From a virus: a stretch of DNA of 46,687 nt. The DNA is taken from positions 1 to 46,687 of IMG/VR virus record IMGVR_UViG_3300034524_000048; one strand, 5' to 3'. This document shows positions 1 to 46,687 of the stretch, in pieces. The translations under genes and the position numbers were made by a program. The first letter of the stretch is position 1, and the number at the start of each line of letters is the position of its first letter. Below the pieces are notes generated by a model. It was not told the origin of the DNA. It ran no database searches and was given only the letters and a program-made list of their open reading frames with translations.

Positions 1-42
1 AAATTTAATAATGGAATTGAAAATAGATTTGAGTGGTCATGA
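1..42 (+). CDS. Serine recombinase 3' end (partial, second copy)
   Basis: The first 42 bases encode the final 13 residues of a large serine recombinase and its TGA stop, in the same frame and identical in DNA to the complete gene ending at 44287. The rest lies outside the window. It is either the end of the recombinase of a second, tandem prophage or the same gene read twice through a circular genome. Confidence 0.8.
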   Translation, partial: KFNNGIENRFEWS

Positions 43-103
43 GAATGGCCATTTTTCTTGCGTTTATAATCATGCTTACTTAGTACATCTGACAGCCATA
101 GGT
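1..103. repeat. Left attachment-site copy (attP-like junction)
   Basis: This stretch is identical to 44246-44348. It holds the last 13 codons of the serine recombinase plus stop (1-42), a short spacer, and the conserved end of a miaB fragment. Left of the miaB fragment one expects the rest of host miaB at a normal attL. Instead there is recombinase sequence, which is the arrangement of a free attP or of two tandem prophages. The crossover is probably within 86-103, the part shared by phage and host miaB versions. Confidence 0.85.
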
Positions 104-241
104 TTTTGTAAGCACCTTTTTTTGGCGTCCATTTTCTCTATAAAATTTGTCGTTAATTTCTCTTATTTCATTTATGGCTTTATCATTTTCTTCCCATATA
201 TTTTTCATATCTGTAACTTGTATTGACTCTATTCTTGACAT
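80..241 (-). CDS. miaB: Phage-carried replacement 5' end of miaB (53 codons)
   Basis: The 53-residue product ends in KTYGCQM-Y, the conserved N-terminal motif of MiaB, the radical-SAM enzyme that methylthiolates adenosine 37 of tRNA; the Cys is the first cluster ligand. It has the same length as the host fragment at 44325-44486. The first 46 codons are diverged and AT-richer, while the last 18 bases before the Tyr codon are identical. A good RBS (GGAGGG, 246-251) and an extended -10 promoter precede it. On integration this piece would join the distal part of host miaB in frame. Here it ends at once in a TAA because it faces the recombinase end. Confidence 0.82.
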   Translation of the reverse strand: MSRIESIQVTDMKNIWEENDKAINEIREINDKFYRENGRQKKVLTKTYGCQMY

Positions 242-270
242 AGTACCCTCCGTTATTCTGATGCCAATTT

Positions 271-279
271 ATTATAGCA
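271..279 (-). promoter_or_regulatory. Extended -10 promoter for the phage miaB 5' end
   Basis: On the minus strand the sequence reads TGCTATAAT about 30 bases upstream of the miaB-fragment start codon. The extended TGn motif compensates for the lack of a clear -35 box. It suggests that the phage supplies transcription of miaB after integration. Confidence 0.6.
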
Positions 280-306
280 TATTTAAAAGTTTTCTTTAGA
301 AATGTA

Positions 307-335
307 TTGACATTTTATAATACATGTATTATAAT
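307..335 (+). promoter_or_regulatory. Consensus promoter with embedded 20-bp palindrome
   Basis: TTGACA (307-312) and TATAAT (330-335) are separated by exactly 17 bp. A perfect 20-bp palindrome centred on TACATGTA (315-334) fills the spacer and overlaps the -10 box, which is a classic repressor position. It drives the small rightward genes 360-900. Confidence 0.85.
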
Positions 336-359
336 TATATCATAGAAAGGAGGTGAACA

Positions 360-488
360 GTGGACGTTGATAAGGTTTTAGACACAATAAAAGACTTGCT
401 ACAGATTATAGTATTACTTTTGACAGCCCGACAGCTACTCAAAAAAGATAAAACTAAAAAATCAAATCGCAAGTCTCGGAGGCGGTAA
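360..488 (+). CDS. 42-residue hydrophobic/basic peptide, candidate type I toxin
   Basis: A GTG start follows a near-perfect RBS (AAAGGAGGTGA) and a consensus promoter. The peptide has one hydrophobic helix (about residues 10-24, rich in Leu/Ile/Val) and then a strongly basic tail with many Lys/Arg. This layout is known from small membrane toxins and holin-like toxins of Firmicutes type I systems. The stop codon lies in the loop of a hairpin (478-496), and an antisense promoter points into the 3' end. I do not recognise a named family, so the toxin call is inference from architecture. A small phage membrane peptide of other function is the alternative. Confidence 0.6.
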   Translation: MDVDKVLDTIKDLLQIIVLLLTARQLLKKDKTKKSNRKSRRR

Positions 489-513
489 ACGCCTCCCCCT
501 CTTTCGAGGGGTC
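445..513 (-). ncRNA. Candidate antisense RNA to the 42-residue peptide mRNA
   Basis: A minus-strand promoter (TGGACA at 548-543, 17 bp, TATTAT at 525-520) would start an RNA near 513. The RNA would contain two GC-rich hairpins (511-496 and 496-478) and then run into a T-rich stretch, all antisense to the 3' end of the peptide mRNA. The 3' end is approximate; no strong intrinsic terminator is visible. The overlap geometry matches TxpA/RatA-like type I systems. Confidence 0.42.
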
Positions 514-519
514 ACTTAT

Positions 520-548
520 ATAATATCATGTCTGGTAATGATTGTCCA
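520..548 (-). promoter_or_regulatory. Antisense promoter facing the 42-residue peptide gene
   Basis: TGGACA and TATTAT on the minus strand are separated by 17 bp. Each box is one mismatch from consensus. It lies in the first codons of the plus-strand gene 528-716 and transcribes towards 360-488. Confidence 0.45.
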
Positions 549-716
549 CTAAGCGTCATGAGATATTCGGTTTCAATTATCATTGTTGCCCTTGTTGTAT
601 TAAACATTCTTGATGGTGATTTTTCAAATCCATCCACGCTTGATTATATCAAGTTTGCTCTGATGGCCATCGTCTTGATACTATCCATTAAAAAAGGCGG
701 TGATGTCGATGACTGA
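528..716 (+). CDS. 62-residue two-helix membrane peptide
   Basis: The product has two predicted membrane segments (about residues 13-29 and 41-54) joined by a short acidic loop, and a charged C-terminus ending KKGGDVDD. The RBS is weak: GAGGGG lies about 15 bases before the ATG. Expression may therefore depend on the upstream gene or on RNA folding. It ends overlapping the start of the 63-residue gene, suggesting one transcript from the promoter at 307-335. I do not recognise the family; holin-like or toxin-associated roles are possible but unproven. Confidence 0.55.
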   Translation: MSGNDCPLSVMRYSVSIIIVALVVLNILDGDFSNPSTLDYIKFALMAIVLILSIKKGGDVDD

Positions 717-900
717 CAAAAAATATAATCAACAAAAGTACAACAAGCAATGGGCCAATAATAACAAAGAGCACGCAAATTACTTGCGTGCTCGATCTGC
801 GGCTCGAAGTTTCATTAGAAAAAAAGCTACCAAAGATGATCTTGAAGAACTTCGCGAGATGATCGAATTAAGGCTTAGTGAAATCAATGAGCAGGCTTGA
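709..900 (+). CDS. 63-residue basic alpha-helical protein, unknown function
   Basis: Start ATG 709 is chosen because AAGGCGG lies at a suitable distance; ATG 703 and GTG 700 are also in frame. The N-terminal half is polar and rich in Asn/Lys/Gln, followed by an Arg-rich helix and a C-terminal amphipathic helix with Glu/Leu. It overlaps the preceding gene by 8 bp and is followed directly by a terminator, so it closes the left-end operon. A nucleic-acid-binding or autoregulatory role at the 315-334 palindrome is conceivable, but no domain is recognised. Confidence 0.6.
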   Translation: MTDKKYNQQKYNKQWANNNKEHANYLRARSAARSFIRKKATKDDLEELREMIELRLSEINEQA

Positions 901-915
901 ACCTGCTTGCTTTTC
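890..915 (+). terminator. Intrinsic terminator of the left-end operon
   Basis: A 6-bp stem (AGCAGG 890-895 with CCTGCT 902-907) is followed by a T-rich run. It overlaps the stop codon of the 63-residue gene. The stretch 916-1042 after it shows no gene. Confidence 0.6.
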
Positions 916-1042
916 ATTTCTGCTGTTCTTCTCGTTTTAATTCTTTAAGGATAAATGTTGCGATACTTTTTAGTCAAGATATTTGTCATCAATCAAGTTA
1001 TAAGAAACTGCGTCATTATATAGCCCGATATCAATCCGTATT

Positions 1043-1990
1043 TTAGCGGTTTACTCCTATATAAACATTGTTTGTTTCAGGGTTTGTTGACGGGTAAATA
1101 TCAAATCCATTCCAATATTTCATTAATACATTACCTATCTCAATTACATCATCACTGCTTTTCCAATTGGGATACTTACAAAAAAGTAAATCCAAAGAAT
1201 TTTTTAACTCCACCCAACTACTATAAAAATATGTTTCCCTTATTAATTTATCTGCAATATCACAATCAATAGTTTGATTTTTTCTAAGACCTTCAGTATA
1301 TCCTATGGTTGAAGCTGCAATTCTAAATAAAATCGAAGTCTCTCGTCGTACTAATAAGAAAAAATTTGACAAGTCATTATCTTCCATATAAATTTCTTTT
1401 GCTTTTTTGATCTCGTTATAGCTTGAATCAATTAATCGAAGTAAATACTCAATGTGAAAATCGCCTCCAAACATATGAATTTTGTTATCTATTATGTACA
1501 AACTATTTAACGATAGCATTACTGCAATATACTCTGACCAAATCGCCCCCGACATTTGTATTAACAATTCATCTAATTGGCTAATTTCAGTCGTCCTGCT
1601 TCCGTTGATTTTATTCATCACGAACCTTTGATACTCGTCGTGAACATGGCATAATTCATGATGAATTGTATGATAAGCATCTAGATAAAAATCCTCAGAA
1701 AGTAATTTATCAATTACATATTCACTCAAAATGATAGTTTGTATAATTTTATCACCTTCAATTTTATGAATAACTATTGCAATCGCACCCTCACTATGTC
1801 CACTTGGAGACTTTAAATATTCGACTTGAATCTTCTTAACCTCGTTACTAAAATCATCCGATATTATCACTCTCTCTAACGAATCTAATAACAGAGTTTC
1901 TGGATTTTTTTTTATTTCATTTTCAAAAAAATTTTTGATCGGTTCACTATCTTTGAAATATTTCTCACTTTTTATCACTATATTTACCAT
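1043..1990 (-). CDS. HExxH metallopeptidase-like protein (accessory cargo)
   Basis: The 315-residue protein contains HHELCH (His111-Glu112-x-x-His115), the zinc-binding and catalytic motif of metallopeptidases. A WSEYIA segment with Glu153 could give the third ligand in gluzincin style. No signal peptide or membrane segment is seen, so it should act in the cytoplasm. ATG 1990 is preferred over one 45 bases upstream because AAAAGGTGAA sits 7 bases before it. The gene stands alone, is AT-richer than its neighbours and lies in the accessory zone between lysis genes and the attachment site. It is therefore probably a lysogenic-conversion or defence gene. Substrate unknown. Confidence 0.72.
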   Translation of the reverse strand: MVNIVIKSEKYFKDSEPIKNFFENEIKKNPETLLLDSLERVIISDDFSNEVKKIQVEYLKSPSGHSEGAIAIVIHKIEGDKIIQTIILSEYVIDKLLSEDFYLDAYHTIHHELCHVHDEYQRFVMNKINGSRTTEISQLDELLIQMSGAIWSEYIAVMLSLNSLYIIDNKIHMFGGDFHIEYLLRLIDSSYNEIKKAKEIYMEDNDLSNFFLLVRRETSILFRIAASTIGYTEGLRKNQTIDCDIADKLIRETYFYSSWVELKNSLDLLFCKYPNWKSSDDVIEIGNVLMKYWNGFDIYPSTNPETNNVYIGVNR

Positions 1991-2167
1991 CGTATATTCA
2001 CCTTTTCTTATTTTTTGTTTTGATTTTGAGGTCACTCACGATAAATAGCGGTCCTGTACGGATTGAAAATGCTTGGTGCCGCGAGAACTAATGTGAAAAA
2101 TTGACTTTTTATGTCCGTGTGTAGTATATAATGAGCGCATGCGGCGTAGACATTTTGTCGACATATA

Positions 2168-2192
2168 AAGCAAAAGCGCTCATATTGAGCGC
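2168..2192 (-). terminator. Intrinsic terminator after the accessory operon
   Basis: On the minus strand GCGCTCA-ATA-TGAGCGC (2192-2176) is followed by TTTTGCTTT. It ends the operon that runs from 4744. The rest of 2036-2248 contains no gene; a plus-strand TTGACT...TATAAT pair at 2101-2131 has no downstream gene. Confidence 0.75.
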
Positions 2193-2248
2193 CAGCCATA
2201 CGTTATTCTCCAAGACTAAATACAGTTTATTACAGATGGATTATTTTG

Positions 2249-2911
2249 TCAATTATTTTCATCTTTGGACTTTAAGTAAGTTCCAAAGTATTTTATTTCG
2301 GCGTCCCGTCTCGCCTTTACGGCATCATCAAATCCAGAAAACGTGCCTAGATGCACGTGAGAGCCTTTAAATCTTATTGACGCTTGCCATTTATTCATTT
2401 TTGAATGCCACGTCACTCCTGTGACACCTGATGTATTATTTTTTTGTACAGTTTCTTTTTGATTTGATAGGCTTTTTATCCTACCCAAATTTGTGCCATC
2501 TACTAGATTGTTATCGCGAATTGTCCTTGACCGCTCTAATGCAGTTTCACGATGCAAGCATCCGCAACTTTTGGTCTCGCCCATTGTAAGATCATCAAGT
2601 CTTACAAGCGTGGTGTTTCCGCAATCACATTTGCATAGCCACACACTTGTGCCATGCTTTTTTCTACCGGTGTTCTCAACTGCAACTAGCCTGCCGAAAC
2701 GCTTACCCTTAATGTCGTTTTTACGTGTCTCTCTCCTAAGACATCCGCAACTTTTGACATTTCCGGTTGTCAACCTTTCTGTCCGCACGAGCAGCTCATT
2801 GCCGCAATCGCACTTGCAAAGCCATAAATATGACGATCCTTGTTTTTGATCCGTCCGCTTTATGACAGTAAGCCTCCCAAAGCGCTTGCCCTCATATTTT
2901 TTTATATTCAT
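2249..2911 (-). CDS. AP2-domain protein with two zinc-ribbon repeats
   Basis: The 220-residue protein has two copies of a module starting GKRFGRLTV/LVA, with WLCKCDCGN and SCGC cysteine pairs (about residues 5-58 and 59-112), which look like duplicated zinc ribbons. A C-terminal AP2-type DNA-binding domain follows (about 163-212, SGVTGVTWHSKMNKW...). Phage proteins with AP2 domains are often HNH homing endonucleases, but no HNH motif is visible here. It may be a DNA-binding regulator or a nuclease remnant. The start overlaps the previous stop (ATGA), indicating coupled translation. Confidence 0.82.
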   Translation of the reverse strand: MNIKKYEGKRFGRLTVIKRTDQKQGSSYLWLCKCDCGNELLVRTERLTTGNVKSCGCLRRETRKNDIKGKRFGRLVAVENTGRKKHGTSVWLCKCDCGNTTLVRLDDLTMGETKSCGCLHRETALERSRTIRDNNLVDGTNLGRIKSLSNQKETVQKNNTSGVTGVTWHSKMNKWQASIRFKGSHVHLGTFSGFDDAVKARRDAEIKYFGTYLKSKDENN

Positions 2912-3300
2912 AGTCCAAGCGATTCGACGATCGCTATTTTTTCCGCAGCCGTCCATTTCTCGGCTTTTTTTGACAACGCCTTTCGGTCCGCCTCTGTCCC
3001 GGATGCACAGTCAAGTATGGACATGTGCATGAATTTTAGGACCGTGATCGCCGGCGTGTCATATTCAGATCCAGATACAATAGCACTGCCTGCCAGGACC
3101 TCACTCAAAATTTCAATTTCCGCCTCTGTTAAATCGGGGGCAGGCGTCATGCGCATGATGACGTCGTACCGACCTACTATATCTCCAAGGCGCGGGGAAA
3201 ATCCTCCGCCACGCCCTTGTTTTTTCCCCGCCCCCTCTGAATCCACTGCGTCTGCTATTTTTTGTAGAGGTGGATTCATCCAAATTGTTTTTCTTCCCAT
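2908..3300 (-). CDS. 130-residue phage protein, unknown function
   Basis: The second ATG (3300) is chosen because AAGGAG lies 5 bases before it. The first third is basic and Gly-rich (KKQGRGGGF), and the rest is helical with repeated Ala/Glu segments. No membrane helix, signal or metal motif is seen. It is the fourth gene of the accessory operon and is coupled to the AP2 gene by a 4-bp overlap. I do not recognise the family. Confidence 0.65.
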   Translation of the reverse strand: MGRKTIWMNPPLQKIADAVDSEGAGKKQGRGGGFSPRLGDIVGRYDVIMRMTPAPDLTEAEIEILSEVLAGSAIVSGSEYDTPAITVLKFMHMSILDCASGTEADRKALSKKAEKWTAAEKIAIVESLGL

Positions 3301-3309
3301 CATTTCTCC

Positions 3310-3600
3310 TTATTGTTCTTCTGAAAAATCCTGAAAATCAGACTTGATCTCCATGGAATCCATATAATTTCCGTCGTCATCATAAGTAACTTTTTCGATC
3401 GATTTACATGCGTGGAGATAATACTCTCCCATGTAATTAACTCCGGTATTAATCTTGTTATAGGCTATCATCGCCTCATCGAGATTGTCAAACGATTCTA
3501 CCTTGTCCGGAGTAGCATTTGTTGAATCCTTAAGTTTTTCAAATGGATTTTTACCGTTCCAAGTTTCAATTTCAAAATACGAAACTTCAAAATTTATCAT
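3310..3600 (-). CDS. 96-residue acidic phage protein, unknown function
   Basis: The product is acidic (many Asp/Glu, especially the last 30 residues) and rich in Tyr and Asn. A strong RBS (AAAGGAGA) precedes ATG 3600. It lies in the accessory operon behind a leader hairpin (3615-3635) that resembles one in front of the 4318 gene. Small acidic proteins at this position in phages are sometimes DNA mimics or inhibitors of host defence, but nothing in the sequence proves this. Confidence 0.62.
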   Translation of the reverse strand: MINFEVSYFEIETWNGKNPFEKLKDSTNATPDKVESFDNLDEAMIAYNKINTGVNYMGEYYLHACKSIEKVTYDDDGNYMDSMEIKSDFQDFSEEQ

Positions 3601-3614
3601 AATGATTCTCCTTT

Positions 3615-3640
3615 CGCGGTTTAAGGATGACCGCGAACCA
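3615..3640 (-). repeat. Leader hairpin, copy 1
   Basis: CGCGGT (3615-3620) pairs with ACCGCG (3630-3635). The sequence GCGGTTT...ACCGC is shared with 4347-4365. Each copy sits just upstream of a gene start in the accessory operon. A perfect 13-bp tandem duplication (ATGGGCAATATTA, 3651-3663 and 3664-3676) lies nearby, at the stop of the upstream gene. Confidence 0.5.
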
Positions 3641-3673
3641 ATTAATTTTTATGGGCAATATTAATGGGCAATA

Positions 3674-4318
3674 TTAAATAATTTTAGTTTTTTTAGTCAT
3701 CCCGTTAGTCATGACTAAAAGAGCGATCAACTCATTTTTAAATATCATCCGGTGATAATTGAGTTGGTCTGCGTCCTCATCATCATCATCTGGCTCAATT
3801 GGATACTCTAACTCATCAATCCAATTTTCGACATCATAACGAGTCCTTGCGGTACCCCCATCAATGCTAGGGCACTTGTGGTAGTGACCTGTATCCCCAT
3901 CGCGCATTGTTGGGATTCCGATAAAATATTCTTTGTGTTGATTCCAGTATCTGATACCATCTATACCGTTCAACATTTCATAACCCTTGATATTCAGAAA
4001 TATAGTTTGCTCGTCAAACTCAATCTCTGAATAATCTGTTACTTTTATTCTGCTAACTTCTTTTCCCGGCTGTTCATCTGTAAAGATGAACGTTTCTCCT
4101 GAATCTTCATCCAAAATCATAACAATCGGATTGTGATGCTCAAACCCCTCCCACCTTGCTATAATTTTTAAATTCCCTGTCATTAGTATGTCGCGCGTCT
4201 CAAAATCAATCAGCGCTAGTTGTCTTCCGGTGACATCCTCCATCCATTTTAGTGGCTTTTCGCGGATATTACCGTCTTTGGTCAAAAACTCTAAGTCGTA
4301 TCTATAAGGCCTAAGCAT
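3674..4318 (-). CDS. 214-residue acidic phage protein, unknown function
   Basis: The protein is soluble and acidic, with a run of eight acidic residues (DDDDEDAD) near residues 177-184 and a hydrophobic C-terminal helix. The first 110 residues look beta-rich. AAGAGGA precedes ATG 4318. It is the second gene of the accessory operon. No recognised domain or catalytic motif. The 13-bp tandem duplication at its 3' end includes the stop codon. Confidence 0.65.
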   Translation of the reverse strand: MLRPYRYDLEFLTKDGNIREKPLKWMEDVTGRQLALIDFETRDILMTGNLKIIARWEGFEHHNPIVMILDEDSGETFIFTDEQPGKEVSRIKVTDYSEIEFDEQTIFLNIKGYEMLNGIDGIRYWNQHKEYFIGIPTMRDGDTGHYHKCPSIDGGTARTRYDVENWIDELEYPIEPDDDDEDADQLNYHRMIFKNELIALLVMTNGMTKKTKII

Positions 4319-4346
4319 ATTTTTTCCTCTTTTCTAATCATATTTC

Positions 4347-4370
4347 GCGGTTTGAGGTTTACCGCAAACC
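4347..4370 (-). repeat. Leader hairpin, copy 2
   Basis: GCGGT (4347-4351) pairs with ACCGC (4361-4365), and GGTTT/AAACC extend the symmetry. It resembles the hairpin at 3615-3640 and also lies directly in front of a gene of the same operon (start 4318). Confidence 0.45.
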
Positions 4371-4411
4371 CGATGTTGGATAGCCCGCCTATGCGGCGGG
4401 CTTGCTGTCAT

Positions 4412-4633
4412 CTATTTTACATTTACGATATTTCCCATTCCGTCTTCCCATCCGTTGACATCTGCGCCATTGTCGAGCGCGTTTGCCATGTCTTCCATAT
4501 CCTCTACTGTATCCGGCGTGATTGTTGCAATCACTTCGCCGTCTTTGACTACTTCAAATTCGTGGAGATCGTAATCAAATTCGATCTCATTTACAGTGTA
4601 GTTTTCTCTTTCCCAAGTTCTTAACTCTGTCAT
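4412..4633 (-). CDS. 73-residue acidic protein, unknown function
   Basis: Start ATG 4633 has the RBS GGAGGATAAT; an in-frame ATG 42 bases upstream lacks one. The protein is strongly acidic, with a beta-rich first half (YTVNEIEFDYDLHEFEVV) and a helical second half ending GWEDGMGN. It is the first gene after the 4744-4716 promoter. Compact acidic folds encoded first in a separately transcribed phage operon are reminiscent of anti-defence proteins. That is an inference from context only. Confidence 0.68.
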   Translation of the reverse strand: MTELRTWERENYTVNEIEFDYDLHEFEVVKDGEVIATITPDTVEDMEDMANALDNGADVNGWEDGMGNIVNVK

Positions 4634-4715
4634 ATTATCCTCCTTGTCGCTGCGCTCTCTGGCCAGCGTCCTCAAAAGTTATTTGGTAATGTTTGATTAC
4701 CTTTACCTTGATTTA

Positions 4716-4744
4716 ATTATATATTAAGTATGTACTTTAGTCAA
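4716..4744 (-). promoter_or_regulatory. Promoter of the accessory operon
   Basis: TTGACT (4744-4739) and TATAAT (4721-4716) lie on the minus strand with a 17-bp spacer. It is placed directly behind the late-operon terminator, so the five accessory genes can be expressed in the lysogen independently of late transcription. Confidence 0.82.
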
Positions 4745-4787
4745 TACTTTTTTGAAACTTTTTTTAACTTTTTTAGTTTTTTTTGCA

Positions 4788-4820
4788 AATAAAAAAAGCC
4801 CACCCTAAGGCGAGCTTTTT
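4788..4820 (-). terminator. Late-operon terminator
   Basis: On the minus strand a 10-bp stem (4818-4809 with 4804-4795, two G-T wobbles) with loop TTAG is followed by seven T residues. It lies just after the holin gene and ends the late operon. Confidence 0.82.
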
Positions 4821-4830
4821 GATCATTATA

Positions 4831-5145
4831 TTATATCTGTTTAAATCTCGTATAAAGAGCGGACAATTTATCCCACCCGTACATGGCCACAAAGGCCACG
4901 AAGATTCCCGCGATCACCGCTCCAATGATCATGTACCAATAGAGTGCAATCGCGGCATATGATGCATATGCCATCAATGTGACTACAGTCAACGTGATGG
5001 ATAGCACAAAGACTTGCGCATCTGTTGGGATTTTAGACAATCCAGGCAATCCTTTTGTAACCTCTGTGATGACCGACACCACAAAGGCCAGCGCGCCGAT
5101 CACCGAAATGGCAATCGGCAGATATGTTGCTATTAATGTACTCAT
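4831..5145 (-). CDS. Holin-like protein
   Basis: The 104-residue protein has three membrane segments (about residues 5-27, 44-62 and 68-90) and a short charged C-terminus, the usual form of a class I holin. It should form the membrane lesions that time lysis and release the endolysin. It is the last gene of the late operon, beside a second small membrane protein and the M23 endolysin. AGGAGG precedes the ATG. Confidence 0.75.
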   Translation of the reverse strand: MSTLIATYLPIAISVIGALAFVVSVITEVTKGLPGLSKIPTDAQVFVLSITLTVVTLMAYASYAAIALYWYMIIGAVIAGIFVAFVAMYGWDKLSALYTRFKQI

Positions 5146-5153
5146 AAGTCCTC

Positions 5154-5459
5154 CTATAGATCACGCTTTTGCGTGCTTTTATTTTTGTTGATGTTTTCGA
5201 CGCCCGATTTGATAAAGTAACCCGCAGATGCGGCAACGGTCTCTACCATGACGTACCTTGATAGCGTTTCCAGTGTTGCTGTTTTATCAAGATACGCGAG
5301 ATAATAAGATGCCGCACCCATTAATGTACCTGTAGCTACCATCCAAATTACAAGGATATGACTCACTGTGAGACGGTCCTCTTTATGCAGCCACCGGATT
5401 ACACCTCCCCAAAAGGCACAGGTAACTACACCTGCGGCGATTAATACGTATTTAATCAT
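5154..5459 (-). CDS. Lysis-cassette membrane protein (possible second holin or antiholin)
   Basis: The 101-residue protein has hydrophobic segments at about 4-22, 34-55 and 68-82 and a basic, Asn/Lys-rich tail. It overlaps the endolysin gene by 8 bp and precedes the holin by 8 bp, so it is coupled to the lysis functions. Two membrane proteins in tandem often act as holin and antiholin; which is which cannot be told from sequence. Confidence 0.65.
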   Translation of the reverse strand: MIKYVLIAAGVVTCAFWGGVIRWLHKEDRLTVSHILVIWMVATGTLMGAASYYLAYLDKTATLETLSRYVMVETVAASAGYFIKSGVENINKNKSTQKRDL

Positions 5460-6162
5460 CGTCTTTATCAGGCAGCGTGTCTAGGATTCCCGCGTTGTCC
5501 ATGACCGCAGCCAGCGCTTCACGTGTAACTGGACTCTGCCAGTTGTAATTACCAGCACCGTCACCATTAAAAACGCCCTTGCGCTTTGCCTTTGCCGTTG
5601 CATCCTTCGCCCATTCAGACGGATTGTCGCCTTGTTTTTCTGCGATCATCACAGCGTACATTTCGTTAAACCTTTCTTGCGTCATATCCTCACCATCCTC
5701 TCTTTTAAAATTTTCAACCGGCACATAGTTTGATGGATTTAGAGCGTTTGCATAAGCACCGCTAGAATCTTTTGCCCAAAAATTAGAGCTGTATGCGCCA
5801 CTCCTGATTTCAAAGTGCAAATGCGGTCCCGTTGACGCACCCGTGTTGCCCGTAAGTGCGATAACGTCACCCGCTTTGACATGTGTGCCTACATCGATAC
5901 CAAGCGCGTTTAAATGACAGTAAACAGTGCAAAACTCGTCATGCTCAATCACAATGTAATAGCCAAGTCCAACAGACGCGCCGCCGTTATTGACTTTTGA
6001 TATTTTAACAGTGCCATCCGCAACCGCATAACACGGTGTACCGATTGCGGCGGAAAGGTCGATGCCCGTGTGAAAGCTATTTAGGCCTGTCACAGGGTGA
6101 ATGCGCTGCCCATACTGACTTGTTACTTTAATCGTGTCAAGCGGATTGTGTACAATCATCAT
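5452..6162 (-). CDS. M23 (LytM-type) peptidoglycan endopeptidase, endolysin
   Basis: The 236-residue enzyme carries the LytM zinc site: HTGID (His31, Asp35), YCHL (His83) and HLHFE (His114, His116). It cuts peptide cross-bridges of the cell wall. The N-terminal domain spans about 1-150. After a hinge, residues about 180-230 (WAKDATAKAKRKGVFNGDG...) resemble one S-layer-homology repeat, a probable wall-binding part. No signal peptide is present, so export depends on the holin. Confidence 0.9.
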   Translation of the reverse strand: MMIVHNPLDTIKVTSQYGQRIHPVTGLNSFHTGIDLSAAIGTPCYAVADGTVKISKVNNGGASVGLGYYIVIEHDEFCTVYCHLNALGIDVGTHVKAGDVIALTGNTGASTGPHLHFEIRSGAYSSNFWAKDSSGAYANALNPSNYVPVENFKREDGEDMTQERFNEMYAVMIAEKQGDNPSEWAKDATAKAKRKGVFNGDGAGNYNWQSPVTREALAAVMDNAGILDTLPDKDDD

Positions 6163-6165
6163 TTG

Positions 6166-6498
6166 TTACCTTCTCTCTGTTTTAATCCCGTGCTCACGCT
6201 CAAGGTGCTCATCAATCCGGTGGTGGGCGGACTTGGTTGAGCTCAGCGCGTCTGCCGACGTGGTTGCCACCGTGAGTAACTGTCCGCTTTGCTCGTCAAT
6301 ACGCCCCTCAAGACGCATCACGCTGTTTGTTAAGCTGCTCTCAATGCGATTAACACTTTGCTTGATATACTCAATGTCCTTTGCCTGTGCGCCTGCAGAC
6401 TCTCCCTCTTTTTTGCTCGATGTCTGTCTACCTATCCAAAAGGTAGCTGCAGACATCGCAAACGCCGCAACGGTTATTACTTCGCTGTAATCTGTCAT
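6166..6498 (-). CDS. Membrane-anchored coiled-coil protein of the lysis module (XhlA-like)
   Basis: The 110-residue protein has one N-terminal membrane helix (about 7-23) followed by a long polar helix with heptad character (about 40-100). This is the layout of hemolysin XhlA-type proteins that partner holins in Firmicutes phages. GGGAGGGG precedes the ATG. A strong terminator-like hairpin separates it from the tail genes upstream. Function as a lysis accessory is inferred from layout and position. Confidence 0.62.
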   Translation of the reverse strand: MTDYSEVITVAAFAMSAATFWIGRQTSSKKEGESAGAQAKDIEYIKQSVNRIESSLTNSVMRLEGRIDEQSGQLLTVATTSADALSSTKSAHHRIDEHLEREHGIKTERR

Positions 6499-6513
6499 AT
6501 CCCCTCCCGCGTA

Positions 6514-6538
6514 AAAAGCACCCGATGTGGGTGCTTTT
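6514..6538 (-). terminator. Intrinsic terminator between tail and lysis genes
   Basis: A perfect 10-bp stem (AAAAGCACCC 6514-6523 with GGGTGCTTTT 6529-6538) is symmetrical and usable on either strand. Minus-strand reading gives a U-run at the base. It may reduce lysis-gene expression relative to tail genes. Confidence 0.75.
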
Positions 6539-6539
6539 G

Positions 6540-6650
6540 CTACCCGTTTAGTACATCGAGCGCTGATTGGACGGCGGCTCTGAGTGCTTCGGGCACGTCG
6601 TCAATATTTTTTAGGCCTTTTTGGATAAGTCTTACATATAAAGCAATCAT
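6540..6650 (-). CDS. CD1375-like 36-residue tail-region peptide
   Basis: The short peptide begins MIALYVRLIQKGLKNIDDVP and is one amphipathic helical unit. I recognise it as the CD1375-type family found after tail-fibre genes of clostridial phages; XkdX proteins occupy the same place in others. It overlaps the upstream gene by 4 bp (ATGA), supporting that it is translated. Role unknown. Confidence 0.75.
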   Translation of the reverse strand: MIALYVRLIQKGLKNIDDVPEALRAAVQSALDVLNG

Positions 6651-6988
6651 ACTGTACCTCCTTCGTAAAGTTCTGCTACCGCCAGCATCAATGTGTCGAT
6701 GTCTGATTGCGCCGTTGTAATCGGGTCTTGTGCAGCAGCTTTAGCCGCGTTTATTGCGTCGGTAATAACTGCCCGTTCTGTAACATACTCTGCTTCTGTA
6801 AGAATTGTTACATCGTCGTGCGCAAATGAAGACAGGTCTTCATCTGTTGCTATGACGCAGGTGCCGTCTTCTGGGTGGTAGGCTTGTGACCCAGGTAAAA
6901 ATTGATTAATATCAAGTCCCTTGTAATCAGCTACTGTGGACTTAAAAAGTCCCGTGTTCATTAAATTTGCAATTTTCACTAAGTACAT
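6647..6988 (-). CDS. 113-residue tail-fibre-associated protein
   Basis: The protein follows the fibre gene directly, with AAAGGAGGA before ATG 6988. The N-terminal half is beta-rich with Gly/Pro turns. The C-terminal half is an Ala-rich helix ending TLMLAVAELYEGG, typical of proteins in front of CD1375/XkdX peptides in Firmicutes phages. Candidate roles are fibre assembly or tail-tip cap. No catalytic motif. Confidence 0.62.
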   Translation of the reverse strand: MYLVKIANLMNTGLFKSTVADYKGLDINQFLPGSQAYHPEDGTCVIATDEDLSSFAHDDVTILTEAEYVTERAVITDAINAAKAAAQDPITTAQSDIDTLMLAVAELYEGGTV

Positions 6989-6999
6989 ATAATCCTCCT

Positions 7000-8628
7000 T
7001 TATAATTTGAACATTGGATACATCACTGCCATTACATATCTTTTAATGTATTCTGCAGAACCGTCCGCTTTATATATATTTAATAGATCAAGGTCAGTAC
7101 TGTACGGCTCAATAATCACATCCTCAAATGGTCTTCCTAACGAATGAGATGTAATTGATAATGCATACATAAGAGTATAAGAAACTGTTCCTAAACTCGT
7201 TCCGCTGTAGTTAAATTCAAAGTAGGCTCCATCTGAATCACGCCTTGCCACTATTTTGTCATACACAGCGGATGAGGCAAAAAAATTTGAATTATTATAA
7301 AACGCATACGGCGAGGTTACATTATACAATAGCGTTCCAGCATCATTGTATATCTCGCATCTATCCCATGTGTAGTATGATCTACTTACTCTATCCTTAA
7401 AGTTTCTGTATCGATAAGTGTTTTCCGAAAGTATATTGGAAAGCAGTGTGAAATTTAAGTCGTAAATTCCTGGATATGATGAGGTTAAATAAGTACTTGC
7501 ATCTCTCATTGTCCCATCATAACTATACGATAGGCCACGGTTTGCTTCTGCTGGAAGTGACAATATTTGAGGGCACTTAACCGCAGTACCCTGCACATTA
7601 AATATGTTTGCACTTTCTACAATATTGCTAGCTACCAGATCAGCATCTCCAGCGATTGTCTGTGTTCCACTTAAGTACTGGCCTGCCGCTATCGTCTGGT
7701 TTGCTGTTCCAGGTGTGTATGTCTGCGCCCCTTTACTTGGTATAGTACCAGTTACCAACGCCCCATCTACATACGCCTTTTTCCCACTTAAAATCTGAGC
7801 GGATGTGGCGTCACCTGCGGAAGTATCTACTACATTTGAGTTACCAGTCACGCCGAAGATATTGGCGCCAGCTTTGATGTTGGTGCTTACAAGGTTAGCG
7901 TCCCCTGCTATTGTCTGCGTACCGCTTAGATACTGTTCCGCCGCTATCGTCTGGTTTGCTGTTCCAGGTGTAAAAGTTTGGGCACTCTTACTCGCGATCG
8001 TACCAGTTACTAGCGCACCATCTACATACGCCTTTTTTCCACTTAAAATCTGTGCGGCCGTGGCATCACCCGCAGAAGTGTCAACAACATTTGTGTTACC
8101 TGCAACACCAAATATATTGACTCCAGATTTTATGTTGGTGCTAATAAGGTCAGCATCGCCGGCTATCGTTTGATTACCGCTTAAGTACTGTCCGGCAACG
8201 ATTGTTTGTGCTGTCGTGCCTGGTGTGTATGTTGCGGCTGACTTACTCGCGATACTGCCCGTAACCTTTGCGCCGTTTACATACGCGGTGACGCCACTTA
8301 GCATTTGTGCGGCTGTAGCTGTGGCATCGCTTGTAAATGTCCCGAGTACGCCACCTACTGTTGTGCCAGCCTTAATGACAGACGCTACAATCCCAGTGAT
8401 TGCCGCTTTTACTTTGCCTAGGCCACTATGATATCCCGCAGTGACCGTGTACTCTTGACCCTCTGAGGTCAATGTGACATCAACAGCGCCGCGATTCGGC
8501 ATTGTGCCTGTTAATCCGATGTCCTCATCGTTACTAAACGTTTTGCCTGCGAGGACATCCCCTGCAATCGCATCCCCTTCCGGACTCTTTCCGGACCCGA
8601 TGAGCCCGTGAAGTTTTAGATCATCCAT
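7000..8628 (-). CDS. Tail fibre protein with tandem 85-residue repeats
   Basis: The 542-residue protein begins with a short attachment segment (residues 1-107). Three tandem repeats of about 85 residues follow (108-192, 193-277, 278 to about 350), each with LSG...AYV and YLSGTQTIAGDA motifs. A distinct aromatic-rich C-terminal domain (about 355-542) is the likely receptor-binding part. The start overlaps the previous stop (TAATG). It is probably the distal fibre joined to the collar-type fibre encoded upstream. Confidence 0.82.
   Translation of the reverse strand: MDDLKLHGLIGSGKSPEGDAIAGDVLAGKTFSNDEDIGLTGTMPNRGAVDVTLTSEGQEYTVTAGYHSGLGKVKAAITGIVASVIKAGTTVGGVLGTFTSDATATAAQMLSGVTAYVNGAKVTGSIASKSAATYTPGTTAQTIVAGQYLSGNQTIAGDADLISTNIKSGVNIFGVAGNTNVVDTSAGDATAAQILSGKKAYVDGALVTGTIASKSAQTFTPGTANQTIAAEQYLSGTQTIAGDANLVSTNIKAGANIFGVTGNSNVVDTSAGDATSAQILSGKKAYVDGALVTGTIPSKGAQTYTPGTANQTIAAGQYLSGTQTIAGDADLVASNIVESANIFNVQGTAVKCPQILSLPAEANRGLSYSYDGTMRDASTYLTSSYPGIYDLNFTLLSNILSENTYRYRNFKDRVSRSYYTWDRCEIYNDAGTLLYNVTSPYAFYNNSNFFASSAVYDKIVARRDSDGAYFEFNYSGTSLGTVSYTLMYALSITSHSLGRPFEDVIIEPYSTDLDLLNIYKADGSAEYIKRYVMAVMYPMFKL
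7579..8307 (-). repeat. Tandem 255-bp repeats in the fibre gene
   Basis: Three units (8307-8053, 8052-7798, 7797 to about 7579) encode near-identical fibre repeats. Units 2 and 3 are most alike, with stretches of identical DNA. They are a substrate for unequal recombination that would change fibre length. Confidence 0.85.
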
Positions 8629-9416
8629 TATGCGATCACCTCACTTGTGAGCTCTCCATCCGTGTAAGTGAGCGTATACGATTCGGTTTTTGAGACTGTC
8701 GTACCGTCTGCCTCGTAAAATGTGACTGTGCGAGTCGTATACTCTGGGCTTGTACCTCCACTAAGGACTGATGTTTTAAAAAGCGTACCATCTGCTCTGC
8801 TATATGTGAGAGTTACGTAAATATCATTTACATCCTTGTTTGATCGTGTGAGAGATAATGCACCCGTGCGTGTGTCTAGGTCCACGATCGCGGCGTTTGC
8901 ATCCTCTAAATCTTGTTGAATTTGTTCAATCGATATGTTCATCGGCCCAACAGTCTCCGTAAGCGTTGTCATGGTAACAAGTGACGTCATGTCTACTGTT
9001 ACTGTAAATTGTGACTCGTTTGAAAAATCAATCGCGGCATAAAATTCAAAAACAAAGTTTTCAATTTCAGAATTTGATGGGATCGCCATTCCGACCGCAT
9101 CTTGCATTATCATAAAAAGTACTGGTATTCCTCCATCAACTGATGCCCATACACCAATTTGATTGAGCGTGTATCCTGTGTCAAGTTCTGCGTTACTGAT
9201 CTGTATTTTTACTCTTTTTGCATCTTGATAGTTATCGATCGATACAAGTGATAATGTCTGCTTCTCGTTTACAAGCCCTGTTTGCGCCATAAGCGCCGCA
9301 CTATCAACTGTACCCGTTCCACCACTCGCACTTCCAATGTTAAGTTGTCCGCCTGACAAGACATCTTTTAATAAATCTACTCCCGCTGCTGTTACAACCG
9401 AATCACTCCAAGCCAT
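8628..9416 (-). CDS. Tail-collar type fibre protein (P2 gpH N-terminal family)
   Basis: The 262-residue protein opens with WSDSVVTAAGVDLLKD, typical of the phage tail-collar fibre N-terminal domain that docks to the baseplate. A central beta-rich domain, an amphipathic helical linker (about 158-185) and a C-terminal beta domain follow. Its place after gpI matches gene H in P2-like tails. It overlaps the gpI gene, with GGGGGTGA before the ATG. Confidence 0.85.
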   Translation of the reverse strand: MAWSDSVVTAAGVDLLKDVLSGGQLNIGSASGGTGTVDSAALMAQTGLVNEKQTLSLVSIDNYQDAKRVKIQISNAELDTGYTLNQIGVWASVDGGIPVLFMIMQDAVGMAIPSNSEIENFVFEFYAAIDFSNESQFTVTVDMTSLVTMTTLTETVGPMNISIEQIQQDLEDANAAIVDLDTRTGALSLTRSNKDVNDIYVTLTYSRADGTLFKTSVLSGGTSPEYTTRTVTFYEADGTTVSKTESYTLTYTDGELTSEVIA

Positions 9417-9996
9417 ACACTTTCACCCCCACTTCCATTTTCCCATACATCGAATATATTCCAATTCCAGCGTACGTGCTTGCTGTTGCGTTTGCCTCTG
9501 CAATGTATTCAATCCCATCAAAATGCGATCTCTGATTTTTATAATATTCGATTCTGTCAAGTACTCTTTGATGCTTTGCAGGATCAACGCTTTCGTAGAT
9601 TGTGTCAATAAGCAGTTTGAAATGATATGGGTCTCCGTCATAGTCAAACCATTCCACAACTTTTGTGTTTGGATAAATTGCTGACATCGCTGTTTCTACA
9701 GCGCCTTTTGTACCTAATGTTTTGTGTACTTTAGAGCTGTTTTTTAAAACCTTGCGCTTTTCATCAATAGTGTATTCCACGTCGTACCAATCAACTTTAA
9801 AATCATTTGCAAGGATATCCAAAAGCGTTTCCGGCATTGTGTCAATATGCGTATAAATTATGAGTGATTCAATTTCGTCTGGCCGTTTTTCAAGCGCCTT
9901 TGCAATTGCTGTGGCAATCGCGTAAATTTTTTTATCGTTTTTTAGCACATCCGGTAATGTCATCAACATGTTTTCAACAGTCAATCCGCTATTCAT
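9403..9996 (-). CDS. Baseplate/tail protein I (P2 gpI family)
   Basis: The 197-residue product matches the family by position after baseplate J and by its layout: a helical N-terminus (about residues 1-45), then VDWYDVEYTIDEKR and a GAVETAMSAIYPNT segment typical of gpI. ATG 9996 is chosen because GGAGG lies 8 bases before it; two ATGs upstream are too close to the RBS. It links baseplate wedge to fibre. Confidence 0.85.
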   Translation of the reverse strand: MNSGLTVENMLMTLPDVLKNDKKIYAIATAIAKALEKRPDEIESLIIYTHIDTMPETLLDILANDFKVDWYDVEYTIDEKRKVLKNSSKVHKTLGTKGAVETAMSAIYPNTKVVEWFDYDGDPYHFKLLIDTIYESVDPAKHQRVLDRIEYYKNQRSHFDGIEYIAEANATASTYAGIGIYSMYGKMEVGVKVYGLE

Positions 9997-11125
9997 TTTC
10001 ATAGCCTCCATTTGTTACAGATACCGTTGAAATTTTAGCTATTTGCGGCACTGTATTGTCACTCCCATCGCTTAATGCTGTAAAAACTGGCGCTGTTATC
10101 TCCGCGCGTTTTATTCCGGTTTCCATAAGCAACACCATTAAGTAAGACGGGTTTATATCCCGCCCCTGTTTTTTCGTTTGCCATGTTTTATATGTTTCAA
10201 TCGCCTCGTCGACCTCCGTTTGAATTTCCGATGCAGTTTGTGTCGTGCCATTTGCGATATAATATGTGACCTCTATATTGTATGTGACTGTTTCCGGGTC
10301 TTCTACCACAACAAAATCCGTGAGCGGTCTCACAAAATCATCGTTACATGCCGCGAGTATTGCATTTTTAATCTCTGTTCCCGCTGCGGTACCGTCTGAC
10401 ATTAGCGCGTAGATGTTGACGGTTCCCGCTGCCTGTGAATTTACGACTACATCTGCGATCTCCGTTGATACTTGCTTTGCAAAATAAATGTATCCACCTT
10501 TTGCACCTGCATTACTGTAAGCATCTTGGCTCGCTCGCATCATCTCATAGTACTCGTCGTCAGTACTTATGTCCGTCCCACCGTCGCTTGTCGTAATATT
10601 TTGACACGTATCAAAATATTCGTAAGGATCAATTACCGTGTTGATTTGCCCTGCTACATATCCATTCCCAACGGTACCGGTAGTTTGACACTGTATCATC
10701 ACATCGGAATATAAATCACCTGCGATAATGTACGCGTCTGCTGTCGTTTCCCAAATGAGCGTTTTTGCGCTGTCCGTAAATCTTGTCCCTGATGCGATTA
10801 AAATATTTCCCGTTTGCACCGCTGATATATTGCATCTTTGTGTTGTTTTTGCAGCCTGTGCCTCCGGTCTTTCTTTGTCATAAAATAAATCGCCAAGTGC
10901 ATCTAAGTTTTCTCCCTCTGCTCTCGACGGTATATTTTGATTGCCTGTGTAATTATTTAAAACACGTTCTTGCACAATCACGCTCGCTATCCACGAGATA
11001 AAAAGTTTTTCAGGGCTTGCAGGCTGTACCGTTATTCCTGTCATTTGCTCGTATTCGTCGATCAAATTCGATACAAGTGCATCTGTGTCGGTTGAAATAA
11101 ACTGATATTCCGCATTCCTACTCAT
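9989..11125 (-). CDS. Baseplate assembly protein J
   Basis: The 378-residue protein fits the baseplate J/gp47 family. It has a helical N-terminal part, a central beta-rich domain containing the GTxF and GGTD-type turns (SGTRF, SDGGTDISTDDEY), and a C-terminal region with a long helix. It builds the wedge rim around the tail tube. It overlaps gp25 upstream by 8 bp and gpI downstream by 8 bp, a tight W-J-I order as in P2. Confidence 0.9.
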   Translation of the reverse strand: MSRNAEYQFISTDTDALVSNLIDEYEQMTGITVQPASPEKLFISWIASVIVQERVLNNYTGNQNIPSRAEGENLDALGDLFYDKERPEAQAAKTTQRCNISAVQTGNILIASGTRFTDSAKTLIWETTADAYIIAGDLYSDVMIQCQTTGTVGNGYVAGQINTVIDPYEYFDTCQNITTSDGGTDISTDDEYYEMMRASQDAYSNAGAKGGYIYFAKQVSTEIADVVVNSQAAGTVNIYALMSDGTAAGTEIKNAILAACNDDFVRPLTDFVVVEDPETVTYNIEVTYYIANGTTQTASEIQTEVDEAIETYKTWQTKKQGRDINPSYLMVLLMETGIKRAEITAPVFTALSDGSDNTVPQIAKISTVSVTNGGYENE

Positions 11126-11435
11126 TTATCTCCACCTCCACAATCGGGACCAGCCTTCCCGGATTTGATTCATCTATTTCAAATTCAACGCCCAGCACTG
11201 TCGCTCTTGGTTCAAATTTTTCAATCGCTTCTTTCACCTCTAAAACTATGATTGGCTTTGCGATGTTGATCGGCTTGTCTATAAATTTCCCCGGAAGTCC
11301 AAATGACCTGTAAAGTGGCGTTTGCTGCTGTCTTGTTTGCAATATAAGAGCGATATTTTGTATGACTGATTTTGTTGTATCTGTTTGATTAAGTGTGATT
11401 TCTTTTAAGTCGCTCGCCGTTATTTTATAACTCAT
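11118..11435 (-). CDS. Baseplate wedge protein, gpW/gp25 family
   Basis: The 105-residue protein has the gp25-like signature: TPLYRSFGLP after a helical segment, then a beta-alpha-beta domain with EAIEKFEPRATV. gp25-like proteins initiate the sheath in contractile tails. ATG 11435 with GAGGTG is preferred over an in-frame start two codons earlier. Confidence 0.9.
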   Translation of the reverse strand: MSYKITASDLKEITLNQTDTTKSVIQNIALILQTRQQQTPLYRSFGLPGKFIDKPINIAKPIIVLEVKEAIEKFEPRATVLGVEFEIDESNPGRLVPIVEVEINE

Positions 11436-11442
11436 AAGCACC

Positions 11443-11844
11443 TCACTTGTTAATGTATTCGAGAAGTGTTATTGACACATCCATGCTCGTTACGTTTCCC
11501 GTTTTATCGTAACGCTCAAATTTCGCGTCGTGCTTTTTTACGGTCCATCTATATTTTCCATAAATTTTTTCTCCGATTACAAATGGTACCGCAGTTCCGT
11601 TGCGCTCATAGCTCCAAATTTTACCGAGTTCTTCAAGTGGATTCACCCCCAAAAACGCGGACAATTTAATGTCAAATGTCATTCCATCTGCGTCAATCCC
11701 TGTATATTCCGTGAGTGTGTTTTGCAAGTGCCTCTCATGCTCTGCATATCTTGCCGATCCAGACCATTTTACATTTTCGAGTGTTTTTACGACATCATCT
11801 GATACCTCAAATACGATGTCTCCGAGTATACCTATTTGCGCCAA
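11443..11844 (-). CDS. Tail protein gpU (P2-type)
   Basis: The 133-residue protein opens MAQIGILGDIVFEVSDD and has SARYAEHERHLQNTLTEYTG, typical of P2 gpU proteins, which act at the baseplate or tail end. The start is a TTG with GGGGGCG about 7 bases upstream; the previous gene stops at 11845. It sits between gpV and gp25. Confidence 0.85.
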   Translation of the reverse strand: MAQIGILGDIVFEVSDDVVKTLENVKWSGSARYAEHERHLQNTLTEYTGIDADGMTFDIKLSAFLGVNPLEELGKIWSYERNGTAVPFVIGEKIYGKYRWTVKKHDAKFERYDKTGNVTSMDVSITLLEYINK

Positions 11845-12183
11845 TTATATCGCCCCCAATACAAACCCGTCACCGTTAAAAATCGGAACATAGAGTACCA
11901 GTACTCTATCGTTGATTTTTGGCACCCATGCGGCGCTTTGAGAAACATGTGTGTGCATTCCTGATTCTTCGATTGTTTCATTTACTGCATTTGTAATTTC
12001 ATGCGAATGCAATCCACCCTCCAACACCGTCATAGTCATCCCAACATGTTGTAATACATAAAGCCACCCGGATGTCATATCTTTGTCTGTAAATATCACG
12101 CGCACTTTTGGCTTTGTCGAATCTGTGACATCAACACTGCTCACGACCCCTATTCTTACGAGATTTGACAATATCGCGTCCAT
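11845..12183 (-). CDS. Baseplate spike/assembly protein gpV-like
   Basis: The 112-residue protein has an OB-fold-like start (GVVSSVDVTDSTKPKVRV) characteristic of phage baseplate assembly protein V and lacks a long beta-helix spike. A His-rich loop (GLHSHE...GMHTH) could bind a metal ion at the tip. ATG 12183 has GGAGGG six bases upstream and overlaps the end of gpD. Confidence 0.82.
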   Translation of the reverse strand: MDAILSNLVRIGVVSSVDVTDSTKPKVRVIFTDKDMTSGWLYVLQHVGMTMTVLEGGLHSHEITNAVNETIEESGMHTHVSQSAAWVPKINDRVLVLYVPIFNGDGFVLGAI

Positions 12184-13700
12184 CAATATCCCTCCAACAC
12201 TCTGCGCAATTTTATTTTTGTTTTATATCCTCCACTTCCTACATCGTGTTTTGCTTGTGACACGATGTATTTTCCGTCCCACAATCCAAAATCTTTTAAT
12301 GTTACTGTAATTCCTGCGGTGATATTGGCATCCCCTACCATCGTAAAATCTGCCGTTTTTGAAAACTTGTTGTGGAGTCTCAACCGTTTTTTTGCAATTG
12401 TTAGCGCTTCAGCGATCGTCGATACTTTTGCATTAATTTCGAGAGTTTGATTGTTTTCGTCGCTCTCCTCATAATCTTCTGCGTATGCAGTAGCTGATAT
12501 TGTTTTCCCGCTTGCTGGATTTACATAACTTACTCTACAGCTTGAATACCTCGTGTCGGCGTCACCCGATGACAACTTATAAGAGATGTATTTCCCGTCG
12601 CCTTTTGCTATTGTGATTGATGCAGTTTTAGACTCATACGCCATTTGATCGAATAGCACAATTATGTTGTTTGTAACTTTTAATGAGATGCCTGCGTTTT
12701 TACATAAAATCGTTAAAAACTGAATATCGCTCATTGATATTTGCTCTACTCGTTTATAAGTCGGATCTGTGTCCGACTCATACATGCATGCCATTCCGCC
12801 CTTTTGTGCAATTTCTTTTGCAATCCCCGATAGAGTGTAAGATTCCCACGCTTTATTTTTTTTCGTTTGTCGCACTTGCGAATTGTACGGCAGCGAGGTT
12901 GCTTTTATTGATATAATTGACGGTGGCCCAGAAGCTTCGATTTCGTCAAGTTCAAATTGACCACAGCTGAGCACACTGTCTTTTCCATCCCCATTCCAGT
13001 TTTTTTGTACAATTGCAGCTTGTATTTTTAAACCTTTTATCGTTACGTTTTGTCCCTGCTCACTAACAGACACGGTTTTTTGAGTTACCTGGTCCTCTGC
13101 AAACCAACCCAGTGTGCCGACGCAAATCGGATATGGTACCCCTGTTTTTAAATTAAGCCTCGATATTGAGCCTTCATAATTTGTAACTTTTGCACCTTGC
13201 ACACCCTCTCCGTAGCTTGTGTACTGTGGATTTCCCGTTGCAATCACCACATCGCCAACAGACCATTTGTCTGATGTGTTCGTCGCCTCAATTGCACTTG
13301 ACTTGACATACGCAGTCTGTCCACTGTAATTTATCTCTGTCCATACGCCAAGCACCGTCGAAACTTTGACAGTCGATCCATACGCCAGTTCTCCAAGCTT
13401 TTTATAATCTTCTCCCGCCCCATTTCTTACTTTTACGCCCGTTGTCTCTACTACCTTGTAAGTTGCTGCGCTTTCCGTCGACTTGCTTTCACTCGCTGCA
13501 CTCTGTATCGCCACATTAAGCCATTCATTTATCCATACCGATTCGCGATCCTCTAATGTGATTTGCAAATCGTCTGTTTCGTCTGCTTCGTTATCCGTAT
13601 ACGATAGCGATAACAAATATGGTCTTATCGACTTTGATATGTCTACTCCTGCAAAAAAAACTTCAACATCCGCGCGGCGCGCGGCGTTTTTATCGCTCAT
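12183..13700 (-). CDS. Tail hub protein gpD with inserted SH3-type domains
   Basis: The 505-residue protein has the two halves of phage late-control D (tail hub): residues about 1-70 and 225-505. Between them lies a bacterial SH3 domain (about 83-142, VKVRNGAGEDYKKLGEL...) and a second SH3-like module (about 147-220, WSVGDVVIATG...YPICVGTLGW). These modules normally bind cell wall and are common in phage amidases. The insertion may let the hub grip peptidoglycan during injection. The start overlaps the gpX stop (ATGA). Confidence 0.88.
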   Translation of the reverse strand: MSDKNAARRADVEVFFAGVDISKSIRPYLLSLSYTDNEADETDDLQITLEDRESVWINEWLNVAIQSAASESKSTESAATYKVVETTGVKVRNGAGEDYKKLGELAYGSTVKVSTVLGVWTEINYSGQTAYVKSSAIEATNTSDKWSVGDVVIATGNPQYTSYGEGVQGAKVTNYEGSISRLNLKTGVPYPICVGTLGWFAEDQVTQKTVSVSEQGQNVTIKGLKIQAAIVQKNWNGDGKDSVLSCGQFELDEIEASGPPSIISIKATSLPYNSQVRQTKKNKAWESYTLSGIAKEIAQKGGMACMYESDTDPTYKRVEQISMSDIQFLTILCKNAGISLKVTNNIIVLFDQMAYESKTASITIAKGDGKYISYKLSSGDADTRYSSCRVSYVNPASGKTISATAYAEDYEESDENNQTLEINAKVSTIAEALTIAKKRLRLHNKFSKTADFTMVGDANITAGITVTLKDFGLWDGKYIVSQAKHDVGSGGYKTKIKLRRVLEGY

Positions 13701-13915
13701 CCTCTCACCTTCTTCCAAGGCGGCAACACGCTTGATGTTGTTTTAATTTCATCAATATCCGGTAATGTGAGTATGATCCCCGCAGGAAAGATGTAATAAT
13801 TTCTGTATTCCATATTTAAATTTATGAGTTTATCCATGTATGATGCATCGCCAAGCTGGCTATATGCGATACTATCCCACATGTCCCCTTGCATGGTTTT
13901 GTACGTTTTAGTCAT
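13697..13915 (-). CDS. Tail protein X (gpX, LysM-like)
   Basis: The 72-residue protein has the gpX/LysM form: TMQGDMWDSIAYSQLGDASYMDKLINLN followed by a Pro/Gly turn (FPAGIILTLPD). gpX is part of the P2 baseplate hub. ATG 13915 with GGAGGG is chosen over an upstream in-frame ATG. It overlaps both the tape-measure gene and gpD. Confidence 0.88.
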   Translation of the reverse strand: MTKTYKTMQGDMWDSIAYSQLGDASYMDKLINLNMEYRNYYIFPAGIILTLPDIDEIKTTSSVLPPWKKVRG

Positions 13916-16900
13916 ACGCCCTCCGTTTCGCATCTATTTTTGCGTCAGCGATGACATCTAAGATCATGTTTTTAAATTCTGCATCTCTTGATTTTAATAT
14001 TGCTTCAAATTCATCTTTGTTGCTTACGCCTGTAAAATCGTATTGCGGCGAATAGTCAATTTTAATTTCAATGTCTCCTTGCGACGCGCCGAATGATAAA
14101 GCCTCAATACCCGAATCCGCTTGGATTCCATTTTGAGCATTTGTGAAATTTGGTGTTATCGCAAATGCATTTATCCCTGCATCTGCCTGATTTGACATTG
14201 CCGATTCAATTTCTGGCCGCATCTGCTCAGTCGAGAGTATGAATCCATCCCAAGTCATTTCGGCGCGATCCCACATGACGCGCGAAGGGCTGTGAATTTC
14301 AAGTTTTCTGTCAAATGCTCCGATGGCCGCATTTGCAATTTCTTCGTATGCCTCTTGCACTGCCGGCAACATGTCCTGAGCACCGTCTATAAACCCTTGC
14401 ACGGTGTTCCTGCCACTGTCAATCGCCTCGTCGTTTAAGTCCATTTCGTCAATTGTCGTTTCAAGTTTTTCCTGAAGCGCTTGCATGGACAAAGAAAATT
14501 CGGTTTCAAGGTTCGCGAGGCTCCCCGCTGTGGTTTCTTGCTGAAGCTGTAGGTCATGCCAATTTTCGACCATTTTTTTAAGGTCGTCATCACTGGCATT
14601 CGCCATCCCCGCAATTGCGTTTACGCTGTCCTCGCTACCATCTGCAAATGATGCGATCATGTCGCTCAAGCCTTGTATATCCGCGCTTCGATTTCCAAGT
14701 GCCGCAATGTTTTCATTGTAACTTTGCCAATATCCGATTTGACTCTCTAAATTTGCGTTTATAGATGACGCACTAGTTGCGACGATGTCGGCGGCATCAT
14801 CCCACAATTGATACTGCCCTGTTATGCTTGATTCCGCCGCATCATATGCCTCTGTGTACGACGTCGCAAGCAAATTCACTTCGTCTGTAACGCTTTTGAT
14901 TGCCTCTTTTAGATTTCCACCATTTTCAGCAGCTTCATCAACTTGTGCTTGATACTCTTTGAAGGCGCTTTCGAGTTCTGAAATCGCCGATTCATTTTCT
15001 CGATATGCTTCTGTGGTTTCCTCAAGCGCTTCGTTGTATATCCTTAATTGATCGCCTGCCTCTGCTGCAACTGTGATTTTTTCTCGCATTGACGCCGACG
15101 AATCATACGAATCTGCTTCAAGTGCATCCATGTATGCTTTATTCGCAATATCATACTGTTCTTGAGCTATTTTTGCGTTTTGTTCTGCTGCTTCTTTTGC
15201 AGATTTTAAGGCGTCTTGTTCGCCAATTCGATCGATATACTCGCTCCATTTTTGTTCGAGCGTCATTTGATCGGATTGTGCTTTTGCAACATCATAAAGA
15301 GAGTCTATAAATCCTTCGGATGCATTTACAACGTCATCATAAGATATTGCAAGTTCCGGTACCGACTCATTAAGCGCATCTATAATTCCAAGTATCGCCT
15401 GTTGATTTTCAGACGCACTTTGTGTTGTCGACGTTAATTCTTCAAGTTTTCCGATGAGCATCATCACATTTTTTTGCTCTGTATTAATTTTTTCAGAGCC
15501 ATCTTGGTGTGACGCTGTCATTTCATCGTAACTTTCCATTAGAGATTTGTGAGCTTCTTGATATTCCTCTAATGTCTGTTTGCTATTTTCGTACTCGTCC
15601 GTTAGGTCTTCAATTTCCCATCTAAGACGCATTGCTTCATACGAATTTTCCCCATATAAATCGGTAGCGCTTTGATATTCTTCATTGAGAGATTCAAGCT
15701 GTTCTTGCTGCTCCCTCGATGCTGCTGTTAATTCCCACGTTTCATCCAATTGTACTTTTGTTGTTTCTGCCATTGCAACTGCCGCCGCCGTAACTGCCGC
15801 AACCGCAACCGCCGCTCCCATAAACGATGCCGTCCCGGCGATCATAAGTGCCGACGCTTTTTTTGCAATATTTACCGCCGCTGTATACGCAACCACACCC
15901 GCCGTTGCTGTCCCAATAACCGCTGTAAATGCCGTTACCGCTTTTACGACCTCAGGATTGTTTTCCACAAATTCTGCAAGTTCGTTTGCTAAATCCGCTT
16001 CTAATCCATAAAGTTCGCGCAGCGCAGGTGTGTAGTTGTCACCAATCGCTATTTTAAGATTGTTATATGCATTTTCTTTAAGCTGCATTAAACTCGCCGT
16101 TGTTGCATATCTTTTTTCAGCTTCTTCGGTAAGCGCATTGTTTTCGATCCACGCTTCGTTTGCGACATCTAAAGTCTCAGTTAAACGATCTCCCGATTTT
16201 GCAAGCGACGTAATCATCGTCAGCATACGCGTTTCTGTTATTCCAAGATCACCTAAGATGCTATAGATGTCCTCGCCGCTTTCGTAAGCGCGATTTAACC
16301 CAACTATAAACGCATCTAGTCCTTGTGCCGCGTCATTACCCCAAGCCTCTGCAAACTCATCTGCCGACATATTTGCTACATCTGCCCAGTCCGCAAGGTC
16401 CTCTCCGGACGATACAGCAGAGTTGATGTCGGATATGAGTTTTGTCATCTGCGTCCCACCGTTTTGAGATGTGATCCCAAGTGACGTTACTGCCGCAGAT
16501 ATAGCCAAAATACTCGCTTCTGACATTCCTGAAATTGACCCTGCGGCTGCAATGGTTTGGCTCATTTCTGCAATATTGCGTTCCGTTGTCGAGAAGTTAT
16601 TCCCCAGATCGACAACTGTTGACCCCATATTGCTGTATTCCGACTGATCCATTTGTGTAATTGACGCCATTTGTGCAAATAGCGTCGCCGCTTCATCGGA
16701 TGCCATGTTTGTAGCGGTTCCCATCATCGCCATGACGTCGGTAAATTCCATCAATCCATCTTTAGCGATCCCAAGCTGTCCCGCTGTTTCTCCGATCAGC
16801 GCAATTTCAGTTGTCGTTTCTGGGATTACGGTCGATAACTCTTTAATTTCTTTCGACATTTGCGCAAATTCTTCACTGCTCAATTCAGTTGTCTTATCGA

Positions 16901-17522
16901 CTCCTGTCATTGCAGATTCAAATTCAATCGATGCGTCTGCCGTGTCGTAAAATGCATCTTTGATTTCGTCGAGCGCTTTAAGTATTCCAGCGGCAATAAT
17001 GGCTTCGTGCACCGCTCCCATTGCCGCAACAGATTGTTTTCCAAAAATTCCTGACGCCTCTGCGGCATCTTCTTGTTTTTGCTTTACCGCTTCGATCTTG
17101 TTCGCCAGCTCCGCGTTTTCTTTTGCCAAATCTCCGGTATTGACTCCTGCTTCTTTTAACGCTGAATCAAGCCTGTTCAGCTTTTCGGCTTGAGTCGATA
17201 GAGATGCATTCGTTTTGTCGATTTGAAGCTGTTTTGAAAGCAATTTGTTTTGAAGCGCGGCAGATGAATCTCCCGTCTCCACCATTTCGCGTTGCAAATT
17301 ATCGTACTGCTGTTTTAGCACATCTAATTTATTTTTCGTGCTCTCGATTGCTGCGTTTTGTTTTTGGTATGCAGAAATGTCCGACTGAACTTTTGACATC
17401 GCCTGTATTTCTTTTTGCATCGCCGCAACTGATCCCGTCGCACTTTTAAATGTGCTGTTATAGCTGCCGGATAATTCCGCTCCTAGCCTAAATAGCATTT
17501 CGTATTCTTTTCTACTTGCCAT
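13908..17522 (-). CDS. Tail tape measure protein
   Basis: The 1204-residue protein has an N-terminal coiled coil (about 20-150) and the TP901-type tape-measure core (about 190-480) with conserved ALIGETAGQLGI and ASITQMDQ. A hydrophobic pair of segments (about 535-595) and further long coiled coils follow. It sets tail length and should pass through the host membrane at injection. AAGGAGG precedes ATG 17522. It follows the frameshifted chaperone gene, as in P2 (gene T). Confidence 0.95.
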   Translation of the reverse strand: MASRKEYEMLFRLGAELSGSYNSTFKSATGSVAAMQKEIQAMSKVQSDISAYQKQNAAIESTKNKLDVLKQQYDNLQREMVETGDSSAALQNKLLSKQLQIDKTNASLSTQAEKLNRLDSALKEAGVNTGDLAKENAELANKIEAVKQKQEDAAEASGIFGKQSVAAMGAVHEAIIAAGILKALDEIKDAFYDTADASIEFESAMTGVDKTTELSSEEFAQMSKEIKELSTVIPETTTEIALIGETAGQLGIAKDGLMEFTDVMAMMGTATNMASDEAATLFAQMASITQMDQSEYSNMGSTVVDLGNNFSTTERNIAEMSQTIAAAGSISGMSEASILAISAAVTSLGITSQNGGTQMTKLISDINSAVSSGEDLADWADVANMSADEFAEAWGNDAAQGLDAFIVGLNRAYESGEDIYSILGDLGITETRMLTMITSLAKSGDRLTETLDVANEAWIENNALTEEAEKRYATTASLMQLKENAYNNLKIAIGDNYTPALRELYGLEADLANELAEFVENNPEVVKAVTAFTAVIGTATAGVVAYTAAVNIAKKASALMIAGTASFMGAAVAVAAVTAAAVAMAETTKVQLDETWELTAASREQQEQLESLNEEYQSATDLYGENSYEAMRLRWEIEDLTDEYENSKQTLEEYQEAHKSLMESYDEMTASHQDGSEKINTEQKNVMMLIGKLEELTSTTQSASENQQAILGIIDALNESVPELAISYDDVVNASEGFIDSLYDVAKAQSDQMTLEQKWSEYIDRIGEQDALKSAKEAAEQNAKIAQEQYDIANKAYMDALEADSYDSSASMREKITVAAEAGDQLRIYNEALEETTEAYRENESAISELESAFKEYQAQVDEAAENGGNLKEAIKSVTDEVNLLATSYTEAYDAAESSITGQYQLWDDAADIVATSASSINANLESQIGYWQSYNENIAALGNRSADIQGLSDMIASFADGSEDSVNAIAGMANASDDDLKKMVENWHDLQLQQETTAGSLANLETEFSLSMQALQEKLETTIDEMDLNDEAIDSGRNTVQGFIDGAQDMLPAVQEAYEEIANAAIGAFDRKLEIHSPSRVMWDRAEMTWDGFILSTEQMRPEIESAMSNQADAGINAFAITPNFTNAQNGIQADSGIEALSFGASQGDIEIKIDYSPQYDFTGVSNKDEFEAILKSRDAEFKNMILDVIADAKIDAKRRAYD

Positions 17523-17541
17523 CCGACAGCCTCCTTCAGCA

Positions 17542-17724
17542 TTACTTTCGCTTTCGCCTTTTCTCTGCTTCTTTAATAATTTCGTTACTTTCCGCTATCC
17601 ATTCTCTGAGTTCTTTCAAAGATACGGATAGCCAAAACGGCACAGGCGTATTGTTCACCTGTGCCAAAATAAGGCAGTTTCGCCTCGTCCATTTTCCGAT
17701 GCTGTCTACCGCTCCGATTTGAGC
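17542..17724 (-). CDS. Tail chaperone extension E' (reached by -1 frameshift)
   Basis: This frame has no start of its own but continues for 60 codons from the TTTTTTG slippery site to TAA at 17542. The encoded extension includes KWTRRNC, VNNTPVPFWL and KELREWIAE, resembling P2 E' and lambda T-type extensions, and ends in a Lys/Arg-rich tail. The fusion would be 187 residues (127 from E plus 60). It ends 20 bp before the tape-measure start. The frameshift product should load onto the tape measure during tail assembly. Confidence 0.85.
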   Translation of the reverse strand, partial: AQIGAVDSIGKWTRRNCLILAQVNNTPVPFWLSVSLKELREWIAESNEIIKEAEKRRKRK

Positions 17725-18104
17725 AAAAAAGAGCGCACTCTGCTCCTAATTTTATTGTGTTCGTAAATCGGCATCATCTCAAGTGCATCTGATCCGATTT
17801 TTTCAGTGCACGCTTTTGCCGCCATTCGAATCTGATACTCTCCTGAATATACCGATGCGATCATCATTTGCTTGCCAAGCTGTATCATTTCGTTTTCAAT
17901 TTCAAGTGCATCTCTTCCCGTCAAATCTTCGAAGTTAAAATGCAACGTTTTGTATTCTTTTCCGTTGTAGTTAAACGGCTTTTTGAATACATGTTCATAC
18001 GTGTACTTCGGATCTGGCTTCACAGGAATTAATTCGGTTTCGTCTGCCGCGATTTCGTCAATTTCTGTATCGTTCATTTCTGTTTCGATTGTAGTTTTAC
18101 TCAT
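17706..18104 (-). CDS. Tail assembly chaperone E
   Basis: The 132-residue protein has an acidic N-terminus and FNYNGKEYKTLHFNFEDLTGRDALEIE, typical of phage tail assembly chaperone E of contractile-tailed phages. It lies between the tube and the tape-measure genes. Near its 3' end the in-frame heptamer T-TTT-TTG permits a -1 shift into the E' frame. AAAGGAGA precedes the ATG. Confidence 0.9.
   Translation of the reverse strand: MSKTTIETEMNDTEIDEIAADETELIPVKPDPKYTYEHVFKKPFNYNGKEYKTLHFNFEDLTGRDALEIENEMIQLGKQMMIASVYSGEYQIRMAAKACTEKIGSDALEMMPIYEHNKIRSRVRSFLLKSER
17724..17730 (-). promoter_or_regulatory. Programmed -1 ribosomal frameshift site
   Basis: The minus strand reads T TTT TTG with the reading-frame phase X XXY YYZ (codons TCT TTT TTG). 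The same heptamer is used for P2 E+E'. A -1 slip opens a 60-codon frame, whereas the zero frame stops five codons later. Confidence 0.85.
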
Positions 18105-18162
18105 GATTTTCTCCTTTTCATTTCACAAAATTGCCCGAGGCGTTATGCCCCGGGCTGAGTCG

Positions 18163-18672
18163 TTACTTTCCAAGTGCCGTTTTAACTCCCGCGAGATAAT
18201 CAATCCCGTTTACGATGTGGATAAAGTTGATCGGATCAATTTCTCTTACTTTTTTCCCATCAATATACGTCGCCCAATACCTTACTGCGTATTCTCCTGA
18301 TCCGTCGCTTGGCGATGCCGGCGCAATTGATCCACCTGCATCTTTTTTAGGCACCACAACAAGGATATGCTTTACAGGTTTTATTACGATAGTCCCTGAT
18401 ACGGTTTCTTCTTCCTGCTGAGCAACGCGCAGATCAATTGTGTGCCTTCGCGGTTCAGATAGTCTCATTGATTGTTCTGTCATCGTTCTAAAATTGAGGG
18501 TCAACGACATTGTGTCAACGTGCCCCGCGATAACAGCTTCGACATTCCCTGCGATTCCAGCGCCTGCGATTGATTGAGTCAGCATTGTTACGTCCGGCAA
18601 TGTTGCTTTCGCCATTCCCATGTATTCTGTTCCATCTTCATAGACGGCAAAATTTATTACACTTTGATCCAT
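18163..18672 (-). CDS. Major tail tube protein (P2 FII-type)
   Basis: The 169-residue protein begins MDQSVINFAVYEDGTEYMG and continues with GIAGNVEAVIAGH and a TEQSMRLSEPRRHTIDLR segment, all characteristic of phage major tail tube proteins. It forms the inner tube inside the sheath. It is placed right after the sheath gene, with AGGGGGTGA before the ATG. Confidence 0.92.
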   Translation of the reverse strand: MDQSVINFAVYEDGTEYMGMAKATLPDVTMLTQSIAGAGIAGNVEAVIAGHVDTMSLTLNFRTMTEQSMRLSEPRRHTIDLRVAQQEEETVSGTIVIKPVKHILVVVPKKDAGGSIAPASPSDGSGEYAVRYWATYIDGKKVREIDPINFIHIVNGIDYLAGVKTALGK

Positions 18673-18687
18673 TATTTTTCACCCCCT

Positions 18688-20115
18688 CTATGCTGTAAGT
18701 GCCGCTGTTACATATTCAGAATCATATTCAAGCACAAAGTCAAATTCTTGTGCCGGTCCTGGTGGCGTCATGTAAATATGCACCTTAATGATTCCGGCCA
18801 TCAGATTTTCGATTGGATTTTCAGATTCTTTGTATTCCACGCGACCGCCAAGCAAATATCCAGCGCCAACAAGCCCATTCAGTCTGATGTTTTCTGTATC
18901 AACAATGCTGTCAATGAGGCGGCGTGTCATCGGCTTGTCGAGTTTTTCCCAAAATGTTTTTACTAGTGTATTTGATTCCCAGTCAAACATTCGTGAGATT
19001 GGTACAAAGTAATCTTTTACATCTGTATTTGCAGGATAGCATGCGGTATAATTTCCCCACGCGACCCAGCCTGACAAAAAGTTTAGCGCCGTCATAATCC
19101 CTGATGTGTTAAGTGCATTTGCCTGTGCAAGCGTTAAAGTCATCTCGCTACCATCTGCCAGTACCATCGAATCACATTGCAACGCTTTATTTGATGGGCT
19201 CTCGTATGGGCATCCGTTGTTCGACGCATCAACTTGTGCAATCAGTCCCGCGATTTGTGTCGACATGTTAAAGATATTACCGCCAAGTTTCAGCATCGGC
19301 CAACAAACGATTTGATTTTCATCCGTCAAATCGTTTGTCGCTTTGAGCGCTACTGCGTCGGTATACGTTGTTGCTCCCGTTGCCTCGCTCGAATCAATGT
19401 CAATGATTGCTTTCGCTTTAAAAATACCATTGATCCCCGCCGCTTTCGTTGCCATAATCGCTGCTACCGTTGTCGCTTTTGAATATCCAGGAGCCACAAT
19501 AATGTCTGGCACTGTTCCTACTGTTGTAAGACATTTTTCAATGTTTTCAAGACCAGCTGCAACGACTGAATCCGTCACAGAATCAGGTGTTACTTTGTTG
19601 TACGCGACATTTAGCGCCGTTGCACTGTAAACGTTTCCGTCAGAGAGCAATTCGATCACGAGATATTCGCCATCGTAATATGTTGTATAATCCGTATTTT
19701 TTACGTAGGCTTCTCCTGCCCCACCTTCTGCCTTGATGATTAGTGCCTCATCGTCAATTGCTTCAATTGGCAATTTGATTTTCACATCCGTCACCGCCAA
19801 ATCTGCTGCGGCAACTGCTTCTTTCATCGTTTCAAGATCGAGCATGTTGCAAAAGATTACCGGTTCGCATCCAAAAAGTTTAAAATGTGAATACATAAAT
19901 TCTGATAGATTGTAACTGCCCCAATCGTCTGAGTATCCAAGCGCTTCAACTGCTTCATCCCAGCTTGCGCAAAGCACTGGCGCTCCCGCCGCTTTTGCTG
20001 AATCTGCGCTCTGGATCGGCGCTGCTCCAATTACAAACGGAATACCAACCTCCGCCGTTACCGGCGTTGCTGTGCTTGTGGCTTGCTCATAAATATTAAT
20101 GCCATGACCCGCCAT
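18688..20115 (-). CDS. Contractile tail sheath protein
   Basis: The 475-residue protein begins MAGHGINIYEQATSTATPV and includes GIPFVIGAAP and a C-terminal RRLIDSIVDTENIRLNGLVGAG segment with GRVEY, typical of tail sheath proteins. Its presence shows that the tail is contractile. GAGGAGG precedes ATG 20115. Confidence 0.95.
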   Translation of the reverse strand: MAGHGINIYEQATSTATPVTAEVGIPFVIGAAPIQSADSAKAAGAPVLCASWDEAVEALGYSDDWGSYNLSEFMYSHFKLFGCEPVIFCNMLDLETMKEAVAAADLAVTDVKIKLPIEAIDDEALIIKAEGGAGEAYVKNTDYTTYYDGEYLVIELLSDGNVYSATALNVAYNKVTPDSVTDSVVAAGLENIEKCLTTVGTVPDIIVAPGYSKATTVAAIMATKAAGINGIFKAKAIIDIDSSEATGATTYTDAVALKATNDLTDENQIVCWPMLKLGGNIFNMSTQIAGLIAQVDASNNGCPYESPSNKALQCDSMVLADGSEMTLTLAQANALNTSGIMTALNFLSGWVAWGNYTACYPANTDVKDYFVPISRMFDWESNTLVKTFWEKLDKPMTRRLIDSIVDTENIRLNGLVGAGYLLGGRVEYKESENPIENLMAGIIKVHIYMTPPGPAQEFDFVLEYDSEYVTAALTA

Positions 20116-20130
20116 CTATTTACCTCCTCA

Positions 20131-20508
20131 TTATTTTCCAGAAATGAGCTTTTGATAATTTGCATAAAGCGCATTTCCTTGGGTTTTTACCTTGATTCGA
20201 TCTTGCGCAAGGTCTTTGTCTTGCACAATCAACAATTTGATTCTTGGATATTTTTTAATTGCCGATTTCAGCGGTTCGGCTTTAATTGCCTCGCTTTTTT
20301 CGCCTTTGAAAATAGCACCCGCCTGAACGACACCCCTGATCGTCGGACCCAAGTAAACACAAAATCCTTCGTTTGATTTTTCGGCAATTTTTGTTTCCCC
20401 TGATTGTTTTGCTTTTCGGTTTGTGGTTTCGCTTTTCTCAACATCTTCTTTTGATTCTTGAATGGTAGCTTCCACTTTTTCCGCTTCGGTCTCTTTTTTT
20501 ACAGCCAA
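20131..20508 (-). CDS. 125-residue basic protein before the sheath gene
   Basis: The start is a TTG (20508) with GAGGT six bases upstream; no ATG within the frame has an RBS. The N-terminal 55 residues are a charged low-complexity helix (Lys/Glu/Ser). The C-terminal half is a small domain (VYLGPTIRGVVQAGAIFKG...). Similar genes sit upstream of sheath genes in Firmicutes myoviruses. Its job is unknown, possibly head-tail adaptor. It overlaps the upstream tail-completion gene by 10 bp. Confidence 0.68.
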   Translation of the reverse strand: MAVKKETEAEKVEATIQESKEDVEKSETTNRKAKQSGETKIAEKSNEGFCVYLGPTIRGVVQAGAIFKGEKSEAIKAEPLKSAIKKYPRIKLLIVQDKDLAQDRIKVKTQGNALYANYQKLISGK

Positions 20509-20993
20509 CTTCGTACCTCTCTTTCTACAGATGGCAATTTCCACGTTGTAACCATTTCTCCTGCATAGTACGGCGCGGTATCGTCCGGGTAAATAATCGT
20601 CTCAACCCCCACTTTTAAATCGAGTTGAAATTGATTTGCAAGTATTGCCCTCCTGAGTAAATCAACTCTCAATCGTTCCATCAAATTGAGAAGCATCATC
20701 GCGCCATCTTCTTCACTGCTATCATTGTAAACAGTGAATATTGATCGTATTACTGCCGTCGACTCTGCATTTTGTCCTTCCACTTGCGCGTCTTTCCCTG
20801 TGATAATTTGATGGATGATGTAAGGGGCTTTCTTTTTTGCTGACGAACTGTCCGGCAGTCTCATTTTATAGACTTCTGCCGCTCTATATTGCTGCTCTGC
20901 GTCACCTTTTTGCATGGCCACTGGCATAATTAAATCTTCGGTCGCGCGTTCGGTTTCTTTTTTAAGTTCTTCGAGCAACACGATTCTTGTCAT
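20499..20993 (-). CDS. Tail terminator/completion protein (gpU-like)
   Basis: The 164-residue protein has a mixed alpha/beta layout with GDAEQQYRAAEVY, APYIIHQIITGKD and TIIYPDD...AGEMVTTWKLP, as in phage tail terminator proteins that cap the tail where it joins the head. Its position between minor tail protein Z and the sheath module fits. GGGGTGG precedes the ATG. Confidence 0.7.
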   Translation of the reverse strand: MTRIVLLEELKKETERATEDLIMPVAMQKGDAEQQYRAAEVYKMRLPDSSSAKKKAPYIIHQIITGKDAQVEGQNAESTAVIRSIFTVYNDSSEEDGAMMLLNLMERLRVDLLRRAILANQFQLDLKVGVETIIYPDDTAPYYAGEMVTTWKLPSVEREVRSWL

Positions 20994-20996
20994 ACA

Positions 20997-21590
20997 TCAA
21001 CCACCCCATCCATTGAGTAATCTTGTGATTTCATGCTCGATTCGCTTTTCGTATGTTTCTAGTGCCCTGCTTTCAATTTTCGTCCGCACAGCTTCATTTG
21101 AATACATCATCTGCGGTACTGACGGCCCATAAAGTTCTTCAATTGGAAGTCTTAATTCGTCGTACTCACGTTCAAAAATTCCGGTGTGTGTGTGCACTGA
21201 TGCGGTAAACGCATGATCTAATGCACCTTTGGCGCTACTACGCTTCACACGTGTCGTGATGCGCCCGTCTTTTCCTATTGAGGTATCAAATTTTATAAGC
21301 GGAATCACGTTTCCGCTATATCCAAAAGTTATTTCGATTTGACCGTCAGCATTTCGCTTTATTCTGTCGAAATTTTTCGTGTTTGACCTTACGTCACTTT
21401 GCGATAAGGTGTATTCCTCCGATATTGCTTTCGCTGCATACGCCCTTCCCGATGTTCCCGCTCTTTCCAGCGCGTTGCTAACAGCTACCCTTGCGCCTCC
21501 TTTTATTCCTGCCAACAATTTTTCAGCACGATTAAAACTTTCACTCGCAACGTCTATTGTGATTGCATTCCCGTTTGAGTTTTGCCTCAT
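20997..21590 (-). CDS. Prophage minor tail protein Z-like
   Basis: The 197-residue protein is basic, with an N-terminal helical part (FNRAEKLLAGIKGGARVAVSNALERAG) typical of lambda gpZ-like minor tail or neck proteins, and a charged C-terminal helix. It joins the head-tail completion genes. The start overlaps the previous stop (ATGA). Confidence 0.82.
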   Translation of the reverse strand: MRQNSNGNAITIDVASESFNRAEKLLAGIKGGARVAVSNALERAGTSGRAYAAKAISEEYTLSQSDVRSNTKNFDRIKRNADGQIEITFGYSGNVIPLIKFDTSIGKDGRITTRVKRSSAKGALDHAFTASVHTHTGIFEREYDELRLPIEELYGPSVPQMMYSNEAVRTKIESRALETYEKRIEHEITRLLNGWGG

Positions 21591-21940
21591 TCGTCCACCG
21601 CCTCGAGTTCTAAGCGCACCATTCCCATTTTACAAGTCGATGACGCGACATAAAAAAGGCGCATATAATCATCATCGCTGATTTTTATGCGCATCCCTTT
21701 TTCGGGTACAACATCCTTTAAATCTTCTTTTGAAAAATGTGCCACCGTCGTTACGAGATAAAGGCCTTTGACATGATCGGATACAGATTGTTTTCTGTCT
21801 TTTTCTTTAATCCCTGACATCACAATCGACACATCTTCATAAGTTGTTCCGTCATATTCAACAGTATGCAGTTCTGCCATTTCAGACGTATTTAAAAAAA
21901 CAGATTTGTTGTCCTCTTTCACCATGTCTTTGAAACTCAT
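21587..21940 (-). CDS. Head-tail joining protein (lambda FII-like position)
   Basis: The 117-residue protein is beta-rich, with a segment on DGTTYEDVSIVMSG and a C-terminal YVASSTCKMGMVRLELEAVDE, like ATP-binding-sugar-free head-tail connectors that follow the capsid gene in lambda-like heads. It is coupled to both neighbours by 4-bp overlaps. The family call rests mainly on position and length. Confidence 0.65.
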   Translation of the reverse strand: MSFKDMVKEDNKSVFLNTSEMAELHTVEYDGTTYEDVSIVMSGIKEKDRKQSVSDHVKGLYLVTTVAHFSKEDLKDVVPEKGMRIKISDDDYMRLFYVASSTCKMGMVRLELEAVDE

Positions 21941-22359
21941 TCGACAACATCCTCAGCCCCGAGCTCTGGTGGTTCCTCACCATCTTCTTCCGAAAAAAAT
22001 TCATCCAGCGCTGCGATCATGTCTTCTTTCTTCATCGTGTCTTTAACCTCGATTTCGAATTTTTCCATGATTTCTTTCAATTCGGTTTTTGTCGTTTTTT
22101 CGCTGTATTCAGGAATTTCAATTTCATCGTCTGTTTCTTTTTTGCTACCAGTTTCCACCTGCGCTTTTGTTGCGTCTAGCTGTTCGCCCTCAACAATTTC
22201 ATAGTCTGCGTCTTCAACAACTTCTACAGCAATTTTCTTCGAAATGAGTTTTTTGCCTTTTTCGTCATCAACTTCAAATGGTTCGTCATTCACAGTCTTG
22301 CGTTCGACATACTTTCCCGATTTGTGACCATATGTTCCGTTTATGATTTTAATTTTCAA
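21937..22359 (-). CDS. Head completion protein with HeH/LEM-like C-terminus
   Basis: The 140-residue protein has an N-terminal beta segment (IINGTYGHKSGKYVERK), a long acidic linker, and a C-terminal helix-extended-helix (TKTELKEIMEKF...KKEDMIAALDEFF). Such HeH motifs bind DNA in rho-like and phage proteins. It directly follows the capsid gene in place of lambda FI, which aids packaging. Function inferred. Confidence 0.6.
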   Translation of the reverse strand: MKIKIINGTYGHKSGKYVERKTVNDEPFEVDDEKGKKLISKKIAVEVVEDADYEIVEGEQLDATKAQVETGSKKETDDEIEIPEYSEKTTKTELKEIMEKFEIEVKDTMKKEDMIAALDEFFSEEDGEEPPELGAEDVVE

Positions 22360-22381
22360 CTCATTCTCCTTTCAGATTTAA

Positions 22382-23455
22382 TTAAAGGACTACATTTGGG
22401 GCGTACATCCATGGTGCTTTTTGGTTTGGCGCCGCAAGCGGTCTTGATCCAAGTCTCAATTTTCGCATGTCCGCCTCTCTAAGAGGGACATACTTCGGAA
22501 TTCTTTTTCCGGTGAAAGTATGAATTTGTTCGTCCGCTTCCATTTGGTCAATGTGTGCGTACATTAGCCTTCCACACCCCGGTGCTGTTACCATTGCGCT
22601 TTTTGCTGGGAAGTATCGCTGTGTTACGCCGCTTTCGTCAACGTACGTTTCTCGAACTGAAAATACATCGAGTTCAAAACCCGAAAAATTCAGTTTTCCA
22701 AGCCACGAAACACCCGGCGTTAAGTTTTTCGGCGCGATCGTTCCGTATTCCATTCGTCTGTTGTCGAGAAGCTTTTGCAACGTTTCATTTGACAGGATGA
22801 ATTTTCCCACGTCCGATCCTACTACGAGGTCTGTTGCTGGAAGCCCACGTTCTTCAAGAGATTCGCACATTGCTCCGACGTCTCCCATAAAATCACCCGC
22901 ATTATCCCATTCTGCCCCCACCGTATAGAGTGCTGGATTGCTTCCCGAAGTGTCGTAATAATAGACGTCTCTTGTTTGTCCGACGGTTTTGCTGTCCAAA
23001 TATTCGGTGATTGTACACCCATTGTTAATCATCGTCTGAGCGCACATCCATTCTTCTCGCCTTGTGATTCTCGCGTCGAGGTCTTTAAGGTCTTTTGTTT
23101 GCAGGGCTACCGCTCGTTCTTCTGCGGTTTTGTTCGCTAAAATCGCCTCTCCAAATCCTCGTTTTTTCAAATCGTCAATCGTCAATGCTCTTGACGGCAA
23201 AATGCTTGATGGCGCAATCTCATCCATTTCGTAACCGCCGCGTGCAATCGGAATATCACCGGCACGCGCAACTACAAATGGCGCCATTCTTCTGTCGCCT
23301 TCTTTGTATTCAATCAGCACTTTGTCTGCCGCGAAGATATCCAGACTGTCATCCGTCGGAAAATACCGATCTCTAAAAAAAGTCTGCACAGGCACAATTT
23401 CCATCATCATTCCAAGCATGTAATATGTGTCAAACACATTTAAGTTGTAAGCCAT
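22382..23455 (-). CDS. Major capsid protein (lambda gpE family)
   Basis: The 357-residue protein is recognisable as phage major capsid E: TFFRDRYFPTDDSLDIFAADKVLIEYKEGDRRMAPFV near the N-terminus and a RIPKYVPLREADMRKLRLGSRPL segment at the C-terminus. ATG 23455 with AAGGGGG upstream is chosen; an in-frame ATG 57 bases earlier lies in the decoration gene end. It assembles the HK97-fold shell with the gpD-like decoration protein. Confidence 0.95.
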   Translation of the reverse strand: MAYNLNVFDTYYMLGMMMEIVPVQTFFRDRYFPTDDSLDIFAADKVLIEYKEGDRRMAPFVVARAGDIPIARGGYEMDEIAPSSILPSRALTIDDLKKRGFGEAILANKTAEERAVALQTKDLKDLDARITRREEWMCAQTMINNGCTITEYLDSKTVGQTRDVYYYDTSGSNPALYTVGAEWDNAGDFMGDVGAMCESLEERGLPATDLVVGSDVGKFILSNETLQKLLDNRRMEYGTIAPKNLTPGVSWLGKLNFSGFELDVFSVRETYVDESGVTQRYFPAKSAMVTAPGCGRLMYAHIDQMEADEQIHTFTGKRIPKYVPLREADMRKLRLGSRPLAAPNQKAPWMYAPNVVL

Positions 23456-23465
23456 GTTTTCCCCC

Positions 23466-23855
23466 TTATTCAAACATTGTTTTAAGATAGATGCCTTTTT
23501 TTCGAAGTTCATCCGAATCAGCTTCAGTCATCGTGTAACCGTCCGCTACCGTCAAGGCATCCTCGTTTAAGTTCCCCATTGCATAAACAGCTACAAATAC
23601 ATCTGCATCCGTTCCTACTACAGTATCCTCACACAAAACACAATCCGCCGTCAGTTCTTCTTCTGCATCAGCGGCTGTACCTAAGATGACAAGTTTGTTG
23701 TCAACATTTGATTTCGCAAGCACCGTCCCACGCGCATACGCCGTTTCTTCCGCAAGCAGTCTGATTGTTCCAGACTGGACAAGCGGTGCCGGTGTCAATC
23801 CCGCTAAGAGATTGTCATATTCCATTGTTCCAACTGTCCTATAAAGATCACTCAT
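23466..23855 (-). CDS. Head decoration protein (lambda gpD-like)
   Basis: The 129-residue protein contains the beta-tulip features of gpD-like proteins: TIRLLAEETAYARGTVLAKS and ADCVLCEDTVVGTDADVFVAVYAMGNLNEDAL. It stabilises the expanded capsid. It lies directly between protease/scaffold and capsid genes, as in lambda C-D-E. Confidence 0.9.
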   Translation of the reverse strand: MSDLYRTVGTMEYDNLLAGLTPAPLVQSGTIRLLAEETAYARGTVLAKSNVDNKLVILGTAADAEEELTADCVLCEDTVVGTDADVFVAVYAMGNLNEDALTVADGYTMTEADSDELRKKGIYLKTMFE

Positions 23856-23866
23856 CCCTTACCTCC

Positions 23867-24280
23867 TCACTCATTTTTTTCTTGCACTTTTTTCACTGCG
23901 GCTCTTCCCGCTTTGATTTTTTGTTCTCCCGTCATTTCACCGATCGGCTCTTCAGGAGTCTCTGCCGCCGGAACATCTTTTGCCCCCGACGCTTTAAAAT
24001 CTTCCATCAAGTCCCCCAAAGCGCCGTTTCCTGCTTTTGACGCTTTCTGCGCTTCTCTGTAGGCAAATTCCTGCGCCGAGCAAGCTGTTTTCCCATACTT
24101 TGCTTCTTCGACGGCTTCATCGTCGTACATCGCTGCGATTGCGTCGATTTGTGAAATTCGCGTCCTTTCCGATTCCACAGCGCTTGCCTGCATTTCTTTT
24201 GCCTCTGCTTTCGCTTCTTTCACCAGTTGTTCCGCGAGATCAGGATTCTCCACGCGAAGTTCTTCAAGATTTTTTGCCAT
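23867..24280 (-). CDS. Nested scaffold protein (Nu3-like internal start)
   Basis: Inside the protease gene an in-frame ATG (codon 270) is preceded by a strong RBS (GAGGAGGG, 7 bases). The 137-residue product starts MAKNLEELRVENPDL and is nearly all helical, like capsid scaffolds. Lambda makes Nu3 from gene C in just this way. Internal initiation is inferred from the RBS and domain border. Confidence 0.78.
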   Translation of the reverse strand: MAKNLEELRVENPDLAEQLVKEAKAEAKEMQASAVESERTRISQIDAIAAMYDDEAVEEAKYGKTACSAQEFAYREAQKASKAGNGALGDLMEDFKASGAKDVPAAETPEEPIGEMTGEQKIKAGRAAVKKVQEKNE

Positions 24281-25087
24281 TATGGCACCCTCCTCTTTAC
24301 CGGATTGTCCCGGTTCGTTTTTATTTTTATCGCCCGCCATAAATGCGGCGTTCGTCATGCCCGTTGCTTTTGTCATCTTTGCAAATGCTTGCATCGACAT
24401 TGGCATTGGAATTCCATTTACGAACATCGCATGATTGACTTCGCTTGCCTGAAATACAATGTCTTGATTATCATCGTCTATAAGTTTGTCTGCAAATCCC
24501 GCATCTACAATTTCTTGACCGACTAAAAATGCGGGGCCTTGCATCATTTCAAGTAATTCTTCTTCCGATTTTCCCGTTCTTTTTTTATAGATTTCGACTT
24601 GCGCTTTGTCTGTTGCATCAAAGCCTTTCAGTTCGCTTCGAAGTTCGCTCGCATTATAGGCTCCCCATAAATACGTCCAGCATTCATGGATCATGTACTG
24701 ACTTGATGCATAAACCCATACCTCGTCAGCTGCACAAGCTATATGTGTTCCGCCAGACATTGCTGCTCCGTCTATAATCGCGGTTTTATAAGCTTGAGTG
24801 CTCTTCAATCGGTTATGAATCACCGTCGAAACATTTGAATCTCCACCCAAGCTGTTGATGCGCATGACCAGTTTTTGAGCAGATTCAATTGTCTTTAAAT
24901 CCTCTAAAAACTCATCGAGCGTAATAAAATTCCCTTTGATTTCTTCGCCCGTCCAATAATCAATCGGCCTCGACTCCAAAATTGTTCCATAGAATATAAT
25001 TACCGCTTCTTGACTTTCCGCGTTCATGCTCATTGTGTAAGACGCCCTCTTTATATTTACGTCTTTACTTTTTTTAATCATTCCCAC
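23867..25087 (-). CDS. Prohead protease fused to scaffold (lambda gpC-like)
   Basis: The 406-residue protein has an N-terminal ClpP/SppA-like serine protease domain (about 25-205) with GAAMSGGTHIA (Ser111) and MIHEC (His134). A linker follows, then a helical scaffold domain (270-406). A GTG start (25087) is used because AAGGAGG lies 8 bases upstream; it overlaps the portal gene. It matures the procapsid by cleaving scaffold and portal. Confidence 0.92.
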   Translation of the reverse strand: MGMIKKSKDVNIKRASYTMSMNAESQEAVIIFYGTILESRPIDYWTGEEIKGNFITLDEFLEDLKTIESAQKLVMRINSLGGDSNVSTVIHNRLKSTQAYKTAIIDGAAMSGGTHIACAADEVWVYASSQYMIHECWTYLWGAYNASELRSELKGFDATDKAQVEIYKKRTGKSEEELLEMMQGPAFLVGQEIVDAGFADKLIDDDNQDIVFQASEVNHAMFVNGIPMPMSMQAFAKMTKATGMTNAAFMAGDKNKNEPGQSGKEEGAIMAKNLEELRVENPDLAEQLVKEAKAEAKEMQASAVESERTRISQIDAIAAMYDDEAVEEAKYGKTACSAQEFAYREAQKASKAGNGALGDLMEDFKASGAKDVPAAETPEEPIGEMTGEQKIKAGRAAVKKVQEKNE

Positions 25088-26666
25088 TTGTTCCGCCTCC
25101 TTCGTCTGCTAAGACAGCCATATACGTTCCTCCACCTGCGTTTTTGAGTTTCTCATTTTCAAGCGCGAGCTGTTCTACATTTGCTTCCCAGTCTCCGCCT
25201 CCTTGTTCGCGCGTCACTTGCTCGTGCGTTTTAAATCCACGGTCCACCGCCATGATGGCCGCTTTTCCGTCTTTAACCGGATCAAGTTGCCCTGGTACCG
25301 GTCCTATCCACTGGGCACCGCACCACGCGCTTCGGATCATTGGATCTGTGAAGAAACCAGGTGCTTTTATTCTTCCAAGCGCTACCGCTTCAGTGAGCCA
25401 AATTTCATAAGTAGGTTGGCAAAAGCCATTTTCAACAATGTCTCTTCTTCGTTTGATTGCTTCCCATAATTCTAGTAAAGCGGCTCTTGATGCCGAATAA
25501 GATGCGTTAAATTCTTTTACCAATACATCTCTCGGTATTTCTAGCGCCGATCCCACTAATTGTGCTGTAGTTTTTACAAAGTTTTCAAATGCCGTCGTCG
25601 GTATATTTGGATTTCCGAATTTTACATCTTCTCCATCCTCAAGATGCAATACCGTTCCAGCTCCCATCTCATATTCGTTTTCGCTTTGTGAGATATTCTC
25701 AGGTTCATCTCCCGGTATACCGTATATATCTCCCGATCCCGTTTCATTAATTGGTATATCCCCTGTATCCGCTCTACTTGTCGTAATCCATGCTGTGAAA
25801 AAAGATTGTATAAGCGCACCCATCAATTCACTTTCTGTATATCTTCTGAGTTGCAAGAGCGGCTCGATCACCTGAGCGAGATAGGTTATTCCTCTGTACT
25901 GATCGCACCGCTCGCTATCCATTACGTGCAGAATATTTGGGAGTCCTGATTTTTTCCCATACGCCTCTACACGCGTCCAATCGGTTTTTTCAAAAGTGAT
26001 CTGATTTGGATAGGTGCTTCTGATGTGATAAGCAACGACCATCCCGTTAGCATCCACTTCTATCCCGTCAAATATTTTATTTCCGGTGGTTTTATTCTTT
26101 CCGTCTGTGCGCATCGGCGAGTATGCCGAAATTGTATCTGACGGCGTTGCCACTCTGTCCGCTTCGATCAAATGCAATCTCAAAGAATATGGGTTATTAA
26201 CTCTTTTGTCATATCGCTTTACAACCGCCATGACGTCACCACTTATTAGCCACGACATAACCACCAATTGTTGCATAGCTTTAAAGTTGTTCATTCCTGT
26301 TGCATCGCAATTTTCTTTCTTGCTTGCCCACAGGTTAAATTCTGCTTCTGTTTTGCGTTGCCATTTCTTTGCAGCTTCAGGAGACATCCCTAAAATTTCA
26401 CGATTGATTGTGCTTTTCAAAGAAAGCCCTTTTCCTATGATTTTCGTTCTGTTTATGTTAATTGCAGATGTCGCCATCGGCGCAGACATGTAGAGTGCTC
26501 TCCCGCGCTGCCTGAGTGTATATTGATTCCAGTCTATATCTTCTCTAGGCGATCCACTGTTTGCATTAAATCCTTTCAGCGCCCGTTTCGTTCTGCTTGC
26601 ACCTGCATCGCTATATCCTTTTGCTTGTATTCCGCCCCTTGTGGCAGTTCTTCTTCTGTTGCTCAT
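25074..26666 (-). CDS. Portal protein (lambda family)
   Basis: The 530-residue protein matches lambda-type portals: an N-terminal NPREDIDW-like segment (SPREDIDWNQYTLRQRGRALY), SGDVMAVVKRYD, and RYTESELMGALIQSFFT. It forms the dodecameric DNA channel at one capsid vertex. It follows the gpW-like connector gene after a 100-bp spacer containing a large hairpin. GGAGGA precedes ATG 26666. Confidence 0.95.
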   Translation of the reverse strand: MSNRRRTATRGGIQAKGYSDAGASRTKRALKGFNANSGSPREDIDWNQYTLRQRGRALYMSAPMATSAININRTKIIGKGLSLKSTINREILGMSPEAAKKWQRKTEAEFNLWASKKENCDATGMNNFKAMQQLVVMSWLISGDVMAVVKRYDKRVNNPYSLRLHLIEADRVATPSDTISAYSPMRTDGKNKTTGNKIFDGIEVDANGMVVAYHIRSTYPNQITFEKTDWTRVEAYGKKSGLPNILHVMDSERCDQYRGITYLAQVIEPLLQLRRYTESELMGALIQSFFTAWITTSRADTGDIPINETGSGDIYGIPGDEPENISQSENEYEMGAGTVLHLEDGEDVKFGNPNIPTTAFENFVKTTAQLVGSALEIPRDVLVKEFNASYSASRAALLELWEAIKRRRDIVENGFCQPTYEIWLTEAVALGRIKAPGFFTDPMIRSAWCGAQWIGPVPGQLDPVKDGKAAIMAVDRGFKTHEQVTREQGGGDWEANVEQLALENEKLKNAGGGTYMAVLADEGGGTSGND

Positions 26667-26693
26667 AAATCCTCCTACGGTTTATGTATATAT

Positions 26694-26736
26694 AGGCCGA
26701 AAAGCGGTGAAAGGAGTAAAGCCCGCCTTTCGGCCT
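26694..26736 (-). other. Large hairpin in the late mRNA upstream of the portal gene
   Basis: AGGCCGAAA(AGCGG) at 26694-26707 pairs with (CCGCC)TTTCGGCCT at 26723-26736, giving a 9-bp perfect stem plus an inner GC stem. There is no T-run on the minus strand, so it is not an ordinary late-strand terminator. It could be a processing or stability element that separates terminase from head expression. Confidence 0.55.
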
Positions 26737-26766
26737 TTTGGAAAAAGCTCTAAGGCTTTGTTCCTG

Positions 26767-27024
26767 TTACCAATTTCGAGGCACGATTGAGAATGCTTTT
26801 CTCGGCCTCTTTCCTTGCGTTAATTTCGTGAGTTCATCAACCTTTTTCTCTGCATGTTCAATTTCGTTTGCGAGTGTATTGAGGTCAAATTTCGTAATTT
26901 CTCTGTCATCAATGGTGTAGCTTTTTACTCCACCATCCACTAATGCTAAATATGCCTCTCTTTTTTTCGACAATGCCGTTTTCCAAAATTCAAGGCGTTC
27001 TTTTAATTCGGTTAAATCTGCCAC
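26767..27024 (-). CDS. DUF6148/gpW-like head-tail connector
   Basis: The 85-residue protein has two helices and a short beta hairpin with SYTIDDREITKFDLNTLANEIEHAEKKV and an RPRKAFSIVPRNW end, typical of the DUF6148/gpW-like family located between terminase and portal. GTG 27024 with AGGTGG is chosen as start because TerL ends at 27033. It probably helps to stabilise packaged DNA, as lambda gpW does. Confidence 0.8.
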   Translation of the reverse strand: MADLTELKERLEFWKTALSKKREAYLALVDGGVKSYTIDDREITKFDLNTLANEIEHAEKKVDELTKLTQGKRPRKAFSIVPRNW

Positions 27025-27032
27025 TTTACCAC

Positions 27033-28982
27033 CTACCAATCTTCTCTATTTCCAACCGCTTTGTTCGGCATTACTTTTTTGCGCGTTTTCTTTTTTGATC
27101 GTTCCGTCTTTGGCTGAATTTCCACAGGCTTCCCGGCTTTTTTATTTCTTGCCGCGAGAAGTCTCTTTTCAATCGCGTCGAGATTTGCTGGCAATGCTTT
27201 AAATGCTGCAAGTGCATAGTTCCTACAGTCAAGCGCTTCGTTTCGTTCGTGACCCGGTATTTTCTCCCACTGCCACGGGTTCTTTTTTTCTGCTATATAG
27301 ACAAGTCTTTCCGATAGCAATCCTTTGAAATAGGCCGCTCCGTAATCTTCGCGTTTCGGAAAATGACAGTATTTCGATCCAGGTACCTTTACCTTTAAAC
27401 TGTCCATTATGATCTGTTTTCCTGCACTTACACCAAGTTGATATTGCCAGCATGTACCTATATGCTTCTTTTGTTTGTCCAAAATCTTTTGTTTCTTAGG
27501 AGGTGCTGTATACGGTACATCCGCACTCGATGACCCTTTGATTGCAAATACCTTTTTTCCTATACGCGCGTTGCAACGCTGCCTAACATCTTGCGTAAAG
27601 TGTCCACCTTCATCGATAAAGGTCATTGATATTTTTAGCCCCAGTTCATCTTCAAATTTATATATTTTGTCGATTGCATCATCAAGTCTTTGCCACGTCA
27701 AATCTTCGTCAGGTCTTCCCATGATGATTCCTTTTCGGATTCCCCACGTTTCACCAAAGTGCCCGTGGCCAATTACTTCATATTCCAGTCGATCATCCTG
27801 CGTGTCAACTCCACATGTGAGCACGAGCACCCCATCAGGTAGCTCTATCTGAGTTCCATCTTCACGTTCTCCATAATCTTCACGGCGTTTCAACAAGCTG
27901 TCTTCATCTTCAATGTCGCCTCTATCTTCCCAGAGTTCGCCAAATCTCGTATTATAAACAACTTGTAGTTTTGCGCTATCGCCCAGTGCCTCTAAATACT
28001 CTGTTATGATTGCTTCCCATGTTTGCCACGGACTCACAAAAGCATTAAGCCAAAATGAGCGTACACCTTTTTTATAAGCATCTGGATTTTCTGCGATCCA
28101 CTTCGACGGCTCCCGCTTCATTTCTTTTTCAGTTGATATGCTCCCGCATTCCCGGCAAATATACCAAACGTTTGTAACTGTGTAAGTCTTTTTTCCTGCC
28201 ACTATTTTTTCATCATATTCGTATCTGATTTGCTCGAATTTAATGTTGTGGTATTCTCCACAATGCGGACACCTCGTGCACCAGCGTTCCATTGTGCCTT
28301 CAATAAATGATTTCTCAATCGCCGAAGCACCTTTGATCGTCGGCGTTGAAACTTCTACGGCTTTCGAATTGTAAAACGTCATTTGACGCGCAGTTGCAAG
28401 TTTCCAAGGATCGCCTTCTTTACCTGCCGACGCTGCCCATCTGTCGCGCTCATCGCCTAATATATATCTGATTGGTTTCGAAGCGAGGGCACTTGCTTCC
28501 ATTGAACCGCAAAGCGTGAGTATTCCACCCGGATAATTTTTTTGAAGAATCGTATTGCCACTGTCTCTACTTTTAGGGTCTGATACTTTTTCGTTAAGTG
28601 ATTTTGAATCTCGGATCATTGGCGCAATTCTAAGTTTTGAATATTCTTTTGCCTCTGTTACTTTTGGATGAATAAAAAGAATGCTCCCCGGGTCCTGATC
28701 GACAATGTATCCAATGATATTATTCAAAAGTTCACTTTTCCCAACTTGCGACGACGAGACCATCACTATTCTTTTTACTTTTGCATCCGTAAACGCATCC
28801 ATCGGCCCTTGGAGGTAGGGCGTTCTATATGTCCGCCACGGCCCCGGTTCTGCACTTGCTTCCGGTGATAGCCGCCTTTTTTTATCTGCCCACTCTGTGA
28901 CCGTTAAATTTTCAGGTGGCTTTATTGCAGCAATTACTTTTGCGATTGCTGCATTTAATTTTGTTTCTTCAACTTTCGTCAT
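27033..28982 (-). CDS. Terminase large subunit (GpA family)
   Basis: The 649-residue protein has an ATPase domain with VSSSQVGKSELLNN (about residues 75-88; Walker A-like), CxxC pairs (WCTRCPHCGEYH, WYICRECGSI) and a C-terminal nuclease domain (VDTQDDRLEYEVIGHG). It translocates and cuts concatemeric DNA. It overlaps the small-subunit gene by 14 bp. GpA-type terminases usually make cohesive ends. Confidence 0.95.
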   Translation of the reverse strand: MTKVEETKLNAAIAKVIAAIKPPENLTVTEWADKKRRLSPEASAEPGPWRTYRTPYLQGPMDAFTDAKVKRIVMVSSSQVGKSELLNNIIGYIVDQDPGSILFIHPKVTEAKEYSKLRIAPMIRDSKSLNEKVSDPKSRDSGNTILQKNYPGGILTLCGSMEASALASKPIRYILGDERDRWAASAGKEGDPWKLATARQMTFYNSKAVEVSTPTIKGASAIEKSFIEGTMERWCTRCPHCGEYHNIKFEQIRYEYDEKIVAGKKTYTVTNVWYICRECGSISTEKEMKREPSKWIAENPDAYKKGVRSFWLNAFVSPWQTWEAIITEYLEALGDSAKLQVVYNTRFGELWEDRGDIEDEDSLLKRREDYGEREDGTQIELPDGVLVLTCGVDTQDDRLEYEVIGHGHFGETWGIRKGIIMGRPDEDLTWQRLDDAIDKIYKFEDELGLKISMTFIDEGGHFTQDVRQRCNARIGKKVFAIKGSSSADVPYTAPPKKQKILDKQKKHIGTCWQYQLGVSAGKQIIMDSLKVKVPGSKYCHFPKREDYGAAYFKGLLSERLVYIAEKKNPWQWEKIPGHERNEALDCRNYALAAFKALPANLDAIEKRLLAARNKKAGKPVEIQPKTERSKKKTRKKVMPNKAVGNREDW

Positions 28983-29586
28983 CTGGATTTGTGTCTAATG
29001 CATCCCATCGCCGCCGTTCTCGTACGCGCTCTTCGTATTTCTTAGAGTCGTATTTGTATTGCGACAGTTCCTCCATGATTTTAAACACTTCTGCTTTTAT
29101 GAGTTCTGCGGCTTCTGCCGCTGTTTCTGCGTTTTTTACATCGACAGCAAGACGACCCGGCAACGCAATCATCATTCCTCTAACTGCGTAAATCAGGTCT
29201 TCTGTCATTTTCGCAACGTCTTCCGACCTGTGCATTTTCCCCTGGACTTCTTCTGCTTCCATCTCAGCTATGATCGCTTTTGATTTTTTTATTCTAGCTT
29301 CCGCTTCTGCTTTTTCAATTTCCGATTCGGATATTTCGAAATTTTCTTCTTTTGTCCGCTCTTCGATCATATTGCAATAGGCCATTATTGTTTCTTTCGC
29401 TTCAAACATCATCCCGTGTTTTGTTCGATGCTTTGTGAGGGTCCCCTTGCTGACGAGTTGACCAATCCATTGATTACTTTTTCCTGTCATCGCACAAATG
29501 TCTGCCGTTTTTATGTAAAGTGGGTAACCTGATTTTTTTACATAAATTGCGTCATTTTCTACAATGACTTTTTCAGCTTCCGACAA
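28969..29586 (-). CDS. Terminase small subunit (Nu1-like)
   Basis: The 205-residue protein has an N-terminal winged helix-turn-helix (IKTADICAMTGKSNQWIGQL, about residues 26-45) and a long charged helical region, as in lambda Nu1 relatives. It binds the cos region and recruits the large subunit. The start is a TTG with GGGGAGA upstream; the next in-frame ATG lies inside the HTH. It opens the late operon. Confidence 0.88.
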   Translation of the reverse strand: MSEAEKVIVENDAIYVKKSGYPLYIKTADICAMTGKSNQWIGQLVSKGTLTKHRTKHGMMFEAKETIMAYCNMIEERTKEENFEISESEIEKAEAEARIKKSKAIIAEMEAEEVQGKMHRSEDVAKMTEDLIYAVRGMMIALPGRLAVDVKNAETAAEAAELIKAEVFKIMEELSQYKYDSKKYEERVRERRRWDALDTNPDDES

Positions 29587-29730
29587 ATGTGCTCTCCCCT
29601 TTCAATCTATTGATTTTTCTTTATTCTGTAAGTTTTATACAGTTCTTCAATTATTGCCTTTTTGCTTGTTTTTCATCAAAAAATCAATTAAAGTGGTTTC
29701 AAAAAAATTTTCACTAACTAGGCGTGATTT

Positions 29731-29752
29731 GGGGCCGTAGCACCCGCAGGCC
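29731..29752. other. Candidate cos region in the 300-bp gap before terminase
   Basis: The gap 29587-29886 is AT-rich except for a GC-rich island here (GGGGCCGTAGCACCCGC) with GGG...CCC dyad character. Lambda-type phages with Nu1/GpA terminases carry cos directly upstream of the small-subunit gene. This is a positional candidate only; the nick sites cannot be read from the sequence. No gene is seen in the gap. Confidence 0.35.
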
Positions 29753-29802
29753 TTTATATTACTTTGTCACAGTACCTTTTTTATTTTCGATTCTTTGCAA
29801 AC

Positions 29803-29837
29803 AAAAGAGATCGCCTTTGTCATATGCGATCTCTTTT
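29803..29837 (-). terminator. Strong terminator between early and late regions
   Basis: A perfect 12-bp stem (AAAAGAGATCGC 29803-29814 with GCGATCTCTTTT 29826-29837) ends in T-runs on both strands. It lies about 40-75 bases downstream of the candidate late promoter, in the position of lambda tR'. The palindromes CGGGTATACCCG (29848-29859) and CCGATA/TATCGG (29863-29877) lie just before it. Confidence 0.8.
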
Positions 29838-29885
29838 GCTGGCAAACCGGGTATACCCGTTGCCGATACACTATCGGTTATTTGT

Positions 29886-29917
29886 ATTATACGACGGAAT
29901 CACTGCCATTTACTGCC
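29886..29917 (-). promoter_or_regulatory. Candidate activator-dependent late promoter
   Basis: On the minus strand TATAAT (29891-29886) has no -35 box. Instead two direct GGCAGT hexamers spaced exactly 10 bp (29917-29912 and 29907-29902) cover the -25 to -38 region. This suits an activator binding on one face of DNA. It overlaps the 3' end of the regulator gene that may supply the activator. Confidence 0.42.
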
Positions 29918-30330
29918 GTCTTTTGTGTGTCCGATAGAATGCGATATACTTGACGCTCTGAATATCCCGTCATGTACATAATTTGAGATATTGGCATACC
30001 CTTGATTTTTAGCATGACAACCTTTATATGCGTCCGATCTGCACTTGACACACAGTCTTCAAGTCTTTTTCTTTGACCTGTCAACGCATGGAGTTCTTCT
30101 CTCTCCGATTTGATTTCTGTTTTCACTCTATTGATCTCATCGGCGAGTTCAAATACGTCTGGTAGTTCTTTATTTGTTCTTGCTTTTCCGATCTCAAACG
30201 ATACCGCCTTTAAATCGCGTGGCGCATAAGTACTGATTAGCTTATTGAGTTTTCTTTCCAATGAGGCGATGTATGACTGTGTTGCCTCAATATCATTTGT
30301 AAGCCGTCTGTACTCTTCAATAAATTCCAT
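29887..30330 (-). CDS. Late transcription regulator (DUF1492/ArpU-like)
   Basis: The 147-residue protein has an N-terminal coiled coil (about 10-45, 65-95) and a C-terminal sigma-factor-region-4-like HTH (MLKIKGMPISQIMYMTGYSERQVYRIL, about 106-132). Proteins of this type close the early operon of Firmicutes phages and switch on late transcription. AGAGGAGG precedes the ATG. Its own 3' end contains the candidate late promoter. Confidence 0.82.
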   Translation of the reverse strand: MEFIEEYRRLTNDIEATQSYIASLERKLNKLISTYAPRDLKAVSFEIGKARTNKELPDVFELADEINRVKTEIKSEREELHALTGQRKRLEDCVSSADRTHIKVVMLKIKGMPISQIMYMTGYSERQVYRILSDTQKTAVNGSDSVV

Positions 30331-30363
30331 TCAGCCTCCTCTAATGGTCTCTGCTTTAAATAA

Positions 30364-30786
30364 TCAAAATGGAACATCATCGTCATCCATGTCTGGATAA
30401 TCCTCAAAATTTGTACTTTCAAACATTTGATCTTCTTTCTTCTTTTCTCCGCGTTCGATAAATTCAACGTGATTCGCAAGCACTTCAGTCGTATAATGTG
30501 TCTCTCCCGAATTACTCTTGTATGATCCCGTTTGAATTGAGCCTCTAACAGCGACCATTTTACCTTTCGAAAGATACAGTGAACAGTTTTCAGCTCGCTT
30601 TCCCCAAACGACAATTCGTATAAAATCTGCCGTTGGTCTGCCTTGGCTTTCGAACTCTTGCTTCTTTTCCCGTGTCAAGCCTTTATCGATCGCCATTGTG
30701 AAATTTGCCACTGCCATTCCACTTCCCGGAACAAATCTAAGTTCGGGATCGCGTGCAAGGCGTCCAATCAATATGACACTATTCAT
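30364..30786 (-). CDS. ssb: Single-stranded DNA-binding protein
   Basis: The 140-residue protein begins MNSVILIGRLARDPELR, has the OB-fold TADFIRIVVWGKRAENCSLYLSKG and GSIQTGSYKSN segments, and ends in the acidic tip MDDDDVPF that recruits replication partners. It coats single-stranded DNA during phage replication. It overlaps the DUF4406 gene by 8 bp. Confidence 0.97.
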   Translation of the reverse strand: MNSVILIGRLARDPELRFVPGSGMAVANFTMAIDKGLTREKKQEFESQGRPTADFIRIVVWGKRAENCSLYLSKGKMVAVRGSIQTGSYKSNSGETHYTTEVLANHVEFIERGEKKKEDQMFESTNFEDYPDMDDDDVPF

Positions 30787-31591
30787 ACACCTTCACCCCC
30801 TTTAGGCTTTTGTTTGGGTTTATTCCTTCTGAATGTACAACTATTTCATTCCAAGAAGTAGCAGAACCGCCGTCAGCTTCGGCGATAATTCTCGTTCTTC
30901 CGCCGTCAAAACATTTGAACTTACGCGATTCAAACTCTGTGTTAATTTTATCTAAATGTCTCAAACGCCAATTGCCATTCCAATCTTTAACCCACACCAG
31001 AATATCCTCTTTTTGTGCCCTCTCGTTCAACTCCTCAAAAAACTTCCTGTCAAGTTCTTCTTGAGTGGGCTGCGGGCGTTCTTCTAATGAATTTTCCCAG
31101 TCGATGTTTAAAACCCCTGACACTTTGCTAACGATTTCCCATTTCGCATCAGAAAACCATGTCACACCACTTTTTTTAGGTTTTTTTGAATAAACGCAAA
31201 TCTCTCCGTCTTTGTCGACAGCAACCCAATTATATTCGCTAGACACTTTATTCCAGTTGTACAAAGTCCTTGTTTTCTCGATTTCCCCAACTTTTAGTTC
31301 CATTTCAAACAAGAGTTCTTTCCCCATTTTCTTTGCAAGTTCGTGTTCGATCTTTGCGCCTCTGCTGTCTTTCCAGTCCTCTAAAAATAAGATCGCCTCA
31401 CATTCCCGAAGCATTGCAGACGACATTGCAATGTATTGTTCCCACGTGAATCCTTCCTCCGGCAACCACGCTGGGTTAACTACGTTGTATCCCCTTTTTT
31501 TCATTGTGATTTCCCAGTATTTAAACTTTTCTTTATAATTCGGATCACCCGTGATTTTCCCCGCGATGTAAAGCGTTTTTTTATTTGGCAT
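30779..31591 (-). CDS. DUF4406 protein (nucleoside deoxyribosyltransferase-like) with C-terminal extension
   Basis: Residues 1-95 match DUF4406: LYIAGKITGDPNYKEKF, a VVNPAW motif and RECEAILFLEDWKDSRGAKIEHELA. The fold is that of nucleoside 2-deoxyribosyltransferases, so action on nucleotides is possible. The remaining 170 residues are a separate Trp-rich part without recognised motif. It lies directly before ssb, consistent with nucleotide or DNA metabolism. Confidence 0.82.
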   Translation of the reverse strand: MPNKKTLYIAGKITGDPNYKEKFKYWEITMKKRGYNVVNPAWLPEEGFTWEQYIAMSSAMLRECEAILFLEDWKDSRGAKIEHELAKKMGKELLFEMELKVGEIEKTRTLYNWNKVSSEYNWVAVDKDGEICVYSKKPKKSGVTWFSDAKWEIVSKVSGVLNIDWENSLEERPQPTQEELDRKFFEELNERAQKEDILVWVKDWNGNWRLRHLDKINTEFESRKFKCFDGGRTRIIAEADGGSATSWNEIVVHSEGINPNKSLKGVKVYE

Positions 31592-32110
31592 TCACACACC
31601 TATCCTTTCAATTTGATTTTTATAAATCAGTTCTTCAACCGGCTCTGTGCTCGCGTCATCATACAGCGTGCATTTTATTAAGTTTCTGCGCATATCCTCT
31701 GTCGTGTATCCTCTCATTCCTCTAAACGGTCCTTTGAATACTTTTAAATAGATAGGTTTTGATTCCTCACATTTTTGTGTCTTGATTTCATTTTTTGAAA
31801 TGAAACCTTTTTTTCTCAACCGATCTAATGTTGATACATAAGACCCGTAGCTGATTCCCATTTCTTTGCTATTTTGACGTGCGCTTAATGCTCCGTTGTA
31901 TTTTTCAACAAATGCTTTTTCTCTCAAAGTGAGCGACTCATCCGGATAAATAAGCATATTAGCTTTGTTTAAAATTCTCATTATGCTCGTCGCTCTGACG
32001 CCTGTTGCTTTTTCAATCTCCCACAGCTCAGGTGCTTTTCCGTGTTCTCCGTCGTACTTAATAATAAAATCAAGTATGGCGCGTTTGTTTTCATGATTTT
32101 TATTTTCCAA
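31592..32110 (-). CDS. Winged-helix regulator of the early operon
   Basis: The 172-residue protein has an N-terminal winged HTH (RAILDFIIKYDGEHGKAPELWEIEKATGV, LexA-like) and a second HTH-like unit (NGALSARQNSKEMGISYGSYVSTLDRLRKKGFI). No protease motif is present. The start is TTG 32110 with GGAGG six bases upstream. Target unknown; it may act on early or late phage promoters. Confidence 0.68.
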   Translation of the reverse strand: MENKNHENKRAILDFIIKYDGEHGKAPELWEIEKATGVRATSIMRILNKANMLIYPDESLTLREKAFVEKYNGALSARQNSKEMGISYGSYVSTLDRLRKKGFISKNEIKTQKCEESKPIYLKVFKGPFRGMRGYTTEDMRRNLIKCTLYDDASTEPVEELIYKNQIERIGV

Positions 32111-32133
32111 GGCATCCTCCTTCTCGTTTGATT

Positions 32134-32298
32134 TTATCGCGCTAACTTAACGCCTTTTTTCATACGTTTTGCGTCATCGTCTTTCCGGTGCTGTATTGAT
32201 TGTTTAAGGTACTTTTCAACTTCATCATCTGTTATACTTTTACTCAGTACATTAAAATACCCAGCGCTCTTCGTCCGTCTTCCGATTTGTCTTTTCAT
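32134..32298 (-). CDS. 54-residue basic protein, unknown function
   Basis: ATG 32298 has GGAGG 7 bases upstream; the gene fills the space between two early genes. The product is very basic (MKRQIGRRTKSAGYF... and ...KRMKKGVKLAR) with a central acidic helix. It is likely to bind nucleic acid, but no family is recognised. The upstream gene ends at 32301, 3 bp away. Confidence 0.7.
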   Translation of the reverse strand: MKRQIGRRTKSAGYFNVLSKSITDDEVEKYLKQSIQHRKDDDAKRMKKGVKLAR

Positions 32299-32300
32299 AT

Positions 32301-32669
32301 TCATCCCTCCAGTAATTTCCTGACGACATCCGATGGCACCATGTACGCAATTTTTGAATCGGTACTTAAAATCAGGATCGTATCCACTTTTGTGCTAACA
32401 TCCCTTTGCACAAGCATATCTACCCTTTTGTAATCTTTGGGAGACGTGGCCTCTACTCCTCTTACAGTGATACTTGATTGCTCTCCGTCATCGCAGTATG
32501 GGGGACCCGCTTCAATATCTTTTGAAAAAAACCAAGAAACAGAGTGATAACTTGGATAATATTCTCCGTCACTCGCAATAAAATGAGGCATCCCGTCTAT
32601 TTTTTTAAAATCAAATTTCCATCCTTTAACTTTAAATTTTTGACCTTCCAACACATCTCCATATCTCAT
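32301..32669 (-). CDS. 122-residue early protein, unknown function
   Basis: ATG 32669 with GGGGTGA is chosen as start; an overlapping GTG lies 9 bases upstream. The protein is beta-rich in the first two thirds (KFKVKGWKFDFKKIDGMPHF, DGEYYPSYHSVSWFF) and ends in a helix. It follows the C5 methyltransferase without a gap and may be linked to it. No motif is recognised. Confidence 0.65.
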   Translation of the reverse strand: MRYGDVLEGQKFKVKGWKFDFKKIDGMPHFIASDGEYYPSYHSVSWFFSKDIEAGPPYCDDGEQSSITVRGVEATSPKDYKRVDMLVQRDVSTKVDTILILSTDSKIAYMVPSDVVRKLLEG

Positions 32670-32674
32670 TTTAG

Positions 32675-34210
32675 TCACCCCGTAATCCTTCTTTTGAGTT
32701 CTTCCATCGTTTTGATTTCGCCCTCACACAATTCAGGCAAATTTGCCCTTGTAAGTGCTTCGGCAAATGCAGGCGGCACAGAGTTGCCTACACGCTTTAC
32801 TTTTTCAGCTTTTGAGTATTGTTTTCCGTCTACATCAAAATCTATGATGTAGTCTTCTGGAAATCCTTGAGCTCTATAAAGCTCTTTCGGCTCTAGCATT
32901 CTCATCCCGATGTCAACGATCTGATACTCTTCGCCCTTTACAGTTACGATTCCGAACCTGTCTCGCGATACCACTGTCCCCAAAGGCTCGTCTACCTTTT
33001 GCCCCGTGCCTTGGCCATAGTATTTTATTAAAAACACTTTTGCTAAGTTTGACTTGTTCACCGCCGTAAGCGTCGCGCTCGGCTCATCCATTTTGTGTCC
33101 GGTAGATGTACCAAATTGACGGCTTATGAATGCTGTAACAATAGCGTTGTGGTCAATGCTCGTCACAGTTCCGAGCGGGTCCGAAACTTTTGATCCTACG
33201 CCTTTGTATCCACCCGAAAAATATTTTGATACAAATGCACTCACAAGGGCATACCTCGGACTCCCGTCTATAGTTAATATTGGGTTTTCAATATTTTGCC
33301 CTCTTACAGAGTCATGCGCCTGCTCCGAATGGTACTGTATCAGCGTTGGCGCGGTGACGCTGTGGTTCACCCGGACTATAAACGGCTCTGGATTTTCAAC
33401 GATGAATTTTTGGATGCCGCGTGCAATCCTTTTCATTGTGTTTTCTGCAAGCGGCCGCACTGCTCTAATTCCGAATTTTTCTTTGATTTCTTCCGCTGTG
33501 TCGAATATTGACGGGCACGGGATTGACCAATCTATACATTCCGATGCGGTGCGATAAGGTTTTAGTTTCCCCGATTTTACCTCGTCGCTTTCCGGATCTC
33601 CATGCGTTGGTTCTGGCCAAACGATTTTCTCTCCGTCACTTCTAGCGATTAAAAAGAATCGTTTTCTGATTGTCGGAGCTCCGTAATCGCACGCACGTAA
33701 TTCTCTGTAATCGACTTTGTATCCAATCGCCGTCAGCTGACGTTTAAAAGATTCAAATGTTTCCCCTTTTCGTTTTGGATCGGGAAACTCTTGTCCAAAT
33801 TCGTCTTTTATTAGCGGTCCCCACGTTTTAAATTCTTCGACGTTTTCCAGCATTATTACACGTGGCTTTACCGTCGCCGCCCAGCGTAGCGCTACCCACG
33901 CTAGTCCTCTAATGTCTTTTCTTACTGGCTTTTTCCCTTTTGCTTTTGAAAAATGGGTGCAATCTGGTGAAAACCATGCCAGTGCAACTTTTCTACCCCT
34001 ACATACTTCACGCGGTTTTACGTCCCATACCGATTCGCAGAAGTGCTCTGTATACGGATGATTCGCTTTGTGCAGCGCTATAGCGTTTTCATCGTGATTG
34101 ATCGCGATGTTTACAGGGCGTCCAGTTGCAAGTTCAATCCCCGTCGACGCGCCACCACCGCCCGCGAAATTGTCGACTATGATCTCTTCGAAAAAATTAA
34201 TCTGTTTCAT
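32675..34210 (-). CDS. DNA (cytosine-5) methyltransferase
   Basis: The 511-residue enzyme has motif I FAGGGGAS (about 15-22), a motif IV variant SPDCTHFS with catalytic Cys84 (in place of PPCQ), ENVEEF (122-127) and YGAPTIRKRFF. The variable region holds three repeats of an FG...DPLGTVTS.D type, seen in phage C5 enzymes. No restriction enzyme is nearby, so it probably protects phage DNA or marks it. ATG 34210 with GAGGC is preferred over an upstream start inside the previous gene. Confidence 0.93.
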   Translation of the reverse strand: MKQINFFEEIIVDNFAGGGGASTGIELATGRPVNIAINHDENAIALHKANHPYTEHFCESVWDVKPREVCRGRKVALAWFSPDCTHFSKAKGKKPVRKDIRGLAWVALRWAATVKPRVIMLENVEEFKTWGPLIKDEFGQEFPDPKRKGETFESFKRQLTAIGYKVDYRELRACDYGAPTIRKRFFLIARSDGEKIVWPEPTHGDPESDEVKSGKLKPYRTASECIDWSIPCPSIFDTAEEIKEKFGIRAVRPLAENTMKRIARGIQKFIVENPEPFIVRVNHSVTAPTLIQYHSEQAHDSVRGQNIENPILTIDGSPRYALVSAFVSKYFSGGYKGVGSKVSDPLGTVTSIDHNAIVTAFISRQFGTSTGHKMDEPSATLTAVNKSNLAKVFLIKYYGQGTGQKVDEPLGTVVSRDRFGIVTVKGEEYQIVDIGMRMLEPKELYRAQGFPEDYIIDFDVDGKQYSKAEKVKRVGNSVPPAFAEALTRANLPELCEGEIKTMEELKRRITG

Positions 34211-34505
34211 TGGCAGCCTCGCTTTTTTCTTCAATGTCTTCAAAGTCTTCCGCAGGAAGACACAGGGTCATATCGCCATCTGCCCAAAACCTTTCTACAT
34301 CTTTAATTGTTTCAAATCCATGTACAGATTCATATTCGTCAAGATTTAAAACGGCTTCGTAAAACTGTTTTTCTTGCCCCTCTATGCATCCATATACGAC
34401 AACACTTTCTTGGAAAGGTTGCTTATCTGCCGTTACAATCTGTATCCCTCTAAAAAATTCAGAATATCTTGATACGTCTCCATCTTTTACTTTTATGAGT
34501 TTCAT
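34197..34505 (-). CDS. 102-residue acidic early protein, unknown function
   Basis: The protein is acidic, with a beta-rich first half (MKLIKVKDGDVSRYSEFF) and an acidic helical end (EDFEDIEEKSEAANETD). It overlaps the DUF7666 gene by 4 bp and the methyltransferase by 14 bp, so the three are co-translated. No recognised domain. Confidence 0.65.
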   Translation of the reverse strand: MKLIKVKDGDVSRYSEFFRGIQIVTADKQPFQESVVVYGCIEGQEKQFYEAVLNLDEYESVHGFETIKDVERFWADGDMTLCLPAEDFEDIEEKSEAANETD

Positions 34506-34996
34506 TCGCTCACCTGTACAACTTCCCCGTTTTTTAATGTGTAAAACGTATCGGGTTTTACGGTATCACCATCAACTAATATTGACTTAACTTCTTTGAT
34601 ATACCAGTCTGAATTATCGTTTTTCTCCCACTCTGCCAATACCAACCAACAACCCGCATACCCTTTAGCCCTACTTTCTCCCCCGGTAGCAATTGCAATA
34701 CTTTCTTTTCCTGTTACGGCTGCCGCAGAACACTCTCCTGTATTAATAGCTACCGAATAGTCTCCTGTATTAGTGGCTGCTGAAACGTCTCCTGTGTTAG
34801 TGGCTACTGAATACTCTCCTGTATTAGTGGCTGCTGAATAGTCTCCTGTGTTAATAGCTACCGAATAGTCTCCTGTGTTATTTGCCGCTGAATATCGCCT
34901 GGTGTTAGTGGCCACTGATCGGAATCCCGTGTTACTCGCATTATCGTTTTTCTGGTCTATATGATTCAAAATATGCTCAACATTTTTGTAATCCAT
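34502..34996 (-). CDS. DUF7666 repeat protein with ten nonapeptide repeats
   Basis: Residues 27-116 consist of ten consecutive 9-residue repeats of the form S-A/V-A-x-N-T-G-D-Y. These would stack as a beta-solenoid with Ala/Val inside and Asn-Thr-Gly turns. A conserved cap follows (CWLVLAEWE..., then VDGDTVKPDTFYTLKNGEVV), typical of DUF7666. Function is unknown; the regular surface could mimic DNA or bind a polymer. Start ATG 34996 has GAGGA upstream. Confidence 0.85.
   Translation of the reverse strand: MDYKNVEHILNHIDQKNDNASNTGFRSVATNTRRYSAANNTGDYSVAINTGDYSAATNTGEYSVATNTGDVSAATNTGDYSVAINTGECSAAAVTGKESIAIATGGESRAKGYAGCWLVLAEWEKNDNSDWYIKEVKSILVDGDTVKPDTFYTLKNGEVVQVSE
34649..34918 (-). repeat. 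27-bp tandem repeats in the DUF7666 gene
   Basis: Ten 27-bp units alternate two sub-types (SVA and SAA codons). Several neighbours differ by only a few bases, so slippage or recombination could add or remove whole units without breaking the frame. Confidence 0.85.
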
Positions 34997-34998
34997 AC

Positions 34999-35379
34999 TT
35001 ATTCCTCACTTTCAACAAGTTTTCCAGTTTTGAGATCGTAGCATTTAAAATCTTTAAGTTCCCCGAATTTTGGCATCAAATTTTTAGATTTTAGCCATAC
35101 ACAAAGAGCATTAGTTAAATATTTTTCGAGTTCTTCATCATCTATTTCAGACAGCCAATCTTCCGCTACGTCTTCATAAGCTGGGTATGAATCGCTAAAC
35201 AAAATTGTTTTAATTGATTCTCCGTCTAAATTTGGAATATAACGTTCCACTTTAGCGACGTACACAACCGAATTGTCATTAGCGCATCTTCGCGCTTCTT
35301 CAATGCAACTCTCAACACTTTCTTCGTTTTTCGAAGAAAACCATTCATCTTCGTAAAAACTCCAACAATAGCTACTCAT
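34999..35379 (-). CDS. 126-residue acidic early protein, unknown function
   Basis: ATG 35379 with GAGGA six bases upstream is chosen. The protein is acidic, with SSYCWSFYEDEWFSSKNEESV at the start and a helical WLSEIDDEELEKYLTNALCVWL segment near residues 80-100. It ends with CYDLKTGKLVESEE. It belongs to a run of small acidic genes (34197-35930). No recognised domain. Confidence 0.62.
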   Translation of the reverse strand: MSSYCWSFYEDEWFSSKNEESVESCIEEARRCANDNSVVYVAKVERYIPNLDGESIKTILFSDSYPAYEDVAEDWLSEIDDEELEKYLTNALCVWLKSKNLMPKFGELKDFKCYDLKTGKLVESEE

Positions 35380-35381
35380 GT

Positions 35382-35588
35382 TCATTCCTCGCTTTCTTTG
35401 CTCCACAACTGCACAAGCATGTCGAGTTCTTCAAGTGCTTCCGCTTGTGCAACCGTAGACCATATTGAATTATGTTTCGTTACGACAATTCCGCTTGGCA
35501 AATGTTCAATCCGTACGAAAAAATTAGGATCACATCCATCGTTATTTGTAAAAACGTCTTTTTTCAATTCGTTTGGTTTTAATCCCAT
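35382..35588 (-). CDS. 68-residue early protein, unknown function
   Basis: The product has a short beta-rich centre (FVRIEHLPSGIVVTKH) and a C-terminal helix (AQAEALEELDMLVQLW). The RBS is weak (GTGAA), so expression may rely on coupling to the upstream gene 10 bp away. No recognised domain. Confidence 0.55.
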   Translation of the reverse strand: MGLKPNELKKDVFTNNDGCDPNFFVRIEHLPSGIVVTKHNSIWSTVAQAEALEELDMLVQLWSKESEE

Positions 35589-35597
35589 TTTTTCACT

Positions 35598-35930
35598 TCA
35601 CCATTCCGTGCACGATATTTCAAAAGGGTGTGTTGTTTTCGCGTCTTTTAAAACTTCTCTGTAAGTTTGAAGCTTATAGATTTCTCCGTAACGTCTTTGT
35701 AAATCTCCAGCTCCTCCCGAACATACCTCGTCGTAGTCGTCTAATCTTAAAATATCTTCATGTGTAATGTTGCCTGCATACCACACTACATCATCTAAAC
35801 TTACCTCTTCTAATTCCGAAAGTTCCTCGACATCTTCTAAGGTGTTAATATTCTCGTGATACCAGTTCAAAAATTCCATAAGATCGTTTGCAAAATACAC
35901 AGAATATTCATCCAATCTAAATAATTTCAT
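35598..35930 (-). CDS. 110-residue acidic early protein, unknown function
   Basis: ATG 35930 overlaps the previous stop (ATGA) and has GAGGA upstream. The protein is acidic in the first two thirds, with an antirestriction-like low pI (NTLEDVEELSELEEVSLDDV), then YGEIYKLQTYREVLKD. A DNA-mimic role is possible but not shown. Confidence 0.6.
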   Translation of the reverse strand: MKLFRLDEYSVYFANDLMEFLNWYHENINTLEDVEELSELEEVSLDDVVWYAGNITHEDILRLDDYDEVCSGGAGDLQRRYGEIYKLQTYREVLKDAKTTHPFEISCTEW

Positions 35931-36121
35931 AGTTCCTCGCTTTCTAAATCCCATTCATCAAGATCAACAGACAGTACAAAATCAACTCCACATTCGCATT
36001 CAATTGTACTTCCGCTATCAAAAAGACCAAGGTCACCAGAAAATTCTTCTTTCAAATCATAAGTTTTCCCGCATTTAGGGCAAATATATGTGCCTTCAAT
36101 TTTTAAAAATACATTATTCAT
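35927..36121 (-). CDS. 64-residue zinc-ribbon protein
   Basis: Two cysteine pairs, CPKCGK and CECG, form a probable zinc ribbon. The rest is acidic (VDLDEWDLESEEL). ATG 36121 is chosen because AGGAGG lies 7 bases upstream. It may modulate nucleic-acid or protein contacts; function unknown. Confidence 0.65.
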   Translation of the reverse strand: MNNVFLKIEGTYICPKCGKTYDLKEEFSGDLGLFDSGSTIECECGVDFVLSVDLDEWDLESEEL

Positions 36122-36123
36122 TC

Positions 36124-36669
36124 TCATTCCTCCTGTTCTATCTCATTTCCCCATGAATCCCACCCACAAAATTGTTCTCTAGCAAATAATTCAATTCTGT
36201 CTGAATAACTTACAGTTTCAATCATGGTTCGCATTTCGTGAGGTTTTTGGCTATGTCGACCTCTAGGAGCGATAATAACCGTTTTGCCTTGTTGTCGTTT
36301 ACCGTTCTCGGTTTTATATGGCAGCACTCCTTTTACTCCGAACAAGCAATGTTCCGTCATGCCTCTGAAATATTGGCCAAGTCCCTGCCTATCTTTAGCC
36401 CAAGTAATCATCGTTTTATACGTAAATCCCCACGCTTCCATAACTTCAAAAGCGCTTTTAAGATGATTATTTGTTGCCCAAAGATACAAATGACAGTTTT
36501 CTTCTGCTAGCAGTCCAACCGGAAGCGCTTTAATGTCTTTAATGCTCATAAGACTATAATGCCTATCTGCACCACGTTTTATCTTGCCCCCCCCGCGTTC
36601 AGGCCAAGGCGGATCAGCATATATTGTTTTGTAACGTTTTCCGCACGTCTCAATGCTTTTAATAATCAT
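36124..36669 (-). CDS. MT-A70 family DNA adenine methyltransferase
   Basis: The 181-residue protein has the DPPW catalytic motif (residues 19-22), an SLMSIKDIKALP segment and the SQKPHEMRTMIE motif of the MT-A70 family. It methylates adenine N6, most likely in phage DNA. No cognate nuclease is nearby, so it is probably an anti-restriction or marking enzyme. AGGAGTGG precedes ATG 36669. Confidence 0.93.
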   Translation of the reverse strand: MIIKSIETCGKRYKTIYADPPWPERGGGKIKRGADRHYSLMSIKDIKALPVGLLAEENCHLYLWATNNHLKSAFEVMEAWGFTYKTMITWAKDRQGLGQYFRGMTEHCLFGVKGVLPYKTENGKRQQGKTVIIAPRGRHSQKPHEMRTMIETVSYSDRIELFAREQFCGWDSWGNEIEQEE

Positions 36670-36672
36670 AAA

Positions 36673-36945
36673 TCACCACTCCTGTTCTTTAACCCAATCT
36701 GCATTTTCCCTATAAAACTCCCACCAAGGCTGTTTTTTAAGATCTGTATAGTAACCCTTGATCTCGATCGACTTTGCATTTAAGGCTTTTACATCTACTT
36801 GTAATTCCTCAATTCTTACTTGTATCTCTTCATTCTGGCGCGCCGCATCCTCTAAACGCTCCATTTGCGCTTTGATAGCAAGTATCATGATTACAATCAG
36901 GACTACTGCCGCTATGTTTATGAGTAAGTTCGCTTTTTTTGTCAT
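36673..36945 (-). CDS. Membrane-anchored coiled-coil protein
   Basis: The 90-residue protein has one N-terminal membrane helix (about 6-22, LLINIAAVVLIVIMILAI) followed by a coiled coil (about 24-60) and a Trp-rich end (QPWWEFYRENADWV). The C-terminal part should be outside or inside depending on topology. ATG 36945 overlaps the previous stop, with GGAGGGGGG upstream. A superinfection-exclusion or replication-tether role is possible. Confidence 0.65.
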   Translation of the reverse strand: MTKKANLLINIAAVVLIVIMILAIKAQMERLEDAARQNEEIQVRIEELQVDVKALNAKSIEIKGYYTDLKKQPWWEFYRENADWVKEQEW

Positions 36946-37259
36946 TGTTTGCCCCCCTCCCTGAACCACGCCCGCATTGAATTTGCTTTTTTGATGATTT
37001 TCATCGCTCTAGCTCTTTCTTGGTTTATATAGTGCGTTACTTCCTCTAGCGTTTCCGCTATGAAATAGCCTCTACCGTCCTGCATATTTACGATTGGCAC
37101 ACCTTTGTTTTGCAGCGCTTCTATGATTCTTCTGTTCTTTCTATCCGGCATTCCGGTTCTGTTCATAAGTTCAATTCTGCTTACCGCATTTTTTCTGCCT
37201 TTTCCAATCGATTCGATTATTAGTTTAAACATCATCGTCTCAGATAATAAATTACTCAT
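36942..37259 (-). CDS. Winged-helix DNA-binding protein
   Basis: The 105-residue protein has a compact wHTH (KNAVSRIELMNRTGMPDRKNRRIIEALQNKGVPIVN, about 22-57) with a wing GRGYF, as in small phage replication or primase-associated proteins. The C-terminal helix is basic. ATG 37259 with AAGGGGG is chosen. Confidence 0.72.
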   Translation of the reverse strand: MSNLLSETMMFKLIIESIGKGRKNAVSRIELMNRTGMPDRKNRRIIEALQNKGVPIVNMQDGRGYFIAETLEEVTHYINQERARAMKIIKKANSMRAWFREGGKQ

Positions 37260-37659
37260 CGTCATCCCCCTTTTTTAAACTCGGCAGCGCCAAATACCCC
37301 TTTATAACTTCTACGGCCGCTTCCCATCCCTTGCAGACTTCAACGCGGTTCCCATTTTCTATCAGCCACGCTATTTTTTCTTTTTGCTCTTGCGATAGTT
37401 GTCCGCCTTTTCTTCTCTTCATTTCGATGTAAAGTGCGTGATGTTCACCCCTCGCAACCGGCAAGCAAATATCCGGCATCCCTTTTTTGACACCTTCTGT
37501 TTTAAATCGTGCCGCTTCCGCTTTTCCTCTTTTTCCTCCATTCGGGATGTGGTACATCCCGTTAAGTTCTGGGTATTTTCCGGTATTGTACATCGCCCAT
37601 CTGAATAGGCATTGTTGCTCTACAGATTCCGACGGTACCGGCAATTCATTTGATTTCAT
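37252..37659 (-). CDS. VRR-NUC domain nuclease
   Basis: The 135-residue protein shows the VRR-NUC motif: YHIPNGGKRG, GMPDICLP and ALYIEMKRRKG carry the Asp and Glu-x-Lys of the catalytic core. Such stand-alone domains act as Holliday-junction or flap nucleases in phage recombination or replication. ATG 37659 overlaps the previous stop, with GGAGG upstream. Confidence 0.92.
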   Translation of the reverse strand: MKSNELPVPSESVEQQCLFRWAMYNTGKYPELNGMYHIPNGGKRGKAEAARFKTEGVKKGMPDICLPVARGEHHALYIEMKRRKGGQLSQEQKEKIAWLIENGNRVEVCKGWEAAVEVIKGYLALPSLKKGDDDE

Positions 37660-37832
37660 TCCGCCTCCTTCGCCCATGAGCATTTTTCAATCGCTTTTTC
37701 CACTGTTGCGTTTTCATTTTTTGATACAAAGAAGCAATTAACGTCGCACTGCTTTAATTCATCGCATATCCTACAACATCGATTTCCACATCGCGAACCT
37801 TTTGGATCTTGATATGTGCAAATCACTCTCAT
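37656..37832 (-). CDS. 58-residue cysteine-rich protein
   Basis: Eight of 58 residues are Cys, arranged as CRICDEL and QCDVNCF after an initial RCGNRCC, which suggests one or two zinc sites. It overlaps both the Rep gene (4 bp) and the VRR-NUC gene (4 bp). Function unknown. Confidence 0.72.
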   Translation of the reverse strand: MRVICTYQDPKGSRCGNRCCRICDELKQCDVNCFFVSKNENATVEKAIEKCSWAKEAE

Positions 37833-38623
37833 GATGTGTCCTTTCTTCTGAGCTTCAGATAGATACTCCATCCTGTAAGCTCGTTGTATACGGATTCGTA
37901 TCCATACATTTCATTTGTTATGGTCCATCCCGGATATTCTCGTTCCCAAAATTCCCGATCGAATGGTTCATTTGCCAGTCTCGCAATTTTGTGACGACTG
38001 AATTTTTCATCATTCGTCCTGTATTCTGGGTTTATAAGATTTTTTGAGCTGTGCCATCTCTTTTTCCCTTTCGGATTTTTCATAAGGTACTCACCTAGCG
38101 GATCAAGCCCGCCATCAAGTTCCCACAAATAGTCCGCATTTGCGATTCCGATCATTTCTCCTTTTTTCTGGCCCCTTTTTTTGGGTGTCCTCCAAAGATC
38201 GCATATCTCAACTCCCGTTATGCCATCACCATTTGTTACTAAATGATGATGCATTCGCGGAGATTCCGTCACATACATGTACTTGAGTGGCGGTAGCCCT
38301 TTTTTCTTTCTGATCCGCGATAGCCGCGCGAGGAAGTTTTTCATATTCCGTTCTGCTTCTTCCTCTGATTTCGGGAGATTCTTTTTTTGATATGTGAGTA
38401 CGACGTGATAATCTCCCTCTTTAAAATTTGCTTTTAATTTTTGCCTGAAAAACCTGCGGGCATTTTTCTCATTGAGGTTTTTTTGCTTCGGAGGCGATAT
38501 CTTTTTCTTTTTTGCTCGCCTCCCCTTTGCCGTCTTTTTTTGTATCGCCGTGTACTGATATATGTCTATCTCTCTGTAGTTTTTCCCGCAGTAAATTGTC
38601 TTTTGCCTATAAAAGCTGTGCAT
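37829..38623 (-). CDS. HUH-type replication initiation protein
   Basis: The 264-residue protein matches the phage/plasmid Rep family with DYHVVLTYQKKNLPKS, a metal-binding HHH (MHHHL, residues 125-127) and a later LGEYLMKNPKG with the candidate nicking Tyr (about 198). It would nick and prime replication of the phage origin. Two in-frame ATGs are possible; 38623 lies 3 bases after GGGGAGG, the other is 12 bases upstream. Confidence 0.88.
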   Translation of the reverse strand: MHSFYRQKTIYCGKNYREIDIYQYTAIQKKTAKGRRAKKKKISPPKQKNLNEKNARRFFRQKLKANFKEGDYHVVLTYQKKNLPKSEEEAERNMKNFLARLSRIRKKKGLPPLKYMYVTESPRMHHHLVTNGDGITGVEICDLWRTPKKRGQKKGEMIGIANADYLWELDGGLDPLGEYLMKNPKGKKRWHSSKNLINPEYRTNDEKFSRHKIARLANEPFDREFWEREYPGWTITNEMYGYESVYNELTGWSIYLKLRRKDTS

Positions 38624-38723
38624 ATACCTCCCCATCTCTATTTTTGTTTTTTTGGATTGGATGTGCGTCTAATCTTAATACCGATTGCAAGGTCTAAAGC
38701 GGCATAAACGCCGCCTTTTCAGC

Positions 38724-38752
38724 TTGACAATTTGCGTGTAAAAATGTATAAT
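38724..38752 (+). promoter_or_regulatory. Consensus plus-strand promoter of a small RNA
   Basis: TTGACA (38724-38729) and TATAAT (38747-38752) with 17 bp between them lie on the plus strand, opposite to the surrounding early genes. Confidence 0.9.
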
Positions 38753-38758
38753 CAATAC

Positions 38759-38838
38759 ATAAATACGGGGCGCAAGTCTCGTCAAAGCTGTGTATTTATT
38801 AGACTGCTGATGCTCGTAACATCAGCAGTCCTTTTTTA
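38759..38838 (+). ncRNA. Small structured RNA with its own promoter and terminator
   Basis: The predicted start is the first base of a stem ATAAATAC (38759-38766) that pairs with GTATTTAT (38792-38799), leaving a 25-base loop with CGCAAGTCTCG. A perfect 11-bp terminator stem follows (38802-38812 with 38820-38830), then CTTTTTT. No RBS or useful reading frame exists. Its 3' part is antisense to the end of the zinc-ribbon gene (38822-39022). It lies between that gene and the Rep gene and may control early expression. Confidence 0.82.
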
Positions 38839-39022
38839 TGCCCATTGCCTTTCTCATCGGTACAATTTTTCCCCCACATTTTTTGCATGTGATGTCCGCA
38901 TCATCCGGCGCTGTCACTGCAAACATATGGCTGCACCCCAGGCAGATGTGCGATAGCTCTCTGCCTCTTTTTTTGAGTCTTTTGCAGCGTTTTTTAAAAT
39001 TATGCCTCTGCGATATTGACAA
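38822..39022 (-). CDS. 66-residue zinc-ribbon protein (TTG start)
   Basis: TTG 39022 has GGAGG seven bases upstream, whereas the upstream in-frame ATGs lie deep in another gene without an RBS. The basic N-terminus (FKKRCKRLKKRGREL) is followed by a zinc ribbon, CLGCSHMF...CKKCGGK. It could bind nucleic acid, like Mu Com. Its end overlaps the terminator of the plus-strand small RNA. Confidence 0.72.
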   Translation of the reverse strand: MSISQRHNFKKRCKRLKKRGRELSHICLGCSHMFAVTAPDDADITCKKCGGKIVPMRKAMGIKKDC

Positions 39023-39413
39023 TTTTGTCCTCCCTCTTGATAGATAACACCCGTTTGCCGTCTTTTTCAGAGCCGCTAAGCTCCGCTTTTGTGCGGTAAG
39101 TGAGTTGTATTGTTGTCTTTCCGATGTCACCGTCATACACGAGCACTGCGGTTTTAAAAAGATGATCCCGTGCCGGCTCCGCAAGTTCTTTGAATTGTGA
39201 TTCAATGCTGTTGCGCGCTTGCGCAAGTGAGTTTTCTCGGTTTCTTGCGGCCTGTTCTTGGTATTTTCTTTCTTTCTTGTACTCCGCTGCCTCTTTACAG
39301 CTGCAGAGCATGGTTGCATTCTCAACCCCCCCATCCATCGTCGAGGTCTCAGCCTCTAATACGACGATCTGCCCGCAAAATCTGCATGGGTACGCTGTCT
39401 GTGTGTCTGTCAT
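39000..39413 (-). CDS. 137-residue early protein with zinc-binding N-terminus
   Basis: An N-terminal CRFCGQ...CSC motif (about 10-38) suggests zinc binding. It is followed by a long charged helix (about 40-80) and a beta-rich end (TAVLVYDGDIGKTTIQLTYRTKAEL). Start ATG 39413 has GCGAGGTAATG upstream. No recognised family. Confidence 0.68.
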   Translation of the reverse strand: MTDTQTAYPCRFCGQIVVLEAETSTMDGGVENATMLCSCKEAAEYKKERKYQEQAARNRENSLAQARNSIESQFKELAEPARDHLFKTAVLVYDGDIGKTTIQLTYRTKAELSGSEKDGKRVLSIKREDKIVNIAEA

Positions 39414-39417
39414 TTCA

Positions 39418-39693
39418 TTACCTCGCTTTCATTGTTTCTTTTGACGCTTCAAGAAATTCATCGAGTGGAATCCAATGCCCCTCTTTGAGCTTTACGAACC
39501 GCGCTCTCTTATCGTAGTAGAATCCCATTTGAGATATGATTTCTTGCATCTCTGCTTGTGATTTGCTATACGGTCCGACCGTCTCTGCCGCATCAATGAT
39601 TGCTTCAACTTGGTCTGCGTTTAAATTCGTATCAATCGACCTAATCAAAGACGGGTCTTTTCCGCATCCATCTGACATCATTTTAATTTTCAT
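39418..39693 (-). CDS. 91-residue early protein, unknown function
   Basis: The first 48 residues are a helical pair with NLNADQVEAIIDAAETVG; the rest includes MGFYYDKRARFVKLKEGHWIP, beta-rich. AAGGAGG precedes the ATG. It is within the early operon. No recognised motif. Confidence 0.65.
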   Translation of the reverse strand: MKIKMMSDGCGKDPSLIRSIDTNLNADQVEAIIDAAETVGPYSKSQAEMQEIISQMGFYYDKRARFVKLKEGHWIPLDEFLEASKETMKAR

Positions 39694-39723
39694 ATGGCCT
39701 CCTTTTATTTCTCATTTTCTGGT

Positions 39724-39882
39724 TTATCCTACCTTTTTAGGGGTGCTCCCCTTTGGTGGTAGTGTGAAAATCCCTATGTCAAGTGGCTTTAGATTTTTAT
39801 GCGCTTCTCTCAATTCTTCTTCTGTGTAAACGCCGTATTTGTTGAGAAGCTTCCACATCGCCGCTTTTCTTTGCTCATCCAT
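39724..39882 (-). CDS. 52-residue early protein, unknown function
   Basis: ATG 39882 has GAAAGGAGA upstream and is chosen over an upstream in-frame start that would cross the 39905-39933 promoter. The product is helical (EQRKAAMWKLLNKYGVYTEEEL) with a Pro-rich end. No family recognised. Confidence 0.62.
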   Translation of the reverse strand: MDEQRKAAMWKLLNKYGVYTEEELREAHKNLKPLDIGIFTLPPKGSTPKKVG

Positions 39883-39904
39883 TTTTGTCTCCTTTCGATT
39901 TAAC

Positions 39905-39933
39905 TTGCTCAAAATCTCCCATTTTGTTACAAT
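39905..39933 (+). promoter_or_regulatory. Plus-strand promoter of the 68-residue gene
   Basis: TTGCTC (39905-39910) and TACAAT (39928-39933) are 17 bp apart, reading opposite to the early operon. A small GGCG/CGCC hairpin follows in the leader. Confidence 0.65.
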
Positions 39934-39980
39934 CCAACTATGGCGCGGCAACGCCAAATTTTATGAGAGGAGATATACTG

Positions 39981-40187
39981 ATGCGTATTTTTGAAATTAA
40001 ATGCCCTTCAAGTTTGCGTGAATCTATATTTGAATTTTGTGATTATATTGATCGTTTTACATTTATGTCTAAAAATTTTATAGATGAAGGAGAATTTTTA
40101 GTTTGCCGTGTATTTTTGGACTCTCAATCTGATTTTTTATCAGTTGTGTCAATCCCAGATGGTTTTTCTATGAAGGAAATCAAATAG
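39981..40187 (+). CDS. 68-residue plus-strand protein inside the early region
   Basis: ATG 39981 follows GAGGAG and a plausible plus-strand promoter. The protein is mixed alpha/beta (RIFEIKCPSSLRESIFEFCD) without a recognised domain. It converges with the minus-strand gene ending at 40197, 10 bp away. Being transcribed against the lytic operon suggests expression in the lysogen, perhaps as an immunity or exclusion function. Confidence 0.65.
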   Translation: MRIFEIKCPSSLRESIFEFCDYIDRFTFMSKNFIDEGEFLVCRVFLDSQSDFLSVVSIPDGFSMKEIK

Positions 40188-40196
40188 AACTTTGCC

Positions 40197-40607
40197 TCAT
40201 AAGCTTTCAAAAACTTCAAGCGCTTTCACAAATTTCGGGTCATAAAAAAATGTGAACCGAAATTTTTTTTCTGAAAATTCTTTAAGTGCCCAATGTGGAA
40301 AAAACCTTAATGCATGGATCGCTTTTTCTCTCATCGTGTACAATCCAAATTGCATCATATTTTCCCTAGAGACTCCGTAATGGTCAAGTATAGCTTTGTT
40401 CATTTCCTCAAATTTGACCTCCGGAATCTCGACATTTTCTTCTATAAACGTTTTTTGCTCAATGATGATCTCAGTCGCTTCGTTATCTGGATAAAAGTCA
40501 AATGATACAACGAATGACCCTAGTTTCATCTCGATCAGGTTGTATGGCAATTCTTCAAGGCACTTTACAAATTCATTTCTGTTGTTGCAGATTAATTTAT
40601 GCGTCAC
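40197..40607 (-). CDS. 136-residue early protein, unknown function
   Basis: GTG 40607 has AAAGGAG six bases upstream. The protein has beta-rich segments (VVSFDFYPDNEATEIII, FRFTFFYDPKF) around an alpha region with two Trp/Phe-rich turns (ALRFFPHWALKEF). It is the second gene after the early promoter. No recognised family. Confidence 0.65.
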   Translation of the reverse strand: MTHKLICNNRNEFVKCLEELPYNLIEMKLGSFVVSFDFYPDNEATEIIIEQKTFIEENVEIPEVKFEEMNKAILDHYGVSRENMMQFGLYTMREKAIHALRFFPHWALKEFSEKKFRFTFFYDPKFVKALEVFESL

Positions 40608-40642
40608 TTTAAACTCCTTTCGCTCTTATTAAATCCAAATTT

Positions 40643-40659
40643 GTCACTCATTAAGTGAC
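40643..40659. promoter_or_regulatory. Operator A (17-bp inverted repeat)
   Basis: GTCACTCATTAAGTGAC is an inverted repeat matching the consensus GTYACYYATTRAGTRAC. It covers the stop codon of the Cro-like gene. Confidence 0.7.
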
Positions 40660-40857
40660 AACATCTGCAAAAAAAATTTCCATCGGATTTTCAATTTCAA
40701 GTTCTTTAATCATTACAGATATTTCATCCGATCCAAACACTCCCTTTTTCATCTTTTCAGAGAACGTTTTTCTTGATATACCAATCATTCTCGCGACATC
40801 TCCTTGTGTTAATCCTTTTGCCACTATTTTTCCTCTGAGTTCATTTGTTTTTATCAA
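40651..40857 (-). CDS. Cro-like helix-turn-helix protein
   Basis: The 68-residue protein has an XRE-type HTH (GLTQGDVARMIGISRKTFSEKM) and a C-terminal helix ending NPMEIFFADVV, a common small Cro-type protein. TTG 40857 is chosen because GGAGG lies 7 bases upstream; a GTG two codons earlier is only one base from the RBS. It is the first gene from the leftward early promoter and should compete with the repressor. Confidence 0.85.
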   Translation of the reverse strand: MIKTNELRGKIVAKGLTQGDVARMIGISRKTFSEKMKKGVFGSDEISVMIKELEIENPMEIFFADVVT

Positions 40858-40873
40858 ATCCACACCTCCTTTT

Positions 40874-40890
40874 GTTACCTATTGAGTAAC
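40874..40890. promoter_or_regulatory. Operator B (17-bp inverted repeat)
   Basis: GTTACCTATTGAGTAAC matches operator A in 12 of 17 positions and has the same symmetry. It lies at the predicted start point of the leftward early transcript. Confidence 0.75.
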
Positions 40891-40893
40891 ACA

Positions 40894-40922
40894 ATTGTAT
40901 CAACATCTTTGTCACCTGTCAA
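40894..40922 (-). promoter_or_regulatory. Early lytic promoter (leftward)
   Basis: TTGACA (40922-40917) and TACAAT (40899-40894) have a 17-bp spacer. The -35 box lies inside operator C and the start point inside operator B, so a bound repressor would block it at both ends. Confidence 0.88.
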
Positions 40923-40927
40923 GAAAC
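40911..40927. promoter_or_regulatory. Operator C (degenerate 17-bp site)
   Basis: GTCACCTGTCAAGAAAC fits the consensus of sites A and B at 14 of 17 positions. It covers the -35 box of the early promoter and is 37 bp from operator B. Confidence 0.55.
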
Positions 40928-40953
40928 TTTTCTATTCTATTTTTACTTTTTTG

Positions 40954-40981
40954 TTGCTCGTTGCGTTAAATATGTTATAAT
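40954..40981 (+). promoter_or_regulatory. Lysogeny promoter (rightward)
   Basis: TTGCTC (40954-40959) and TATAAT (40976-40981) are 16 bp apart on the plus strand, followed by GGGGGAA before the repressor ATG. It is divergent from the early lytic promoter. Confidence 0.7.
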
Positions 40982-41012
40982 TGTTTTAAGAAAATCGTAT
41001 TGGGGGAAAGTT

Positions 41013-41381
41013 ATGACTTTAGGAAAAAGGTTGAAAGAATTGAGATTGGAACAAAATAGAACTCTCGAGGAAGTTAGTAGCAAATTAAATTTTTCTCGTC
41101 AAACTCTACAGCGTTACGAATCTGGAGTTATTTCCAATATTCCTTCCGATAAAATCGAAGGTCTTGCCAAAATATATGGTGTTTCTCCTGCATATTTAAT
41201 GGGATGGACCGACGAATCGGATAATAGTGTATCTGCGGTTGGTGAGTCTGGTGAGCACTATGATGCGACACCTAAAACTGTTGCCGCGCACTTTGATGTC
41301 GCGGATTTAACCGATGAAGAAATAGAAAAAGTAGAGTCTTTTATAAAATTTGTAATCTCTGAAAGGAAAAAGAATGGATGA
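41013..41381 (+). CDS. CI-type phage repressor (XRE family)
   Basis: The 122-residue protein has an N-terminal HTH (RTLEEVSSKLNFSRQTLQRYESG, residues about 14-36) followed by the YGVSPAYLMGWTDE segment common in phage repressors. The short C-terminal region lacks a LexA-type peptidase. Induction would therefore run through the ImmA-like protein encoded by the next, overlapping gene. It should bind operators A-C. Confidence 0.9.
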   Translation: MTLGKRLKELRLEQNRTLEEVSSKLNFSRQTLQRYESGVISNIPSDKIEGLAKIYGVSPAYLMGWTDESDNSVSAVGESGEHYDATPKTVAAHFDVADLTDEEIEKVESFIKFVISERKKNG

Positions 41382-41823
41382 ACTTTATACTATAGTAAAT
41401 TCAGAAAATATCACGATCATAAATTCAAATTTGCCAAATGGACTTAAAGGATTATACATAGATAACGTGATCTATCTTTCAAATAAAATGACACGGGCCG
41501 AAGAATCATGCGTGCTCGCCGAAGAACTTGGTCATCATTTCAAAACTTTTGGCCACATATATAACAAATATGACGTTGTATCTATCAAGCAAGAAAATTT
41601 AGGCCGCGCGTGGGCTTTTGAACAATTGCTACCATTAAGCAAATTTATCGACGCATATAATTATCGCTGCCGTTCTTTGTATGAGGTTGCTGATTTTCTT
41701 GAAGTAACTGAATTTTTTTTATCCGAAGCTGTAAAATACTACAATAACAAGTATGGTTTATATAAAATTCTTGATAATTACATTGTCTATTTTTCGCCAC
41801 TTGGCGTAATGGAAAAAATATAA
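41374..41823 (+). CDS. ImmA/IrrE-family protein
   Basis: The 149-residue protein has LAEELGHHF (residues 49-56) in place of the HExxH of ImmA. The first His is replaced by Glu50, while Glu51 and His54 are kept. ImmA proteins cleave the partner repressor during induction. The altered motif occurs in many clostridial relatives. It overlaps the repressor gene by 8 bp, indicating coupled synthesis. Confidence 0.88.
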   Translation: MDELYTIVNSENITIINSNLPNGLKGLYIDNVIYLSNKMTRAEESCVLAEELGHHFKTFGHIYNKYDVVSIKQENLGRAWAFEQLLPLSKFIDAYNYRCRSLYEVADFLEVTEFFLSEAVKYYNNKYGLYKILDNYIVYFSPLGVMEKI

Positions 41824-41841
41824 CTCGCAAAGGAGCACAAT

Positions 41842-42588
41842 ATGAAATTTAGTACCTGGGAAGAGCGAATCCATTTAACGCCTAAACAAAAACAAAGATT
41901 TGAAGAATCCAAATCAGACGAATGCGAACCTGTATCAATTGATTTCGAGCAAAATTCCGCTACCTTTAAAGATGATCGTAAGCTATATAAGACATCTTTA
42001 AATCATTGTACTTGCAGAGATTTTTTTATTCGGCAAATGCCATGCAAACATATTTACAGGCTGGCGATCGAATTAAATATGATTGATAAATATGAGCAAG
42101 ACCCTTCCATCAGTGATTTTGATTCTTTCGATTTAACATTAGCTTGTATCGGTAATACTTTTTTGCACGCTCATGGTCCCAATATTATTGTTCAAAAAAA
42201 GCGTTCTCGCGAAGTATTTCCAATTTCAAAAATACAAGTCTTTTCTCTAACAGAACCTAAATCTCACAACAGTTTCGGTACTGTCACATTTTTTACCGCC
42301 CAAGCTCCTACCGGCGGCGTTGGACTCGGCCTTGGAATTTCCGCAGCCGTTGGTGCAGAAAATAAATTCAGCTTCGTATATGACAATTTATCCGATGCCT
42401 TGAAACTTTATAAGTATGTTACAGAGTTTGAAAAGCCGACTCTTCCTGTATCTGATCCGTCTTCCCTCGGTAACAATTCCTTTGTTTCTGTTGCTGACGA
42501 AATCAGAGCGCTCAAATCTCTTCTTGATGACGGAATCATCACCCAAGATGAATTTGACGAAAAGAAAAAGCAATTGCTATTTTCTTGA
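41842..42588 (+). CDS. SWIM zinc-finger and SHOCT-domain protein
   Basis: The 248-residue protein contains a SWIM-type zinc finger (Cys56-x-Cys58...Cys68-x-His70), a Gly/Ala-rich hydrophobic middle (about 152-168, GGVGLGLGISAAVG) and a C-terminal SHOCT motif (about 215-247, EIRALKSLLDDGIITQDEFDEKKKQLL). SWIM fingers bind nucleic acid or protein; SHOCT motifs often mark oligomerising stress or surface proteins. It is third in the repressor operon, so it is made in the lysogen. Role unknown. Confidence 0.85.
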   Translation: MKFSTWEERIHLTPKQKQRFEESKSDECEPVSIDFEQNSATFKDDRKLYKTSLNHCTCRDFFIRQMPCKHIYRLAIELNMIDKYEQDPSISDFDSFDLTLACIGNTFLHAHGPNIIVQKKRSREVFPISKIQVFSLTEPKSHNSFGTVTFFTAQAPTGGVGLGLGISAAVGAENKFSFVYDNLSDALKLYKYVTEFEKPTLPVSDPSSLGNNSFVSVADEIRALKSLLDDGIITQDEFDEKKKQLLFS

Positions 42589-42604
42589 TTCGCCGTTCTA
42601 TCCA

Positions 42605-42633
42605 ACCGTCATTTTATGGCGGTTTTATTTTTT
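42605..42633 (+). terminator. Intrinsic terminator between lysogeny operon and recombinase
   Basis: ACCGTCA (42605-42611) pairs with TGGCGGT (42617-42623, one wobble), followed by TTATTTTTT. It separates the SWIM/SHOCT gene from the recombinase RBS, so recombinase synthesis in the lysogen would depend on read-through. Confidence 0.8.
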
Positions 42634-42643
42634 AGGAGGGTCC

Positions 42644-44287
42644 ATGAAAGCCGCACTATATATCCGGGTGTCTACAAATCATCAAATTGATAAGGACTCT
42701 TTGCCATTTCAGCGTAAAGAGCTTATAAACTATTCTAAGTATGTTTTGAATATTAATGATTACGAGGTATTTCAAGATGCCGGTTACTCCGGTAAAAATA
42801 CAGATCGGCCCGAATATCAACAGATGATCTCCAGATGCCGTGCCGGTGAATTTTCTCATATTGTCGTCTGGAAAATCGATCGTATTTCTCGAAATCTTCT
42901 TGATTTTGCTGAAATGTACGAGGAACTCAAAGAACTCGAAGTCACTTTTGTTTCTAAAAATGAGCAATTCGATACTTCATCTGCTATGGGTGAAGCAATG
43001 CTCAAAATCATATTGATATTCGCAGAACTCGAACGCAAGATGACCGCAGAACGCGTTAAAGCGATCATGCTTGCGCGTGCCGAAAAAGGCCAGTGGAACG
43101 GCGCAGGTGTTCCGCTTGGTTATCAATGGTCTGCCAGCGAAGGGTTCCCTGTTGTAGATCCTGATGAATCACAAACGATATCTATGATTTATAACGCCTA
43201 TGCTTCTGAAAAATCCACTACTGCAATTGTACGCATGCTGTCTGAAATGCACATACCAACAAAACGCGGCGGCATCTGGGGAACTAAAGGCGTTGTCGAT
43301 ATAATTCGCAATCCTTTTTACAAAGGCACGTACCGGTATAATTATCGAAAAAGTGGGCGCGGTAAAAAGAAAGACCCCTCTGAGTGGATCATTGTCGACG
43401 ATAACCATGAGGCCATCATCGACAAAAAGTTGTGGGCTTTGTGCAATGCTATTATGGATAAAAACGCCAAGAAAAATTCAAGCCAATTCCGGCAGAAGAA
43501 ACACACACATATATTTTCAGGGCTCATTCGCTGTGCCGAATGCGGTGAGGTATTTCATTCCAGTAAAGATTCCAGACGATCCAGCGGTTTTATTCCATCC
43601 CGTTACCGCTGTAAAAGTGACGCGTATGGACATGGCTGCGACGCAAAGATCATTACTGATGTTACACTCGGCCCTTTTGTGTTTAACTATATTCTCAATA
43701 TTTTAAAAGCACATAATCAAAATGAACCTCTTGATTCTGTGCTTCTCGACGGGGATGAATTTATAAATTGTAAAATTTCAAGCGGTTTTAAAGCGCTCTG
43801 CGATGTTGTGATTAATCCTTCGACGAAATCTATTCAATATGCACTATCTAATGATACATCTAAAAATTGGGTGCGTACCGAGTCTTTAAAATCAATCGAT
43901 GTTAAGATCACAAAGTTTAAACGTGCGATCGATAGACTGGATGATCTATATCTTTTCTCCGATGAGGGCATGTCTGAAAAGGATTATATTTTAAAAAAGC
44001 AAAAGTTTGCCAATGAAATTGACGCACTTTCAGAAAATAAAAAATTGATTGAGCTTGAGCCTCTAAAGCATGAAGAATCATCGTTAATTGCTCAAGCTTC
44101 AGAGTTTATATTGATTAATGAGTTAGACCAAAATCACATTGATTTTGTAGACTTGTGGATGGGTATTGATTCAGAGTATTTAAAAGCGTTCATCCAGTCG
44201 ATAATCGAAGAGATTGAAGTTAAAGACGGCAAAGTTTCTGCCATAAAATTTAATAATGGAATTGAAAATAGATTTGAGTGGTCATGA
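42644..44287 (+). CDS. Large serine recombinase (integrase)
   Basis: The 547-residue enzyme has a resolvase domain with YIRVST (catalytic Ser10), DRISR and FAELERKMTAERVK. A recombinase domain (about 150-260) and a zinc ribbon (Cys297, Cys300, Cys323, Cys332) with a coiled coil follow. ATG 42644 with AGGAGG is chosen; the frame is open further upstream but without RBS. It catalyses integration into miaB. Its last 14 codons including the stop belong to the attachment-site repeat. Confidence 0.96.
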   Translation: MKAALYIRVSTNHQIDKDSLPFQRKELINYSKYVLNINDYEVFQDAGYSGKNTDRPEYQQMISRCRAGEFSHIVVWKIDRISRNLLDFAEMYEELKELEVTFVSKNEQFDTSSAMGEAMLKIILIFAELERKMTAERVKAIMLARAEKGQWNGAGVPLGYQWSASEGFPVVDPDESQTISMIYNAYASEKSTTAIVRMLSEMHIPTKRGGIWGTKGVVDIIRNPFYKGTYRYNYRKSGRGKKKDPSEWIIVDDNHEAIIDKKLWALCNAIMDKNAKKNSSQFRQKKHTHIFSGLIRCAECGEVFHSSKDSRRSSGFIPSRYRCKSDAYGHGCDAKIITDVTLGPFVFNYILNILKAHNQNEPLDSVLLDGDEFINCKISSGFKALCDVVINPSTKSIQYALSNDTSKNWVRTESLKSIDVKITKFKRAIDRLDDLYLFSDEGMSEKDYILKKQKFANEIDALSENKKLIELEPLKHEESSLIAQASEFILINELDQNHIDFVDLWMGIDSEYLKAFIQSIIEEIEVKDGKVSAIKFNNGIENRFEWS

Positions 44288-44348
44288 GAATGGCCATTTT
44301 TCTTGCGTTTATAATCATGCTTACTTAGTACATCTGACAGCCATAGGT
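44246..44348. repeat. Right attachment site (attR-type)
   Basis: The 103 bp are identical to 1-103. Here the recombinase end is joined to the true host miaB 5' end, so this is a genuine phage-host junction. Identity stops at 44348 where host and phage miaB diverge. Confidence 0.9.
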
Positions 44349-44486
44349 CTTGATGCAGGCTCTTTTTCGATATCCGGTTTCTTCAAAATATTGATCCACG
44401 GAAGCCTTGATTTCACGGATTTTCACATCGTTTTCCTCGAGAATCGACTCAACAGACTGAATCGAAATCGGAACTCTATTTGACAT
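44325..44486 (-). pseudogene. miaB: Host miaB 5' end, cut by the prophage
   Basis: The 53-codon fragment has a host RBS (AGGAG) and ends KTYGCQM-Y, then stops in phage DNA. Intact MiaB continues with an N and the radical-SAM core. The fragment is separated from the rest of the gene by the prophage. The upstream aminotransferase is on the same strand but is separated by a terminator. Confidence 0.88.
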
Positions 44487-44530
44487 TTATTTCTCCTGTT
44501 CTTTCGCTGGTCTTTCACTGGTCTTTCGCA

Positions 44531-44557
44531 TTAAAAAGAGGGAGTGCCCTCCCTCTT
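44531..44557 (-). terminator. Terminator after the aminotransferase gene
   Basis: On the minus strand AAGAGGGAG (44557-44549) pairs with CTCCCTCTT (44544-44536) across a 4-base loop, then TTTAA. It lies between the aminotransferase and miaB. Confidence 0.85.
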
Positions 44558-44590
44558 CAATTATATCAATTCTCATTTGCAAAGACAAAT

Positions 44591-45781
44591 CTATAATTTT
44601 GAGCAAAAAGCACCGATTCGGTCGATCCCCTCAATGATGTTTTCCATGCTTGTCGCATAAGAAAGTCGAACATATCGATCTGCATTAAAGGCGATGCCCG
44701 GAATAACCGCAACTTTTTCGTCATCAAGAAGTGCGGCAGAAAAATCCATAGAGTTTGAAATCACTTTGCCTGCAAATGTTTTGCCGATACATTTTGAAAT
44801 GTCTACCATCACATAAAAGGCCCCTTTCGGAACGACGCAGTCCAGCATCGGTATCGCCTCAATGCGTTTAACCATTTCCAGACGCCTTTCGTCAAATGCC
44901 TTTCGCATAACTTCAATCGTATCCTGTGGGCCAGTCAATGCTTCAATACTGGCATATTGCGCAATGGTATTCGGATTTGATGTCGCATGGGATTGAATAT
45001 TGCCCATGATTTTTGCGATGGCCTCGCTTGACGCCGTGTACCCAATGCGCCATCCCGTCATGGCATAAGCCTTACTCATTCCGTTGATAACAATCGTACG
45101 CGCATAGAGATCAGGTGAAAGCGATGCAATACTTGTATGCGTTTCACCGTAAATGAGTTTTTCATAAATTTCATCCGAAAGAATGTATAAATCGTGTTTT
45201 TCGGCAACTGCCCCGATTGCTTCGAGAAGTGCTTTGTCGTATACGGCACCCGTCGGATTATTCGGGCTGTTTAATATAATGGCTTTTGTCTTTTCAGACA
45301 CGGCCGATTCAATGTCTTCAGCTGTCGGCTTGAATCCGGATCCGGCAGATGTTTCCACAATCACAGGAACGGCATCCGCCAATTTGATGAGTTCATAATA
45401 ACTCACCCAATACGGAGAGGGCAAAATCACTTCATCTCCGGGGTTGCAAAGCGCTTGAAGCGTATTGAACAGCGATTGTTTTGCACCGGTTGAAACGACG
45501 ATTTGCGACGGTTTGTAGTCAAGTCCGTTGTCCGTTTTTAATTTTTCACAAATGGCCGCTTTGAGCGCCGGAAGTCCGGATGCCTCTGTGTATCCGATTC
45601 CACCCGCAGTGATGCGTTCACATGCCGCCGTTCTGATATTTTCAGGTGTATTAAAATCGGGTTCCCCCGCGCCAAAACTGACGACATCAACGCCCTGTTG
45701 CTTAAGCTGTTTTGCCTTAGCGGTGATAGCCAATGTCATGGAACTGGAAATCGCCGAATTTTTACTGGATAATATTTTCAT
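44591..45781 (-). CDS. Aspartate-type aminotransferase (class I, PLP)
   Basis: The 396-residue enzyme has NSPNNPTG (171-178), SDEIYE (202-207), the PLP lysine in SKAYAMTGWRIGY (Lys237) and the substrate-binding Arg245. It transfers amino groups between aspartate and 2-oxoglutarate or related keto acids. An extended -10 promoter precedes it. It is a normal host gene. Confidence 0.92.
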   Translation of the reverse strand: MKILSSKNSAISSSMTLAITAKAKQLKQQGVDVVSFGAGEPDFNTPENIRTAACERITAGGIGYTEASGLPALKAAICEKLKTDNGLDYKPSQIVVSTGAKQSLFNTLQALCNPGDEVILPSPYWVSYYELIKLADAVPVIVETSAGSGFKPTAEDIESAVSEKTKAIILNSPNNPTGAVYDKALLEAIGAVAEKHDLYILSDEIYEKLIYGETHTSIASLSPDLYARTIVINGMSKAYAMTGWRIGYTASSEAIAKIMGNIQSHATSNPNTIAQYASIEALTGPQDTIEVMRKAFDERRLEMVKRIEAIPMLDCVVPKGAFYVMVDISKCIGKTFAGKVISNSMDFSAALLDDEKVAVIPGIAFNADRYVRLSYATSMENIIEGIDRIGAFCSKL

Positions 45782-45821
45782 TTTTATGCCTCCACCCCGT
45801 TATATTTCTGGATTTGCATTC

Positions 45822-45850
45822 ATTATAGCAATTGAACGGGCTTTTGTATA
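45822..45850 (-). promoter_or_regulatory. Promoter of the aminotransferase gene
   Basis: TATACA (45850-45845), 17 bp, TATAAT (45827-45822) with an extended TGC before the -10 box. The RBS GTGGAGG follows. Confidence 0.7.
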
Positions 45851-45852
45851 CA

Positions 45853-46488
45853 CTAAAAAGTCACATAGGCCGCTTGTGTCGGCGCCGCATCCCCTATGCG
45901 TTTGTAACGCTCTCCGTCATATTGATAAATCACGTGTGTGGCATTTTTGCTCACCGAGTAATTGGCGATTGCAGAAACCGGTTCTTCGGCAAAAATCAGT
46001 TGAAGAATCATAAGCGTCAGCCCATGGCTCACAATCAATATGCGACGCCCATCTCCCTTTTCTTGTTCCTTTTCAGTCATTTCTTTTAAAAAGGTCGTGA
46101 CGCGATCATAAACATCCTGATAATTTTCTCCGTCCCGTCGATCAAATGCCGTTGGAGATAGCATGTATTTTTCATATTCATCCGGATACAGTGCCCTGAT
46201 TTCATCAAAATTTTTGCCTTGCCAATTTCCCAAATTGATCTCCATCAAGCGCTCATCGTAACAAACCTCTTCTTCTGTCAAATGATCAAATGCCACTTTT
46301 AACGTCTGTGCTGCCCGGCCGCTCGGTGAACAATAGAATGCATCAAAATGCACGTCCCGCAAAGCATCTCCCAAATTTTTTGCCGCGGATATTCCCTTCT
46401 CCGTCAGCGGAGAGTCCAACCATCCTTGAAGCCTCTTCTCCACATTCCACGCCGTTTCACCGTGTCTAACCATATAAATTTCAAGCAT
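45853..46488 (-). CDS. Histidine phosphatase (phosphoglycerate mutase-like)
   Basis: The 211-residue protein opens with MVRHGETAWN, the RHG phosphohistidine motif (His9). YCSPSGRAAQT and a second His in VSHGLTL complete the site. It hydrolyses or transfers phosphate on an unknown small substrate. Host gene, same strand as the aminotransferase. No strong RBS other than AAGAAAAAAT is seen. Confidence 0.9.
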   Translation of the reverse strand: MLEIYMVRHGETAWNVEKRLQGWLDSPLTEKGISAAKNLGDALRDVHFDAFYCSPSGRAAQTLKVAFDHLTEEEVCYDERLMEINLGNWQGKNFDEIRALYPDEYEKYMLSPTAFDRRDGENYQDVYDRVTTFLKEMTEKEQEKGDGRRILIVSHGLTLMILQLIFAEEPVSAIANYSVSKNATHVIYQYDGERYKRIGDAAPTQAAYVTF

Positions 46489-46583
46489 TTTTTCTTTCCT
46501 CCCGACCCATTATGACTTTAATTCATCTATTCATTACTTCCAATAATTTATTCATTCATTGTATAGGTTTTTATACCCGATTA

Positions 46584-46592
46584 TGTTATGAT
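46584..46592 (+). promoter_or_regulatory. Possible extended -10 promoter for the right-end gene
   Basis: TGTTATGAT on the plus strand lies about 40 bases before the start at 46634. No good -35 box. The intergenic region 46489-46633 holds no other feature. Confidence 0.45.
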
Positions 46593-46633
46593 ATCTGTGA
46601 TACATATGTAGAAATTTAAACGGAGGCGATATC

Positions 46634-46687
46634 ATGAAACCATCTACCCGGCTTTCTAAAATGCAGGAATCTCCTATCAGGAAACTC
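46634..46687 (+). CDS. PLP-dependent aminotransferase, 5' end (partial)
   Basis: The first 18 residues, including MQESPIRKL, match the start of class I aminotransferases (MQESPIRKLVPYA-type). GGAGG precedes the ATG. The remainder lies outside the window, so the exact substrate class is open. Confidence 0.7.
   Translation, partial: MKPSTRLSKMQESPIRKL

Follow-up and report, generated by a model that had tools for sequence, protein, structure and literature searches.

A Clostridia phage with a large serine integrase probably replaces the 5' end of miaB while leaving the gene intact

Introduction

What becomes of miaB when a temperate phage inserts near its 5' end, and why does the phage carry a second miaB 5' end of its own? 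We addressed these questions on a 46,687-base IMG/VR record (hereafter, the window), which consists of one 44,245-bp temperate phage unit (104–44348), encoding portal, head protease, major head protein, terminase and tape measure, and of adjoining host DNA. Phage sequence switches to host DNA at position 44348, inside miaB (attR). Beyond it, on the minus strand, lie the aspartate aminotransferase gene upstream of miaB (44591–45781) and a gene of the histidine phosphatase family, named by eye (45853–46488). Two repeats are observed within open reading frames of the window: a 27-nt tandem array of ~8 units (34709–34919, within ORF 34502–34996) and a 255-nt direct repeat with 76% identity (7601–8110, within ORF 7000–8628). 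The reading that we favor, and hold to be very probably correct, is that the phage integrates at miaB codon 50 and replaces the front of the gene, so that one intact chimeric miaB of equal length results.

Results

The phage carries a second, diverged miaB 5' end

An initial annotation of this DNA had pointed to a second miaB 5' fragment at the other phage end, equal to the host fragment in length and motif, and the two translations bear this out. The phage-borne fragment (80–241, minus strand, ATG at 241) encodes MSRIESIQVTDMKNIWEENDKAINEIREINDKFYRENGRQKKVLTK-TYGCQMY* and the host fragment (44325–44486, minus strand) encodes MSNRVPISIQSVESILEENDVKIREIKASVDQYFEETGYRKRACIK-TYGCQMY*, each with 53 codons followed by a stop. 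Both thus contain TYGCQM and are alike in length and frame, but codons 1–46 of the phage version are unlike those of the host, with 35% identity over the first 46 residues. Both fragments match Clostridia MiaB N-termini: the phage one shares 42–48% identity over 52 amino acids with several family members (best E-value 2e-13), and the host one is 100% identical to its counterpart in the genome G196. The ribosome binding site and extended −10 element attributed to the phage fragment are also present, as GGAGGG (252–247) and as TGCTATAAT (279–271), both on the minus strand; the latter is a promoter-like sequence with a poor −35 element, and a promoter as good was obtained in ~3% of shuffles (p ~0.03).

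No other copy of the phage miaB fragment, and no attL of the window phage, was found in any record scanned. In a scan of viral contigs for TYGCQM codons, most hits were chance frames, and MiaB-like frames came only from L139, L163 and L170. In L163 (523–540), a truncated MiaB-like TYGCQMNVHD is followed by a short unrelated tail; this contig possibly represents another element that interrupts miaB at this motif, in hosts of a different group.

The crossover maps to the cysteine codon of the T(Y/F/W)GCQM motif

Bases 1–103 of the window, at the contig start, are an exact copy of 44246–44348, the last codons of the integrase included. An attL at the left end, joined to the host, was rejected, since it would need host DNA exactly where these bases encode the 3' end of the integrase. 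The left end is thus attP, in which the 3' end of the integrase gene (right arm) is joined to the phage left arm, as in a circular phage or a tandem prophage. The second copy of the repeat comprises the integrase 3' end and the core, and the identity between attP and attR stops at 44348. In attR, the orphaned host miaB 5' end (44325–44486, codons 1–50) is closed by the phage arm TGT CAG ATG TAC TAA. With attP and attR joined in one record, integrated and circular or tandem forms are probably both present in the sample.

We compared attB, attP and attR column by column, attB being taken from the prophage-free conspecific described below. The three share an identical block of 11 bp, ACCTATGGCTG; attR follows the host on its left side and the phage on its right. 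The first phage base in attR is the third base of the cysteine codon, TGC in attB and TGT in attP and attR. Host miaB is therefore cut inside TYGCQM, as first annotated, although not after codon 52: divergence in attR begins at the third base of codon 50. This 11-bp block is the uninterrupted stretch shared by attP and attB of the window phage. The attL/attR pairs of related prophages narrow the crossover to GGTTGTC (G243), TGTC (G152), and TG or a stretch further right (G139), and pooling these three junctions leaves TG. Note that pooling relatives presumes a common crossover position; if the position is shared, the crossover would be the TG of the cysteine codon in T(Y/F/W)GCQM. The core lies ~50 bp from the int stop codon. 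In large serine integrases, attP adjoins int, no long homology between attP and attB is required, and the crossover spans 2 bp. Among six ends of other IMG/VR records compared, no attP was seen at the far end. The cysteine of the motif is known as a ligand of the auxiliary iron–sulphur cluster of MiaB. Residue 43 is the first of the UPF0004 domain, and alignment to 7mjv, a solved structure of MiaB, starts at residue 40; nearly all swapped residues thus precede the catalytic domains.

A prophage-free conspecific predicts an intact chimeric gene

The distal part of host miaB is absent from the record and was recovered instead from G196, a conspecific genome found by a host-family search. Its aminotransferase is 100% identical to the protein of the window flank, and the locus matches this flank at 99.66% over 2,357 bp, the prophage being absent; window positions 1–600 have no match in G196. 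The gene order is aminotransferase (aspB), an uninterrupted miaB of 477 codons, and a gene whose product starts like MutS. The host gene is a genuine MiaB (TIGR01574), scoring 566.5 bits against a cut-off of 355.3, whereas its MtaB/RimO paralogues in the same genome fall under the cut-off.

Joining phage codons 1–49 plus TG to the distal part of the G196 miaB yields an intact frame of 477 codons, equal to the naive length, and from codon 47 onward the predicted chimera does not differ from the naive MiaB. The in-frame junction with distal miaB that had been anticipated is thus obtained on the conspecific, where the predicted attL gene keeps its distal part unchanged. The replacement of the front of miaB is also supported, by the in-frame fit and by the chimeras of relatives (see below), but its extent is revised from 52 codons to codons 1–49 plus TG.

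These junctions suggest the following course of integration. The serine integrase would insert the phage at codon 50 of miaB (TGY, the cysteine of T(Y/F/W)GCQM), its attP being placed at the 3' end of the phage's own cassette, which would provide a putative promoter, a ribosome binding site, a start codon and codons 1–49 plus TG. On the attR side, the integrase would reduce the native promoter and the first ~50 miaB codons to a dead orphan. On the predicted attL side, the phage cassette (104–241) would be fused in frame to host CAGATGAATGAGCAT and to the rest of miaB, from which the lysogen would be expected to express an active enzyme.

Related lysogens carry chimeric miaB genes

The integrase gene (42644–44287, plus strand; likely start M77 of ORF 42416–44287) encodes Resolvase, Recombinase and Zn_ribbon_recom domains (PF00239, PF07508 and PF13408), which make the product a large serine integrase, and its Ser86 is invariant among relatives. 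From genomes of the same order as the host, we retrieved eight lysogens with integrases 48–51% identical to that of the window (G243, G204, G152, G173, G194, G016, G054 and G139). In each of the eight, miaB is present at full length at a distance from the integrase, and an orphan miaB 5' end lies on the integrase side. The intact miaB is found 36–48 kb from the integrase on the same contig, where the element ends on its other side, in five of them (G054, G139, G243, G194 and G173) and on a separate contig in G016, G152 and G204. Terminase, portal and tape-measure genes lie between integrase and intact miaB in G054, the one lysogen in which the gene content between the two ends was annotated. 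Two IMG/VR proviruses, G676 and G683, likewise have a full-length miaB opposite the integrase end; G683 has in addition an orphan on the integrase side (L228), and G676 is trimmed at the integrase (L232). The phage 5' end of G683 is the same as that of G173, so that these two are not independent.

The comparison of G054 with G139 indicates what moves with the phage: their integrases are 96% identical, their phage-side miaB N-termini 89% and their phage-side DNA 92.8% over 842 bp, against 37% for the host orphans and 73% for the distal MiaB. The miaB N-terminus therefore travels with the phage. A tree of 88 integrases places all 16 members for which a miaB junction was detected (window included) within one supported half of 44 rows. 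Clostridium-type members have TWGC in place of TYGC or TFGC. That all related integrases target miaB was rejected, as this half also contains a sister subgroup of longer integrases (~650-residue frames; L113, L115, L116 and L119), whose site is the 3' end of an rsmE-like rRNA methyltransferase gene.

Preserved expression fits the upstream regions better than rewiring

The replaced front might also serve regulation, the phage promoter setting the MiaB level for the benefit of the lysogen or of phage gene expression, as a form of active lysogeny. Such a takeover would add to the repair of miaB rather than replace it, and is favored by the difference between the promoter and 5' end of the window phage and those of the host, whose promoter-like site is accompanied by a hairpin and a T-run. 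Against it, five of the eight relatives have a phage upstream region homologous to the host region beside the orphan (76–98% identity in G243, G204, G152, G173 and G194), the similarity starting ~205–240 bp before the core, where the host contig of G204 stops. This homology makes the cassette look like a captured host promoter and 5' coding region, which weakens the case for phage control and fits conserved expression better than rewiring. We regard takeover as unlikely. Promoter-like sequences are strong in G054 and G139 (TTAACA-17-TGNTATAAT) and in G204, moderate in the window, and no better than shuffles in G016, G173 and G194. As far as sequence can tell, the cassette looks like what a gene-preserving device should look like. 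The broader proposal, that the phage clade uses the conserved MiaB cysteine codon as a universal landing site and that exchangeable cassettes reset MiaB level, tRNA ms2i6A and decoding to the benefit of the phage, seems to us comparably improbable.

Several features of these upstream regions were noted in their own right. Ahead of host miaB (44487–44590, minus strand), a promoter-like TTGTCT-17-TATAAT with an extended −10 is directly followed, before the miaB start codon, by a strong hairpin with a T-run (GAGGGAG GGCA CTCCCTC TTTTT), either the aminotransferase terminator or a miaB attenuator; the phage cassette has no such hairpin and T-run. At 307–335 (plus strand), a perfect 12/12 sigma-70 promoter, TTGACA-17-TATAAT, points away from the miaB cassette toward a small phage gene at 361, and the stretch 301–392 is ~79% identical to Listeria phages.

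Reading frames are maintained on the phage side

Alternatively, integration could simply inactivate miaB, the phage fragment being a passive relic of an old imprecise excision or of host capture. Capture can yield such fragments, and exchange with the host does occur: in G204 (L106, L184), the phage and host miaB 5' ends, promoter included, are 98% identical and their coding changes are all synonymous. On the sequences, this pair points to a recent exchange of the host orphan with the phage cassette, which the direct repeats flanking a prophage would allow; that the G204 orphan is a copy of attP was rejected, the identity being just 98%. A passive relic is nevertheless at odds with the phage-side cassettes of the related lysogens, which keep start codon, ribosome binding site and frame in eight cases out of eight, with miaB frames open and of normal length, and with the exactly in-frame chimera of the window. 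Most nucleotide changes are synonymous relative to available sites: dN/dS ranges from 0 to 0.37 in unsaturated phage–host or phage–phage comparisons, rough values given the short sequences, and is saturated for the phage/host pair of the window. Inactivation is thus very improbable.

Finally, the left end could be an artefact of assembly in which unrelated pieces were joined, but this is still less credible. The start of the record does coincide exactly with the repeat, and attP stands in it together with a right end joined to host DNA. On the other hand, each base of attP, attR and the naive attB is as the integration prediction has it, and a circular or tandem phage beside an integrated one would yield the same contig, its start 103 bases before the attP/attR branch probably representing an overlap of the assembly graph.

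Discussion

The phage thus very probably rebuilds the gene that it enters. Replacement of promoter and N-terminus appears to have evolved at miaB too, in Clostridia phages with serine integrases, with 16 related integrases at this site in the sample examined. A crossover on a nearly invariable codon would account for the ability of a single integrase lineage to use hosts with MiaB N-termini only ~30% alike. The attB/attP pair and the integrase may offer a set usable in many Clostridia, in which the target gene should stay active, and the system offers a clean test of whether lysogeny alters tRNA modification. No paper that we found names miaB as a prophage site, which is weak evidence of absence as our search was thin on subscription journals. 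On this weak evidence, miaB as the target of a clade of serine-integrase phages appears new, while the principle is known in kind from dusA and SXT/prfC.

Islands and prophages at dusA replace its 5' end with a promoter and an in-frame N-terminus (Farrugia et al, 2015; PMC4482086, which also cites the MiaB-like rimO as a target). IMEVchUSA3 brings a new DusA N-terminus of identical length, with 61% identity over 35 amino acids and expression from a lacZ fusion (PMC8409611). Like these elements, the window phage enters a tRNA-modification gene at its 5' end and brings a promoter-like sequence and an in-frame N-terminus; unlike them (Proteobacteria, another integrase family), it combines miaB, a large serine integrase, Clostridia and a crossover on a conserved cysteine codon. 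As at dusA and prfC, the insertion lies in the 5' coding region, and the start codon and N-terminus of the element are predicted to restore a full-length frame. The IMEVchUSA3 paper cites SXT at prfC for the same 5'-end replacement (PMC8409611; for SXT/R391 see also PMC2791158). SXT/R391 differs in being conjugative, in using a tyrosine recombinase and in targeting a release factor (prfC) rather than a tRNA-modifying enzyme.

Two further systems frame the comparison. SpyCI islands integrated at mutL silence mutL and downstream genes, forming a reversible mutator switch (PMC4129442). These Firmicutes elements are phage-like and also occupy a housekeeping gene at its 5' end, but the target frame is predicted to be restored in the window phage, which would argue against silencing of the SpyCI type. 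Bifidobacterium dnaJ2 prophages reconstruct the conserved gene that they enter, with apparent sequence exchange between the phage and host copies (PMC6109161). The window phage likewise targets and would rebuild a conserved protein gene; the dnaJ2 prophages, however, hit the 3' end of theirs, so that the host promoter is kept there, unlike at miaB.
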